46,589 nt of DNA, taken from Planctomycetota bacterium. Its GTDB lineage: Bacteria > Planctomycetota > Phycisphaerae > Sedimentisphaerales > Anaerobacaceae. The stretch lies in the NCBI GenBank assembly GCA_022563885.1, contig JADFMM010000014.1, forward strand, positions 1 to 46,589, in the 5' to 3' direction. Below the pieces are notes generated by a model that did no database searches, had not been told where the DNA came from, and saw only the letters and a list, made by a program, of their open reading frames with translations. A program made the translations under genes and the position numbers. Shown piece after piece: positions 1 to 46,589 of the stretch. Position 1 is the stretch's first letter; the number at the start of each line of letters is the position of its first letter.

Positions 1-1
1 G

Positions 2-481
2 AAACGGTGGTTCCTGATCGCCTTGATCGTGGCCCAATCGCCTGATCTCTTGATCCTCGACGAGCCTTCAGGGGGGCTCGATGTGACCGTGCGTCGCAAG
101 TTCCTCGACTTGCTGCTCGAGTTAGCCAGTCAGCGGGAGATCACCGTTGTCATCGCCTCGCATATCCTCTCCGATGTGGAGCGTGTGGTCGATCATGTGG
201 CCTTCGTGAAGGAGGGGCGGGTCGTACAACAGTCCCTGTTAGAGGATCTAAAGACCAGGGTTAAACGCCTGTGTCTGCCGGTGGGGACGCAGCGCCAGGA
301 TATTGAGAAGCGTTTTCAGATTATCTCCTACCAGGTGCAGTCAGAGATTGTCTTGGCGACCGTCAGCGATTTCGAGGAAGAACGCACGCAGGGCCTGTCA
401 TGTCGGGTTGAACACCTGAATCTGGAGGAGCTCTTCCTCATTTACAACACCTCAAGCGACGTCAAGCAGGTGGCCTCATGA
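2..481 (+). CDS. ABC transporter ATP-binding protein, C-terminal part (5' end outside window)
   Basis: This is the C-terminal half of an ABC ATPase that would drive an efflux or ABC-2 type transporter from the cytoplasmic face of the membrane. The reading frame is open to the window edge, so the Walker A and signature motifs lie upstream. Visible are Walker B (LLILDEP), the D-loop (SGGLD) and the H-loop (VVIASH). The roughly 90 residues after the H-loop are a variable tail like those of NatA/CcmA-type ATPases. The stop overlaps the start of the next gene in an ATGA arrangement, which implies translational coupling with the two membrane proteins that follow. The transported substrate cannot be told from sequence. 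The family is certain; the subfamily is inference. Confidence 0.93.
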   Translation, partial: KRWFLIALIVAQSPDLLILDEPSGGLDVTVRRKFLDLLLELASQREITVVIASHILSDVERVVDHVAFVKEGRVVQQSLLEDLKTRVKRLCLPVGTQRQDIEKRFQIISYQVQSEIVLATVSDFEEERTQGLSCRVEHLNLEELFLIYNTSSDVKQVAS

Positions 482-1182
482 CACCGTCAGACTATTATGA
501 TGCCCGTCGGCAATTCCGTCGCATTCTGGCCCTGGACTGGTCCCTTTACGCGTTGGATTTTGTCTATGGCTCTGTCTACGCCCTTCTAGGTTTTTTTATT
601 TTTCGCCGAGTCGGTCACAGTCAGGTATACGATGTGATCGCGCCATTTCTCCTGGTATCGGCGTTCATGGCATACCAGACGTGGCACGTCTGCGCCCCCA
701 ATACACGATGCGCAACGGCTTTCTTTTTTTTCAATCTGCCTCACCACCGACATATCGCGTTCTATGCCCATCTGGCCCTATTGAGTCTGGGCGGACTGTG
801 GCTGATTGCAGTCGTTTTACTCGGGTGTGCACTGAAATTGGGTGGGGCAGCCATCACGGCTCACTATCGTATTCATCCCGAGATGCTCGTTTTGCCCTTC
901 GTCGCCATCGCCTTAACGATGGCGCACGTGTATTTGATACGGGGTTGGCCCTACTGGTGCAAAGCAGCCGCCTTCTTCATTGCCGTATGCTCATGGTTTT
1001 TCGGGAAACTCTATCTGATTGACGCCCACCCTCCCCTTTCGAGAAATGACTTTTGGCCTGAGCGTGAGATGGCGTATTGGATACAGCTATGCATCGCCGG
1101 CATCATGATGGGCGTGGTTTGGAGCTTGATCGAGAGAGTGCGAAGTAAGTGGCAGAATCGCCAGATAGGAGGCATTCGATGA
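478..1182 (+). CDS. Membrane protein, probable ABC transporter permease subunit
   Basis: A 234-residue, strongly hydrophobic protein with about six predicted membrane segments, for example around residues 25-45, 55-70, 95-120, 135-155, 160-180 and 200-220. Its start overlaps the stop of the ABC ATPase gene by 4 bases (ATGA), and its own stop overlaps the start of the next membrane protein in the same way. This is the usual layout of an ATPase with two ABC-2-like permease partners. I recognise no diagnostic motif, so the permease role rests on hydrophobicity and position. It probably forms the membrane channel together with the following protein. Confidence 0.8.
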   Translation: MTPSDYYDARRQFRRILALDWSLYALDFVYGSVYALLGFFIFRRVGHSQVYDVIAPFLLVSAFMAYQTWHVCAPNTRCATAFFFFNLPHHRHIAFYAHLALLSLGGLWLIAVVLLGCALKLGGAAITAHYRIHPEMLVLPFVAIALTMAHVYLIRGWPYWCKAAAFFIAVCSWFFGKLYLIDAHPPLSRNDFWPEREMAYWIQLCIAGIMMGVVWSLIERVRSKWQNRQIGGIR

Positions 1183-2018
1183 ATTCCAGTTGGCTACTTC
1201 TAAATGTCTTTCGACGGAAAATCTGGGTCTGCCTATTTATAGAATTTGTGATCGTCCTTCTCGTTGCCCTCAACGACATCAACCCGAGTCGGCGTGAGTC
1301 CATCTGGGTTAGCGTAAATGTGGCCTATCTGCTTGCCGTAGGATTGAGTTTCCTTCTATGGTTTCAGACAGGTTGTAATCGTCTGCCCTTTCCCGTGAGT
1401 ATACGGCAGCGGGCCTGGTTGCCCATGGTTGCCTTTGGCATGATCTGGGCAGCAGGTGGCTTGGCCCTCCTCCTTGCCGTTCTCTGGCTATCAACATGGC
1501 CCCGTGAACTCATTTCGGTCATCCCGTCTGTTGTAGGACGTATCCCGCTCTACCTGCTGGGCTTCATGATCATGTTTAGGATCTTGTCCACCAAACCCTA
1601 TCTGATTGGTTTCGTGCTTTGGTTCTTCATTCCAGTACATCAGGACAGGGCTACATGGTATCAAGCCTGTGTTTCAACCTACAATCTGTGGTGGCCACTG
1701 GCGCTCGCGGCGATTGCCTACTATGTCTGGGAAGCACCGACCCAGCTGGCCCAACAGGATCGTCTGCTGGTGGGCCAAAGCGCCGGCCGCAGTCCATTTC
1801 CGCAGCGAGACATGAGTATCTCCCCGCGCCGTGCTCCACTCTCATGGATGGGTGATGTGATCGAATGTGGATTATTCCTAGCGGGTTGTCTCCTGTGTGT
1901 GCGATTCTTTTTGATAATGTTCATGCCGGATAGTCTTGGTGATCCGTTGTCATTTGTTAAGCTGATTCTTCCTGCGATTATGGCATTTTCACTGGTTATG
2001 ATCGTTAAGAGCGTCTAG
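1179..2018 (+). CDS. Membrane protein, probable second permease subunit of the ABC transporter
   Basis: The frame is open from 1149, but the ATG at 1179 (MNSSWLLLNVFRRK) is preferred because it overlaps the stop of the preceding gene as ATGA. From that start the protein has 279 residues. A positively charged N-terminus is followed by hydrophobic segments near residues 20-40, 45-62, 83-105, 115-135, 140-150 and 165-185. A polar stretch of about 35 residues comes next, then two C-terminal hydrophobic segments. No substrate motif is visible. With the upstream ATPase and membrane protein it probably forms a three-gene transporter operon. Confidence 0.8.
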   Translation: MNSSWLLLNVFRRKIWVCLFIEFVIVLLVALNDINPSRRESIWVSVNVAYLLAVGLSFLLWFQTGCNRLPFPVSIRQRAWLPMVAFGMIWAAGGLALLLAVLWLSTWPRELISVIPSVVGRIPLYLLGFMIMFRILSTKPYLIGFVLWFFIPVHQDRATWYQACVSTYNLWWPLALAAIAYYVWEAPTQLAQQDRLLVGQSAGRSPFPQRDMSISPRRAPLSWMGDVIECGLFLAGCLLCVRFFLIMFMPDSLGDPLSFVKLILPAIMAFSLVMIVKSV

Positions 2019-2057
2019 CAACAGGCTCGATGCAGCGGCTTTGGTTCCAATTCGGCG

Positions 2058-2756
2058 TTGGGCTTAGTCTTGATGCAGATGACCGTCATTCTCATTCCGG
2101 TGGCTCAGGCCTTGGGTCTCAAGAAGGGCATTGCATCGCGGTGCGACAGATGTCACATGCGAAAGTTCATATGGCAGCCTGAATGCCTTCATTGTGGCAA
2201 CCCAGGTCCCGGTACGATATCCAACAAGCGCCTGGCCTCTGTTGTCCAGGGTAAGCCGCTTCAGACGCCGTGGGGGCCAAGATTTGCCATTAAGGCGATG
2301 ATTCCGTTGCAACTTTTTCTCGTACTTGGTCTTATGGGGCGTGCAGGGAATCGACCCTTTGTGGCCTATGGGGTTTTCCTCGAGTTTGGACAAGGTGTAG
2401 ACCAGCAAATCCGAGAGAGGGCCACCAGCCACATTAAAGACTGGGTCGAAGCGAACACCTCATTGGAGGACTGGCTAGTTAGGTCTACGGATTCAACTGG
2501 AGCCCTAGAGGACGTCCCGGAAAGATTTCGCCTCAATGTGAGGTTGTTTGCTGGCAGTCTCTGGGTACAAGGCTTGGGGCTGCGCTGGGACCCTGCTGTC
2601 ACCCTCCCCGAACAGATGGCGCAGCACCTAGCCAATCAAATAAAGGACATCTGCCCTGTTCAACTGGTCCCCAGCGAGCGAGTCAGCTACGCTAGCAGTC
2701 CCCTGTTCCAGACACGTGGCTATCTGGACAATCAAATCCACTGGAAAGTGCCGTAG
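2058..2756 (+). CDS. Hypothetical zinc-ribbon membrane protein
   Basis: A protein of up to 232 residues that I do not recognise as a family. A hydrophobic N-terminus is followed by a four-cysteine ribbon of the form CDRC...CLHC, then a second hydrophobic segment near residues 75-95 and a soluble C-terminal half. The start is uncertain: the frame can begin at TTG 2058, ATG 2073 or ATG 2079, none with a good ribosome binding site. An out-of-frame ATG at 2030 begins a hydrophobic stretch (MQRLWFQFGVGLSL) that would join this N-terminus naturally through a one-base shift, so a frameshift or sequencing error is possible. It lies 39 bases after the ABC genes and may belong to that operon. Confidence 0.6.
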   Translation: MGLVLMQMTVILIPVAQALGLKKGIASRCDRCHMRKFIWQPECLHCGNPGPGTISNKRLASVVQGKPLQTPWGPRFAIKAMIPLQLFLVLGLMGRAGNRPFVAYGVFLEFGQGVDQQIRERATSHIKDWVEANTSLEDWLVRSTDSTGALEDVPERFRLNVRLFAGSLWVQGLGLRWDPAVTLPEQMAQHLANQIKDICPVQLVPSERVSYASSPLFQTRGYLDNQIHWKVP

Positions 2757-2792
2757 AGTGTAACGACCAGGCACAACACTCTCTAGACGTTC

Positions 2793-2824
2793 CAGCCAGT
2801 GGAATTTTTTGGGTCCACTGGCTG
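2793..2824. terminator. Strong hairpin between convergent genes
   Basis: An 11-bp perfect inverted repeat (CAGCCAGTGGA / TCCACTGGCTG) with a 10-base loop lies between the zinc-ribbon gene (+) and the peptidase gene (-). There is no downstream T-run on either strand, so it is a barrier or bidirectional terminator by position rather than a classic intrinsic terminator. Confidence 0.5.
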
Positions 2825-2836
2825 TCAAGATTGGTG

Positions 2837-3586
2837 TCACTTCAGCGGACCCCAAATCTCAACAAGAAGATTGTATAGGAACGGATCGTGCTCTTGCAGT
2901 TCGGCAGCGACGAAGGGGTAGAAGTCGTTGCGGTAGAAAAAGGCCTCGGTCCCCTCGGCAAAGTATTCCTTGTGGTCAGTCGCTCCGTAGTGGCGAACTT
3001 GTCTGCCGTTGTATAACAGGACTTTTTCGTAGATGCCCGCGGCCATGGCCTTGTCGTAGGCGTCTACGATCGGCTGATGGTTGAAGCTTAGGTGCTGATC
3101 GTGATACCCATGGGATAATTCATGCAGAATCACGGCGGGATGTTTGAGCATCTGCTGCCGGGACAGGAGTTGCTTGGCATGGGTGATGTGTACTTTCTTG
3201 GCCAGGCGGGGGTCATGGTCTCGGTCGGTCAGCCACTTGAGGTTGGGATGATACTGCATGGCGCCCAACTGCGGATGGGCATGCTCGATCCAGATCTCGA
3301 TGGTGCGGAGTTTGGCGAGTGGCTCTTCGGGGACCAGGATGGCGATGCGCTGGAGGTGATTGGCCAGCATCTCGAGGGCGCGGGTTCCGCTTTCGTGGTG
3401 CTCACCTTCCAGCAGTATGGGTTCGACGTGGACGGTCCACCCCTCGATCTTCTGCAGGATGGGTTCGAACCGGTGCTTCGCAGCCTCGGTCGCTTCGGCC
3501 CGTGCTTCAGGCTTCTCCGCGGTCCAGGTCAAGGACGCGATACCGCATACGAAGCAGGTTGCCAGCGTTCTCTGGTATAATTTCAT
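2837..3586 (-). CDS. Secreted zinc metallopeptidase (HExxH)
   Basis: A protein of about 249 residues that starts at the ATG at 3586 (MKLYQRTLATCF), eight bases after a GGAG. An N-terminal signal peptide predicts export. The catalytic zinc motif is HELSHGYHD, followed about 50 residues later by EYFAEGTEAFF, whose glutamate is a plausible third zinc ligand, as in gluzincin-type peptidases. Similar small exported peptidases are common in Planctomycetota; the natural substrate is not known. It lies 22 bases downstream of the DUF4143 ATPase gene on the same strand, but a functional link is not evident. Confidence 0.8.
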   Translation of the reverse strand: MKLYQRTLATCFVCGIASLTWTAEKPEARAEATEAAKHRFEPILQKIEGWTVHVEPILLEGEHHESGTRALEMLANHLQRIAILVPEEPLAKLRTIEIWIEHAHPQLGAMQYHPNLKWLTDRDHDPRLAKKVHITHAKQLLSRQQMLKHPAVILHELSHGYHDQHLSFNHQPIVDAYDKAMAAGIYEKVLLYNGRQVRHYGATDHKEYFAEGTEAFFYRNDFYPFVAAELQEHDPFLYNLLVEIWGPLK

Positions 3587-3607
3587 TGTGGGCTCCAACT
3601 GACGGGG

Positions 3608-4945
3608 TTACCGAGAAAGTATGTCCATGGCTAGCGCTTCAATTCTTCGGATGGCGTAGAAAGGAATCGAGAGGATCGGTAGTGACTCGTTGAAGCTTCT
3701 TTGAGAGACACGCACGCCGATCGAAATAGGATATGTATCAAGATACAGGTGCATACTCCGCAGTGTGCCGGTTTTTCCCGCCTTGACCTCAATGGGCAAT
3801 GCACCTGATCCGCAAGGAACAAGATAGTCGATCTCCGCATTGCTGTTTCGTGCCTCGCGAGCCCAGTAGAACAACGAAGGTGCCAAGGTGTTATCCCGAT
3901 AGGCCAGTAACTCCTGAGCAACGTATTGTTCGGCAACAGCACCTTCGTTGATTCTGATGAAACCATCGTCGGCCGATGTGAGCAAGTCACTACTCAGACC
4001 GCACATGTTTTGCATCAGCCCGACGTCCAGAAAAGCGGCTTTGAATTGTCTCTCTTTGGCACTGGCCTCCAAGGGCAACCCCTCGCCACTGGTTCGTTTG
4101 ATGCGATGGACGACGCCTGCTTGCGCCAATAACTCCAGCGCCTCTTTCAGATCGCGCGATTGCAGGGTGCCATCAACGTGGGCATATTTGAGTTTTCTGC
4201 CGACCATTTTGGGGACCGCATAGAACATCTTTTGCAGGTATTTCGTTTTTACTTTGCTGGCATACTTTCCAAAATCGTCGCGGTAGGTCTGAACGATGAT
4301 GGATTGAATTTGTAGACATTTTTCCAGGTTTCCGGAAGATACGTGTTCGGACACAACGGCCGGCATGCCGCCAACAAGAGCATACTTCCGTACCAGTGAA
4401 ATGAGGTGCTGATGCACCGCAGGTGAGGGGAGGCTGTCCCAGGTCATCGATTCAATGAGTGCTCTGGCATTGTGTTCTCCTGAAGCGTCAAGAAACTCAA
4501 GAAAGGAAAGCGGCTTCATGTAGAGGTATTGCACTCTGCCTACCGGCATCTTGAAATCCTCTTGGGACATGACGAATTCCAAGAGTGACCCGGCTCCGAT
4601 CACGTGTAATGCCGGCATCTGTTCGTAGAAGTATCGCAGCGCGGTAATCGCCCTGGGGCACTCCTGAATCTCGTCCAAAAACAGCAGTGTTTTGCCAGGG
4701 ATGATTTCCGACTTAGAGAGGATCGACAGATTCTGGATGATCTCGCTTGGCTCCAGGGAATCGAAACAGGAGAGGAACTGAGGTTGTTGCTCGAAATTGA
4801 TTTCGATCAGGCCAGGGAATTCTTCTTGCCCGAAGGTCCTTATTGAAAAGGACTTTCCCACCTGCCGTGCACCCCGCACCAGGAGCGGGTACCGTCTCGG
4901 CTCATCTTTCCAGGTGCGGAGGGTTTGTTCTATGTCTCTCTTCAT
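3608..4945 (-). CDS. AAA_14/DUF4143 family ATP-binding protein
   Basis: An ATPase of 445 residues from the chosen start MKRDIEQTL (4945); an upstream ATG at 4969 is an alternative. The longest frame (to 5008) is unlikely because its first codons lie inside a direct repeat. The N-terminal AAA domain shows Walker A (GARQVGKS, about residues 25-32) and Walker B (LLFLDEIQE). The C-terminal DUF4143 domain ends with EIDYLV...IEVKAG, a PD-(D/E)xK-like nuclease signature. The family is widespread in bacteria and archaea and is often suspected to be mobile or selfish; its biochemical role is not established. The direct repeats upstream (5158-5203) may serve its regulation. Confidence 0.9.
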   Translation of the reverse strand: MKRDIEQTLRTWKDEPRRYPLLVRGARQVGKSFSIRTFGQEEFPGLIEINFEQQPQFLSCFDSLEPSEIIQNLSILSKSEIIPGKTLLFLDEIQECPRAITALRYFYEQMPALHVIGAGSLLEFVMSQEDFKMPVGRVQYLYMKPLSFLEFLDASGEHNARALIESMTWDSLPSPAVHQHLISLVRKYALVGGMPAVVSEHVSSGNLEKCLQIQSIIVQTYRDDFGKYASKVKTKYLQKMFYAVPKMVGRKLKYAHVDGTLQSRDLKEALELLAQAGVVHRIKRTSGEGLPLEASAKERQFKAAFLDVGLMQNMCGLSSDLLTSADDGFIRINEGAVAEQYVAQELLAYRDNTLAPSLFYWAREARNSNAEIDYLVPCGSGALPIEVKAGKTGTLRSMHLYLDTYPISIGVRVSQRSFNESLPILSIPFYAIRRIEALAMDILSR

Positions 4946-4982
4946 GGCATGGCCAAACCTAGTACCCATAAACTTAGAGCAC

Positions 4983-5158
4983 CTACGCAAAAATGACTCT
5001 GCATTCAAACGGCTTATACTGCGTCCAGACGGCGTCAGGCTCCATCGACCGTCCTCGGACGCCTGCTTCGCCTTCCTTGCCAGTCGCAGAAACGCTCGTT
5101 TTCGGTGCTACGATTCATTTTGATAGGCACTCTAAGCCTACCCTACGCAGAAATGATT
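4983..5158. repeat. 16-bp direct repeats flanking a dispersed repeat core
   Basis: CTACGCAAAAATGACT at 4983-4998 and CTACGCAGAAATGATT at 5143-5158 match at 14 of 16 bases. They bracket a segment that contains a degenerate copy of the repeat family at 17682-17840. The arrangement could be a long target duplication left by insertion, or two units of a repeated operator split by the insertion. A further partial unit (GGCAAAAATGAGAC) lies near 5210. Confidence 0.45.
5010..5113. repeat. Dispersed repeat family A, diverged copy
   Basis: This stretch aligns with the core of the MITE-like element at 17682-17840. The best-matched part reads GCCTGCTTCGCCTTCCTTGC here and GCCTGCTTCGCCGTCTTTGC there. 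Similarity continues on both sides (CGGCTT...TGC.TCC and CGCTCG...GCTACGA versus GCTCGC...GCCAACGA). The terminal repeats of the other copy are not recognisable here, so this is a truncated or older copy. Confidence 0.55.
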
Positions 5159-5203
5159 GAAATACAAGGCTATTTTGCGCTTACTATGACTGAAATACAA
5201 GGC
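5158..5203. promoter_or_regulatory. Paired 13-bp direct repeats upstream of the DUF4143 ATPase
   Basis: TGAAATACAAGGC occurs at 5158-5170 and again at 5191-5203. The start-to-start distance of 33 bp is about three helical turns, and the bases around each copy are also similar. The pair lies in the 240-bp gap upstream of the ATPase gene on the minus strand and downstream of the DUF72 gene. A binding site for an autoregulator is plausible, but no regulator is identified. Confidence 0.4.
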
Positions 5204-5243
5204 AATATTCGGCAAAAATGAGACGTATGTTAAAGACTAACTG

Positions 5244-6152
5244 CTATGCCAATCGCTTCAGCAGTCGTTGAATGGTCAAGGGAGCGCAGCCTTCGTAGTG
5301 GTTGTTGACATTGACGAGGGTTGTCAGATCGACCTGTCTGCTTCGTCGGACAATGGTGGCCGTAGCAGCCAGGCTCTTGTCTTGCGGCTCGACAATTCTG
5401 TCCCAAACACCATTGGTCTGTTGCTCGATCTTGCTTCGGTCCGGACCGTGCAGGCGAACAACCAGCCACTGGCCCGTTGCGATGTCGAATTTGCCTGCGA
5501 CCTCGGCAACGGGTGGCATGTAGTATCCCTCCAGCAGAACGGTGCTCAGCCCTCTCTCCTCGAGGAAGGCGAAGAAGGGTTCTTTGAGGTAGTTGGGGTT
5601 TCGAATCTCGATGGCGTAGGAATAGCCTGAGGGCGCTTGATCGAAGAACCGGCCCAGTCTTTCCACAAAGGCCTGCAGGGATGCCATCTTGTTTCGATTG
5701 AGGTATTCAAATTGAAACATGATCGGTCCGAGTTTTCTCTGCATGGGCGCCAGTAATTCGAGAAAGCGGGATAGGAGCCCCGCGTCCAGGAAGTTGGGAT
5801 TTGCTTTGTTGGCGTAGTCCTTATCCTTCGCCGCTTGCTTGGCGTAGTAGTGCGTGAGCGTTATGGCGTTTGGGGCCTTGACTGTGAACAGGAAATCGTC
5901 TGGCACGCTTTCAACATAGCGGCGCACGGTTGCGGGATTGGGCAGGTTGATGCCGCCGGGAAAGAGACTCCAAAACCACTGATCGATCTCCACCGTGTTG
6001 AAGTGGCGTGCGTAGTCCCTCAGATAGTCATGGGGCGTATAGCGTTTGCCTGGGTCATAGACCAGACCTTTCCAGGCGTCATACTTCCAGGAGCAAGTCC
6101 CCACTCGTAGGGTGTGACGGTAGGGGGCAGGTATGTTTATGTCTGTTAGCAT
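5244..6152 (-). CDS. DUF72 (YecE-like) family protein
   Basis: A 302-residue protein of the DUF72 family, a TIM-barrel fold of unknown biochemical function. The diagnostic N-terminal sequence is LRVGTCSWKYDAWKGLVYDP, followed by HFNTVEIDQWFWSLF, FLFTVKAPNAITLTHY, the GPIMFQFEYLN segment, AIEIRNPNY and the C-terminal WLVVRLHGPD and VNNHYEGCAPLTI segments, so the barrel is complete. The start at 6152 has only a weak ribosome binding site. The gene stands alone between the DUF4143 ATPase and an oppositely directed Fpg-like remnant, so its neighbours do not suggest a role. Confidence 0.93.
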   Translation of the reverse strand: MLTDINIPAPYRHTLRVGTCSWKYDAWKGLVYDPGKRYTPHDYLRDYARHFNTVEIDQWFWSLFPGGINLPNPATVRRYVESVPDDFLFTVKAPNAITLTHYYAKQAAKDKDYANKANPNFLDAGLLSRFLELLAPMQRKLGPIMFQFEYLNRNKMASLQAFVERLGRFFDQAPSGYSYAIEIRNPNYLKEPFFAFLEERGLSTVLLEGYYMPPVAEVAGKFDIATGQWLVVRLHGPDRSKIEQQTNGVWDRIVEPQDKSLAATATIVRRSRQVDLTTLVNVNNHYEGCAPLTIQRLLKRLA

Positions 6153-6394
6153 GGAGATTTTGCCTATTGAAACGGATCGCAGTCGAGACTCATGTAAAAC
6201 ATCTTACTGGATGATCCGGAACGGCTCAATAAGCGAAGGCCCCACTTCAACTGCAGACGCACACGTCCGATTTGCGATCCCGGGACCACATTATTCGCTA
6301 CAATGGTGGCAACCCTGATGTGTGACGTGGTGTCTGGGCCTGACCTCGTGGTTGATGCCATGGCCACCCATTGTCAGTGATGTATTCGAAACCT

Positions 6395-6781
6395 ATGCCC
6401 GAGTACCCCGACATCACCCTCTATCTGGAAGCCTTGGAGCAGCGGATCCTCGGGAAGACATTACAGGCGGTTTCGTTGCGAAGCCCTTTTCTGCTCCGCA
6501 CCGCGACGCTCATGGATGGGGTGCAGAAACTGCGGGATCACTACGGCGAGAGATTTCCGGACAAGGTGACGGCGTTTCGTGAGGACATGGCCGTCCATGG
6601 GCGCACCCATCAACCCTGTCCGGTCTGTCACACACTTGTGCAGAGAATCTGTTGCGCCGCCAACGATACCGACTACTGTCCCACCTGTCAGACCGAAGGC
6701 AAGATCCTGGCCGATCGGACCCTGTCCCGCTTGCTCAGGAAGGATTGGCCTCGGACCGTGGACGAACTGGAAAAGATGTGA
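6395..6781 (+). pseudogene. Fpg/Nei-type DNA glycosylase with a large internal in-frame deletion
   Basis: The 128-residue product joins the first ~36 residues of a formamidopyrimidine-DNA glycosylase-like protein ([20 protein letters not shown], with the Pro2/Glu3 catalytic end) directly to the C-terminal ~90 residues of the same family. That end carries [17 protein letters not shown] and a four-cysteine zinc finger (CPVC...CPTC), then [16 protein letters not shown]. About 150 residues normally between these parts, including the helix-two-turn-helix DNA-binding core, are missing. The junction is near 6500 and the frame is kept. It should have no base-excision activity. Either a remnant or a small protein with a new role is possible; I favour a remnant. 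No clear ribosome binding site is visible. Confidence 0.75.
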
Positions 6782-7055
6782 AAGCCTCTTCTCCTGCTCT
6801 TACTGCACTTTTCTGCATGCGGAAGTCCAAGGTCTAATAATCCCTCGGTGGAAAAGACTGGTGTGGTGCGCGAGCCAAGATCGATACCCCTCTATGTCTG
6901 GTACGTCAGAGAAAGCCACTGGTCTCCAAAGATCTCCGCCCCACAGTATATGAAAGAAGACTCGACGAAATGTGAATTCTTTGGGTCGTGTTGCCGATAG
7001 GTAAGAATTGATTCTCAGCGCTATACTTTTTGAACCTGTGATTGTTAGGGTGGTT

Positions 7056-10000
7056 ATGAAAAACAGTTCTTATGACAGGCGTATCCGCAGGGTCGCTCTG
7101 CTGGCAATGGTGATGCTTCTTGCCGTTTGTCTCTCAGTGGTCGGTCAGAGCGAGGATTGGCAGACGATCCTTCCGTATGAAGCCGGCGACAGCTCTTACA
7201 ATGGCCCGGACAAGACCGGCGATTACGGCGAATCCGGGGATGGCAACAATGGCGACCTAGTCACGGACTCACAGGCTTCCCCAGAGAGCGATCGAGATGG
7301 GCAAAAACCGTCCACCCCTAAGCGCTTCGAGAACGACTCAGATGTCAACAGGGTCAAGGCTTCGGACTTGCCCCTAGAGATGCCGACCTGGTTCATCAAC
7401 GCATCGGCAGAGCAGTTGAATCCGCGGAGCCTGCTTAATGGGACGTTCGAGGAGTCGACCTATGCGACCCTGATCAAGTCCCTTGAAGATCGCAGGGACC
7501 ACGTGACGGGCGCGGCCACCGACGGCGCGACTCGCGTATGGGTCGTAGTTGAATGTCCCGGACCCGGTAAGCTAACCTACAGACTCGAGCGTGCCGAGGA
7601 TGGGGCTTTTAGTCGGCCAGAGATCTTTGACAATCGCTCGCGCACCGTTGAGGTTGAACTCTATGAGGACGCCGGGAGCAAAAGGCACTTCGGTTTCGTG
7701 CTCTATATCGTGCCGGACGCCTATGGTCCGCCCCAGACTTCACCCCGAGAACACCACAGAACGATCCCAGTCAATCTGAGGTGGGAAGCCGACTGGGCCC
7801 AGTTACCGAACGCCGAGCCTCGCGAGCAACAGGAGACATTCACGCTCGTGCGTCCCCCCGTGATCCTACAACATGGCATCTGCGACAACCCGGACGACTG
7901 TTGGCGGCAGTTTCCGCAAGAGACCTTGAGCGTGGGCGACTATCCGCGCGGTCACAAGGCCATGTACGAGGTGCTGATCGACGAGGGATTTTTGTTGCCC
8001 AATGGCAAGCCTGCGGTATTTACCGTTGGATACGAGAACGACAGGGTCGATGTGTCGCGGCGGGGCAAGTATACCTCCAGCGGCCTGCAGAGGTATGAGC
8101 GGACCGTGCGGGTCAATGGCGTCGATGTGGGGAGCAGCAGTTTCGTCAACCTCGCGCATGTGTTATGGGAGAACCCCGGAGGCATCCGGGATGCGCTGGC
8201 TGCCTACCGTGAGGCGGGTATTGCCGCCACTCGAGCGGACGTGATCTGCCACGGTATGGGGGGGCTCGTCGCCCGGCTCTACATCCGTGGCGCCCATCTC
8301 TACGAGCGAGGGGATCCCCAACGCTTCTACGAATTCCCCGATCCAAGCATGCCCATTGATCGGACCGTCTGGTATTATCGGGCCAATAACTTCATGCAGG
8401 GAGACGTTCACCGGCTCATCACGGTCTGTACCGCACACAAGGGAAGTGACGCGCCGGGGAGGATGCTACGCTACGCCTCCTTGGATGAGTCCGAGGGGAC
8501 AACGGGTGTCATTGGGCCCCGAGTCGGTGCAAGCATTCCCATCATTGGTGGGCGCGCGGAACGTGCTGATCCTGACGACATCGGACCGGTGGGGCGCAGC
8601 ATGGGGCAGGAAAGGGATCTGGTCGCGGCCTTCCACGACCAGCAGCCCAATAGTGCGGCCCTCCATGCGATCGGCGCGACGCCGGTCCCTGCTCACGCCA
8701 TTGCTGGTGTCTGTTTGGACGAAGACTTGGATTCCTTCGAAGGCTCTTATCGGGCCCGCTCGGGGAAGATGCACCTGCTCACGTCTAAAGACATCATCGA
8801 AAGGGCAGGGAGCAGCAGCGTTCATGGCGATGCCAGCTTTAAAACACTGCAGGCCTCGGGCGTGGAGGAGGACGCACCTCGCCCTACCAAGACTGCAGCC
8901 GCCTATTCCGACCTTGGCGTCATCGGCCAGGCGGATGATCTGGTCGATGGGACAACCCATAACACTTTGGGCATGTTTCGCTCGGTGGTCTTCGGTAACA
9001 CCGCCAACGACGGCGCCGTTCGATTGGAAAGCGCATTGGGTGGACTACAGCCTGACGTCGACGCCAGTGTGATTGACCACGTGCTGCATGGCTCCGCGAC
9101 GAGCCATCCTGAGGTTCAGACGCGGGTCCTGGAACTGTTGCGGGGCGGATTTGAAGAATTCAGTGTCGGGGGCTTTCCACGCGCGGGCGGAGTCACTAGG
9201 GGCATGCCCCGACCAGGGGAGAATTACCGGCCGCCCGCATCCAGGATCGCCATAGAGGACAAGCGACGCTCTGGCGCCGAGACCCATGCCGAAGCCGAGC
9301 CTGCCTTCACGGTCCACGTGTTGGGTAGCGACTACACCAACGTCCACGACGATGGGCGGCAGGCAAGACGCCGGGAGGGCCAAGAGGCAGCGGAACGCGT
9401 CTACCCTGGAGACGGCAGGGCACCCTATGAGCAGGGGGCCTCGAACGCTATATCCCAGAAGGCACCCGATCTCCCCGACCGAGCACATTGGGCCGCGGCG
9501 CGGCAACTGGCTGAGGGCACTGAGGGAGATTTCAACACAGGTCTCGCCGCCGAGCCGCTACGGGAGTCCTTTGACGGAGATATCGCCCCGCTCGAATTGG
9601 GCCTGCAGCTTGACACCGCCACTGCCGGCCGGCCCGTCGATTTTCCCCAGGGGCTTTTCGATGACGAGAATGCTAGTATCGGTAATGGCGATAGGGTCGA
9701 TGCAAGCAGCGACAGCCAGATCAATGATTCTCCGAGTGGACCGATCGATCTCGAGACTATCCACCTTAAGGAGGGCACGCCAATCGAGGTCACGAGCGGC
9801 AGCAGATGGGTTGACTTTGCCGATTGGTCTTTCGATGAGGCGAATGGTCGTATCGACAAGGGCATTCTGATCCGTACCGCCCGCGACAAGCAGATCGTTG
9901 ATTATCCCGATGGGCCCATTGATCACGACATCCCCCCGCTCGATGAGAGCCTGGCGATCGATGTCACGCCCGACAGCCGAACGATCGGAACGCCTCTGGG

Positions 10001-11546
10001 ACCCTTTGCTCACGAGGGCATCTCTTCCTTTAATGAGCAACCATGGACCGAAGCGCCGATCGATAATGAGCAACTATGGACCGAAGCGCCGACCGAGGGG
10101 CCGCCACAGGCGCTGCGCACCCTTGTCTATCATCAGCTCTTTGACAACGACGCCGATAGACTCGACAGGGCTGCTATCCACGGCCAACCGGTGCTCAGCG
10201 CCGACGGCACTCGGGCCGTTTTCTGCGGCAAGGGCGTCTATGTCATTGATCACGATGGCACCCACCTGCGTCGCGTCGGTGAAGCCGAAGCCAGTGTCGC
10301 CTACGCCGCGGACATCAGTCCCGATGGACAGTGGGTGGCCTTCTATGACAACCTGCGTGTATACGCGGCCCGGGCGGACGGCTCGGGGCCGGGCAAGCTG
10401 TTGGAATCCAGCTACGGCGCGTTCTACGGCCTGCGGATCTGTGGCAATCCGGCGACCCTCTTTCTGGTGTGCGCCAAGCCGGCCGAGGTCCGTACCAGCC
10501 CGGAAGCCCCTTGGGAATCCTTCGGTAACGGTATCTGGGCCATCGACCCCAACACGGGCAGCCGGCGTCACCTCGTCGACTTCGAGCTTATGGCCGAAGC
10601 AATCGGCGCCCCCAAGTATTCCACCCTTTCGGTCGCCAACCAGGGGGAGTTTGTCTTCGACGTCTCCGAAGATGGCAGACACCTGGTCTTCACGCTTCAC
10701 GCCAAGACCGACGGGTCGTCGAGGACTTACGGCTGGTCGGCGGAGGAAGGCACACGCGAACTCGTACGCGTTGAGGACAATATGATCGGTTCGCTGGCGA
10801 TCAGCGGGGACGGCAACACCGTTGCCCTTGTCACCCGCGGCAGCGACGGCGGTCTGTTTGCCATCGGATTCGATGGGTCCAACTTCCGTGAGGTCCTCAA
10901 AGCAAAAGACGCGCCTGCCCGCTTTACCGACCATCCGTCTTATACGCGGCTCAGTTACGATGGATCCTTCTTTCTCCACGGCAGGGATAACCTCCTGGTC
11001 CGGCTCAGCGACGGTCTGGCCCGCAACCTAGGCCCGTCCTGGGACTCCAGTATCAACACTGTTTTTGATGTCGGCATGTACCGGTTGGCCATGAACCGTG
11101 ATGCCACGCGTTTCGTTTTTATCAGCCGTCAAGCGTCCGGCCGTATGACACTCACTTCGCTGACGGCCAATCCGGGCGATGTAGGCCAAGCGCCACGCAT
11201 CACTGATGTGCGACTCGACCCGTTCGAGCTTGTCGCTGAGGAACCCGGCCCCAAGCTAAGCGCACGGGTATCAACCGACCTTCGCATCACTCATGCGCGC
11301 ACGCGGATCTTTGCTCGAGGGCGTTTGGACAAGGATGTCTCCTATCGCGACATGCGAGACGATGGCAGAGGCGGTGACACCAAGGCCGCCGATGGCATCT
11401 ACACCTTCGACAACCTGCTGCCCCGGAGCGACCGCAAGGATTGGAACGGCTCACGCGTCATTCGCGTTTTCATCCAGGGGTACGATGAACTGGACCTGGC
11501 CCACGCCACCGCGGTCGACTACGGACCGTGGCCGATAGCACCCTGA
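7056..11546 (+). CDS. Giant secreted protein: alpha/beta-hydrolase-like domain, 29-residue repeats, beta-propeller
   Basis: A protein of about 1496 residues. The ATG at 7056 is preferred over TTG 7008 because it begins a clear signal peptide (MKNSSYDRR then VALLAMVMLLAVCLSVV) and follows AGGGTGG. After an acidic linker comes a PGAP1/lipase-like domain (about residues 265-650) with PPVILQHGICDNPDDCWRQF and DVICHGMGGLVARLY. In this family the elbow is normally G-x-S-x-G, but the nucleophile position holds Gly400, so hydrolysis is doubtful. Residues 844-988 are five tandem 29-residue repeats. Residues from about 1020 to 1380 form a TolB/PD40-like propeller (LSADGTRAVF, ISPDGQWVAFY, VSEDGRHLVF, ISGDGNTVALV). 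The end (DDGRGGDTKAADGIYTF) matches choice-of-anchor X-type domains. A surface or periplasmic binding role is likely. Confidence 0.85.
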   Translation: MKNSSYDRRIRRVALLAMVMLLAVCLSVVGQSEDWQTILPYEAGDSSYNGPDKTGDYGESGDGNNGDLVTDSQASPESDRDGQKPSTPKRFENDSDVNRVKASDLPLEMPTWFINASAEQLNPRSLLNGTFEESTYATLIKSLEDRRDHVTGAATDGATRVWVVVECPGPGKLTYRLERAEDGAFSRPEIFDNRSRTVEVELYEDAGSKRHFGFVLYIVPDAYGPPQTSPREHHRTIPVNLRWEADWAQLPNAEPREQQETFTLVRPPVILQHGICDNPDDCWRQFPQETLSVGDYPRGHKAMYEVLIDEGFLLPNGKPAVFTVGYENDRVDVSRRGKYTSSGLQRYERTVRVNGVDVGSSSFVNLAHVLWENPGGIRDALAAYREAGIAATRADVICHGMGGLVARLYIRGAHLYERGDPQRFYEFPDPSMPIDRTVWYYRANNFMQGDVHRLITVCTAHKGSDAPGRMLRYASLDESEGTTGVIGPRVGASIPIIGGRAERADPDDIGPVGRSMGQERDLVAAFHDQQPNSAALHAIGATPVPAHAIAGVCLDEDLDSFEGSYRARSGKMHLLTSKDIIERAGSSSVHGDASFKTLQASGVEEDAPRPTKTAAAYSDLGVIGQADDLVDGTTHNTLGMFRSVVFGNTANDGAVRLESALGGLQPDVDASVIDHVLHGSATSHPEVQTRVLELLRGGFEEFSVGGFPRAGGVTRGMPRPGENYRPPASRIAIEDKRRSGAETHAEAEPAFTVHVLGSDYTNVHDDGRQARRREGQEAAERVYPGDGRAPYEQGASNAISQKAPDLPDRAHWAAARQLAEGTEGDFNTGLAAEPLRESFDGDIAPLELGLQLDTATAGRPVDFPQGLFDDENASIGNGDRVDASSDSQINDSPSGPIDLETIHLKEGTPIEVTSGSRWVDFADWSFDEANGRIDKGILIRTARDKQIVDYPDGPIDHDIPPLDESLAIDVTPDSRTIGTPLGPFAHEGISSFNEQPWTEAPIDNEQLWTEAPTEGPPQALRTLVYHQLFDNDADRLDRAAIHGQPVLSADGTRAVFCGKGVYVIDHDGTHLRRVGEAEASVAYAADISPDGQWVAFYDNLRVYAARADGSGPGKLLESSYGAFYGLRICGNPATLFLVCAKPAEVRTSPEAPWESFGNGIWAIDPNTGSRRHLVDFELMAEAIGAPKYSTLSVANQGEFVFDVSEDGRHLVFTLHAKTDGSSRTYGWSAEEGTRELVRVEDNMIGSLAISGDGNTVALVTRGSDGGLFAIGFDGSNFREVLKAKDAPARFTDHPSYTRLSYDGSFFLHGRDNLLVRLSDGLARNLGPSWDSSINTVFDVGMYRLAMNRDATRFVFISRQASGRMTLTSLTANPGDVGQAPRITDVRLDPFELVAEEPGPKLSARVSTDLRITHARTRIFARGRLDKDVSYRDMRDDGRGGDTKAADGIYTFDNLLPRSDRKDWNGSRVIRVFIQGYDELDLAHATAVDYGPWPIAP
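9585..10019 (+). repeat. Five tandem 87-bp (29-residue) coding repeats
   Basis: Within the giant secreted protein, residues 844-988 split into exactly five 29-residue units. Their ends read FPQGLFDDEN, SPSGPIDLET, FADWSFDEAN, YPDGPIDHDI and TPLGPFAHEG. Each unit has a hydrophobic position near 3, another near 8-9 followed by an acidic residue, S/D near 15, and a P-x-GP-x-D-type turn near 21-25. The DNA copies are well diverged, so the array is old and held by protein structure. Confidence 0.7.
10032..10097 (+). repeat. 33-bp tandem duplication inside the giant gene
   Basis: Two adjacent 33-base units differ at only three positions and encode NEQPWTEAPID and NEQLWTEAPTE. The units directly follow the 29-residue repeats and precede the propeller. 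The low divergence marks a recent slippage event. Confidence 0.8.
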
Positions 11547-11588
11547 GCGGCCCTCACACTATTCCAGTCCTGAGAACCCATTCTTTCC

Positions 11589-11714
11589 CATATATGCACG
11601 GATGAGGATCTGTTTTTGCATGAGGCGATTCCCGGGCATCACTACCAGATCTCTCTGGCCCAAGAGAATGAGAACCTGCCCGGTTTCCGACGCATCTTGT
11701 GGTACAGCGCTTAG
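11589..11714 (+). pseudogene. Fragment of a DUF885 family protein
   Basis: In one frame (from 11598) the DNA encodes [20 protein letters not shown], then [18 protein letters not shown] and a stop. The HE-x-x-PGHH-x-Q signature followed by a segment like 'LPGFRR..WY' is the core of DUF885 proteins, which look like metallopeptidases. There the sequence should continue with an EGWALY-type segment; instead it meets the border of an inverted repeat at 11707 and stops. No start codon or N-terminal part is visible upstream. This is a stump of about 38 codons from a protein normally above 500 residues. Confidence 0.75.
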
Positions 11715-11902
11715 GGACCGGCAAGAAATAACTTGGACTTTTGAATGCCCAATTGCACCCCATCTTGGATCGCTTCTCAATCGCAAAATCCGCGACGTAG
11801 AACGGCTACGCCTGTGGTTTCGCTCAATCGGGCGCGACCCAATATGGGGCACACTTGGACCCCAAATTGTCCAACTTATTTCTTGCCGATCCCTTAATGC
11901 GC
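11707..11902. repeat. Dispersed repeat family B: inverted pair (palindromic element)
   Basis: The 32 bases at 11707-11738 are the near-perfect reverse complement of 11869-11902 (shared core TTATTTCTTGCCG with flanking GTCCAA and TCCCT). Weaker similarity, about 31 of 45 positions with no gap, extends inward, giving arms of about 77 bp around a 42-bp centre. A third copy lies at 28731-28855. The left edge coincides with the end of DUF885 homology, and the right arm supplies the first codons of the TPR reading frame. The element is therefore a likely cause of the truncation. Confidence 0.65.
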
Positions 11903-12967
11903 CGACACGGCGCCCCTTCGCAACGCGTCAAGGCCGTCGTCAACTTCATGCTCGCCTTCTATGGGGAAAAAGAACTCGTTACGACGGTCCGCCGCATCGC
12001 GCAGGAGGCCTGCGATCTTGGAGAAAGCGCCAGGTCCGATCACTACGCGCTGTTTGAACAGATTCTAAAATGCGGACCGAGTGACACCCTTCGCAATCAA
12101 ATCTTGCGAGAGACTCCTTCGGACTTTCTCACCGCACCGGATGCGCCCGTTTCGCTCAGAGGTGTACCGGCCGTGAAGCACGCGGAAGGCACTATCGAGA
12201 AAACCACCCAAGTAGACCTGCCTGAACAGACACATCTAGACTTGGAAGAGGCGAAGATGTTGTTCAACAAGGGGGTTGATCTGCATGAGCAGAAGGAATA
12301 TGCACAGGCCGTTTCGGCCTACGATGACCTTGTCATGCGGTTCGGAAAAGCAAAAGAGGCAGAAGTAAAAGAACCGGTGGCTATGGCGATCGTGCACAAA
12401 AGTAGTGCCCTCTTTGCACAGAAGAAATATCGTCAGGGGGCAAGAAGTTGGGAAGAGGCCGAACAGGCCGTTGACACCCTGCCGCAGGAAGCGTGGCTCA
12501 GGGACAGTCTTGCGTGGTGTGTATGCGAAAACCGCGTGTGGAAACTTCTGCCTAAGGCCAAAGGTCACGCCCGAAAGGCCGTCGCCATCGAGCCTGACGA
12601 TGGGCGCTGGCGCCATACCCTCGCCTCGCTTCTGTACCTCGCGGGAGATGGAGCTGAGTCGCTGAAAGAGGCGGAATTGTACCTGACGGACAGGAAGGCC
12701 GTCGAAAAGACGGTGGAAGACGCGATCGATCTGTTCGTGGGCCTCGCGGCCACCGGACACGGATCAGAGGGATTGCGCATCCTGCGAGACGCGCCGAGCG
12801 CGGATCTACTCGAACCGCTGGTGGTCGGACTGCGCCTCTACCTGGGCGAAGACGTGAAGGCCGCGGCGGAGATCACGGAGGTGGCCAAAGACGTGGTCCA
12901 ACGTATTGACGAGAGACGCGTCGAGCTGGATGGGAATGTCCCAGCGGGAGCCCAGCGACGTCCGTAG
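11855..12967 (+). CDS. TPR-repeat protein
   Basis: The frame holds up to 370 residues; the first 14 codons lie inside an inverted repeat, so the ATG at 11897 (MRRHGAPSQRVKAVV) is a better start, giving 356 residues. The central part has tetratricopeptide-like helices: AKMLFNKGVDLHEQKEYAQA, MAIVHKSSALFAQKKYRQGA, and a later pair around ARKAVAIEPDDGRWRHTLAS. The N-terminal 90 residues match no family I know. There is no signal peptide or membrane segment, so it is probably a cytoplasmic scaffold. The 5' end may have been remodelled by the repeat. No partner is evident nearby. Confidence 0.7.
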   Translation: MDPKLSNLFLADPLMRRHGAPSQRVKAVVNFMLAFYGEKELVTTVRRIAQEACDLGESARSDHYALFEQILKCGPSDTLRNQILRETPSDFLTAPDAPVSLRGVPAVKHAEGTIEKTTQVDLPEQTHLDLEEAKMLFNKGVDLHEQKEYAQAVSAYDDLVMRFGKAKEAEVKEPVAMAIVHKSSALFAQKKYRQGARSWEEAEQAVDTLPQEAWLRDSLAWCVCENRVWKLLPKAKGHARKAVAIEPDDGRWRHTLASLLYLAGDGAESLKEAELYLTDRKAVEKTVEDAIDLFVGLAATGHGSEGLRILRDAPSADLLEPLVVGLRLYLGEDVKAAAEITEVAKDVVQRIDERRVELDGNVPAGAQRRP

Positions 12968-13036
12968 ACTTGGTGCTGGGACTTTCGATCTTCCTTGAAT
13001 TTTCTCTGTGGTATGATGCCGTCCCAAGGAGGCTGT

Positions 13037-13123
13037 ATGGCACAACGAAAACGGCACGGCGGTCCTGACCCTCAAGGATTTGTTGTTTTGACAAGAATAC
13101 CGGATCGGCAGCTTATGAATTGA
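13037..13123 (+). CDS. Possible 28-residue leader peptide
   Basis: An ATG at 13037 follows a perfect AAGGAGG ribosome binding site with seven-base spacing and opens a frame of 28 codons (MAQRKRHGGPDPQGF...RQLMN) ending 21 bases before the DUF4432 gene. The strong site is better than that of most genes in the window. The peptide is basic at its N-terminus and matches nothing I know. It may be a small protein or a leader controlling the next gene. A -10-like TATGAT lies about 25 bases upstream. Confidence 0.4.
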   Translation: MAQRKRHGGPDPQGFVVLTRIPDRQLMN

Positions 13124-13144
13124 GCACACTGTAGGAGTTCCATT

Positions 13145-14212
13145 ATGCAGGCAGACAAATTCGACAAGAGGCAGATGCTCAAGCATGTTGGCGATTTCAG
13201 CCAACTCTTCGGCATCAAGGAATACACCCTGACCGATGGAAAGGCCAAGGGCATGAGGGCCTTTGATGTCAGAAACGGTTCAGGGCTGGAGTTTACGGTG
13301 CTTGCAGATAGAGGCCTCGACATCGCCGGGCTCTCATTCAAGGGGATCAACTGCAGTTACATCAGTAAGACTGGACTCGTCGCTCCGGAGTACTACGAAA
13401 AAGATGGTGTGGAACTCCTACGGAGCTTTTTTGGGGGGTTTCTGACCACCTGCGGGTTAAGGAACGTGGGGGGACCTTGCGAGGACGAAGGAGAACACTT
13501 TGGTCTCCATGGCAGAATCTCCCACACGCCCGCCGAAGAAGTCAGGGCCGGCATTGATTGGGAAGACGGGCTTCCAGTGATGTCCATTGGCGGAATGATG
13601 CGGGAGGCACGGCTGTTTGGTGAAAACATGGTATTGCGCCGCAAAATACGCTGCCATTACGGGGACAATAGAATACAGCTTCAAAATACCATTGAGAATC
13701 TTGGTTTCAGAAGAGAGCCCCTGATGCTGCTGTTCCATTTCAACCTCGGATATCCTCTTCTAGATGAAGACGCTGAGCTTATAACCTCCACTGCGAAACT
13801 CGTGCCCAGAACCGCCGAGGCGAAGAGCGGCATTGATGACTACGCCCGGCTTCAACCCCCGACCGCGGGTTATGCGGAACAGGTGTTCTATCACAACCTG
13901 AACTCGGATGCGAAGGGCAATACCATTGTCGCTCTGATCAACAAGAAGATCGAATTGGGCGTTGCCCTTCGTTTCAACAAGAACCAGCTCTTCAACTTCA
14001 CTCAGTGGAAACAAATGGGCGAAGGGGAGTATGTCCTAGGGCTGGAGCCCTGTAATTGCTATGTGGAGGGCCGCTTGGATGCCAAAAACAGGGAGAAACT
14101 TGAATACCTGGAGCCGGGCGAGGAGAGGCAATTCGATATAGGGATAGAAATAATTGAAGGGCTAAAAGAAATAGAGACTCTCGTTCGGGAGGTAAGTCGC
14201 CTCGCATCATGA
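13145..14212 (+). CDS. DUF4432 / aldose 1-epimerase-like protein
   Basis: A 355-residue protein of the galactose-mutarotase-like fold (DUF4432). Family-typical segments are FTVLADRGLDIAGLSFKG, GLRNVGGPCEDEGEHFGLHG with the conserved histidine, and LHGRISHTPAE. LMLLFHFNLGYPLLDED follows, and EYVLGLEPCNCYVEGR lies near the C-terminus. The ATG at 13145 follows TAGGAG. It is expected to bind or epimerise a sugar in the cytoplasm; the exact sugar is unknown. It may be co-transcribed with the small upstream frame. No sugar-catabolic genes are adjacent, so the pathway cannot be inferred. Confidence 0.9.
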   Translation: MQADKFDKRQMLKHVGDFSQLFGIKEYTLTDGKAKGMRAFDVRNGSGLEFTVLADRGLDIAGLSFKGINCSYISKTGLVAPEYYEKDGVELLRSFFGGFLTTCGLRNVGGPCEDEGEHFGLHGRISHTPAEEVRAGIDWEDGLPVMSIGGMMREARLFGENMVLRRKIRCHYGDNRIQLQNTIENLGFRREPLMLLFHFNLGYPLLDEDAELITSTAKLVPRTAEAKSGIDDYARLQPPTAGYAEQVFYHNLNSDAKGNTIVALINKKIELGVALRFNKNQLFNFTQWKQMGEGEYVLGLEPCNCYVEGRLDAKNREKLEYLEPGEERQFDIGIEIIEGLKEIETLVREVSRLAS

Positions 14213-14294
14213 AGAAGGAAAGGGCCATTTAAGGGAGCGGCAAACCCCAACCACTCACGGGGAACCCAGGGACCCAAGTGGTGCAATTGGATCA

Positions 14295-14323
14295 TTGAAT
14301 ATTTACCGACGCTGCATTATAGT
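14295..14323 (+). promoter_or_regulatory. Sigma-70-type promoter for ahcY
   Basis: TTGAAT (14295-14300) and TATAGT (14318-14323) are separated by 17 bases, close to the housekeeping consensus. A transcript starting near 14330 would carry a leader of about 70 nt before the ahcY start. Confidence 0.6.
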
Positions 14324-14400
14324 AACGGCGCTTTTTGCCCGCGATAACCATATTGCGTGGAACATTTTGGCATCAGATCCCCTTGAGTAAGGACATCACC

Positions 14401-15849
14401 ATGAAATTAGACCTCTCGTTACCCTACAAAGTGGCTGACATCTCCCTGGCGGAATGGGGCCGGAAAGAGATTGAACTGGCCGAACAAGAAATGCCGGGCC
14501 TGACGGCCGTCCGGGCGGAGTATGCTCAGGCACAGCCCCTCAAGGGTCTCAATGTCATGGGCTCACTACACATGACTATTCAAACGGCGGTACTGATCGA
14601 GACGCTGGTCGATCTGGGCGCCACCGTCCGCTGGGCCTCCTGCAACATCTTTAGCACACAGGACCATGCCGCCGCCGCCGTGGCCGTGGGTCGAGACGGC
14701 ACCACGGAGAACCCCAAGGGCATTCCGGTGTTCGCCTGGAAGGCAGAAACGCTCCCAGAGTACTGGTGGTGCACGGAGCGGGCCTTGGATTTCGGGGAAG
14801 GGGCAGGACCCGACCAAATTGTCGACGATGGGGGTGATGCCACCATGATGGTCCTGCATGGCGCCGAGTACGAACAGGCGGGCACCGTGCCGAAGCCTGG
14901 AACCGATGCTGCAGAGGACTGGGTCGAACTGCTGAGCTGTCTGGAGCGCATCCAAGGCGAACAGGCGGATCGTTGGCAGAAGGTGCAGGCCGCGGTCCGC
15001 GGCGTCAGCGAAGAGACAACGACCGGCGTACACCGACTCTACCAATTGGAACGGGAGGGAAAACTGCCCTTCACGGCCATCAATGTCAACGACTCCGTCA
15101 CCAAGAGCAAGTTCGACAACCTCTATGGCTGTCGCCATTCGCTGATTGACGGCATCAATCGCGCCACCGATGTGATGATGGCCGGCAAAATCGCCGTGAT
15201 CCTGGGGTACGGGGACGTCGGCAAGGGTTGCTGCCAATCGTTGCGTGGCCAGGGCGCCCGCGTGATTGTCACCGAGGTCGACCCGATCTGTGCGCTGCAG
15301 GCCGCCATGGAAGGCTACGAAGTCACCACCATGGAAGACGTGGTGTCGAAGGCAGACATCTTCATTACGACCACGGGCAATCTGCACGTCATCGGCATGA
15401 ATCACATGCAAAACATGAAAGATGGGGCCATTGTCGGCAACATCGGTCACTTCGACAATGAAATCGACATGGCGGGCGTTGCCAAGATCGACGGCGTCGT
15501 CAGGACCAATATCAAGGCGCAATACGACAAATGGACCTTCCCGGACGGTCACTCGATCCTGATACTGGCCGAAGGCCGTCTACTCAATCTGGGCTGCGCC
15601 ACGGGCCACCCCAGCTTCGTGATGAGCAACAGCTTTACCAACCAGACGCTGGCCCAGATCGAAATCGCCGCCAACAAGGACAAGTATGGCAACAAGGTCT
15701 ATGTGCTGCCGAAGATTCTGGATGAAAAGGTCGCCCGGCTACATCTGGACAAGCTCGGCGTCAAGTTGACGACACTGACCCAGGTCCAAGCGGACTATAT
15801 CCGTGTCCCCGTCGAGGGCCCCTATAAGCCCGATTATTACCGCTACTAG
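14401..15849 (+). CDS. ahcY: Adenosylhomocysteinase
   Basis: A cytoplasmic enzyme of 482 residues that hydrolyses S-adenosylhomocysteine to adenosine and homocysteine, completing the activated methyl cycle. The start at 14401 ([20 protein letters not shown]) has AAGGA upstream; the longer frame from 14335 is not needed. Diagnostic parts are [12 protein letters not shown], the [14 protein letters not shown] substrate segment, [20 protein letters not shown], the NAD-binding [17 protein letters not shown] and the C-terminal Lys/Tyr-rich KPDYYRY that reaches the neighbouring subunit. Its length is in the usual range for the longer bacterial form. It is transcribed alone from the promoter at 14295-14323. 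Confidence 0.98.
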
Positions 15850-15950
15850 GCTAGTCTCGCCGCCCTAACAGTTGCTCGCGCGTCCTGACCGACACCCGAC
15901 TGGCATGCCGGGTGATGTGTTTGCCCTTGCGACCCTTTTCCATACTTTCT

Positions 15951-16739
15951 TCAAGTTGGCTCGGAGACTCCGTCAACGAGGCCCATTACAACGGCATAGC
16001 TCTCCTGACTGCCCGCAACGACGCCGTTCACCAGGGTGTCGGCGCGATTAAACTGATAGGGCGATCCGGATAAATCGGTCACCGTCCCACCCGCTTCGGC
16101 CACGAGGACGACTCCTGCCGCGATGTCCCATTCATTCTTGGGCGTCACACTCAGGGTCGAGTCTGTCTGACCGGCAGCCAGACGCGCCAGCTTGTAGGCA
16201 ATCGAGCCGCAGGGACACAATTTCATTTGAGAATCAAAGGCCGCAAACCTCCCCTTCTCGATGTCCGAACGACTCACTTCCACCTTGAGCTTTCCCTGGA
16301 CCCTGTGATCACAGAACACGCGACGACCGTTGAGCTTTGCGCCTTGACCGGCGCTCGCTTCAAACAGCTCCTCGGTCACTGGATTGTAGATGACACCCAA
16401 GATTCCCCGTCCCTCCTCCACCAAGGCGACGGACACCGCAAACTCCGGTATCTTCATGACGAACTCGCGGGTCCCGTCGATGGGATCCACGATCCAGACA
16501 CGGCGACAGTTGAATCGAGTGGCATCGTCGAGCGTCTCTTCAGACAACCAGCCATACTGAGGGAAGGCTTTCAGGAGTGTTTCTTTCAGGAGCCGGTCTG
16601 CCTCCAAGTCCGCTTTGGTGACTATGTTGCGATCTGCCTCTCGCGCGGCCTCGGCATAGTGTTCTTCACCAATGCGGACAATCGCCTCTCCGGCTCGACG
16701 CACCACCTCTTTGACGACCGAAAGTTCCAGCTCCAGCAT
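15951..16739 (-). CDS. Inositol monophosphatase/CysQ-type phosphatase
   Basis: A lithium-sensitive-type phosphatase of about 262 residues, acting on 3'(2'),5'-bisphosphate nucleotides or inositol phosphates in the cytoplasm. The start at 16739 (MLELELSVVKEVV) is preferred because GGAAGAG lies at a good distance; starts at 16754 and 16790 also keep the frame. Metal-binding motifs are intact: the glutamate in LSEET, WIVDPIDGTREF, and the C-terminal EWDIAAGVVLVAEAGG. The sequence resembles CysQ more than SuhB, but substrate choice between them cannot be settled by eye. No sulfur-assimilation genes are adjacent; the nearest partner is the methyl-cycle gene ahcY in convergent orientation. Confidence 0.9.
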   Translation of the reverse strand: MLELELSVVKEVVRRAGEAIVRIGEEHYAEAAREADRNIVTKADLEADRLLKETLLKAFPQYGWLSEETLDDATRFNCRRVWIVDPIDGTREFVMKIPEFAVSVALVEEGRGILGVIYNPVTEELFEASAGQGAKLNGRRVFCDHRVQGKLKVEVSRSDIEKGRFAAFDSQMKLCPCGSIAYKLARLAAGQTDSTLSVTPKNEWDIAAGVVLVAEAGGTVTDLSGSPYQFNRADTLVNGVVAGSQESYAVVMGLVDGVSEPT

Positions 16740-16880
16740 GGCGTTCTCTTCCATGAGTAGAATTCTAATGACCCAAACGAGTCGGGACACAAGCTGCTGT
16801 ATAATACCCAGCTCACCTAAAACGCGTCAAGACATTCCGCTGATGGGGCAGTACTCTCACTCAGTGGGTCGTCCGGCTCC

Positions 16881-17564
16881 TCAAGGACCCTGTAGCAGCC
16901 CGCGCAAGGTGTCTAGGGTGACCTCGACAAGGGTCTCCACCGTGAGGTCGGCTCGTTGCAGCCTCTCCCGCGTGTGCGTATTGGTCACCGCGACGCAAGA
17001 ACACCCGGCTGCCTGCGCGGCTTCCACCCCGACCGGCGAGTCTTCTATCACCACACAAGACCCCGGGGTCAACTGAAGGCGTCCACAGGCAAGGCTGAAT
17101 AGTTCAGGGTCCGGTTTCGCATGCGTGACATCGTCGCCACATAGTCTAGCCATGTCCGCCCAGGGTATCCCGGCCGCCTCCAGGACGGCCTGCGATTTGT
17201 CCCGCGTGCTGCTTGTCGCTATGGCAAGCCTCCAGTCGTCGTCTGCCAGGGCGGAATGCATGAGTTCCCTGACACCGGGATAGGCCGGCAGTGTCTCCTC
17301 CGCCAGGAGGGAAAGAAAGGTCTCCTGACGTCTCAGGACCAGGCGGTCGACCTCCTCCGACTCAAGCGTACGCCCATGCGCGTCGGCGCCGGCGCTGACA
17401 TAGGCCGCTGCGCCCCGCCCAATCCCCGCCTCAAAGTCTTCGACCCGCATGCCTGACATCCCCAGGACCTCGGCGAATGCCGCCATGGTCGCTCGGACAT
17501 TGACGGATTCCGAGTCGGCAATGACACCATCCACATCAAAGATCAATCCCCAGGTCTGGCTCAA
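16881..17564 (-). CDS. HAD-superfamily phosphatase/phosphoglucomutase-like
   Basis: A 227-residue HAD subfamily IA hydrolase. Motif I is FDVDGVIADSE with the nucleophile and acid/base aspartates. Motif II is the threonine/serine of AIATSST, motif III the lysine of HAKPDPELF, and motif IV VIEDSPVGVEAA. Residues between motif I and II form the helical cap of beta-phosphoglucomutase-like and CbbY/GS-1-like enzymes. A small phosphorylated sugar or glycolate phosphate is a likely substrate. The start is TTG at 17564. It overlaps the stop of a 10-codon frame that has a good ribosome binding site, so translation may be coupled. Confidence 0.9.
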   Translation of the reverse strand: MSQTWGLIFDVDGVIADSESVNVRATMAAFAEVLGMSGMRVEDFEAGIGRGAAAYVSAGADAHGRTLESEEVDRLVLRRQETFLSLLAEETLPAYPGVRELMHSALADDDWRLAIATSSTRDKSQAVLEAAGIPWADMARLCGDDVTHAKPDPELFSLACGRLQLTPGSCVVIEDSPVGVEAAQAAGCSCVAVTNTHTRERLQRADLTVETLVEVTLDTLRGLLQGP

Positions 17565-17593
17565 TTGCTGCCCTGGAACAGAAAGACGAACAT
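17561..17593 (-). CDS. Ten-codon frame overlapping the HAD start
   Basis: ATG at 17593 follows AGAGGTAA and encodes MFVFLFQGSN, ending in TGA that overlaps the TTG start of the HAD gene (ATTGA). The HAD gene lacks its own clear ribosome binding site, so this tiny frame may load ribosomes for it. It is too short to assess as a protein. Confidence 0.3.
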   Translation of the reverse strand: MFVFLFQGSN

Positions 17594-17681
17594 AAAAATT
17601 ACCTCTTAATCAAGAAGGGGACCGACACGCCCATGGTGTCACACGCTGTACGAACAGAGGAGAGAGAGCGGCGGCATGCTC

Positions 17682-17840
17682 GGCTGTGTCAGAAAACTCG
17701 ATCAGGTTTCGAGCGGCTTGTTTTCCGCCTAGCTGCATCCGGCTGCATCGACGATAAAACCAATATCGCCTGCTTCGCCGTCTTTGCCAGGCGAAAAATC
17801 GCTCGCTCTCGGGCCAACGACGGAGTTTTCTGACAAAGCC
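17682..17840. mobile_element. MITE-like element, dispersed repeat family A
   Basis: A 159-bp non-coding element with 18-bp terminal inverted repeats, GGCTGTGTCAGAAAACTC at 17682-17699 and GAGTTTTCTGACAAAGCC at 17823-17840, matching at 17 of 18 positions. The core resembles 5010-5113. No transposase is encoded. No target duplication is obvious at the ends. The right end reaches the stop codon of the adjacent membrane protein gene and may contribute to it. Its size and ends fit a miniature element mobilised by an IS elsewhere in the genome. Confidence 0.65.
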
Positions 17841-18739
17841 TAGTAATAGTACTCGACCGGCTCCACCGAGGGCAGTGCCAACCAAACAGCCACTCCGCCA
17901 CACAGCATTAAAATAAAGGTCAGGAATGCCAAACGTAGCGCCAGAGGCCGATTTCTGCAGAAGGGAAGGTGGCACAGCCACGCCGCCATGGGACAGAGGA
18001 GCAGCAAGATGGCACTTGGACGCGGTAAATACGAGATAAAGACACCAAGCAGCAGCAGGCCCACGTAAATAAACACCAATGGGACCAACCCGCCGACATG
18101 GAGTTCGACCGCCTTCGCGAAGTAGTGGTAGAAGCCGTAAACAGCCAGGACACTCCCGAGTGCGGCAGCGGACTGCGCGAGCTTTACACTCCCTGAAGCG
18201 CCCAGGGAGATCGCCAGGACGCCCACGGAGAAGAGAAGCACCCCCAAGAAAATCCAGCTATCGGAACCCTCTCGGAGCGTGCGTGAGGCACATTCGAGCG
18301 CGTGCCAAAATCCCAATGTCACAACCGTTAGGCCCAACAGCCAGCCCACTGTTTCCGGCAGGGTCCACTCGTATTTGATGGTGGCGCGCAAGACACAGTA
18401 GAGGGTCGCCACGGTCAACAGGATCTTCAACGGCCATATCGCGGCGGCCGGAATTTTTTTTATGGACAGGCCCCATGCCAGAATCGCTGCGATCGCAACC
18501 CAGTAGAAGAGCCAGGCCCGAGATTCGTTGGGAGGAAACTGGGGAAACCGCTGCAGGCCAAGATAGGCGACCCAATAGGATGAGGCGATAGCGCAGGCAT
18601 TCGGCCAAGCCGAGTTCCAACAGAAACTCGGCGACCGCCTGCCTGTAAACCACCGTCCGCAGCCCCAGATGAGGCCGGCCGCCAGCGCAGGCAATATCAC
18701 ACTGACGAGAAAGAGCCTAAGTACATCTGACGTAGCCAT
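17840..18739 (-). CDS. Multi-pass membrane protein of unknown function
   Basis: A 299-residue protein with about nine hydrophobic segments (for example residues 8-28, 45-60, 75-90, 98-115, 130-148, 163-182, 190-210, 220-240 and 270-290). I recognise no family motif. There are no charged residues typical of transport inside most segments, and no soluble domain. The last codons (VEPVEYYY) and stop lie at the edge of the MITE-like element, so the natural C-terminus may have been altered. The neighbours give no clear role. Confidence 0.7.
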   Translation of the reverse strand: MATSDVLRLFLVSVILPALAAGLIWGCGRWFTGRRSPSFCWNSAWPNACAIASSYWVAYLGLQRFPQFPPNESRAWLFYWVAIAAILAWGLSIKKIPAAAIWPLKILLTVATLYCVLRATIKYEWTLPETVGWLLGLTVVTLGFWHALECASRTLREGSDSWIFLGVLLFSVGVLAISLGASGSVKLAQSAAALGSVLAVYGFYHYFAKAVELHVGGLVPLVFIYVGLLLLGVFISYLPRPSAILLLLCPMAAWLCHLPFCRNRPLALRLAFLTFILMLCGGVAVWLALPSVEPVEYYY

Positions 18740-18867
18740 GATACGCCGAACCCCGACAAAGTGGAACCAGAGTCGCTATAGGGACATTCGGAAGCCAGAC
18801 CGTGGAAACGCCCGTCTGCCGTTAGGTGCGTCAAAACAGGAACTCTTGACGTCCGATTTTTGGGTCT

Positions 18868-19485
18868 CTATCTCCCCTTCGCTTCGAGTGCCATCGTGAT
18901 CTCTACCTCGTCGCCAAGACCTCCCGGCATGTAATCAATCCCATAGTCGGAGCGTTTGATCTTAAACGTGGAAATGGCCCCGATCGTGGTCCCTCTGGGA
19001 CCTGGCGCGGTCCCGACATGCTCCACAGACACGGTGATGGACTTCGTCACGCCCTTGAGCATGAAGTTGCCGGTGAGGGCGTAGGTGTTGTCGCCGGTCT
19101 TCTTGGCGGAGGTGCTCTTGAAGGTCATTACGGGAAACTGCTTCACATCGAAGAAGTCCGGACTGCGAAGGTGCTTGTCGCGGCCATCATTCCCGGTGTC
19201 GATGCTGGCGGTCCTTATCGTGATTTGAAGACTGCTCGACGCGGGCTCGGCTTCGTCAAACTTGACCGTTCCGGAAAACTCGTTGAAACGTCCGAAGGCG
19301 TACCCTACGTTTTTGTGCTTGACCTTAAAAACCACCCAGGAATGGACTTCATCAATCTTAAAATCATTCGTGGCCGCCGAGACGGACTGCACTGCATTCG
19401 GTACCGAAGTCAACAGGATCGCTGCCAAAACGAACTGCGTCACAGGGGGTGATGCACGAAGACTGCGTAGGCTTGCTACCTTCAT
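18868..19485 (-). CDS. YceI family periplasmic protein
   Basis: A 205-residue exported protein with a signal peptide (LRASPPVTQFVLAAILLTSV) and a single YceI lipocalin-like domain. Typical segments are FKIDEVHSWVVFKVKHKNVG, FNEFSGTVKFDE, DGRDKHLRSPDFFDVKQFPV, MTFKSTS and GNFMLKGVTKSITVSVEHVG. Proteins of this family bind isoprenoid-type lipids in the periplasm; a specific role here is unknown. The start at 19485 has AAAGGAG at good spacing. It is monocistronic in appearance, with about 190 bases between it and the next gene upstream. Confidence 0.95.
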   Translation of the reverse strand: MKVASLRSLRASPPVTQFVLAAILLTSVPNAVQSVSAATNDFKIDEVHSWVVFKVKHKNVGYAFGRFNEFSGTVKFDEAEPASSSLQITIRTASIDTGNDGRDKHLRSPDFFDVKQFPVMTFKSTSAKKTGDNTYALTGNFMLKGVTKSITVSVEHVGTAPGPRGTTIGAISTFKIKRSDYGIDYMPGGLGDEVEITMALEAKGR

Positions 19486-19673
19486 AGTGTAACTCCTTTT
19501 CCGGGCCTGACGCCCTTTCTAGTGACTCACAATGAGTCTAGTGTCTGCGCTTCTATCTCTTTTTCGTGTCTCATGTTGCCCTTCGTTGGGCAAGCAGCGA
19601 AGCTTAATCTGCCTGGGACCAAACACATGCCCCCCATACGTTCAATCGACGAGGGATGTTCCAGACAAAGGCT

Positions 19674-21089
19674 TCAGTCAACACCTAGTGCAGCCAGTTC
19701 TTCCGCACTCAAGGCTCGGTCATACATGCGCAGGTCGTCCATCGACCCCTGCCAGAATTGGGCGGAATCGAGACGCGGTCCGGCACCAAAACGCTGGGCT
19801 CCGGTGACCCGGTCCATCTGGCTGGCGCTCCGTCGGCCGGCTTCGACGCCGTCTACATACAGGAACCGTGTGCTTCCGTCCCACACGAGGGCCACCTGTC
19901 GCCAGGCGCCGTCGGAAACGGTCGTATCCGAAACGAGCGGTGAACCGCCGCGTCCGGCGCTGCCCAGATCGGTCCGCAACGCCCCCGTTTCAGGGTCCAA
20001 GAGCAGCCAGCTCGGGCCGCGTGCACTGGACAGGATGACCTGCCCGGGAGCGCCACCGCGGACCCAGACGCTGACCGTGAAAGGGCCATCCGAGGGCACC
20101 AACACCTTACCGGTCTGGAGATAATTCCCCGCGCCATCCAGTTCGAGGGCTCCGCCGATCTGACCTCCCTGGGGTTGCCAAAGCGGATCTCCCTCGATCA
20201 TGCCGGTCATACCCCCAGCGTAGTCGTAGGCCAGGACTCCTCGCGACTGGTCCAACGGCCAATGGCCGACAAGGTCGGAATGGCCCAGCCAGTCCGAAGA
20301 GAGAAGGGTCTCGCCGATCTCCATCACCTTGGCATCGCTGACCGCCAGGCTGGCAAACTGCCGAGCCGCGACAATCGTGCCGAGATTCGAGTTCCAGTGG
20401 TAGGGGATGGCCAGTGAGGGACCGAAAAAGCCGGTGGCCTCCGCCGCTTGCTGCGCATTCATCGTGAAGGTGCCACCTGCCGGCAAGAAGGCGACGTCGA
20501 TATCGACCAGCGTCCTCATCTCGGGGATGGCATCGGTATCGCCGGCGCAGTAGATGCGTACGCCACCCATCTCGATGATATACCCCAACCAGTTGTTGGC
20601 CCGCGGATGGAAGGCCGACGCGGTGTTGTAGGCGGCCACGCCAGTCACCTTGACACCCTCAATCTCCACGCTGCCCCCAGGGGCCAGGGTCTGGCCCCTA
20701 CCCTGCCCGGCTATGACATCCGGAGGACCCAACAGCACGGTGTTGGGCCCGGAGACACGATTAATGGCAGCGGTGGATAGGTGGTCCCCATGGGAGTGGG
20801 TAATGAGCACCAGGGTTGCGTCGGGCACGGCATCCTGCAGGCTCTCGATGGGATCGACGTACACGATGAGTTCTTCTATCCATATCTTCACGCTGGCATG
20901 GCCCATCCACTTGACGTGGACCGGAGGACTGAAGTCATGCAGCCAGTAGCTGGCCAGGATTTGAAAGTCTCTCCAGTCGACGACCTGATCGCCATTCAAA
21001 TCGGCATCGGAGCTTGGGGTGGCAGCATCGCAGGTTCCGCCGACAGACAACACGATCAACAGAACCTTCAATGTCGTTGTTTTTCTCAT
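19674..21089 (-). CDS. Secreted protein: dockerin-like motif, metallo-beta-lactamase fold, LamG-like domain
   Basis: A 471-residue exported protein whose start at 21089 follows AGGGGA. After a signal peptide (TLKVLLIVLSVGGTCDA) comes one calcium-binding dockerin/EF-hand-like repeat (DLNGDQVVDWRDFQILASYW). A UlaG-type metallo-beta-lactamase domain covers about residues 55-265, with VKWMGHASVKIWI, the metal motif THSHGDHLS, IYCAGDTD and AIPYHWNS. A concanavalin-like LamG domain follows (about 270-470: LVGHWPLDQSRG, VSVWVRGG, WRQVALVWDGSTRFLYVDG, GSMDDLRMYDRALSAEEL). Hydrolysis of a glycan- or lactone-type substrate outside the cell is inferred. The combination of these three modules in one protein is unusual. 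Confidence 0.92.
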   Translation of the reverse strand: MRKTTTLKVLLIVLSVGGTCDAATPSSDADLNGDQVVDWRDFQILASYWLHDFSPPVHVKWMGHASVKIWIEELIVYVDPIESLQDAVPDATLVLITHSHGDHLSTAAINRVSGPNTVLLGPPDVIAGQGRGQTLAPGGSVEIEGVKVTGVAAYNTASAFHPRANNWLGYIIEMGGVRIYCAGDTDAIPEMRTLVDIDVAFLPAGGTFTMNAQQAAEATGFFGPSLAIPYHWNSNLGTIVAARQFASLAVSDAKVMEIGETLLSSDWLGHSDLVGHWPLDQSRGVLAYDYAGGMTGMIEGDPLWQPQGGQIGGALELDGAGNYLQTGKVLVPSDGPFTVSVWVRGGAPGQVILSSARGPSWLLLDPETGALRTDLGSAGRGGSPLVSDTTVSDGAWRQVALVWDGSTRFLYVDGVEAGRRSASQMDRVTGAQRFGAGPRLDSAQFWQGSMDDLRMYDRALSAEELAALGVD

Positions 21090-21543
21090 CGAACCGGTCC
21101 CCTTGCAAAATCAAATCGTGTCCACATCGCACAATTCAAGGGTGTTCGTGTATCGTCAGCACTCCCTTGCCGATCCCTTCATCTCCAATCCATAGAGAAG
21201 TAATCATTCTACAAGTACCCAAGGTTCACGGAAAAATCCAGAAAAAAGGGCTGGTTCAATTCCGAGTTACACGACTCGACGTAGGAGTCGTATTCGTATT
21301 CGTAATCGGCGTTCTCGATTACGATGACGAGTACCGCTTCGCTGAGCACGACAATAGATCAGACGGACTGCAACCCATGCGCACACTTTTGTGAACCAGG
21401 CCGGAAAAAGAGTCACCCATCGACCTGAGGGGCGTACAAATCGGAATTGACAGGACCCGTCCCAGATGGCATGCTCTCGGGCACGATTGGTCTGGTAGAC
21501 CGGCAAGCAGCGCTTTTCGTTGACCCCCACGTGGAACGGGAGC
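21090..21543. other. Intergenic region with a perfect hairpin and no convincing gene
   Basis: About 450 bases between divergent genes. It contains the hairpin at 21300-21324 in a stretch of repeated ATTCGT/GATTAC-like hexamers. The rest (21350-21540) is non-repetitive and has an open minus frame of 100 codons without a family match or ribosome binding site. I assign no gene here; promoters for both flanking genes must lie in it. Confidence 0.5.
21300..21324. repeat. Hairpin in hexamer-like repeats
   Basis: TCGTAATCG and CGATTACGA form a perfect 9-bp stem around a 7-base loop. The flanks continue with GTATTCGTAT on one side and TGACGAGTAC on the other, extending the stem imperfectly. A small GACTC/GAGTC hairpin precedes it at 21273-21290. 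The function is unknown. Confidence 0.5.
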
Positions 21544-22206
21544 ATGACCCTGACACCCAAGCGACCCATTCAGCAGTACACCCTTGGTGAAGAAATCGCC
21601 AACACCGTCACGCATGGCCTCGGCACGCTGCTGAGCATCACTGGCCTAGTCATCCTCGTCATCTGCGCGGTCGCCTATGGCAGCGTTTGGCATATCGTGA
21701 GCTATGCCATCTTCGGCAGCACGCTCATCATTCTCTATCTGGCTTCCACGCTCTACCACGGTCTTCCCGCGCCGGCCGCCAAGCGCATCTTCAAGATCAT
21801 CGATCACTCGGCCATCTTCCTCCTCATTGCGGGGACCTATACGCCCTTCCTCTTGACCAACCTCAGAGGCGCCTGGGGCTGGAGTCTCTTTGGGGTCATT
21901 TGGGGACTCTCCGCAGTCGGCATCTTTCTGAAATGCGTCTGTATCTCCCGATTTCAGAAAGCCTCCGTGATTATCTACATCGGCATGGGTTGGTTGATCG
22001 TCATCGCGATGAGAGAGATGGCCATCCACGTTCAGACCACCAGTATCCTCCTTCTTGTCGCCGGAGGTCTGTTTTATACCGTGGGCGTCTTGTTCTATGT
22101 CTGGCGGAAGCTACCCTACAACCATGCCATCTGGCATCTGTTCGTCATGGGGGGGAGCGTCTCTCACTACTTTTCCGTCTACTCTCTCCTATCCAGGAGC
22201 CTCTGA
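21544..22206 (+). CDS. Hemolysin III / PAQR family membrane protein
   Basis: A 220-residue seven-segment membrane protein of the PAQR/hemolysin III family. Conserved features are EEIANTVTHGLGTLLSITGL, the STLYHGLP segment, KIIDHSAIFLLIAGTYTPFL and the C-terminal AIWHLFVMGGSVSHYFSVY; their histidines and aspartate form the zinc site. Bacterial members influence membrane energetics and lipid fluidity, but no reaction is firmly assigned. ATG 21544 is chosen; TTG 21520 is in the same frame. A GGGAG sits very close to the ATG. It lies 98 bases before the split spermidine-synthase-like pair. Confidence 0.95.
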   Translation: MTLTPKRPIQQYTLGEEIANTVTHGLGTLLSITGLVILVICAVAYGSVWHIVSYAIFGSTLIILYLASTLYHGLPAPAAKRIFKIIDHSAIFLLIAGTYTPFLLTNLRGAWGWSLFGVIWGLSAVGIFLKCVCISRFQKASVIIYIGMGWLIVIAMREMAIHVQTTSILLLVAGGLFYTVGVLFYVWRKLPYNHAIWHLFVMGGSVSHYFSVYSLLSRSL

Positions 22207-22304
22207 CGGCCGGACCCCCTTTTGGGAATCACCGAACCCGTGAATCGTCAAACACATTGAGGATAGAATCATTGGACGAAGGCAAGAGAGGGTTACTCCC
22301 CGGC

Positions 22305-22928
22305 ATGATCACCACTGGATGTGCCTTTGCAGGTGGTTTCATCATCATGGTGCTGGAGATCGTGGGCGTGCGATATCTGGTTATGGATTTTGGCGGGTCT
22401 TTTTATGTCTGGATCAGCCAGATAGGGGTGATCATGATTGCCCTGTCCCTGGGCTACTACCTGGGAGGCGCGTTGGCCGATCGCTTTCAAAGGGCGGCCT
22501 TCCTCACCCTGTTGCTGATCCCGACCGGCATCGGCACGGCCCTGATCCCCAAATTTTCAGGCGGCATCGTCAACTGGATTATCATGCGACACCCCGCGGA
22601 TGAGAGTATACCCTTGATCTGGCAGAAACTGGACCCGGCATTCGGGAGTGCCTTGATCTTTCTATTGCCCTGCCTGGTTCTGGGCATGCTGTCTCCCTAC
22701 ATGGTCCGGTTGGCGGCGACCCGCCTGTCTCATGTGGGGAGGGTCAGCGGGACCATCTATGCCGCCAGTACGCTGGGCAGTGTCACCGGCGTATTCGTGT
22801 CCGGCTACGTGCTGATCAACCTGATGAGGTTGTCTCACATTTTCTATCTGTCCGGTGGCTTAATCTGCCTGCTGGGCCTCATGTGTCTATTCATGGATCG
22901 CTGGTTAGACCAAGGGAATACAGAATGA
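22305..22928 (+). CDS. Membrane half of a fused-MFS/spermidine-synthase-like system
   Basis: A 207-residue membrane protein with about six hydrophobic segments. It resembles the N-terminal membrane region of 'fused MFS/spermidine synthase' proteins: GGFIIMVLEIVGVRYLVMDF, SLGYYLGGALADRF, LVLGMLSPYMVRLA and RVSGTIYAASTLGSVTGVF. ATG 22305 is used; TTG 22272, with GAGGA ten bases upstream, is a good alternative. Its stop overlaps the start of the synthase-like gene in an ATGA, so the two are translated together and probably work as one complex. An in-frame extension to 21687 overlaps the PAQR gene and is not real. Confidence 0.88.
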   Translation: MITTGCAFAGGFIIMVLEIVGVRYLVMDFGGSFYVWISQIGVIMIALSLGYYLGGALADRFQRAAFLTLLLIPTGIGTALIPKFSGGIVNWIIMRHPADESIPLIWQKLDPAFGSALIFLLPCLVLGMLSPYMVRLAATRLSHVGRVSGTIYAASTLGSVTGVFVSGYVLINLMRLSHIFYLSGGLICLLGLMCLFMDRWLDQGNTE

Positions 22929-23848
22929 CAACGACTGCGTTCACGAGCCTGTTTTGCGCGGCAGTGGCCACACTGGCAGTTTCCAGCTCGGGCGCGAGCA
23001 CCCAACCCGAGATCCTCTTCGAGACCACGACGCCCTATCACCACATTCAAGTGATTGATCGCAATGGTATGCGCACCCTGCACTTTGACAATAGCTCCCA
23101 AAGCCGGATCTCCTTGGAGGACCCGCTGCAGGGCCAGTTTGAGTACACCGAATACTTCCACATGCCTTGGCTCTGGAATCCTAAAATCAAGACGGTCCTG
23201 CTGATGGGGCTGGGTGGTAGTAGCATCCAACGGGCCTACCAGGCCTATCACCCCGAGGTGGAAACGCTTACCGTGGAATTGGATCCCAAAGTCGTTGAGA
23301 TCGCTAGGGACTATTTCGGATTCAAAGAGACCGAGAAAATGAAGGTCGTCATCGGGGATGGCCGCCAACACCTGCGACGCACACGAAAGACCTACGATCT
23401 CATCATACTGGACGCCTATACGGCAAACCGCTATGGCTCCTACATCCCCTACTCACTGACCAGCCGAGAGTTTTTCGCACTGGCGCGAGACCACCTGAAC
23501 GACCAGGGTATCCTGGCCTACAATGTGATTGGCAGCGTTCGGGGGCGAACAAAAAACATCGTCGGGGCCATCTATAAAACGCTCAAGACCTCCTTCTCCC
23601 ACGTCTATCTGTTTCCCGCCATCGGCTCCACCAACGTTGTTCTGATCGCCACAACCTACGAGAAAAAGGTCACGCTGCCTCAGTTGCGAGCACGGATCTG
23701 GGAACTGACGGCACAGCAGGAAACCAGCTTTCCACGCTATGAGACGCGACTCAAGCGCTATCGATACAGAGCACCGAGCAGCGCCGCGAGGTCCAACATC
23801 CTGACAGACGACTTCGCGCCCGTCGACGGCCTGCTAGAGGTCGAATAA
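22925..23848 (+). CDS. Spermidine-synthase-like SAM-dependent protein
   Basis: A 307-residue protein with a class I methyltransferase-type fold of the spermidine synthase group. Recognisable are FETTTPYHHIQVID, FEYTEYFHMPWL, the SAM-site VLLMGLGGSSIQRAY, VELDPKVVEIARDYF, VIGDGRQHLRR and DLIILDAYTANRYGSYIPYSL. The catalytic segment differs from true polyamine synthases, so polyamine production is not assured. The first 25 residues are hydrophobic and signal-like (AFTSLFCAAVATLAVSSSG), which suggests membrane anchoring or export of the domain. It overlaps the membrane-half gene by four bases; together they equal the common fused form. Confidence 0.88.
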   Translation: MTTTAFTSLFCAAVATLAVSSSGASTQPEILFETTTPYHHIQVIDRNGMRTLHFDNSSQSRISLEDPLQGQFEYTEYFHMPWLWNPKIKTVLLMGLGGSSIQRAYQAYHPEVETLTVELDPKVVEIARDYFGFKETEKMKVVIGDGRQHLRRTRKTYDLIILDAYTANRYGSYIPYSLTSREFFALARDHLNDQGILAYNVIGSVRGRTKNIVGAIYKTLKTSFSHVYLFPAIGSTNVVLIATTYEKKVTLPQLRARIWELTAQQETSFPRYETRLKRYRYRAPSSAARSNILTDDFAPVDGLLEVE

Positions 23849-23861
23849 GGGAGACAGACTG

Positions 23862-24617
23862 ATGGAACAGACGCCACTCTCCGATTTTCCCAAGATACAG
23901 TGCCCCTTCATTCGCCAGACCTTCAAGATCGACAGGAGCCAATGGAAAAGACATCGTTCGCGCTTGCAGTTGCGTGAACCGGAGGTCTACCTGGCCGTGG
24001 ACCGCGTCAATCCCGGCTATGAATGGGTCTTCGACGATCCGGACACCATTGCCGTAGAGAAGCTCGATGGCACCAATGTCAAGATCCTGACGGAAAAGGG
24101 CCGGCTGGTGGTCGTACAGAATCGCCTCAACGTGATCGATCCCCTGCAAGTCATGAAGGGCAAGACCTTCATCATCGAAGGCATCTTTCAGGCCATCGGC
24201 AAGGGCCATGTCCATGAAGAGGGTGAACAGGCCGGTGAGGTCATCGGGCCCAAACTACAGGGCAACCCCTACCAACTGGCCGTGCATGAGTGGTATCCTT
24301 TTGAGCGATCGCTGACGGGCCTCTCCTACCGCTCCTTTCATGAACACGAGAGAACCTTCGACAACTGGAGCGCGTGGTTCAAGGACTATCTCATCTCCCG
24401 CTACTACACCAAGCGCTTCAAGAAGAGCCAAGCCAAGGAAACGGTCATGGCCGAAGGGGTGGTCTTCTACAACATGAAACGTAAGGAGCAGAAAAAACGC
24501 TGGATGGCCAAGCTGCGGCGTGACATGTTCGACTGGTTCTATACCGACCAAATCGAGATACCCGACTACGACCCGGCGGGCCGCGACGAGGTCGAAGACC
24601 AGGAGAAGTTTGACTAG
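23862..24617 (+). CDS. RNA-ligase-like nucleotidyltransferase
   Basis: A 251-residue cytoplasmic protein with the signature of covalent nucleotidyltransferases. Motif I is AVEKLDGTNVKI with Lys67 as candidate AMP-acceptor, motif IIIa lies in the GNPYQLAVHEWYPFE region, motif IV is MAEGVVFYN (Glu198), and motif V may be MAKLRRDMF (Lys217). This resembles small RNA ligases of the Rnl2-like group rather than NAD-dependent DNA ligases. There is no extra OB or kinase domain. It starts 14 bases after the synthase-like gene and may share its operon. Its stop shares the bases CTAG with the stop of the convergent VOC gene. Substrate and role are unknown; no toxin or RNA-repair partner is adjacent. Confidence 0.72.
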   Translation: MEQTPLSDFPKIQCPFIRQTFKIDRSQWKRHRSRLQLREPEVYLAVDRVNPGYEWVFDDPDTIAVEKLDGTNVKILTEKGRLVVVQNRLNVIDPLQVMKGKTFIIEGIFQAIGKGHVHEEGEQAGEVIGPKLQGNPYQLAVHEWYPFERSLTGLSYRSFHEHERTFDNWSAWFKDYLISRYYTKRFKKSQAKETVMAEGVVFYNMKRKEQKKRWMAKLRRDMFDWFYTDQIEIPDYDPAGRDEVEDQEKFD

Positions 24618-25114
24618 GGCAGGTGCGTCTCGGCCGCCAACTGAACGGTCAGACCGTCCGGATCCTCGAAATAGATGCGATTGCCTCCCCGCACGGTGGG
24701 CTCAATTCCCTCGGCTTTTAACTTGCGCTCCGCGTCTCGCACGTCGTAGCCCTTGACCGAATAGCAGTAGTGATCCATCTTGGCCTCTTCTCCCCTGAAG
24801 AGGGCAAGAAAGTTGTTGCCACAGGTGAGAAAGCAGTTGTTATCACCTTCCCGGGAGACCTTCAGCCCGAGGTGTTTCACATACCAGTCGCGCGAGCGCG
24901 CGACATCGGTGGTGCGAAGCGCGATGTGATTGAGTTCGGTCGCCTCAAAAGTACTCGACGCCTTACTCTCTGCGCCTAGTGCGGGTTGCGTTTCGAAGAT
25001 CCGACCCGCACCCCCCAAAAAAGCGGCGAGTGCTCCCAAGCCCGACACGAGCTGTCGTCGCGTCACTTTTCCTGTTTCGTACTCATGCACCAATTGACTG
25101 ATTGCCTGTTCCAT
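24614..25114 (-). CDS. Tat-exported VOC (glyoxalase-fold) protein
   Basis: A 166-residue protein whose start is ATG 25114 (MEQAISQLVHEYETGKV). A twin-arginine signal (TRRQLVSGLGALAAFLGGAG) predicts folded export by Tat. The mature part is one vicinal-oxygen-chelate domain with metal ligands in LNHIALRTTDV, MDHYCYSVKGYD and YFEDPDGLTVQLAAE. Tat-dependent VOC proteins of this type occur in Planctomycetota and Acidobacteria; their substrate is unknown. It lies 29 bases downstream of the pseudopilin-like gene and could be read from the same transcript. Confidence 0.9.
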   Translation of the reverse strand: MEQAISQLVHEYETGKVTRRQLVSGLGALAAFLGGAGRIFETQPALGAESKASSTFEATELNHIALRTTDVARSRDWYVKHLGLKVSREGDNNCFLTCGNNFLALFRGEEAKMDHYCYSVKGYDVRDAERKLKAEGIEPTVRGGNRIYFEDPDGLTVQLAAETHLP

Positions 25115-25143
25115 GGTTTTCTCCTTCAAAACTCGACCTCTGT

Positions 25144-25935
25144 CTAGAAATCCGTAAACGTCCGCATCCACTGGGGCCAATCATCCCCAGTCACGCCCCC
25201 CGCCAGCGTCCACCGATTGCTGACGTTCCACTTGCGATGGAACCTGAGTGTCCACAGTTCCTTGAGGCCGACCTTACGAACGGACCAGTCCAGGAACATC
25301 ATGTTCATGTTTCCCTCGTGCCGATTCATACAGAAACGACGCATCTCACTACCAGTGCTTGATCCCCACAGGCCAGCATGACCGTCGGAATCCGGCGGCT
25401 GATCGTCGTGGTTGGGCGTGGCACCTTGGATGGCGCAATCGCCAAATCCAGGGACCTGATTTGCATTCTTCACATTGGCCGACCTCCAGACTTCGTCAAG
25501 GTCGCGCCCGCCGATGGCACGTGGGACGTTGTAGACATACTGATTAATTCCATAGCTGCTGGCAAAGGGGCGGCCCTTGTTCGACCTGTCCCCACCATCC
25601 CAGGTTCTCTCCCAGGCGCCAAATGGCATCTGGGCGCCATCGGTGTAGAGCTTCTTTGCGCGGGGACAAAGGGTAATCTTTTGAGCCTCATCCTGATGAT
25701 ACTGCTGCACCAGATCCCGCCAGGTCAGTATGTCGACAGGAAACTTGCCTTCATGGTCCTGCGTATACATGTGCCAAATCATTCCCCATGTGTGCAAGTT
25801 TGATTTGCAGACAACTGCAGCCGCCTGTCTCTTGACCCGCTGCAACGCGGGAATGAGGATTGCCATCAAAACGGCGATGATGGCGATGACGACCAACAGC
25901 TCGATCAGGGTGAATGCTCTTTGACGAAACTTCAT
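25144..25935 (-). CDS. Pseudopilin-like protein with prepilin N-terminal methylation site
   Basis: A 263-residue protein starting at ATG 25935 behind GGGAGGT. The N-terminus (MKFRQRAFTLIELLVVIAII) is a class III prepilin signal: cleavage before Phe, Glu at +5, then a hydrophobic helix. The globular part has a metal-pocket-like C-terminal module with NRHEGNMNMMFLDWSVRKVG and LKELWTLRFHRKW. These proteins are abundant in Planctomycetota and Lentisphaerae, each genome having many; they are thought to be exported by a type II secretion or pilus-like machine. The longer frame to 26076 lacks support. Confidence 0.93.
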   Translation of the reverse strand: MKFRQRAFTLIELLVVIAIIAVLMAILIPALQRVKRQAAAVVCKSNLHTWGMIWHMYTQDHEGKFPVDILTWRDLVQQYHQDEAQKITLCPRAKKLYTDGAQMPFGAWERTWDGGDRSNKGRPFASSYGINQYVYNVPRAIGGRDLDEVWRSANVKNANQVPGFGDCAIQGATPNHDDQPPDSDGHAGLWGSSTGSEMRRFCMNRHEGNMNMMFLDWSVRKVGLKELWTLRFHRKWNVSNRWTLAGGVTGDDWPQWMRTFTDF

Positions 25936-26094
25936 GACACTACCTCCCAATCTATCTCCTATGCACCGAGGGCTGAGGCAACACGCTGCCCTGGTCTTCC
26001 TTGCTACGTTCTGCAATCGTGCCTGCGCGAGCGAGCGGTACCCCGCTCTTCGACCCACTGCCCGCGAACAAGTCACCGAGCTAGTCTTATGGTT

Positions 26095-26134
26095 GGTATA
26101 TTGTATAGAGTTTTGGGTACAATGTATAGAGTTT
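26095..26134 (-). promoter_or_regulatory. Two 19-bp direct repeats, likely tandem operator
   Basis: On the minus strand AAACTCTATACATTGTACC and AAACTCTATACAATATACC repeat with a 21-bp period, which puts both on the same face of the helix. Each contains a TATACA-type half-palindrome. They lie 160 bases upstream of the pseudopilin-like gene, which reads in that direction. A -35/-10-like pair (TTGTAC, 16 bases, TATACC) overlaps them. A repressor or activator site is plausible. Confidence 0.45.
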
Positions 26135-26197
26135 CAGGCTTATTTTTGGGACTTTTGGACTCGTCAGTTCGGGCTTAGACGAAGGGGGGTGGCATCG

Positions 26198-26272
26198 ATG
26201 CACCATGCAGTTCAATACGGCACTAAGGAAACGGCCAAAAACGACCTGAAGTATGAGATGGAGAAGCGGTAA
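26198..26272 (+). CDS. Possible 24-residue small protein
   Basis: An ATG preceded by GAAGGGGGG (26181-26189) opens a 24-codon frame rich in charged residues (MHHAVQYGTKETAKNDLKYE...). It sits alone in the 460-bp gap between the pseudopilin-like gene and the DUF1501 remnant. Nothing else in the gap besides the tandem operator supports a gene. Evidence is limited to the ribosome binding site. Confidence 0.25.
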   Translation: MHHAVQYGTKETAKNDLKYEMEKR

Positions 26273-26397
26273 GTTACTGTTGTACGGGTCCTTACAGCCT
26301 CCGAGACCACCCCATACCGAATCTCGCGTACAGAGCCTGAAACCGAAACACCTCGTCTGCCCGCCGGCACAGAATCATCGTGTTCGATTACGCGATC

Positions 26398-27467
26398 AGT
26401 TCATGGATCACCTGACCGCCGAACTGACTGAGCTGATTGAGCGGCCCGCGTGATAACACGTTAGGCGCTTATCGTCGAGGCCGAGGAGACACAGGAGCGT
26501 CAGATGCACATCACGTAGCGGGTTCACGCATTCCACGGCTTCCATGCCCAGCTCGTCGGTCGCGCCGATGGCGTGATCTCCGCGAACCCCTCCGCCGGCG
26601 AACCACATCGTCATGGCTTTGGCATTGTGATCCCGGCCACAGGACTTGCCTCCGCCGCGCAGGCCGTTATCCGGCGTGCGTCCGAATTCTCCGCAGAAGA
26701 ACACCAGGGTGTCGTCCAGCATCCCGCGATCTTTGAGATCCTTCAGCAATGCCGCGATGGGCCGATCCACGCTGCGGATCAAGGAACCGTGGGCCCGTTC
26801 GACATAGTCGTGGCTGTCCCAATTCCCGGCGTAGGCCTGAACGAACCGCACTCCTTTCTCCACGAGACGCCGGGCCAAGAGGCATTTCCGATCACAGGCA
26901 TCGGTTTTTCTGCCACCCATGCCATACATTTCCAGGGTTGCTTGGCTTTCACCCTTGAGGTCCAGGATGCCGGGCACCTCGTTTTGCGTGCGATAGGCCA
27001 GTTCGTAGGAACCCATCCGTGCCTCTAGCTCGCTCCGTCCCGGTCGTGCGTCGAGATGTTTCTGGTTGAGTTCCTCGAGAAGATCCAGATGGGTCCGTTG
27101 CTGCTGACGAGTCACGCGGGGTGGTGGATTAAGGTCCAGAATCGGGCTTCCCTGCGCGCCCAGCGGTGTTCCCTGGAACTCCGCTGGCAGGAATCCGTTT
27201 GACCAGTTGGCCGCGCCTCCCTGTGGGTAGCTCGAGCGGGGTAGGACCACGAAACCGGGCAGGTTTTCGTTGACCAATCCCGGCCGTACGTGACCCAAGC
27301 GCCCACGCTCGGATCGCCGGTGTTGATGTGATAGTAGGCGGTCGGGTGATTGACGGACTCGGCATGGGCGCCGCGGTAGAACAGATGTCGTCCACTCTCT
27401 CCTTCAAGTGGACCCGTTCGGAACAGATATCCGCCCCGCTTCGGCCCGCCTTGATGAATTCGAACGG
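26398..27467 (-). pseudogene. Degraded DUF1501 family gene
   Basis: The remains of a DUF1501 (sulfatase-like fold) gene, read from 27467 to 26398 in changing frames. Segment one gives PFEFIKAGRSGADICSE and LKERVDDIC. A shift near 27383 gives FYRGAHAESVNHPTAYYHIN and PSVGAWVTYG; another near 27285 gives GLVNENLPGFVVLP. The long third segment includes WDSHDYVERAHGSLIRSVD and FFCGEFGRTPDNG. A last shift near 26437 restores NQLSQFGGQVIHELIA at the true end. The N-terminal ~70 residues are absent; upstream of 27467 the frame encodes an unrelated charged stretch (VEEIGELQHKLDEIKETTK). DUF1501 genes usually pair with DUF1553 genes; none is here. Confidence 0.88.
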
Positions 27468-27649
27468 GGTTTGGCGTCTGTTTTGTGGTCTCTTTTATCT
27501 CGTCGAGTTTGTGTTGAAGCTCCCCAATCTCCTCAACCAAATCAGTCTTTTTCGACTATCGATCCATCCTTCCCATTTTACTGACTGACTACACTGAATT
27601 CACACCCAACTGCTCACTGAACTCGCTCTGGATAGTCCAGGCGCTTGGG

Positions 27650-28120
27650 TCATTGAAGAACCAACTTGATGGTCACATCTGCAACCGGAACATCAGCATC
27701 GCCACCATGCAGCTTGCCGATCTCAACATCCTCACCGGTCACGCAGATTTCGACCTCACTGAAGCCCTCAGGAACGTGGACATGGTCGCCGCCATTCAAT
27801 TGAACCTTCCACTTGCCCTTGGCAGGAGAAGTATCCTTGATACTAGCAGTAATCGTGGCGTCAAAGTTACTCTCGACAGCAGACGTGACGCAACCACTAT
27901 AGGTCTTGTAAGGATTGTCCGCGCTGGCGTCTTGGACGACCTTGATGCACTTTTGGTCTTTGATATGGATATAGAACCCGAGGTCCAGACAAACCAGGAT
28001 AGTGGTAACGGGCACGGCCACATACATTGTTGGCCAAGGCTCGTGTACCTTTACATCACCACCGGCTGCAGGGAGCGCGATCGCCAGCACAGCAGTTGCG
28101 ATTAGAACCCTCTTCAACAT
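27650..28120 (-). CDS. Small secreted protein of unknown function
   Basis: A 156-residue protein with a signal peptide (MLKRVLIATAVLAIALPAAG) and a start at 28120 after AGGAAAAG. The mature part is likely all-beta, with two or three cysteines (DQKCIKV, YSGCVTS, EICVTG) that could form disulfides outside the cytoplasm. I recognise no family. It has a long AT-rich upstream region and stands alone. Exposure at the cell surface or periplasm is the only inference I make. Confidence 0.75.
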   Translation of the reverse strand: MLKRVLIATAVLAIALPAAGGDVKVHEPWPTMYVAVPVTTILVCLDLGFYIHIKDQKCIKVVQDASADNPYKTYSGCVTSAVESNFDATITASIKDTSPAKGKWKVQLNGGDHVHVPEGFSEVEICVTGEDVEIGKLHGGDADVPVADVTIKLVLQ

Positions 28121-28730
28121 CTTCTTTTCCTTTCTTAACCTACGTCCCTGTACTGCGAATATTGCGATACAAGGGTCGTCCTTAACTTTTCATCCAGACA
28201 CCGAGTCCGAACAATACTACGTTCTGGGTAACATACAACATATAAGTCCTATATTACCTTTACTTCGATAAAATATACAATTTTATTATCTCAAACATCT
28301 CATAATACCATGTTATTGTTATAAATTAAGGAATGATTACCAGTTATGACGATCATTATGGTTATCATATCTTTCACATTACCCAATAACTCAGTTTCTG
28401 CACGAAATTGGTGCTTTTTTCGGTATCCGAGAGTCGAGTTGGTAAGTCTCCAATGAAGTCAAATTGACACGAGGCCCCTTTCCAAAGATTCCTTTACAGA
28501 AGGAAGTGTGGGGTAAGTAGGTAATATGAGATGACTACCTGGAGCCAGGTTCTCGCCGAGATTCACCATGACTCCAATACCCTCTGTCTAATAGTTCCGA
28601 ACGGTTCTCGGAAGGGAAACTCGCAATGAATGCCGGAGCTGTCAAACTCTGTGAGTCCCCCGGCAGAGCCGAGGGTTTACCCCTTCCCCCCCCCGATTGA
28701 GACCTGTCGTCCATGGCAAGAGCGATGGAT
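28121..28730. other. AT-rich intergenic region
   Basis: About 600 bases without a supported gene. The part from 28190 to 28400 is clearly richer in A and T than the rest of the window (runs such as ATAAAATATACAATTTTATT) and contains several TATAAT-like boxes on both strands, fitting a promoter region for the small secreted protein. A hairpin CCCCGGC-aga-GCCGAGGG lies near 28657-28675, and a run of nine Cs at 28686-28694. Confidence 0.5.
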
Positions 28731-28855
28731 GAAGCGATCAAAGAGGGGGTGCAATTGGGCCTTGCAAGAGTCCAAGTTATTTCGTGGTTCTTTAATAACG
28801 CTGCTACCGCAGCCAGGATCGTACCACGGAAGTCGCTGTTTTCTTGCCGGTCCCC
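28731..28855 (+). repeat. Dispersed repeat family B, third copy with a 56-base insert
   Basis: GAAGCGATC, GGGGTGCAATTGGGC and GAGTCCAAGTTATTTC at 28731-28783 match the reverse complement of 11728-11780. The match resumes with TTTCTTGCCGGTCCC at 28840-28854 after about 56 bases that the other copies lack. The copy lies just beyond the 3' end of the GH27 gene. It encodes no supported protein. Confidence 0.6.
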
Positions 28856-28866
28856 GAAGACAGAGG

Positions 28867-30846
28867 CTAGTCCCCAGTCCCGATTCCGTTCATCCTGACG
28901 AGCAGCACGCCATGCCTGGGAACTTTGTCCTCAAAGTGATCCTCAAACTCGCCGAGATCTTGCTGCCGCCAAAGATCCCGGACCCTATGCGGTCCATGGA
29001 TCCCCAGATCCTTCCATTGAACCGTGATCCTTTCCGGAAACTCGGAGCGGTTGAACAGGCCGACGGCCTTGGAGCCATCTTCCATCGCCTTCGCCCAGAC
29101 TTCCTGATAGCCAGCCCGGGCGATTCGCCGGGCCTGATCTCCCAGAGGATCCTGATTAACCTCCAGCACTTCATCATTTGTCAGGAGACTGTGGGTAAAC
29201 GCATCCAATTTCGTGACGTCACATCCTATCAGCAAGGGCGCGCAGAGCAGACACCAGAGGCTCATATGAGAGTATTGCTCATTCGGTGTGAGTCGGGTCG
29301 CATGGAGGTCGCTGCCCCAGCCCACTTGTCCGACGACTAGCATGTCCGGATCATTCCAATGACCGGGTCCGCCAAAAAGGCTGTAGCCGTCCTGCGAAAA
29401 ACCAATGGAACTGACGCTCTCCCAGGTATCCACGATGTCACCGGTCGTGCGCCAGCAGTGCCCCCCGACGTCCCGCCCCCATTCCCACACCTCCCCCATG
29501 CCGTACTGACAGAGGCTATAGACAATGTCCCGCTCCACCTGGTCCAGGCAGGACTTCATCAGCGCATAGGGCTTGATCAACGCCTCACGATCGGGATCCC
29601 CCACGATCGCGCTGTACCCGCACCAGTCATACTTCAGATAGTCGAATCCCCACCTCGCGATGCGGGCCGCATCCTGCATTTCATGTTGGTAGCTCCCCGT
29701 AAAGCCCTGGCAGGTGGTCGGGCCCGGAGAGGTGTAAATCCCCGCCTTGAGGCCTAGGCTGTGGATCGCATCGGTGAGGCGGAGCATGTCGGGAAACTTG
29801 TCATTCGCTTGCAGCATCCCTTGACGGTCACGCACCACTCCATCTGCGGCAGAAGGGTTCACCGTCCAGCAGTCGTCGATGTTGATATAAGACCAGCCAT
29901 GCTCAATCAAGCCCGAGTCCACGAAGGCCTGAGCTGTTTCCAGGATCTTCTCTTGATCCACAGCACATCCCCAGCAGTTCCAACTATTCCAACCCATCGG
30001 AGGCGTCAGTGCCAAGCTAACACCCACGACAATCCGCAGTTCCCGCTCAGCCCGGCCCAACTCATTTTCAGCCACCAGCGTCATTCGGTTGGTCCCCACT
30101 TTCGATAGGGAACCCGTAATCTGTCCCGTCTGGGAATCCAACTGCAGGCCGGCGGGAAGGTTCGTGACACCAAAGGTCATGGGGCGATCGCCCGTAGCCG
30201 CGATGGTATAGAGCAATGGACTGCCGGGACCGACACCGAATATCCTTGCGCCGTTAATGCAGGGCTGGGGCGAGGATGGGGGCGTCAGGAGAATGGCCTC
30301 TTCGGTAGGCCGGTCCACGGTCCTGGGGCGCTCGCCCTTGACTCGAAACAGGGCATCGACCCAGTCGGCGTGGTCGCCGTCTTGCCCATCGACACCCGGC
30401 TCGACCAGCAGCAAGAGCCGCCGGATGCCGCGTAGATCCACATCAACGGGACGGGCAGGCTCACCCGCTCGAACCGTCCCGCTGTTGTAGCGTTCTCTCT
30501 CGTCGCCAATGATCCGAAAGACGACACTACCCGGACGCTTGGCTTCATCATCAACACCGACCTTCGCGGTGAACCGACTGCCCCTCCCGTCCAAGGCAAC
30601 CCGCACAACGCTCGGCGCGTGGGTCCCAAGTCCACTGGCATAGGTCTCGCCGGCGATAGAGAAGGGTCTACCCTGGATGGTTCGGTTGGGCTGTGCGTAC
30701 CCAAGACCCTGCTCAACCTTGAGCAGGTCCAGGCTGGCAAGGGGCACGATTCTTTCGCGTCCCCCTCTCTCGCCCAGTACCAGCCAGATGGCCGGTCCCG
30801 ACACGACCAGGACAACGAACAGCCATGTCACGCGCAAACGCCTCAT
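28867..30846 (-). CDS. Secreted GH27 alpha-galactosidase with NPCBM-like domain
   Basis: A 659-residue exported glycosidase. A signal anchor (WLFVVLVVSGPAIWLVL) precedes an NPCBM-type carbohydrate-binding domain (about 35-170: SIAGETYASGLGTHAPSVVR), then a putative Ig-like domain (about 185-275: LPAGLQLDSQTGQITGSLSK) and a GH27 catalytic domain (about 280-560: TPPMGWNSWNCWGCAVDQEK, SYINIDDCW, GIYTSPG). Catalytic residues are present: nucleophile Asp407 in YLKYDWCG and acid/base Asp470 in RTTGDI. A beta-sandwich follows. It should remove terminal alpha-galactose from plant or algal glycans in the periplasm or outside. The start at 30846 has GAAGGCGAGA upstream. No other glycan genes are adjacent. 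Confidence 0.95.
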   Translation of the reverse strand: MRRLRVTWLFVVLVVSGPAIWLVLGERGGRERIVPLASLDLLKVEQGLGYAQPNRTIQGRPFSIAGETYASGLGTHAPSVVRVALDGRGSRFTAKVGVDDEAKRPGSVVFRIIGDERERYNSGTVRAGEPARPVDVDLRGIRRLLLLVEPGVDGQDGDHADWVDALFRVKGERPRTVDRPTEEAILLTPPSSPQPCINGARIFGVGPGSPLLYTIAATGDRPMTFGVTNLPAGLQLDSQTGQITGSLSKVGTNRMTLVAENELGRAERELRIVVGVSLALTPPMGWNSWNCWGCAVDQEKILETAQAFVDSGLIEHGWSYINIDDCWTVNPSAADGVVRDRQGMLQANDKFPDMLRLTDAIHSLGLKAGIYTSPGPTTCQGFTGSYQHEMQDAARIARWGFDYLKYDWCGYSAIVGDPDREALIKPYALMKSCLDQVERDIVYSLCQYGMGEVWEWGRDVGGHCWRTTGDIVDTWESVSSIGFSQDGYSLFGGPGHWNDPDMLVVGQVGWGSDLHATRLTPNEQYSHMSLWCLLCAPLLIGCDVTKLDAFTHSLLTNDEVLEVNQDPLGDQARRIARAGYQEVWAKAMEDGSKAVGLFNRSEFPERITVQWKDLGIHGPHRVRDLWRQQDLGEFEDHFEDKVPRHGVLLVRMNGIGTGD

Positions 30847-30902
30847 TCGTGCAATCTCGCCTTCTGGATGCGTCCTTCACGGCCGCCTATTCTCATGAGT
30901 GA

Positions 30903-30930
30903 TTGACAGGGTTCGGAGTTTTGATACGCT
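30903..30930 (+). promoter_or_regulatory. Promoter for polX
   Basis: A consensus -35 TTGACA (30903-30908) and TACGCT (30925-30930) are 16 bases apart, about 35 bases before the polX start. It lies in the short gap between divergent GH27 and polX genes. Confidence 0.5.
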
Positions 30931-30963
30931 GACGCAGACATTAAAGCGAGGATACCACCTACT

Positions 30964-32724
30964 ATGACGAATGCAACGGTAAGCAAGATCTTTGGCCAAA
31001 TGGCGGACATATTGGAGATCCTGGGCGAAGATCGCTTTCGTGTGAACAGCTATCGAAAATCCGCCCGCATCCTAGCAGAGCTGCCGTCCGAGGCCGACCA
31101 GCTCCTCCGCGACGGGACCTTGAGCAAAACGCCCGGGGTCGGCAAGGCCACCGTCAAGAAGATCGAAGAGTACTTGGATAGGGGCCGGATAGAGGCCCAC
31201 CAGGAATTATTGGGCAAGATCCCGATCAGCCTACTCGACCTGCTGTCCGTGCAGGGCATGGGTCCCAAGGGCGTCAAGAACGCGTATGATCAACTGCGGG
31301 TGACAAGCATCCCCGAACTCAAGGCGGCGATCGAAGATGGCTCTTTGGCGACGCTCTCGGGATTCGGACCGAAGAAGTGTGATGGCCTCCGTAAGGCCAT
31401 CCTCTTCCTGGAAGAGGCCTCTGGACGCATGCGGCTCGATCAAGCCCGCGGGGTTGCTGATCAGGTGATGACCTTCCTCGAGCAACAAGCTCCCGTTCAA
31501 CGCCTCGAAGTCGCAGGATCGCTGCGCCGTTGGGTCGAGACCATCGGCGATGTGAGCATCTTGGCGACACCGCAAGACGACGTTACACCCCAGGCCATCA
31601 TTGACACCTTTACTCAAGCCGACTTCGTCGTGGACTGCCTGGCAGCGGGACCAACCCATGGCTCGGTACTCGTCCATCACTCGGGCACACCGATACAGGT
31701 GGATCTGCGGGTCGTCGAGGCGTCGAGCTTTGGAGCGGCATGGCAGTATTTCACCGGATCCAAAGACCACACTATGCGCCTGCGGGACATCGCCTCAAGC
31801 AAGGGCATGAAACTCAATGAATACGGACTATACCGGACCGCGGATGCGTCCGAGCCGGTCTTCGTGACGGGTCAAAGCGAAGAGGCGATCTATCAGGGCC
31901 TGGATTTGGATCCAGTGGACCCGAAACTACGGCAAGACCGCGGCGAAGTGGAGGCAGCCCAGGCTCACACGCTTCCTCGGCTCGTCACCCTCGAAGACAT
32001 CCGAGGCGATCTCCACATGCACACGACGGCCTCAGACGGCCGGTGTGAATTGGAAGAAATGGTGACGTTCGGAATCGAACGCGGATATGAGTATCTCTGT
32101 ATCACCGATCATTCGGCATCCTCAGTCATCGCCAACGGTCTCAGCGCCGAACGTCTGATCCGGCAGATAAAGGCCATCCGTCGCCTCAATGAAGGCTACC
32201 CAGAAATCTCGGTGCTGGCGGGCAGTGAAGTGGACATCCTCAGCGACGGCCGTCTGGACTATGAGGACGGTCTGCTGGCAGAACTGGATTTCGTCGTCGC
32301 CTCGGTCCACGCCGGCATGAACAACCCCCGGGATAAAGGCACCGCTCGTCTCCTCAAGGCCATGGACAATCCCTCTGTCACCTGCATCGGCCATCCCACC
32401 ACGCGCATGTTGGGCCGTCGAGAGGCCATGGACCTGGACATGATCGCCATCCTACGGCATGCCGCCGACACCCACACCGCCATGGAGGTGAATTCCAACC
32501 CGATGCGCCTGGATCTCAACGACCTGCACTGCCGTATGGCCATCGACCACGGGGTCAAACTCATCATCAACACAGACGCCCACAACAAGATGGGCCTGGA
32601 CCGATTGGAATATGGCGTCGCGACGGCCGCCAAAGGCTGGGCCACCAAAGAGGATGTGTTGAACACGCTTCCGTGGGAGAAGCTCAAGGAACGGCTCCAG
32701 ATGAAGCAGAGCCTCCATTCGTGA
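30964..32724 (+). CDS. polX: DNA polymerase/3'-5' exonuclease PolX (polymerase site altered)
   Basis: A 586-residue family X polymerase with a C-terminal PHP domain, a base-excision-repair type enzyme. Order: 8-kDa-like HhH region (about 1-100: FRVNSYRKSARIL, TPGVGKATVKKIEEYL), fingers/palm (about 100-310), PHP domain (about 340-575). The palm shows GSLRRWVETIGDVSIL, in which the family has GD-x-D; the second metal aspartate is Ser198 (codon 31555-31557), whereas Asp196 and the later VDLRV aspartate remain. The PHP site is complete: DLHMHTTASDG, ITDHS, GSEVDIL, SVHAG, IGHPTTR and NTDAHN. A nuclease with weak or no polymerase activity is inferred. It is monocistronic. Confidence 0.94.
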   Translation: MTNATVSKIFGQMADILEILGEDRFRVNSYRKSARILAELPSEADQLLRDGTLSKTPGVGKATVKKIEEYLDRGRIEAHQELLGKIPISLLDLLSVQGMGPKGVKNAYDQLRVTSIPELKAAIEDGSLATLSGFGPKKCDGLRKAILFLEEASGRMRLDQARGVADQVMTFLEQQAPVQRLEVAGSLRRWVETIGDVSILATPQDDVTPQAIIDTFTQADFVVDCLAAGPTHGSVLVHHSGTPIQVDLRVVEASSFGAAWQYFTGSKDHTMRLRDIASSKGMKLNEYGLYRTADASEPVFVTGQSEEAIYQGLDLDPVDPKLRQDRGEVEAAQAHTLPRLVTLEDIRGDLHMHTTASDGRCELEEMVTFGIERGYEYLCITDHSASSVIANGLSAERLIRQIKAIRRLNEGYPEISVLAGSEVDILSDGRLDYEDGLLAELDFVVASVHAGMNNPRDKGTARLLKAMDNPSVTCIGHPTTRMLGRREAMDLDMIAILRHAADTHTAMEVNSNPMRLDLNDLHCRMAIDHGVKLIINTDAHNKMGLDRLEYGVATAAKGWATKEDVLNTLPWEKLKERLQMKQSLHS

Positions 32725-32868
32725 CCCAAGGGACCGACGGTGACTTTGAACAGACCCCGTAGAAAATGCCCGAAGTTTTTCTGTCCCTCCAATCCGTTAA
32801 CTGCCGATAATACAACAGGTCCCATTTGAAAACGCGGGCCTGCATCCGGGTCCCAGAGAGGACGCACC

Positions 32869-34029
32869 TTGCTAGCAGTCAGACGCATCAATCGACTAGA
32901 TGATCGCATCGCCAAGATCGTCATTGTGCTTATGGCCATTGGCACGGTCTTCGTGTATTCAGCCAGTGCCGACGTGGGAGAGGAGCTGAATCTCAAGCGT
33001 TTCTACGACCATCCCGGCCTGCGCCAGATCGTTTATTTCCCGCTGGCCTGCCTGGTGATGTTCACACTGTCTGCGATCAACCATAGACACTTGAGTTTCG
33101 CTCAGGGTGCGTGGAGGTCGTTCACGCCCTATCTGCTCATCCTGAGCCTGATCCTACTGGCGATCGTTTTGATCCCCCAACTCGGTACCCAAGTGAACGA
33201 TGCGCGGCGCTGGATACGCGTCCCCATTGGACCGGCCCGCATCTCCTTTCAGCCCTCCGAACTCGCCAAATGGGCATCCATTTTTTTCTTGGCCGCGGTC
33301 TGTGCCAAAAATAACTTTCAGATTAAATCCTTCTGGAAACAGTTTTTACCCATCTGCGCCGTGGTGGGCGCCTTCGTGGGGATGATTATCGCCGAGGATT
33401 TCGGCACAGCCGCCTTCATCGTCTTGCTCAGTTTTTGCATGCTGCTGGTCGGTGGGGCCAAATGGTGGCACCTCCTCAGCCCCCTCCCACTGGTCCTTGC
33501 CCTGTTCTTTGTGATGCTTTATCAGTCCCCCCATCGAATTGAGCGAATCAAGGCCTTTCTCCATCCAGAACAACACTCCGATACAACCGCCTATCAGGCC
33601 ACTCAGTCACTGGTCGCGCTGGGATCGGGAGGCCTGTGGGGCAAGGGCTTGGGCAACGGCGTCTCCAAATACGGTCACCTACCCGAGGATACGACCGACT
33701 TCGTCTTCGCCATCATAGGCGAAGAACTCGGACTGGTGGGCACAACATCCGTGATCCTGCTGTTCATCGCGTTCATCTGGATGGGGTCGCTGGTGGTGAT
33801 CAGGAGCAAAGATGGTTTTAGCCAGCTGCTTGCCGGAGGAATCGTCTTGGCAATCAGCCTTCAGGCGGCGCTGAACATTGGCGTCGTCACGGTCGTTCTG
33901 CCCACCAAAGGCATCCCCCTGCCCTTCCTCAGCGGCGGCGGCTCGAGCCTTCTGGTCTCCGCCGCTGCAGTCGGCGTACTGCTCAACATCGCCAAGCAGA
34001 CGGCGGACACCGAACCGGCCAATTCGTAA
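32869..34029 (+). CDS. FtsW/RodA/SpoVE family cell-wall glycan polymerase
   Basis: A 386-residue polytopic membrane protein of the SEDS family, which polymerises lipid II glycan strands. Characteristic are VFVYSAS at the first segment, RRWIRVPIGPARISFQPSEL, EDFGTAAFIVL, the SLVALGSGGLWGKGLGNG loop, LPEDTTDFVFAIIGEELG and GIPLPFLSGGGSSLLVS. The sequence resembles FtsW more than RodA, but it lies far from any cell-division cluster, so I give no symbol. The start is TTG 32869 after AGAGAGG. Its presence fits a lineage that makes peptidoglycan, as Phycisphaerae do. Confidence 0.93.
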   Translation: MLAVRRINRLDDRIAKIVIVLMAIGTVFVYSASADVGEELNLKRFYDHPGLRQIVYFPLACLVMFTLSAINHRHLSFAQGAWRSFTPYLLILSLILLAIVLIPQLGTQVNDARRWIRVPIGPARISFQPSELAKWASIFFLAAVCAKNNFQIKSFWKQFLPICAVVGAFVGMIIAEDFGTAAFIVLLSFCMLLVGGAKWWHLLSPLPLVLALFFVMLYQSPHRIERIKAFLHPEQHSDTTAYQATQSLVALGSGGLWGKGLGNGVSKYGHLPEDTTDFVFAIIGEELGLVGTTSVILLFIAFIWMGSLVVIRSKDGFSQLLAGGIVLAISLQAALNIGVVTVVLPTKGIPLPFLSGGGSSLLVSAAAVGVLLNIAKQTADTEPANS

Positions 34030-34030
34030 G

Positions 34031-34047
34031 GGTGGGCTGCGCCCACC
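34031..34047. terminator. Hairpin between convergent ftsW-like and rfbB genes
   Basis: GGTGGGC and GCCCACC form a perfect 7-bp stem with a three-base loop immediately after the ftsW-like stop. There is only a weak T content afterwards, so it is a possible bidirectional terminator. Confidence 0.45.
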
Positions 34048-34053
34048 TCTATC

Positions 34054-35067
34054 CTAGCGATCCGCATACATAGAATCGTAGTAGGATTGATAATCCCCCG
34101 ACACAATATGGTCCAACCACGCCTGGTTGGCAATATACCAGTCAATCGTCTGCTTCAGCCCCTCTTCAAATGTCACCGAAGGTTTCCACCCTAAATCCCG
34201 CATGGTCTTGCCGGCATCAATAGCGTAGCGCCGATCATGACCGGGCCGATCCTTGACGTAGTTTATCAGCGACTCGGGTTTTCCCAGATGATGCAGCAAC
34301 ATCTTGACCACATCGATGTTGGCCATCTCGTTGCAGCCACCCACATTATAGACTTCTCCCGACTTGGCGTCCGTCAACACCTTCCAGATGGCGGTGCAGT
34401 GGTCATAGACGAAGAGCCAGTCCCGGACGTGCAATCCATCCCCATAAACGGGCAGCGCCTTATCTTGACGCGCGTTGTTGATCATTAGGGGTATCAGTTT
34501 TTCAGGGAACTGATAGGGACCATAGTTGTTGGAACAGCGCGTGATGTTGTAAGGCAGTCCCCAGGTGTGCCCAAAGGCCCGGACAAGGTGGTCTGCAGAG
34601 GCCTTGCTGGCCGAATAGGGAGAGTTGGGAGCCAGCGGCGTGGTTTCCGTAAACCTGCCCTCATCACCCAGGGAGCCATACACTTCATCGGTCGACACCT
34701 GGACAAAACGGGTTGTGTCCCGCGCACTGGCCGCCTGCAGAAGAGCCAGCGTTCCAGCAACATTGGTGTCGATGAAGACCTTGGGGCCGGTGATGGATCG
34801 ATCGACGTGACTCTCCGCCGCAAAATGCACAACGGAGTCAATAGCATGTTCGTCAAAAAGCTTTTCGACAAACGGCAGATCGCAGATGTCACCACGCACG
34901 AATACATGCTTAGGATGGGCCATGACTCCATCCAGATTTTCGAGATTTCCGGCGTAGGTCAACTGATCCAGGTTTAGCACAAAACAATCCGGATGTTCCT
35001 CCAGTACCATGTGGACGAAATTGGACCCTATGAAGCCGGCGCCCCCTGTCACTAATAATCGCCTCAT
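34054..35067 (-). CDS. rfbB: dTDP-glucose 4,6-dehydratase
   Basis: A 337-residue NAD-dependent extended SDR enzyme; second step of dTDP-L-rhamnose synthesis. The start at 35067 (MRRLLVTGGAGFIGSNFVHM) overlaps the rfbD stop as ATGA. Seen are the nucleotide-binding TGGAGFIGSN, the acid/base pair in STDEVYGSLGDEG, and YSASKASADHLVRAFGHTWG with the catalytic Tyr and Lys. NNYGPYQFPEKLIPLMINNA and YNVGGCNEMANIDVVKMLL follow. It is the last gene of the four-gene rfb operon. Product: dTDP-4-keto-6-deoxyglucose. Confidence 0.98.
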   Translation of the reverse strand: MRRLLVTGGAGFIGSNFVHMVLEEHPDCFVLNLDQLTYAGNLENLDGVMAHPKHVFVRGDICDLPFVEKLFDEHAIDSVVHFAAESHVDRSITGPKVFIDTNVAGTLALLQAASARDTTRFVQVSTDEVYGSLGDEGRFTETTPLAPNSPYSASKASADHLVRAFGHTWGLPYNITRCSNNYGPYQFPEKLIPLMINNARQDKALPVYGDGLHVRDWLFVYDHCTAIWKVLTDAKSGEVYNVGGCNEMANIDVVKMLLHHLGKPESLINYVKDRPGHDRRYAIDAGKTMRDLGWKPSVTFEEGLKQTIDWYIANQAWLDHIVSGDYQSYYDSMYADR

Positions 35068-35909
35068 CGCGTCTCCAGAAAATGCGCTAATGACGCCTGC
35101 CATGGCTCCATCGGGGCCTTCAACAGTTCCACGATTTTTTCACAGTCAAATCGACTGTTGAGTGGCCTCTGTGCCGGGCTGCTAACGTCCGAGGTCCTGC
35201 ACGGTTTAATCACGACATCCAAGGACAGGCGTTCGGCAATGGCCTTTGCCAGGTCGAACCGGCTGATATAGCCTCGACTGGCAAAATGATAGAGCCCTTC
35301 AACCCCTTTGTCCAACAGTTCACATAGGGCCTTGGCCACTTCTACCGTGGCGGTCGGCGAGCCCACCTGATCATCCACGACCTTTAATTCGGTGCTGTTC
35401 CGCGCTCGCTCTATCAGTTTTTTCACGAAGTTGTTCCCGTGATGCCCATAGGTCCACTGCACGCGTACGATGGCGTGAGAGCACCCGGACTGATGCAGTA
35501 AGGTCTCGCCTGCTAGCTTGCTGCGTCCATATTCGCCGATGGGGTTGGGTTGATCCGTCTCCACATAAGGCCGATCCAGCGTTCCGTCAAACACGAAGTC
35601 GGTGCTGATGTGCAGGATCCTCTTACCGGCTCGCTTGGCGAGTCTCCCCAGATCACCGACAGCCGTGGCGTTGACGTTTCGGGCGAGGGTCGCTTCGGAC
35701 TCAGCGCCGTCCACATTGGTGTAGGCCGCGCAGTTGACGACCACGTCACAGTCACCGAGGGCGGCAGTGCAATGATCTCTGTCTGTTATGTCGAATTCAG
35801 GCAAGTCATAGCACTTGACGTCAGCGCCCCGGCCGTGACATGCCTCTGCCAAATCGGTACCGAGCATGCCTCTACCCCCAAGGATCGCGATCGAACGAGG
35901 GAAGCTCAT
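35064..35909 (-). CDS. rfbD: dTDP-4-dehydrorhamnose reductase
   Basis: A 281-residue NADPH-dependent SDR enzyme that makes the final reduction to dTDP-L-rhamnose. The start at 35909 (MSFPRSIAILGGRGMLGTDL) overlaps the rfbC stop as ATGA and is preferred over the longer frame to 36011. The GGRGMLG cofactor site, CAAYTNVDGAE, ISTDFVFDG, and the catalytic YGRSKLAGE are all present. The C-terminus (RPLNSRFDCEKIVELLKAP) is typical. Both overlaps indicate a tightly coupled operon. Confidence 0.97.
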   Translation of the reverse strand: MSFPRSIAILGGRGMLGTDLAEACHGRGADVKCYDLPEFDITDRDHCTAALGDCDVVVNCAAYTNVDGAESEATLARNVNATAVGDLGRLAKRAGKRILHISTDFVFDGTLDRPYVETDQPNPIGEYGRSKLAGETLLHQSGCSHAIVRVQWTYGHHGNNFVKKLIERARNSTELKVVDDQVGSPTATVEVAKALCELLDKGVEGLYHFASRGYISRFDLAKAIAERLSLDVVIKPCRTSDVSSPAQRPLNSRFDCEKIVELLKAPMEPWQASLAHFLETR

Positions 35910-36478
35910 CCATGATCTCCGACCTTGGGGAGCGCCTCTTTGGGGATCTCGGAGAGAGCACCGAACCGCGCATCTTTCTGCGACAAAACGGGCTCCCCCT
36001 CCAAGGGCCACTCGATACCGAGGTCCGAATCATTCCAACGGATGCCACGCTCCGTCGTGGGGCTATAATAGTCGGTACACTTGTAACTAAACAGCGCAGT
36101 GTCACTCAGTACACAGAAACCATGGGCGAATCCGGGCGGCACATACATCTGGTTGTGTTTGTCATCGCTCAGTTCGAGACCAAACCATCGTCCAAAGGTC
36201 GGCGAACCGACCCGGATATCAACGGCCACATCGTAGACACAGCCCGTCAGGACTTGCACCAACTTGCCCTGGCCTCCGGGGTGCTGATAGTGGAGCCCCC
36301 GCAACGTCCCACGCGCAGAAAAGGATAGGTTGTCCTGCAAAAAATCGCCCTCCACACCCAGCGCCCTGTATCGCTCCCTGTTCCACGTCTCCAAGAAGAA
36401 TCCCCGTTCATCTGCAAAGACTGCGGGTTCGATCACGATCATTCCCGCCAACGGTGTTTGCACTGATTTCAAGGGCAA
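35906..36478 (-). CDS. rfbC: dTDP-4-dehydrorhamnose 3,5-epimerase
   Basis: A 190-residue cupin-fold epimerase; third step of the rhamnose pathway. Diagnostic are the VIEPAVFADERGFFLETWN segment, DNLSFSARGTLRGLHYQHP with the catalytic His, VYDVAVDIRVGSPTFGRW, MYVPPGFAHGFCVLSD and YYSPTTERGIRWNDSDLGI. The start is TTG at 36478; the frame is closed by TAG just upstream, so no longer start exists. It begins nine bases after the rfbA stop. Confidence 0.97.
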   Translation of the reverse strand: MPLKSVQTPLAGMIVIEPAVFADERGFFLETWNRERYRALGVEGDFLQDNLSFSARGTLRGLHYQHPGGQGKLVQVLTGCVYDVAVDIRVGSPTFGRWFGLELSDDKHNQMYVPPGFAHGFCVLSDTALFSYKCTDYYSPTTERGIRWNDSDLGIEWPLEGEPVLSQKDARFGALSEIPKEALPKVGDHG

Positions 36479-36487
36479 ATTCTACTT

Positions 36488-37363
36488 TCATTCGTTATCG
36501 ACTAGACTCATCAAATACTGACCGTAACTGTTCTTTTTCAAGGGTTCAGCCAGTCGAAGTACCTGATCGGCATCGATGAGTCCCTTGTTGAAGGCGATCT
36601 CCTCGGGGCAGGCAATCATCAGACCTTGCCGTTCCTGGATGGTCTGGACGTAGTTGCTGGCCTGAATCATGGATTCTTGGGTACCTGTATCCAGCCAGGC
36701 GACCCCCCGGCCGAACAACTCTGCCTGGAGCTTGCCGCGTCTAAGATACTCTCTGTTGATGTCGGTAATTTCCAATTCACCCCGCGGAGAGGGCTTCACA
36801 CGGGCGGCAATATCGGTAATGGCGGAGTCGTAGAAATAGAGACCAACGGCAGCGTAACTGCTCTTGGGTGTCTCCGGCTTCTCTTCGACACTGAGTACGT
36901 TGCCCTGCTTATCAAACTCAATGACGCCATAGCGAGAAGGATCCTTTACGCGATAGCCAAAGATGGTGGCGCCTGATGCTCGTTTGCAGGCATGCTCCAA
37001 GGCCTTGGGGACGCCATGTCCATAGAAAATGTTGTCCCCCAGTATCATGCAAGCCGGTCCGCCATCCAGGAAATCGGCCCCAATGATGAATGCCTGGGCC
37101 AGTCCCTCCGGACGTGGTTGTTCCGCATACTCCAGGGTCAGTCCCCACTGACGCCCATCTCCCAACAGACGTCTAAACAGAGGCAAGTCCTCTGGCGTGG
37201 AGATGATCAGGGCCTCGGTAATTCCCGCCAACATCAGGGTCGTCAGCGGATAGTAAATCATCGGCTTGTCATAAACGGGCAACATCTGCTTGCTAATGAC
37301 CTGGGTCATCGGGTAGAGCCGCGTACCCCTGCCGCCCGCCAGAATAATTCCCTTTAGCCCCAT
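36488..37363 (-). CDS. rfbA: Glucose-1-phosphate thymidylyltransferase
   Basis: A 291-residue nucleotidyltransferase that makes dTDP-glucose from dTTP and glucose 1-phosphate; first gene of the operon. [20 protein letters not shown] contains the catalytic loop. [20 protein letters not shown] and [11 protein letters not shown] follow, with [35 protein letters not shown] and [15 protein letters not shown] further on. Its length and C-terminus ([13 protein letters not shown]) match the homotetrameric, feedback-inhibited RmlA type. The start at 37363 has GAGG upstream, and a near-consensus promoter lies at 37400-37428. The operon probably supplies rhamnose for cell-surface glycans. Confidence 0.98.
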
Positions 37364-37399
37364 AGAGCGCCTCGATTGCTGTCATTACCAAATGGCCAA

Positions 37400-37428
37400 A
37401 TTGTATGGTGCTGGCGCATAGGTGTCAA
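37400..37428 (-). promoter_or_regulatory. Near-consensus promoter of the rfb operon
   Basis: Read on the minus strand, TTGACA (37428-37423), 17 bases, TACAAT (37405-37400). One base short of consensus in the -10 box, and about 35 bases before the rfbA start. It should drive strong constitutive expression of rfbACDB. Confidence 0.75.
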
Positions 37429-37538
37429 TCTACAGCGGCTGAGGGAACAGTAGGGCTAGCGGTAGATTCAGGATTCTCGGGTATCGGAAAACGCCGGTTT
37501 TTCGCGAAAACACGTTGCGCTGCCAGACTGAGAGGGCA

Positions 37539-38204
37539 CTACTCACATGCTCTTTGAAAATCGGATTTTGGGTCCTGCTGTGCCACCTTTTCCAGGGCGA
37601 TTGTAAACACCCCTCTCTCCTCTTTTAGGTACTTCCGTTCGAAGTTTGTGCCAACCCACTCGCCACCCTGTGCGCCTGCCGTAGGACGAAACTCGATCCT
37701 GCGGAATTGGCTGGCGTACCCCCGCAGCACCGTTTGCATGTGCTCGAAATAGTCAGCGTGGTCTGTTGCAATCTTCAGATGACCACCTGTTTTTAATACT
37801 CGAAGGATCTGGCCGACGTTCGCCTGACAGATGAAGCGTCGCTTGTGGTGACGTTTCTTCGGCCAGGGATCGGGATAGTAAATGTGAATGCCGTTGATCG
37901 TCTGTTCGGCGACAAAGTCGCAGAGAAAACCGGCTGCTTCCGTGCGAATCAGACGGACGTTGGTGAGTTTCCGGCGTCCCAGGCGATCAACAGCATACCG
38001 ATAATACTTGCTGGCCCACTCGATGCCGAAAAAGTCCATCTCCGGACATGCTTGGGCCTCGTTGACAAGAAATGTTCCTTTACCGGACCCGATTTCAAGT
38101 TGGACGGGCGCAGATCGACCAAACAGTTGAACAAAGTCGATCCGACGCGCCAGTGCCTCAGGGTGGATCCCGATAGAGGGGTACTCATTTAAGGATTTGG
38201 CCAT
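37539..38204 (-). CDS. trmB: tRNA (guanine-N7-)-methyltransferase
   Basis: A 221-residue SAM-dependent enzyme that methylates G46 of tRNAs. The start at 38204 (MAKSLNEYPSIGIHPEALA) fits the family better than the longer frame to 38249. Seen are the SAM site VQLEIGSGKGTFLVNEA, FFGIEWASKYYRYAVDR and the characteristic IHIYYPDPWPKKRHHKRRF. DHADYFEHMQTVL and a C-terminal TNFERKYLKEERGVF segment follow. It is monocistronic, with rfbA starting 175 bases downstream on the same strand and its own promoter region between. Confidence 0.97.
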   Translation of the reverse strand: MAKSLNEYPSIGIHPEALARRIDFVQLFGRSAPVQLEIGSGKGTFLVNEAQACPEMDFFGIEWASKYYRYAVDRLGRRKLTNVRLIRTEAAGFLCDFVAEQTINGIHIYYPDPWPKKRHHKRRFICQANVGQILRVLKTGGHLKIATDHADYFEHMQTVLRGYASQFRRIEFRPTAGAQGGEWVGTNFERKYLKEERGVFTIALEKVAQQDPKSDFQRACE

Positions 38205-38249
38205 AAACACCGATCCAGTTGATTGCAGACACGTTTCGATGGAAAACAA

Positions 38250-38381
38250 GACGCCTAGGATTATATCTACAGGGCCAGGCCGAAGACAAGGATTACCCGT
38301 TGGCTGGCAGTCACTTCAGTTAAAGTTACAGGTTGGATGTTACGATAGTCTGATGTGGGCCTTGTTGGTTGCCTAGGCGTC
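38250..38381. repeat. 10-bp inverted repeats around a divergent promoter region
   Basis: GACGCCTAGG (38250-38259) and CCTAGGCGTC (38372-38381) are perfect reverse complements 112 bases apart. They bracket the gap between trmB and the isochorismatase-like gene. They could be operator halves or ends of a small element; nothing else repeats between them. Confidence 0.35.
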
Positions 38382-38430
38382 CTTTGAAACCGAAACCGGA
38401 TGCCCCGAGGTCTTGAAAGGATACCTGACA

Positions 38431-39108
38431 ATGCTACTTCAATTGATCAGAGCTCGGCGTAGACAGGTTCTTGTCGACATCAACACCCAGAGAGATGTTC
38501 TCCTGGCTGCGGGCAGCGACTGTGTCCGGAACCACCGACGGGTCCTGGCCCACATCCGCAGAATGATGGCCTGGGCCAGATCAAACGATATTCCGGTCAT
38601 CTCAACCTGTGAACTGCCTGCCGCTAAGGAGGGCAGCGCCCTGACGAATGGGAAGAACGGCCTGGCTCACTCCAAAATCGGGTATACACTGCTAGACAAC
38701 CACATTAGCTTTTCCCCCGACAACAACACAGACCTCCCACGTGACTTGTTGCGTCGCTATCGTCAAGTCATCTTGCCCAAACGCTGTCCCGACCCCTTCG
38801 ATGAACCCCGCATCGACCGACTATTGAGTGAAGTACGTGCGGGAGAGTTCATCCTCATGGGAACGATGACAGAGGAGGCCGTATCAGCCATGGCGCTGGG
38901 CCTGCTGCAACGACACAAAAACGTGAAGATCATCGTGGATGCGGTTGGAGCCCGTGATCACAACGACGCCAAAATGGCGTTGCGAAAAATGGAAGCCAAG
39001 GGTGCAAAGCTACTAGAATCAAAGAAGATCGCAGGAACCTCCCACTTGAGAATTGTCGGGGCCTGCGAATGTGACAGTTGCCGACGGGTGATGGCAAAAC
39101 AGAACTGA
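38431..39108 (+). CDS. Isochorismatase-fold protein lacking the catalytic cysteine
   Basis: A 225-residue cysteine-hydrolase (isochorismatase) family member starting at ATG 38431 behind GAAAGGA. VLVDINTQRD contains the catalytic Asp16 and LPKRCPDPF the candidate Lys117. The family's third residue, Cys in the 'G..T..CV' motif, is replaced by Ala150 in ILMGTMTEEAVSAMA. The C-terminus carries a CECDSC motif in a tail of about 15 residues that could bind metal or form disulfides. Hydrolase activity is doubtful; a binding or regulatory role is inferred. It stands alone, divergent from trmB. Confidence 0.8.
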   Translation: MLLQLIRARRRQVLVDINTQRDVLLAAGSDCVRNHRRVLAHIRRMMAWARSNDIPVISTCELPAAKEGSALTNGKNGLAHSKIGYTLLDNHISFSPDNNTDLPRDLLRRYRQVILPKRCPDPFDEPRIDRLLSEVRAGEFILMGTMTEEAVSAMALGLLQRHKNVKIIVDAVGARDHNDAKMALRKMEAKGAKLLESKKIAGTSHLRIVGACECDSCRRVMAKQN

Positions 39109-39179
39109 TCACGATCCTCCCCTGCGTCTGCCGGTCTTAGCAGGCGACTCTCCCCCTCCTTATTCCCCTTCTCGATTCC

Positions 39180-42056
39180 TCAAAGCCGTTGAATGATGTA
39201 TTGAGCGTCCAATGCTTTCTTGATACGCATATTCACATCGCGTAGGTGAGCCACCGTATACGGATCGAGCTTGCCTTGACTCGCCTGCAGTACGCGTCCG
39301 ACGCGTATCCCGGAGATCAGCTTCAGTTGTTCGATGACCAGAGCAGAAATCGGTTTGTATGCGGCCACGTTAAACGTACCCGCCTGTGCCAAATCGATGA
39401 GCAATTCGATGTGCTGGCGCTGAAGATTCCGCCTCAAGCTGGAGATGAATGGTTTTCTCGCCGTATAGGACTGCGTGGGCATCTGGTCCAACTCCAGCCA
39501 GATGGCCTCGGTGAGGGAGTCGAGCAGTTCCGGCAACGTGAATGCATCTTGATCCTGCTCCACCAGGAACTCATTGTCGTAGATGCGTCCCAAGGTCGTG
39601 GGAAACATCATGGTGGCTAGAACCGATCCCTGAATGGACATGATCATATCATGAACCGGCCAGGTGGCATCGGTCATAATGGACGCCACGTCGTCCCACC
39701 ATTTGTCAACGGTCATCCGTTGCAACAGATCCCGTGACAGTCCGAAGGCATCGTCGGTGAAGGTATTGGTGATGACAAAGTCGAGGGCATCCCGCTGTTT
39801 TTGGGCCGACACGACCTCGATCGGCAGACGGCCATCCTTATCGCCTTTTTTGTCCCGATAGATGTGGGCGCCCCCCAACCAATTGGACATCATGCTGATG
39901 GCACGGAGCTGAATCCCCACGGTCATTTCGTAGGCCCTCCGGGTCTTGGCCCAACTGTCACCCTCCTTGACCAGCTTGTCGATAATCCGTTCTCGGTTCA
40001 TCTTTGCAAGTGCTATCTGGTTATTCGCGTACTCCAGTGGATCCCGACCAAAATCATAACGACGCGCGTAGGGATCGGGTCCCCAGGTGTCTTCGTCCGT
40101 TGCGTACTGCAGTTCGGGTTCGGCCACTCGGGACAGGATCTTCTTTAAGTCTTTCTTGCTCTGTGTGTAGCCATACTGTATGGCCCACTCGTCGTAGGGA
40201 CCGACTGCAATCATGGCATAATCGCCCTGTATTGCCTCCTCCACCAGATTGATGTTGATTGGAAGGTAGTCCATGACCGATCCGGCAAAGGGCTTTTTTT
40301 GCTTGACTTCGTCGCTGTTGATCTCGGCCAAACGGTAGACAGAAGACCCCTTGAAGTTGTGACGCAAGCCCAAGGTATGCCCTACTTCGTGCATGGTCAA
40401 ATCTGCCAACAGGGGGCCCACGAAAGCCTCTGGAATACCGTCGATCATGGGTGGTTTTTTCTTGGCGGTGTCCTCATCTTCACTATTGGGATCTACTGCT
40501 GCCTCTGCATTGGGGTCCTCAACCTTCGGCGCATTGGGGTCCAGATCAGTAGCGTCCTCACCTTCAGCGGCGAGTATTTCATGTGTCATGCGAAAGACCG
40601 CCACATCAAAGGCCTTGCCGTGGGACAGCGTGCACATACCATTGACCTGCGAGGTCCTGCCTGCCAGCCCGTCGTACTCGTCATCGCCCATCAGTTCGGT
40701 GGAGACCATCGCCGCGGGATGGCCATGATAGGGCAGGCTGTGTTTTGCTCGCAAGGACCGGCGGACCTCTTCCCGCCTGGACGCAGGCACGAGACGAATA
40801 CGCGGGTCCCAGCGTTCATTTTCCGAAAGCCATGCCAGTGTGGCGGGACTGACCCCCTCCATCATAATCTCGGGCATGATCTCATGAAACGTCTGCCAGA
40901 AATGGCGAATCCACCCGTCGGTCAGTATGATGTCCGCGTCGAGGATTTGGCCCGTCAGAGGGTTGACGCGACTGGGACCAATGGCCATGCCGCGATTGTT
41001 GCTGAGCCACCGGATGAAATTGTAGCGGACGTCTTCGGGATCCTTGTCCATGTGTTTGCCACTGGACTTGTCCTGGTAGAGGACCTCAATGGCATCGGAG
41101 ATGCCAACTTTTTCAAAAGCAGCATTCCAGGCCAGAATACCCTGGCGAACCCAACGACGATAGCGCACGGGGGTCGTGTGCTCGATGTAGAATACAATGG
41201 GCTCTTTGGGTGGACTTAGATCAAGGGAGGCATCGGCCTTTTGGAGATGCCAGCGGTTGATGTAACGGACCCTCGTCTCTGGATTTTTGAAATCACCATA
41301 GTCACTAAAAGAGGTCGTGAAATAACCGACCCGGGTATCGGCAAGGCGGGGCTTATAGCCCTTGCTCTTGGGAATCTCGCTGATTGAGTAATGCAGCGTC
41401 TGCAGGCGCCCCGAGGCCGTCGGGACCTCAAAGGCAAGCTCTACATTCTTAGGGAAGGCCTTCGCCTTCATGATGGTGGCCAGCCTGGGATTCGAAATCC
41501 GGAATCGGCTGCCAAAAAACTTAGACGCCTGGCCGACGAGCAATGCGTCCATGTCGATCACGGGCGAACCTCCATCCATGCTGACGATGGGCACATCCAA
41601 GATGATGCGGTCCGTATAGAGTCGCTCTACCGAACTCTTGGACTCCGCGTCGCCGGTCGAACGGACCCGGATATTGGGCTCCACCAAGGCCAGCCGCTTG
41701 TCATAGCGTTTCCAGTAGACATACATGTCGCCGGCCTGCAATCCGGCGTACTCCTCTCCACTGGCCACGGTCATGGCGATGAACAACCGCATCTTTTCAT
41801 ACCCGCGGGGTAGAGAGGCCAACATCTGGGCATCCTTGTCGCGCGTCCAGATCGTGAACAGGCTCCGCTTACCATCCGCCGTCGACACCACCTTCTCGTA
41901 CCCCTTTATCACATCCGCCAGGGGAGGAAAATCACGTTTCGGCTTCGACGCCTTCTCGTTCTTTTCTTCTGCGGCTGCCAGGCCGCCGCAGAGGCCGGCA
42001 AGAAACAGGGACAGGACTGCCAGCATGCGAAAAACACTCGATCTTGGGCCGATCAT
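39180..42056 (-). CDS. Large secreted zinc-dependent metalloprotease (DUF5117/DUF4953-type)
   Basis: A 958-residue exported protein. The start at 42056 follows AAGGAG and begins a signal peptide (FRMLAVLSLFLAGLCGGLAA). The N-terminal half matches the DUF5118/DUF5117 region of a family common in Bacteroidota and Planctomycetota. The zinc site is HEVGHTLGLRHNFKGSS at residues 556-572, a metzincin-like HExxHxxGxxH form. An acidic insert near residue 500-535 (DPNAPKVEDPNAEAAVDPNS) is a likely surface loop. The C-terminal part (DALDFVITNTFTDDAFGL and beyond) is helical as in DUF4953. It is likely periplasmic or surface-located; substrates are unknown. It is monocistronic. Confidence 0.93.
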   Translation of the reverse strand: MIGPRSSVFRMLAVLSLFLAGLCGGLAAAEEKNEKASKPKRDFPPLADVIKGYEKVVSTADGKRSLFTIWTRDKDAQMLASLPRGYEKMRLFIAMTVASGEEYAGLQAGDMYVYWKRYDKRLALVEPNIRVRSTGDAESKSSVERLYTDRIILDVPIVSMDGGSPVIDMDALLVGQASKFFGSRFRISNPRLATIMKAKAFPKNVELAFEVPTASGRLQTLHYSISEIPKSKGYKPRLADTRVGYFTTSFSDYGDFKNPETRVRYINRWHLQKADASLDLSPPKEPIVFYIEHTTPVRYRRWVRQGILAWNAAFEKVGISDAIEVLYQDKSSGKHMDKDPEDVRYNFIRWLSNNRGMAIGPSRVNPLTGQILDADIILTDGWIRHFWQTFHEIMPEIMMEGVSPATLAWLSENERWDPRIRLVPASRREEVRRSLRAKHSLPYHGHPAAMVSTELMGDDEYDGLAGRTSQVNGMCTLSHGKAFDVAVFRMTHEILAAEGEDATDLDPNAPKVEDPNAEAAVDPNSEDEDTAKKKPPMIDGIPEAFVGPLLADLTMHEVGHTLGLRHNFKGSSVYRLAEINSDEVKQKKPFAGSVMDYLPININLVEEAIQGDYAMIAVGPYDEWAIQYGYTQSKKDLKKILSRVAEPELQYATDEDTWGPDPYARRYDFGRDPLEYANNQIALAKMNRERIIDKLVKEGDSWAKTRRAYEMTVGIQLRAISMMSNWLGGAHIYRDKKGDKDGRLPIEVVSAQKQRDALDFVITNTFTDDAFGLSRDLLQRMTVDKWWDDVASIMTDATWPVHDMIMSIQGSVLATMMFPTTLGRIYDNEFLVEQDQDAFTLPELLDSLTEAIWLELDQMPTQSYTARKPFISSLRRNLQRQHIELLIDLAQAGTFNVAAYKPISALVIEQLKLISGIRVGRVLQASQGKLDPYTVAHLRDVNMRIKKALDAQYIIQRL

Positions 42057-42434
42057 CGAAAGTCTCCTTGGCTAATACCAGAGTTGCTCTAAAGTTGGGC
42101 TATTTGGCGGCTGTGGCGCAATCCCTTGGTAGGGCAATACTTCATTCCTTCAATCCATTTCCAGCTATTGGCGTCATCGTCAAACTACCCAATCCAAATT
42201 GATACATTTTACCCAGAGTCCGAAGAAATCGATATTTTATTTTTCAGTCCTGGAATCATCGACCCGCCAGACTTGCTGACACTTCACACGCTGGCCCTCG
42301 GAAGAAACAGGGGAACCGAATCCGCATCGCCGAATCCACCCGCGGGCTGGCCCTATGTGATACGGTGGCTGGCGTGGTCTGGTGTGCGGAGATTTCGTTT
42401 GACTTCAAATCACCGACCTGCATGCTTGCACAAC
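42057..42434. other. Intergenic region without a supported gene
   Basis: About 380 bases between the metalloprotease start and the rRNA terminator. A plus frame from 42126 runs on into the 5S gene and is not credible. The region must contain the metalloprotease promoter, which I cannot place with confidence. No repeat or RNA gene is visible. Confidence 0.5.
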
Positions 42435-42472
42435 CCAAAAGGAAAAGCCCGGTTGTTTTCACAACCGGGCTT
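42435..42472 (-). terminator. Intrinsic terminator of the rRNA unit
   Basis: AAGCCCGGTTGT and ACAACCGGGCTT form a perfect 12-bp stem with a four-base loop. On the minus strand the stem is followed by TTCCTTTTGGG. It lies 7 bases past the 3' end of the 5S gene. Confidence 0.9.
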
Positions 42473-42478
42473 CATAAT

Positions 42479-42588
42479 CCCTGGCGATCACCTACTCTCG
42501 CCCTTACGGACTACCATCGGCCGAAACAAGCTTAGCTTCTGAGTTCGGAATGGGATCAGGCGTTTCCTTGTCCGTAAAATCACCAGAA
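42479..42588 (-). rRNA. rrf: 5S ribosomal RNA
   Basis: On the minus strand the sequence contains the conserved CCCATTCCGAACTCAGAAG and CGATGGTAGT...GAGAGTAGG elements of 5S rRNA. TCTGGTGA at the 5' end pairs with TCGCCAGG at the 3' end as helix I. It is about 110 nt, the usual size; the ends are accurate to a few bases. Confidence 0.93.
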
Positions 42589-42730
42589 AAACTGTGAACC
42601 AGGCAAAAAGCCTGTAATTCTCACATCCAATACAGTCCGACGTGCACCAGTTCTAAGCTGCCGCCATCGAACCTTGAAGAATATAGAAAATATGCAGATG
42701 CTTCAAGAGCAGCTCAACCAAAGATAGATA

Positions 42731-45521
<2,791 letters not shown>

Positions 45522-45713
45522 AACGCCGAAACTCGCCTTGAACCTGTGTCCTTCGACTCGCTCCGAAACGCTTGAACTGGGCTGACGCGCCACAATCTAT
45601 CTTCTGTCGCCTCACGCTTTTGATACTCGGTGTCGTCTGCTCGATCTCGGACACTGCGGGCCTGGAACCCGTCTGCGCATCCATCGATACAGACTACTAC
45701 CTTCATCATCCGG

Positions 45714-45726
45714 TTGTCAAAGAGCG
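45714..45726 (-). promoter_or_regulatory. boxA-like antitermination site in the rRNA leader
   Basis: CGCTCTTTGACAA on the minus strand matches the boxA pattern (TGCTCTTTAACA) recognised by NusB/S10. It lies about 200 bases upstream of the 23S 5' end and 90 bases after the promoter, as expected for a leader that protects rRNA transcription. Confidence 0.65.
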
Positions 45727-45813
45727 TTCCGATTCGAGGATCACCCCTCTGTTTCGGACCCCTCCGCGAAGTGCTTTGGGGCACCATTCGGGGCAGCCTG
45801 TTTGGCGAGGGGG

Positions 45814-45841
45814 AGTGTAGGCGGCTCTGTTTCGCGGTCAA
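45814..45841 (-). promoter_or_regulatory. Promoter of the 23S-5S unit
   Basis: On the minus strand TTGACC (45841-45836), 16 bases, TACACT (45819-45814). The initiation site would be near 45807, giving a leader of about 285 nt that contains the boxA-like site and no 16S or tRNA. Confidence 0.6.
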
Positions 45842-45875
45842 GGGTCGGGCCTGATTTTGTGCGTTTGTGCGCATG

Positions 45876-45927
45876 AAAAAGGGGGCGAGCCGAAGTCAGA
45901 CGGTTTCGTCCGAGTCGGCTCGCCCCC
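45876..45927 (-). terminator. Intrinsic terminator upstream of the rRNA promoter
   Basis: GGGGGCGAGCCGA and TCGGCTCGCCCCC form a perfect 13-bp stem with an additional inner stem (CGGACG/CGTCTG). On the minus strand it is followed by TTTTTC. It ends transcription of the glycine-rich gene before the rRNA promoter. Confidence 0.9.
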
Positions 45928-45950
45928 CGAAAAGGTGTGGGGCTGTGGGC

Positions 45951-46589
45951 TTATCCGCCGCCACCACCGCCTCCAAGGCCTTCATCCGGGACAGGATCGC
46001 GGCCGGGACCCCTGGGACCCCGAGGGTCAGGCCTCTGCTCCTTGACCACAGGCTGACCCTGGGTCTCGCCGAGCTTGGCCGAGCGGACCAGCCTCTGGTA
46101 CCGGGCCGAGGCTTTTTCGGTGGTCGGGTTGCGCACAAACAGTTTCGCGAACGGTCCGCCTTCGAGCACCGCCTGGTACTTGGTGCGGGACGACGCACCC
46201 CCGATGCCTCCGCCCGGATCGCCTGGAATCCGCGAGACATCAAGGAACTGTGCGTTCACGACTGCTGACATTCGTGTCTCGACGGGCACGAACCATTCGG
46301 GCGGATCGGTTGGATTTCCGTCTTCGTCAATCTCGAGCGGCTCAAGCGATGCGGGCACGACAAACCCGGTGGCTGGATCCTTCGGTGCAGCGTCAAAGTC
46401 AAACGTGTACAAGTTTTCGGGATTGCTGACTTCGGCGACAATGACATCGCCTGGCTTGAGCCCCGTGCTGCCCCGACGCCAGAATCCGTAATGGAAGCGG
46501 AAGACATCGACGGTCGCTTTGGCACCCGACGCAAGTCCCCGCCCGCCCAGTCCACCCTGCACGCCTCGCCCGGCACCGGTGGCGCTGGT
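45951..46589 (-). CDS. Hypothetical protein, C-terminal part, glycine-rich
   Basis: The frame is open to the window edge, so the N-terminus is missing; at least 212 residues remain. The visible beginning is Gly-rich (GAGRGVQGGLGGRGLASG), then a folded-looking region (KATVDVFRFHYGFWRRG, LKPGDVIVAEVSNPENLYTF, EWFVPVETRMSAVVNAQFLD). The end is charged and low in complexity (PRGPRGPGRDPVPDEG) and closes with a run of seven glycines. I recognise no family. The codons are more GC-rich than the rest of the window. It may be an extracellular or structural protein, but that is only a guess. Its terminator is at 45876-45927. Confidence 0.7.
   Translation of the reverse strand, partial: TSATGAGRGVQGGLGGRGLASGAKATVDVFRFHYGFWRRGSTGLKPGDVIVAEVSNPENLYTFDFDAAPKDPATGFVVPASLEPLEIDEDGNPTDPPEWFVPVETRMSAVVNAQFLDVSRIPGDPGGGIGGASSRTKYQAVLEGGPFAKLFVRNPTTEKASARYQRLVRSAKLGETQGQPVVKEQRPDPRGPRGPGRDPVPDEGLGGGGGGG

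Follow-up and report, generated by a model that had tools for sequence, protein, structure and literature searches.

A mobile 180-bp hairpin MITE of Planctomycetota with ISAzo13-like ends and a conserved core

RUP of Streptococcus pneumoniae is a small non-coding repeat of about 100 copies that shares its ends with IS630-Spn1, its presumed mover in trans, and the abundant Correia/NEMIS MITE of Neisseria has terminal repeats, a long RNA hairpin, and long as well as short forms (PMC2229807). The element described here lies in a 46,589-nt stretch of planctomycete DNA, the whole of which is referred to as the window. Like RUP, it is small, non-coding and multicopy, with ends like those of an IS. 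However, RUP measures 107 bp, has ends of 9 bp and targets TA, whereas the window element is 180 bp long, forms a hairpin over its full length, uses a TNA target, and has ISAzo13-type ends and phylum-wide relatives. Abundance, terminal repeats, a hairpin and long and short forms are common to Correia/NEMIS and the window element, but Correia/NEMIS has a TA target, has no ISAzo13 link and is found in one genus only; to our knowledge, exchange of ends is not known for it. Insertion sequences of the ISAzo13 type ('Rhodopirellula transposase', PF07592) share with the window element GG...CC ends, AATAA at positions 14-18, the C-TWA-G target and a 3-bp duplication; the window element differs in being 180 bp long and without a transposase gene. 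REP/BIME sequences with RAYT are likewise abundant extragenic palindromes, but they are much shorter, lack a target duplication and involve Y1 chemistry. A literature search found no ISAzo13 MITE and no planctomycete MITE like that of the window. New in this element are the partner family, as judged from that search, the hairpin that is constant throughout the phylum, and the changing ends.

The window element and its copies

The sequence-only reading of this DNA had described 77-bp arms in inverted orientation at 11707-11902. The inverted repeat is present, but this range is slightly too wide and the arms make up a single imperfect 180-nt hairpin that folds end to end (Table 1). Arms at 11713-11773 and 11834-11894 are 77% complementary without gaps. 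The folding energy of 11707-11902 is -86.1 kcal/mol as against -50.7 ± 4.0 for shuffled sequences (z -8.9, none of 200 as good), in keeping with the long hairpin proposed earlier. TTA stands directly on either side as a 3-bp duplication. As had been noted, the element has no coding capacity and no transposase gene, and its inverted repeat spans the whole length, as in a MITE. The copy starts 167 bp past the stop of the ORF at 7008-11546, and an ATG at 11897, in frame with the ORF at 11855-12967, immediately follows it; the neighbouring gene encodes S-adenosylhomocysteinase, at 99% identity to the closest named record, JADFHU010000487.1 (isolate B36T1B5), and the genome is metagenome-assembled. 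No Rfam 15 family matched the element above its gathering score, such matches in the window being to 5S and 23S rRNA only. The 23S and 5S rRNA genes lie at 42479-45511 (-).

Table 1. Coordinates of the hairpin element, of related fragments and of the 'family C' repeat (positions in the window unless a locus is named)
Feature	Position	Strand	Basis
Complete hairpin MITE, 180 bp, subfamily E	11714-11893	+	Inverted repeat, fold, full-length copies
Target-site duplication TTA, left copy, 3 bp	11711-11713	.	Sequence; rule from genome-wide copies
Target-site duplication TTA, right copy, 3 bp	11894-11896	.	Sequence; rule from genome-wide copies
Left terminal inverted repeat GGGACCGGCAAGAAATAACTTGGACT; AATAA at element positions 14-18	11714-11739	+	Retained in 58-78 nt deletion derivatives; ISAzo13-family terminus layout
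Right terminal inverted repeat, reading inward GGGATCGGCAAGAAATAAGTTGGACA	11868-11893	-	Retained in deletion derivatives; ISAzo13-like layout
Conserved core CTCAATCG..AAATCCNC.ACGTAG....CTACG..TGTGGTTTCGCTCAATCG	11776-11830	+	Common phylum-wide to elements with other ends
Left-end fragment of a second subfamily, TAA-GGACCCGTACAACAGTAACTTACCGCTTCTCCATCTCA...	about 26230-26291	-	
Truncated copy of the window element (third copy), left part only, interrupted by a small repeat	about 28722-28854	-	
'Family C' repeat, 56 nt, inserted after GAAA within the truncated copy	28784-28839	-	
'Family C' inside MITEs	L016:392-447, L021:1941-1992, L030:2589-2643, L059:4138-4193, L063:10-67		
'Family C' inside MITEs, further loci	L069:3958-4015, L077:2945-3002, L049:3893-3950		

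The third copy of the sequence-only reading was located on the minus strand, but it is not intact: it breaks off at about 70 nt, and a 56-nt insert interrupts it. This insert belongs to a repeat of about 56-58 nt ('family C') that forms a hairpin with GGCTGCGATAGCAGC. Within MITEs it always follows GAAA and occupies two different positions, one in the arm and one in the core. Two to three copies lie outside MITEs, at L016:1207 and L059:4953 (perhaps a single genomic copy) and at L244:2188. 'Family C' looks like a small element with a preference for landing in another small element.

The view that the element is abundant genome-wide, which hinged on the existence of further copies, was borne out by a genome-wide search. 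Allowing one mismatch at most, the arm core CAAGAAATAACTTGGAC has 331 sites in the 6.5-Mb genome that carries the window (G000), and the reversed control pattern has none. Since there are 1.67 core sites per sampled copy, the genome holds roughly 200 elements. The best 40 full-length copies are 95-99% identical to the window copy, and mean pairwise identity among 50 full-length 180-nt copies is 95.1%. A comparable number is present in the sister species G001 (415 first-look candidates). The element was absent from the phages and plasmids searched, and nine short matches to the core pattern in viral contigs are chance matches, none supported by the covariance model. A number of contigs end within or beside copies, and the elements may explain fragmented planctomycete assemblies.

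Copies are biased to intergenic places. Only 7 of 49 sites lie within ORFs of 200 aa or more, compared with 27 expected for random positions in the same flanks. The placement next to gene ends that had been claimed earlier amounts to avoidance of coding sequence and not to stop-codon targeting: exact insertion at a stop codon was seen in 3 of 49 cases, no excess over the TTA/TAA triplet supply of 37 in 761. At L053:2362-2901, the C-terminal tail of an ORF comes from a hairpin element of a different subfamily, into which the reading frame continues.

Mobility and target-site duplication

An identical triplet is found on both flanks in 51 of 70 copies, whereas 20.6 would be expected from shuffled partners; no duplication of 4 bp or longer was found among the 70. 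The duplicated triplets include rare ones (TTT, AAA, TAG, TGA, AAT). A 2-bp duplication of TA only was considered for the window's element and dropped, since non-TA triplets (TTT, TGA, AAT) are duplicated too. The target consensus is C-T(A/T)A-G (C-TWA-G), and 35 of 47 other copies, spanning subfamilies and genera with different ends, are likewise duplicated.

The joined flanks of twelve copies were searched in the sister species for empty sites. The site of one copy (L015 in G000, L253 in G001) is empty and base-perfect in G001 with a single TAG, and its flanks are 98.6-100% identical; GGTTAG-(180 bp)-TAG-ATC in G000 reads GGTTAGATC in G001. A second empty site (L003/L255) has flanks of about 90% identity. 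The L017 site in G001 is also without the element, with a few bases differing at the junction, and the L186 and L014 sites are occupied in both genomes. Several sites carry forms with internal deletions, 58, 66 and 77-78 nt long, and most of these are flanked by duplications. As these short forms without the middle also carry target duplications, the ends suffice for movement. The window element is a real, mobile and abundant MITE; its mobility, target, duplication, copy number and conserved pairing (see below) are all shown.

One older element from a different subfamily (L030:1317-1547) is cut off at the exact point where a window-type copy inserted; the rest of it is absent, so a deletion may have accompanied the insertion.

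The sequence-only reading had hinted at a REP/BIME-like palindrome whose mover would be a REP-associated Y1 transposase (RAYT). The element is indeed abundant, extragenic and palindromic, and there are 19 Y1_Tnp matches in its own genome. However, the 3-bp target duplication and the exact empty site contradict movement of this kind, and the element, at 180 bp, far exceeds the 20-40 bp given for REPs (PMC3733652). Instead of a 20-40 bp palindrome with a GTAG or CGTC tag at one end, it has GG...CC ends, which match ISAzo13 and not a Y1 transposase. When the REP-associated transposase gene proposed earlier was looked for, a hairpin element lay within the locus at only 3 of the 19 Y1 loci and a flanking pair at none, and Y1 transposases were discarded as movers. 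Such an origin is extremely improbable, and REP/RAYT membership is rejected.

The candidate transposase

The element is a 180-bp non-autonomous MITE that is very probably moved in trans by an ISAzo13-type DDE transposase. A DDE transposase (PF07592) from a separate IS with like ends (GG tip, AATAA at 14-18) would recognise both ends in trans and would insert the element into C-TWA-G sites, generating the 3-bp duplication. The window element does not encode a PF07592 transposase, and is a dependent element and not a member of the IS family. Duplications of 3 bp have been reported for ISAzo13 (PMC10045372), and the window's element has one of this length.

PF07592 was found in 13 of 89 genomes of the family. 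ISAzo13-family termini have a TNA-GG tip, AATAA at positions 14-18, GG...CC ends and a C-TWA-G target. The one intact ISAzo13 element in the window's own genome reads TAA-GGCCCTGTAAAACAATAACTAATG ... CTTTTACAGCTCC-TAA, its right end being alternatively written GTGTTTATTCTTTTACAGCTCC-TAA; it differs from the MITE at end positions 3-12. A weight matrix built from MITE ends alone was run over the PF07592 loci, with windows from loci of other transposases as controls. Scores were 12.3-28 at clear ISAzo13 termini and 9.5-11 at a few degenerate ones, and nearly all top matches were IS termini with TAA or TTA just before them. At most one of the control windows (n=125,206) scores 12.3 or more and none reaches 13.6. 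Matching triplets stand at both ends of three IS copies (L273, L276, L279).

End pairs agree at 28 of 34 positions between the MITE of G127 and the IS of G125, and at 27 of 34 between a G000 MITE (L060) and the IS of G001. The best end partner of the window's own subfamily is an IS of another genus (G024) with 24 of 34 positions, a value that some skeleton-bearing background reaches too and that would not convince by itself. No IS with the exact ends GGGACCGGCAAGAAATAACTTGGAC of this subfamily was found among the PF07592 loci of the 89 genomes. PF07592 is present in 4 of 8 MITE-bearing genomes versus 9 of 81 others (Fisher p 0.014); the 4 MITE-bearing genomes without the gene are all draft assemblies. 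At the level of sequence, the MITE ends are similar to those of ISAzo13 elements; actual movement by an ISAzo13 transposase, and by which one, is what we infer.

IS1031-type elements use TNA targets, which would fit a MITE belonging to a different DDE family that makes short duplications (IS5/IS1031 type). However, the own genome holds no PF13586 match, none of its 8 PF01609 loci has matching ends, and ISAzo13 termini do match the MITE ends. This assignment is highly unlikely, and PF01609 and PF13586 transposases were both set aside as movers. An autonomous copy was sought between solo arms (L044, L053, L061), and only ordinary genes were found there.

Two further observations concern ISAzo13 elements. 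In G001 (L278:2465-2648), a window-type MITE is inserted exactly at the ISAzo13 target triplet, back to back with the IS end. A multicopy ISAzo13 element of G058, TNA-GGACTTGTAAATAAATAACCTTTCATTCTTG, gave 16 matches, mostly right ends at contig edges (e.g. L286, L291, L296, L299, L301).

Conserved pairing and a core with changing ends

Pairing was assessed in an alignment of 13 sequences (subfamilies from G000, G002 and G028) with 48 pairs. Pairing holds in 91.3% of alignment cells and 30 of the 48 pairs have changed on both sides, values that none of 500 shuffles reaches; when the partner is slid by one column, pairing falls to 34-39%. Lack of conserved pairing between the arms had been named beforehand as a point that would tell against the element, and this modelling found the pairing conserved. 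With a covariance model made from this alignment, the element is detected in 8 of the family's 89 genomes (5 of 45 genera) and, among 392 genomes sampled across the phylum Planctomycetota, in 14 more, which belong to at least 10 families. Full-length members measure 176-183 nt, 180 being commonest; the weakest matches across the phylum, those in G169, G477, G249 and G422, have a shorter or irregular form and carry less certainty.

Such conservation could reflect a structured RNA family (riboregulator, terminator or RNase III substrate) acting in the transcripts of neighbouring genes, with mobility secondary. Its core sequence and unpaired TCAATC motifs are kept phylum-wide, and the compensatory changes and the intergenic bias would suit such a role, as would one T.G pair at core columns 78/107 of alignment A1, retained in 33 of 36 diverse sequences though A-T or C-G pairs better. 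Against this, sites are polymorphic between sister species, occurrence is patchy even within the family, short forms lacking the core move as well, and no Rfam family matches. The subfamily E copies show 17 A.C and 16 G.T distinct departures at paired positions; since the two are nearly equal, nothing here points to selection on one RNA strand. Among the diverse sequences, on the window strand and with the one conserved T.G pair set aside, A.C exceeds G.T (106 to 45, cells not being independent), which if anything points to the other strand and is only a lead. An RNA role of this kind is rather unlikely, and the data are sufficiently accounted for if pairing is maintained in the DNA, through paired ends and through copying of one arm from the other.

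MITEs are usually viewed as remnants of a single transposon in which the ends stay conserved and the middle drifts. The order is reversed here: the middle is kept over the phylum, the length stays near 180 nt, and the ends change in pairs, matching different transposase specificities. Conservation peaks mid-element, at a mean of 1.17 bits per column versus 0.88 and 0.79 in the outer parts. The tips vary between subfamilies, yet the two tips of one element always match, and AATAA (14-18) is constant. An origin by internal deletion leaves the stronger conservation of the core unexplained, a point against the explanation of the element as a MITE moved by an ISAzo13-type transposase.

Some copies in G463, G441 and G472 have C(C/T)C...G(G/A)G ends flanked by TA, with a TA target; in G463 and G441 these ends are TACCCATCACGAATTGG. 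G463 and G472 also hold copies with GG...CC ends and TNA. The cores of TA-ended and TNA-ended forms are alike, with alignment scores of 54 and 59 against the window's family as compared with 13 ± 2 for shuffles; some other pairs are weaker. The simplest reading of these sequences is that one hairpin core has probably been combined with the ends of different transposases. The core, present with several kinds of ends, is probably kept by selection and not by chance descent. Tentatively, and with doubt still on the heavier side, the core could be a selfish module that repeatedly adopts the ends of unrelated transposases (ISAzo13-type TNA of many specificities, and TA-target), outlives each of them, and has spread phylum-wide at near-180 nt. 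If so, the core itself would serve a function, e.g. to shield the element from host nucleases, to bind a host factor, or to render insertions harmless to the transcript. It would also argue that a change of transposase is possible for a non-coding element, and would supply many natural ISAzo13 end pairs for reading the recognition code of a little-studied transposase family.

The TA-ended relatives of G463, G441 and G472 were compared with IS630/Tc1-type elements. TA flanks are present; the ends of the PF13358 elements in G463 are different, and the PF13358 transposases of G463, G441, G472, G492 and G496 were rejected as partners because their ends differ, so that this search yielded no transposase for the TA-ended kind. 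G463 contains at least three near-identical IS630-type elements (L334, L337, L341), with ends TTAACCCGGCAATTAAATA beside TA.
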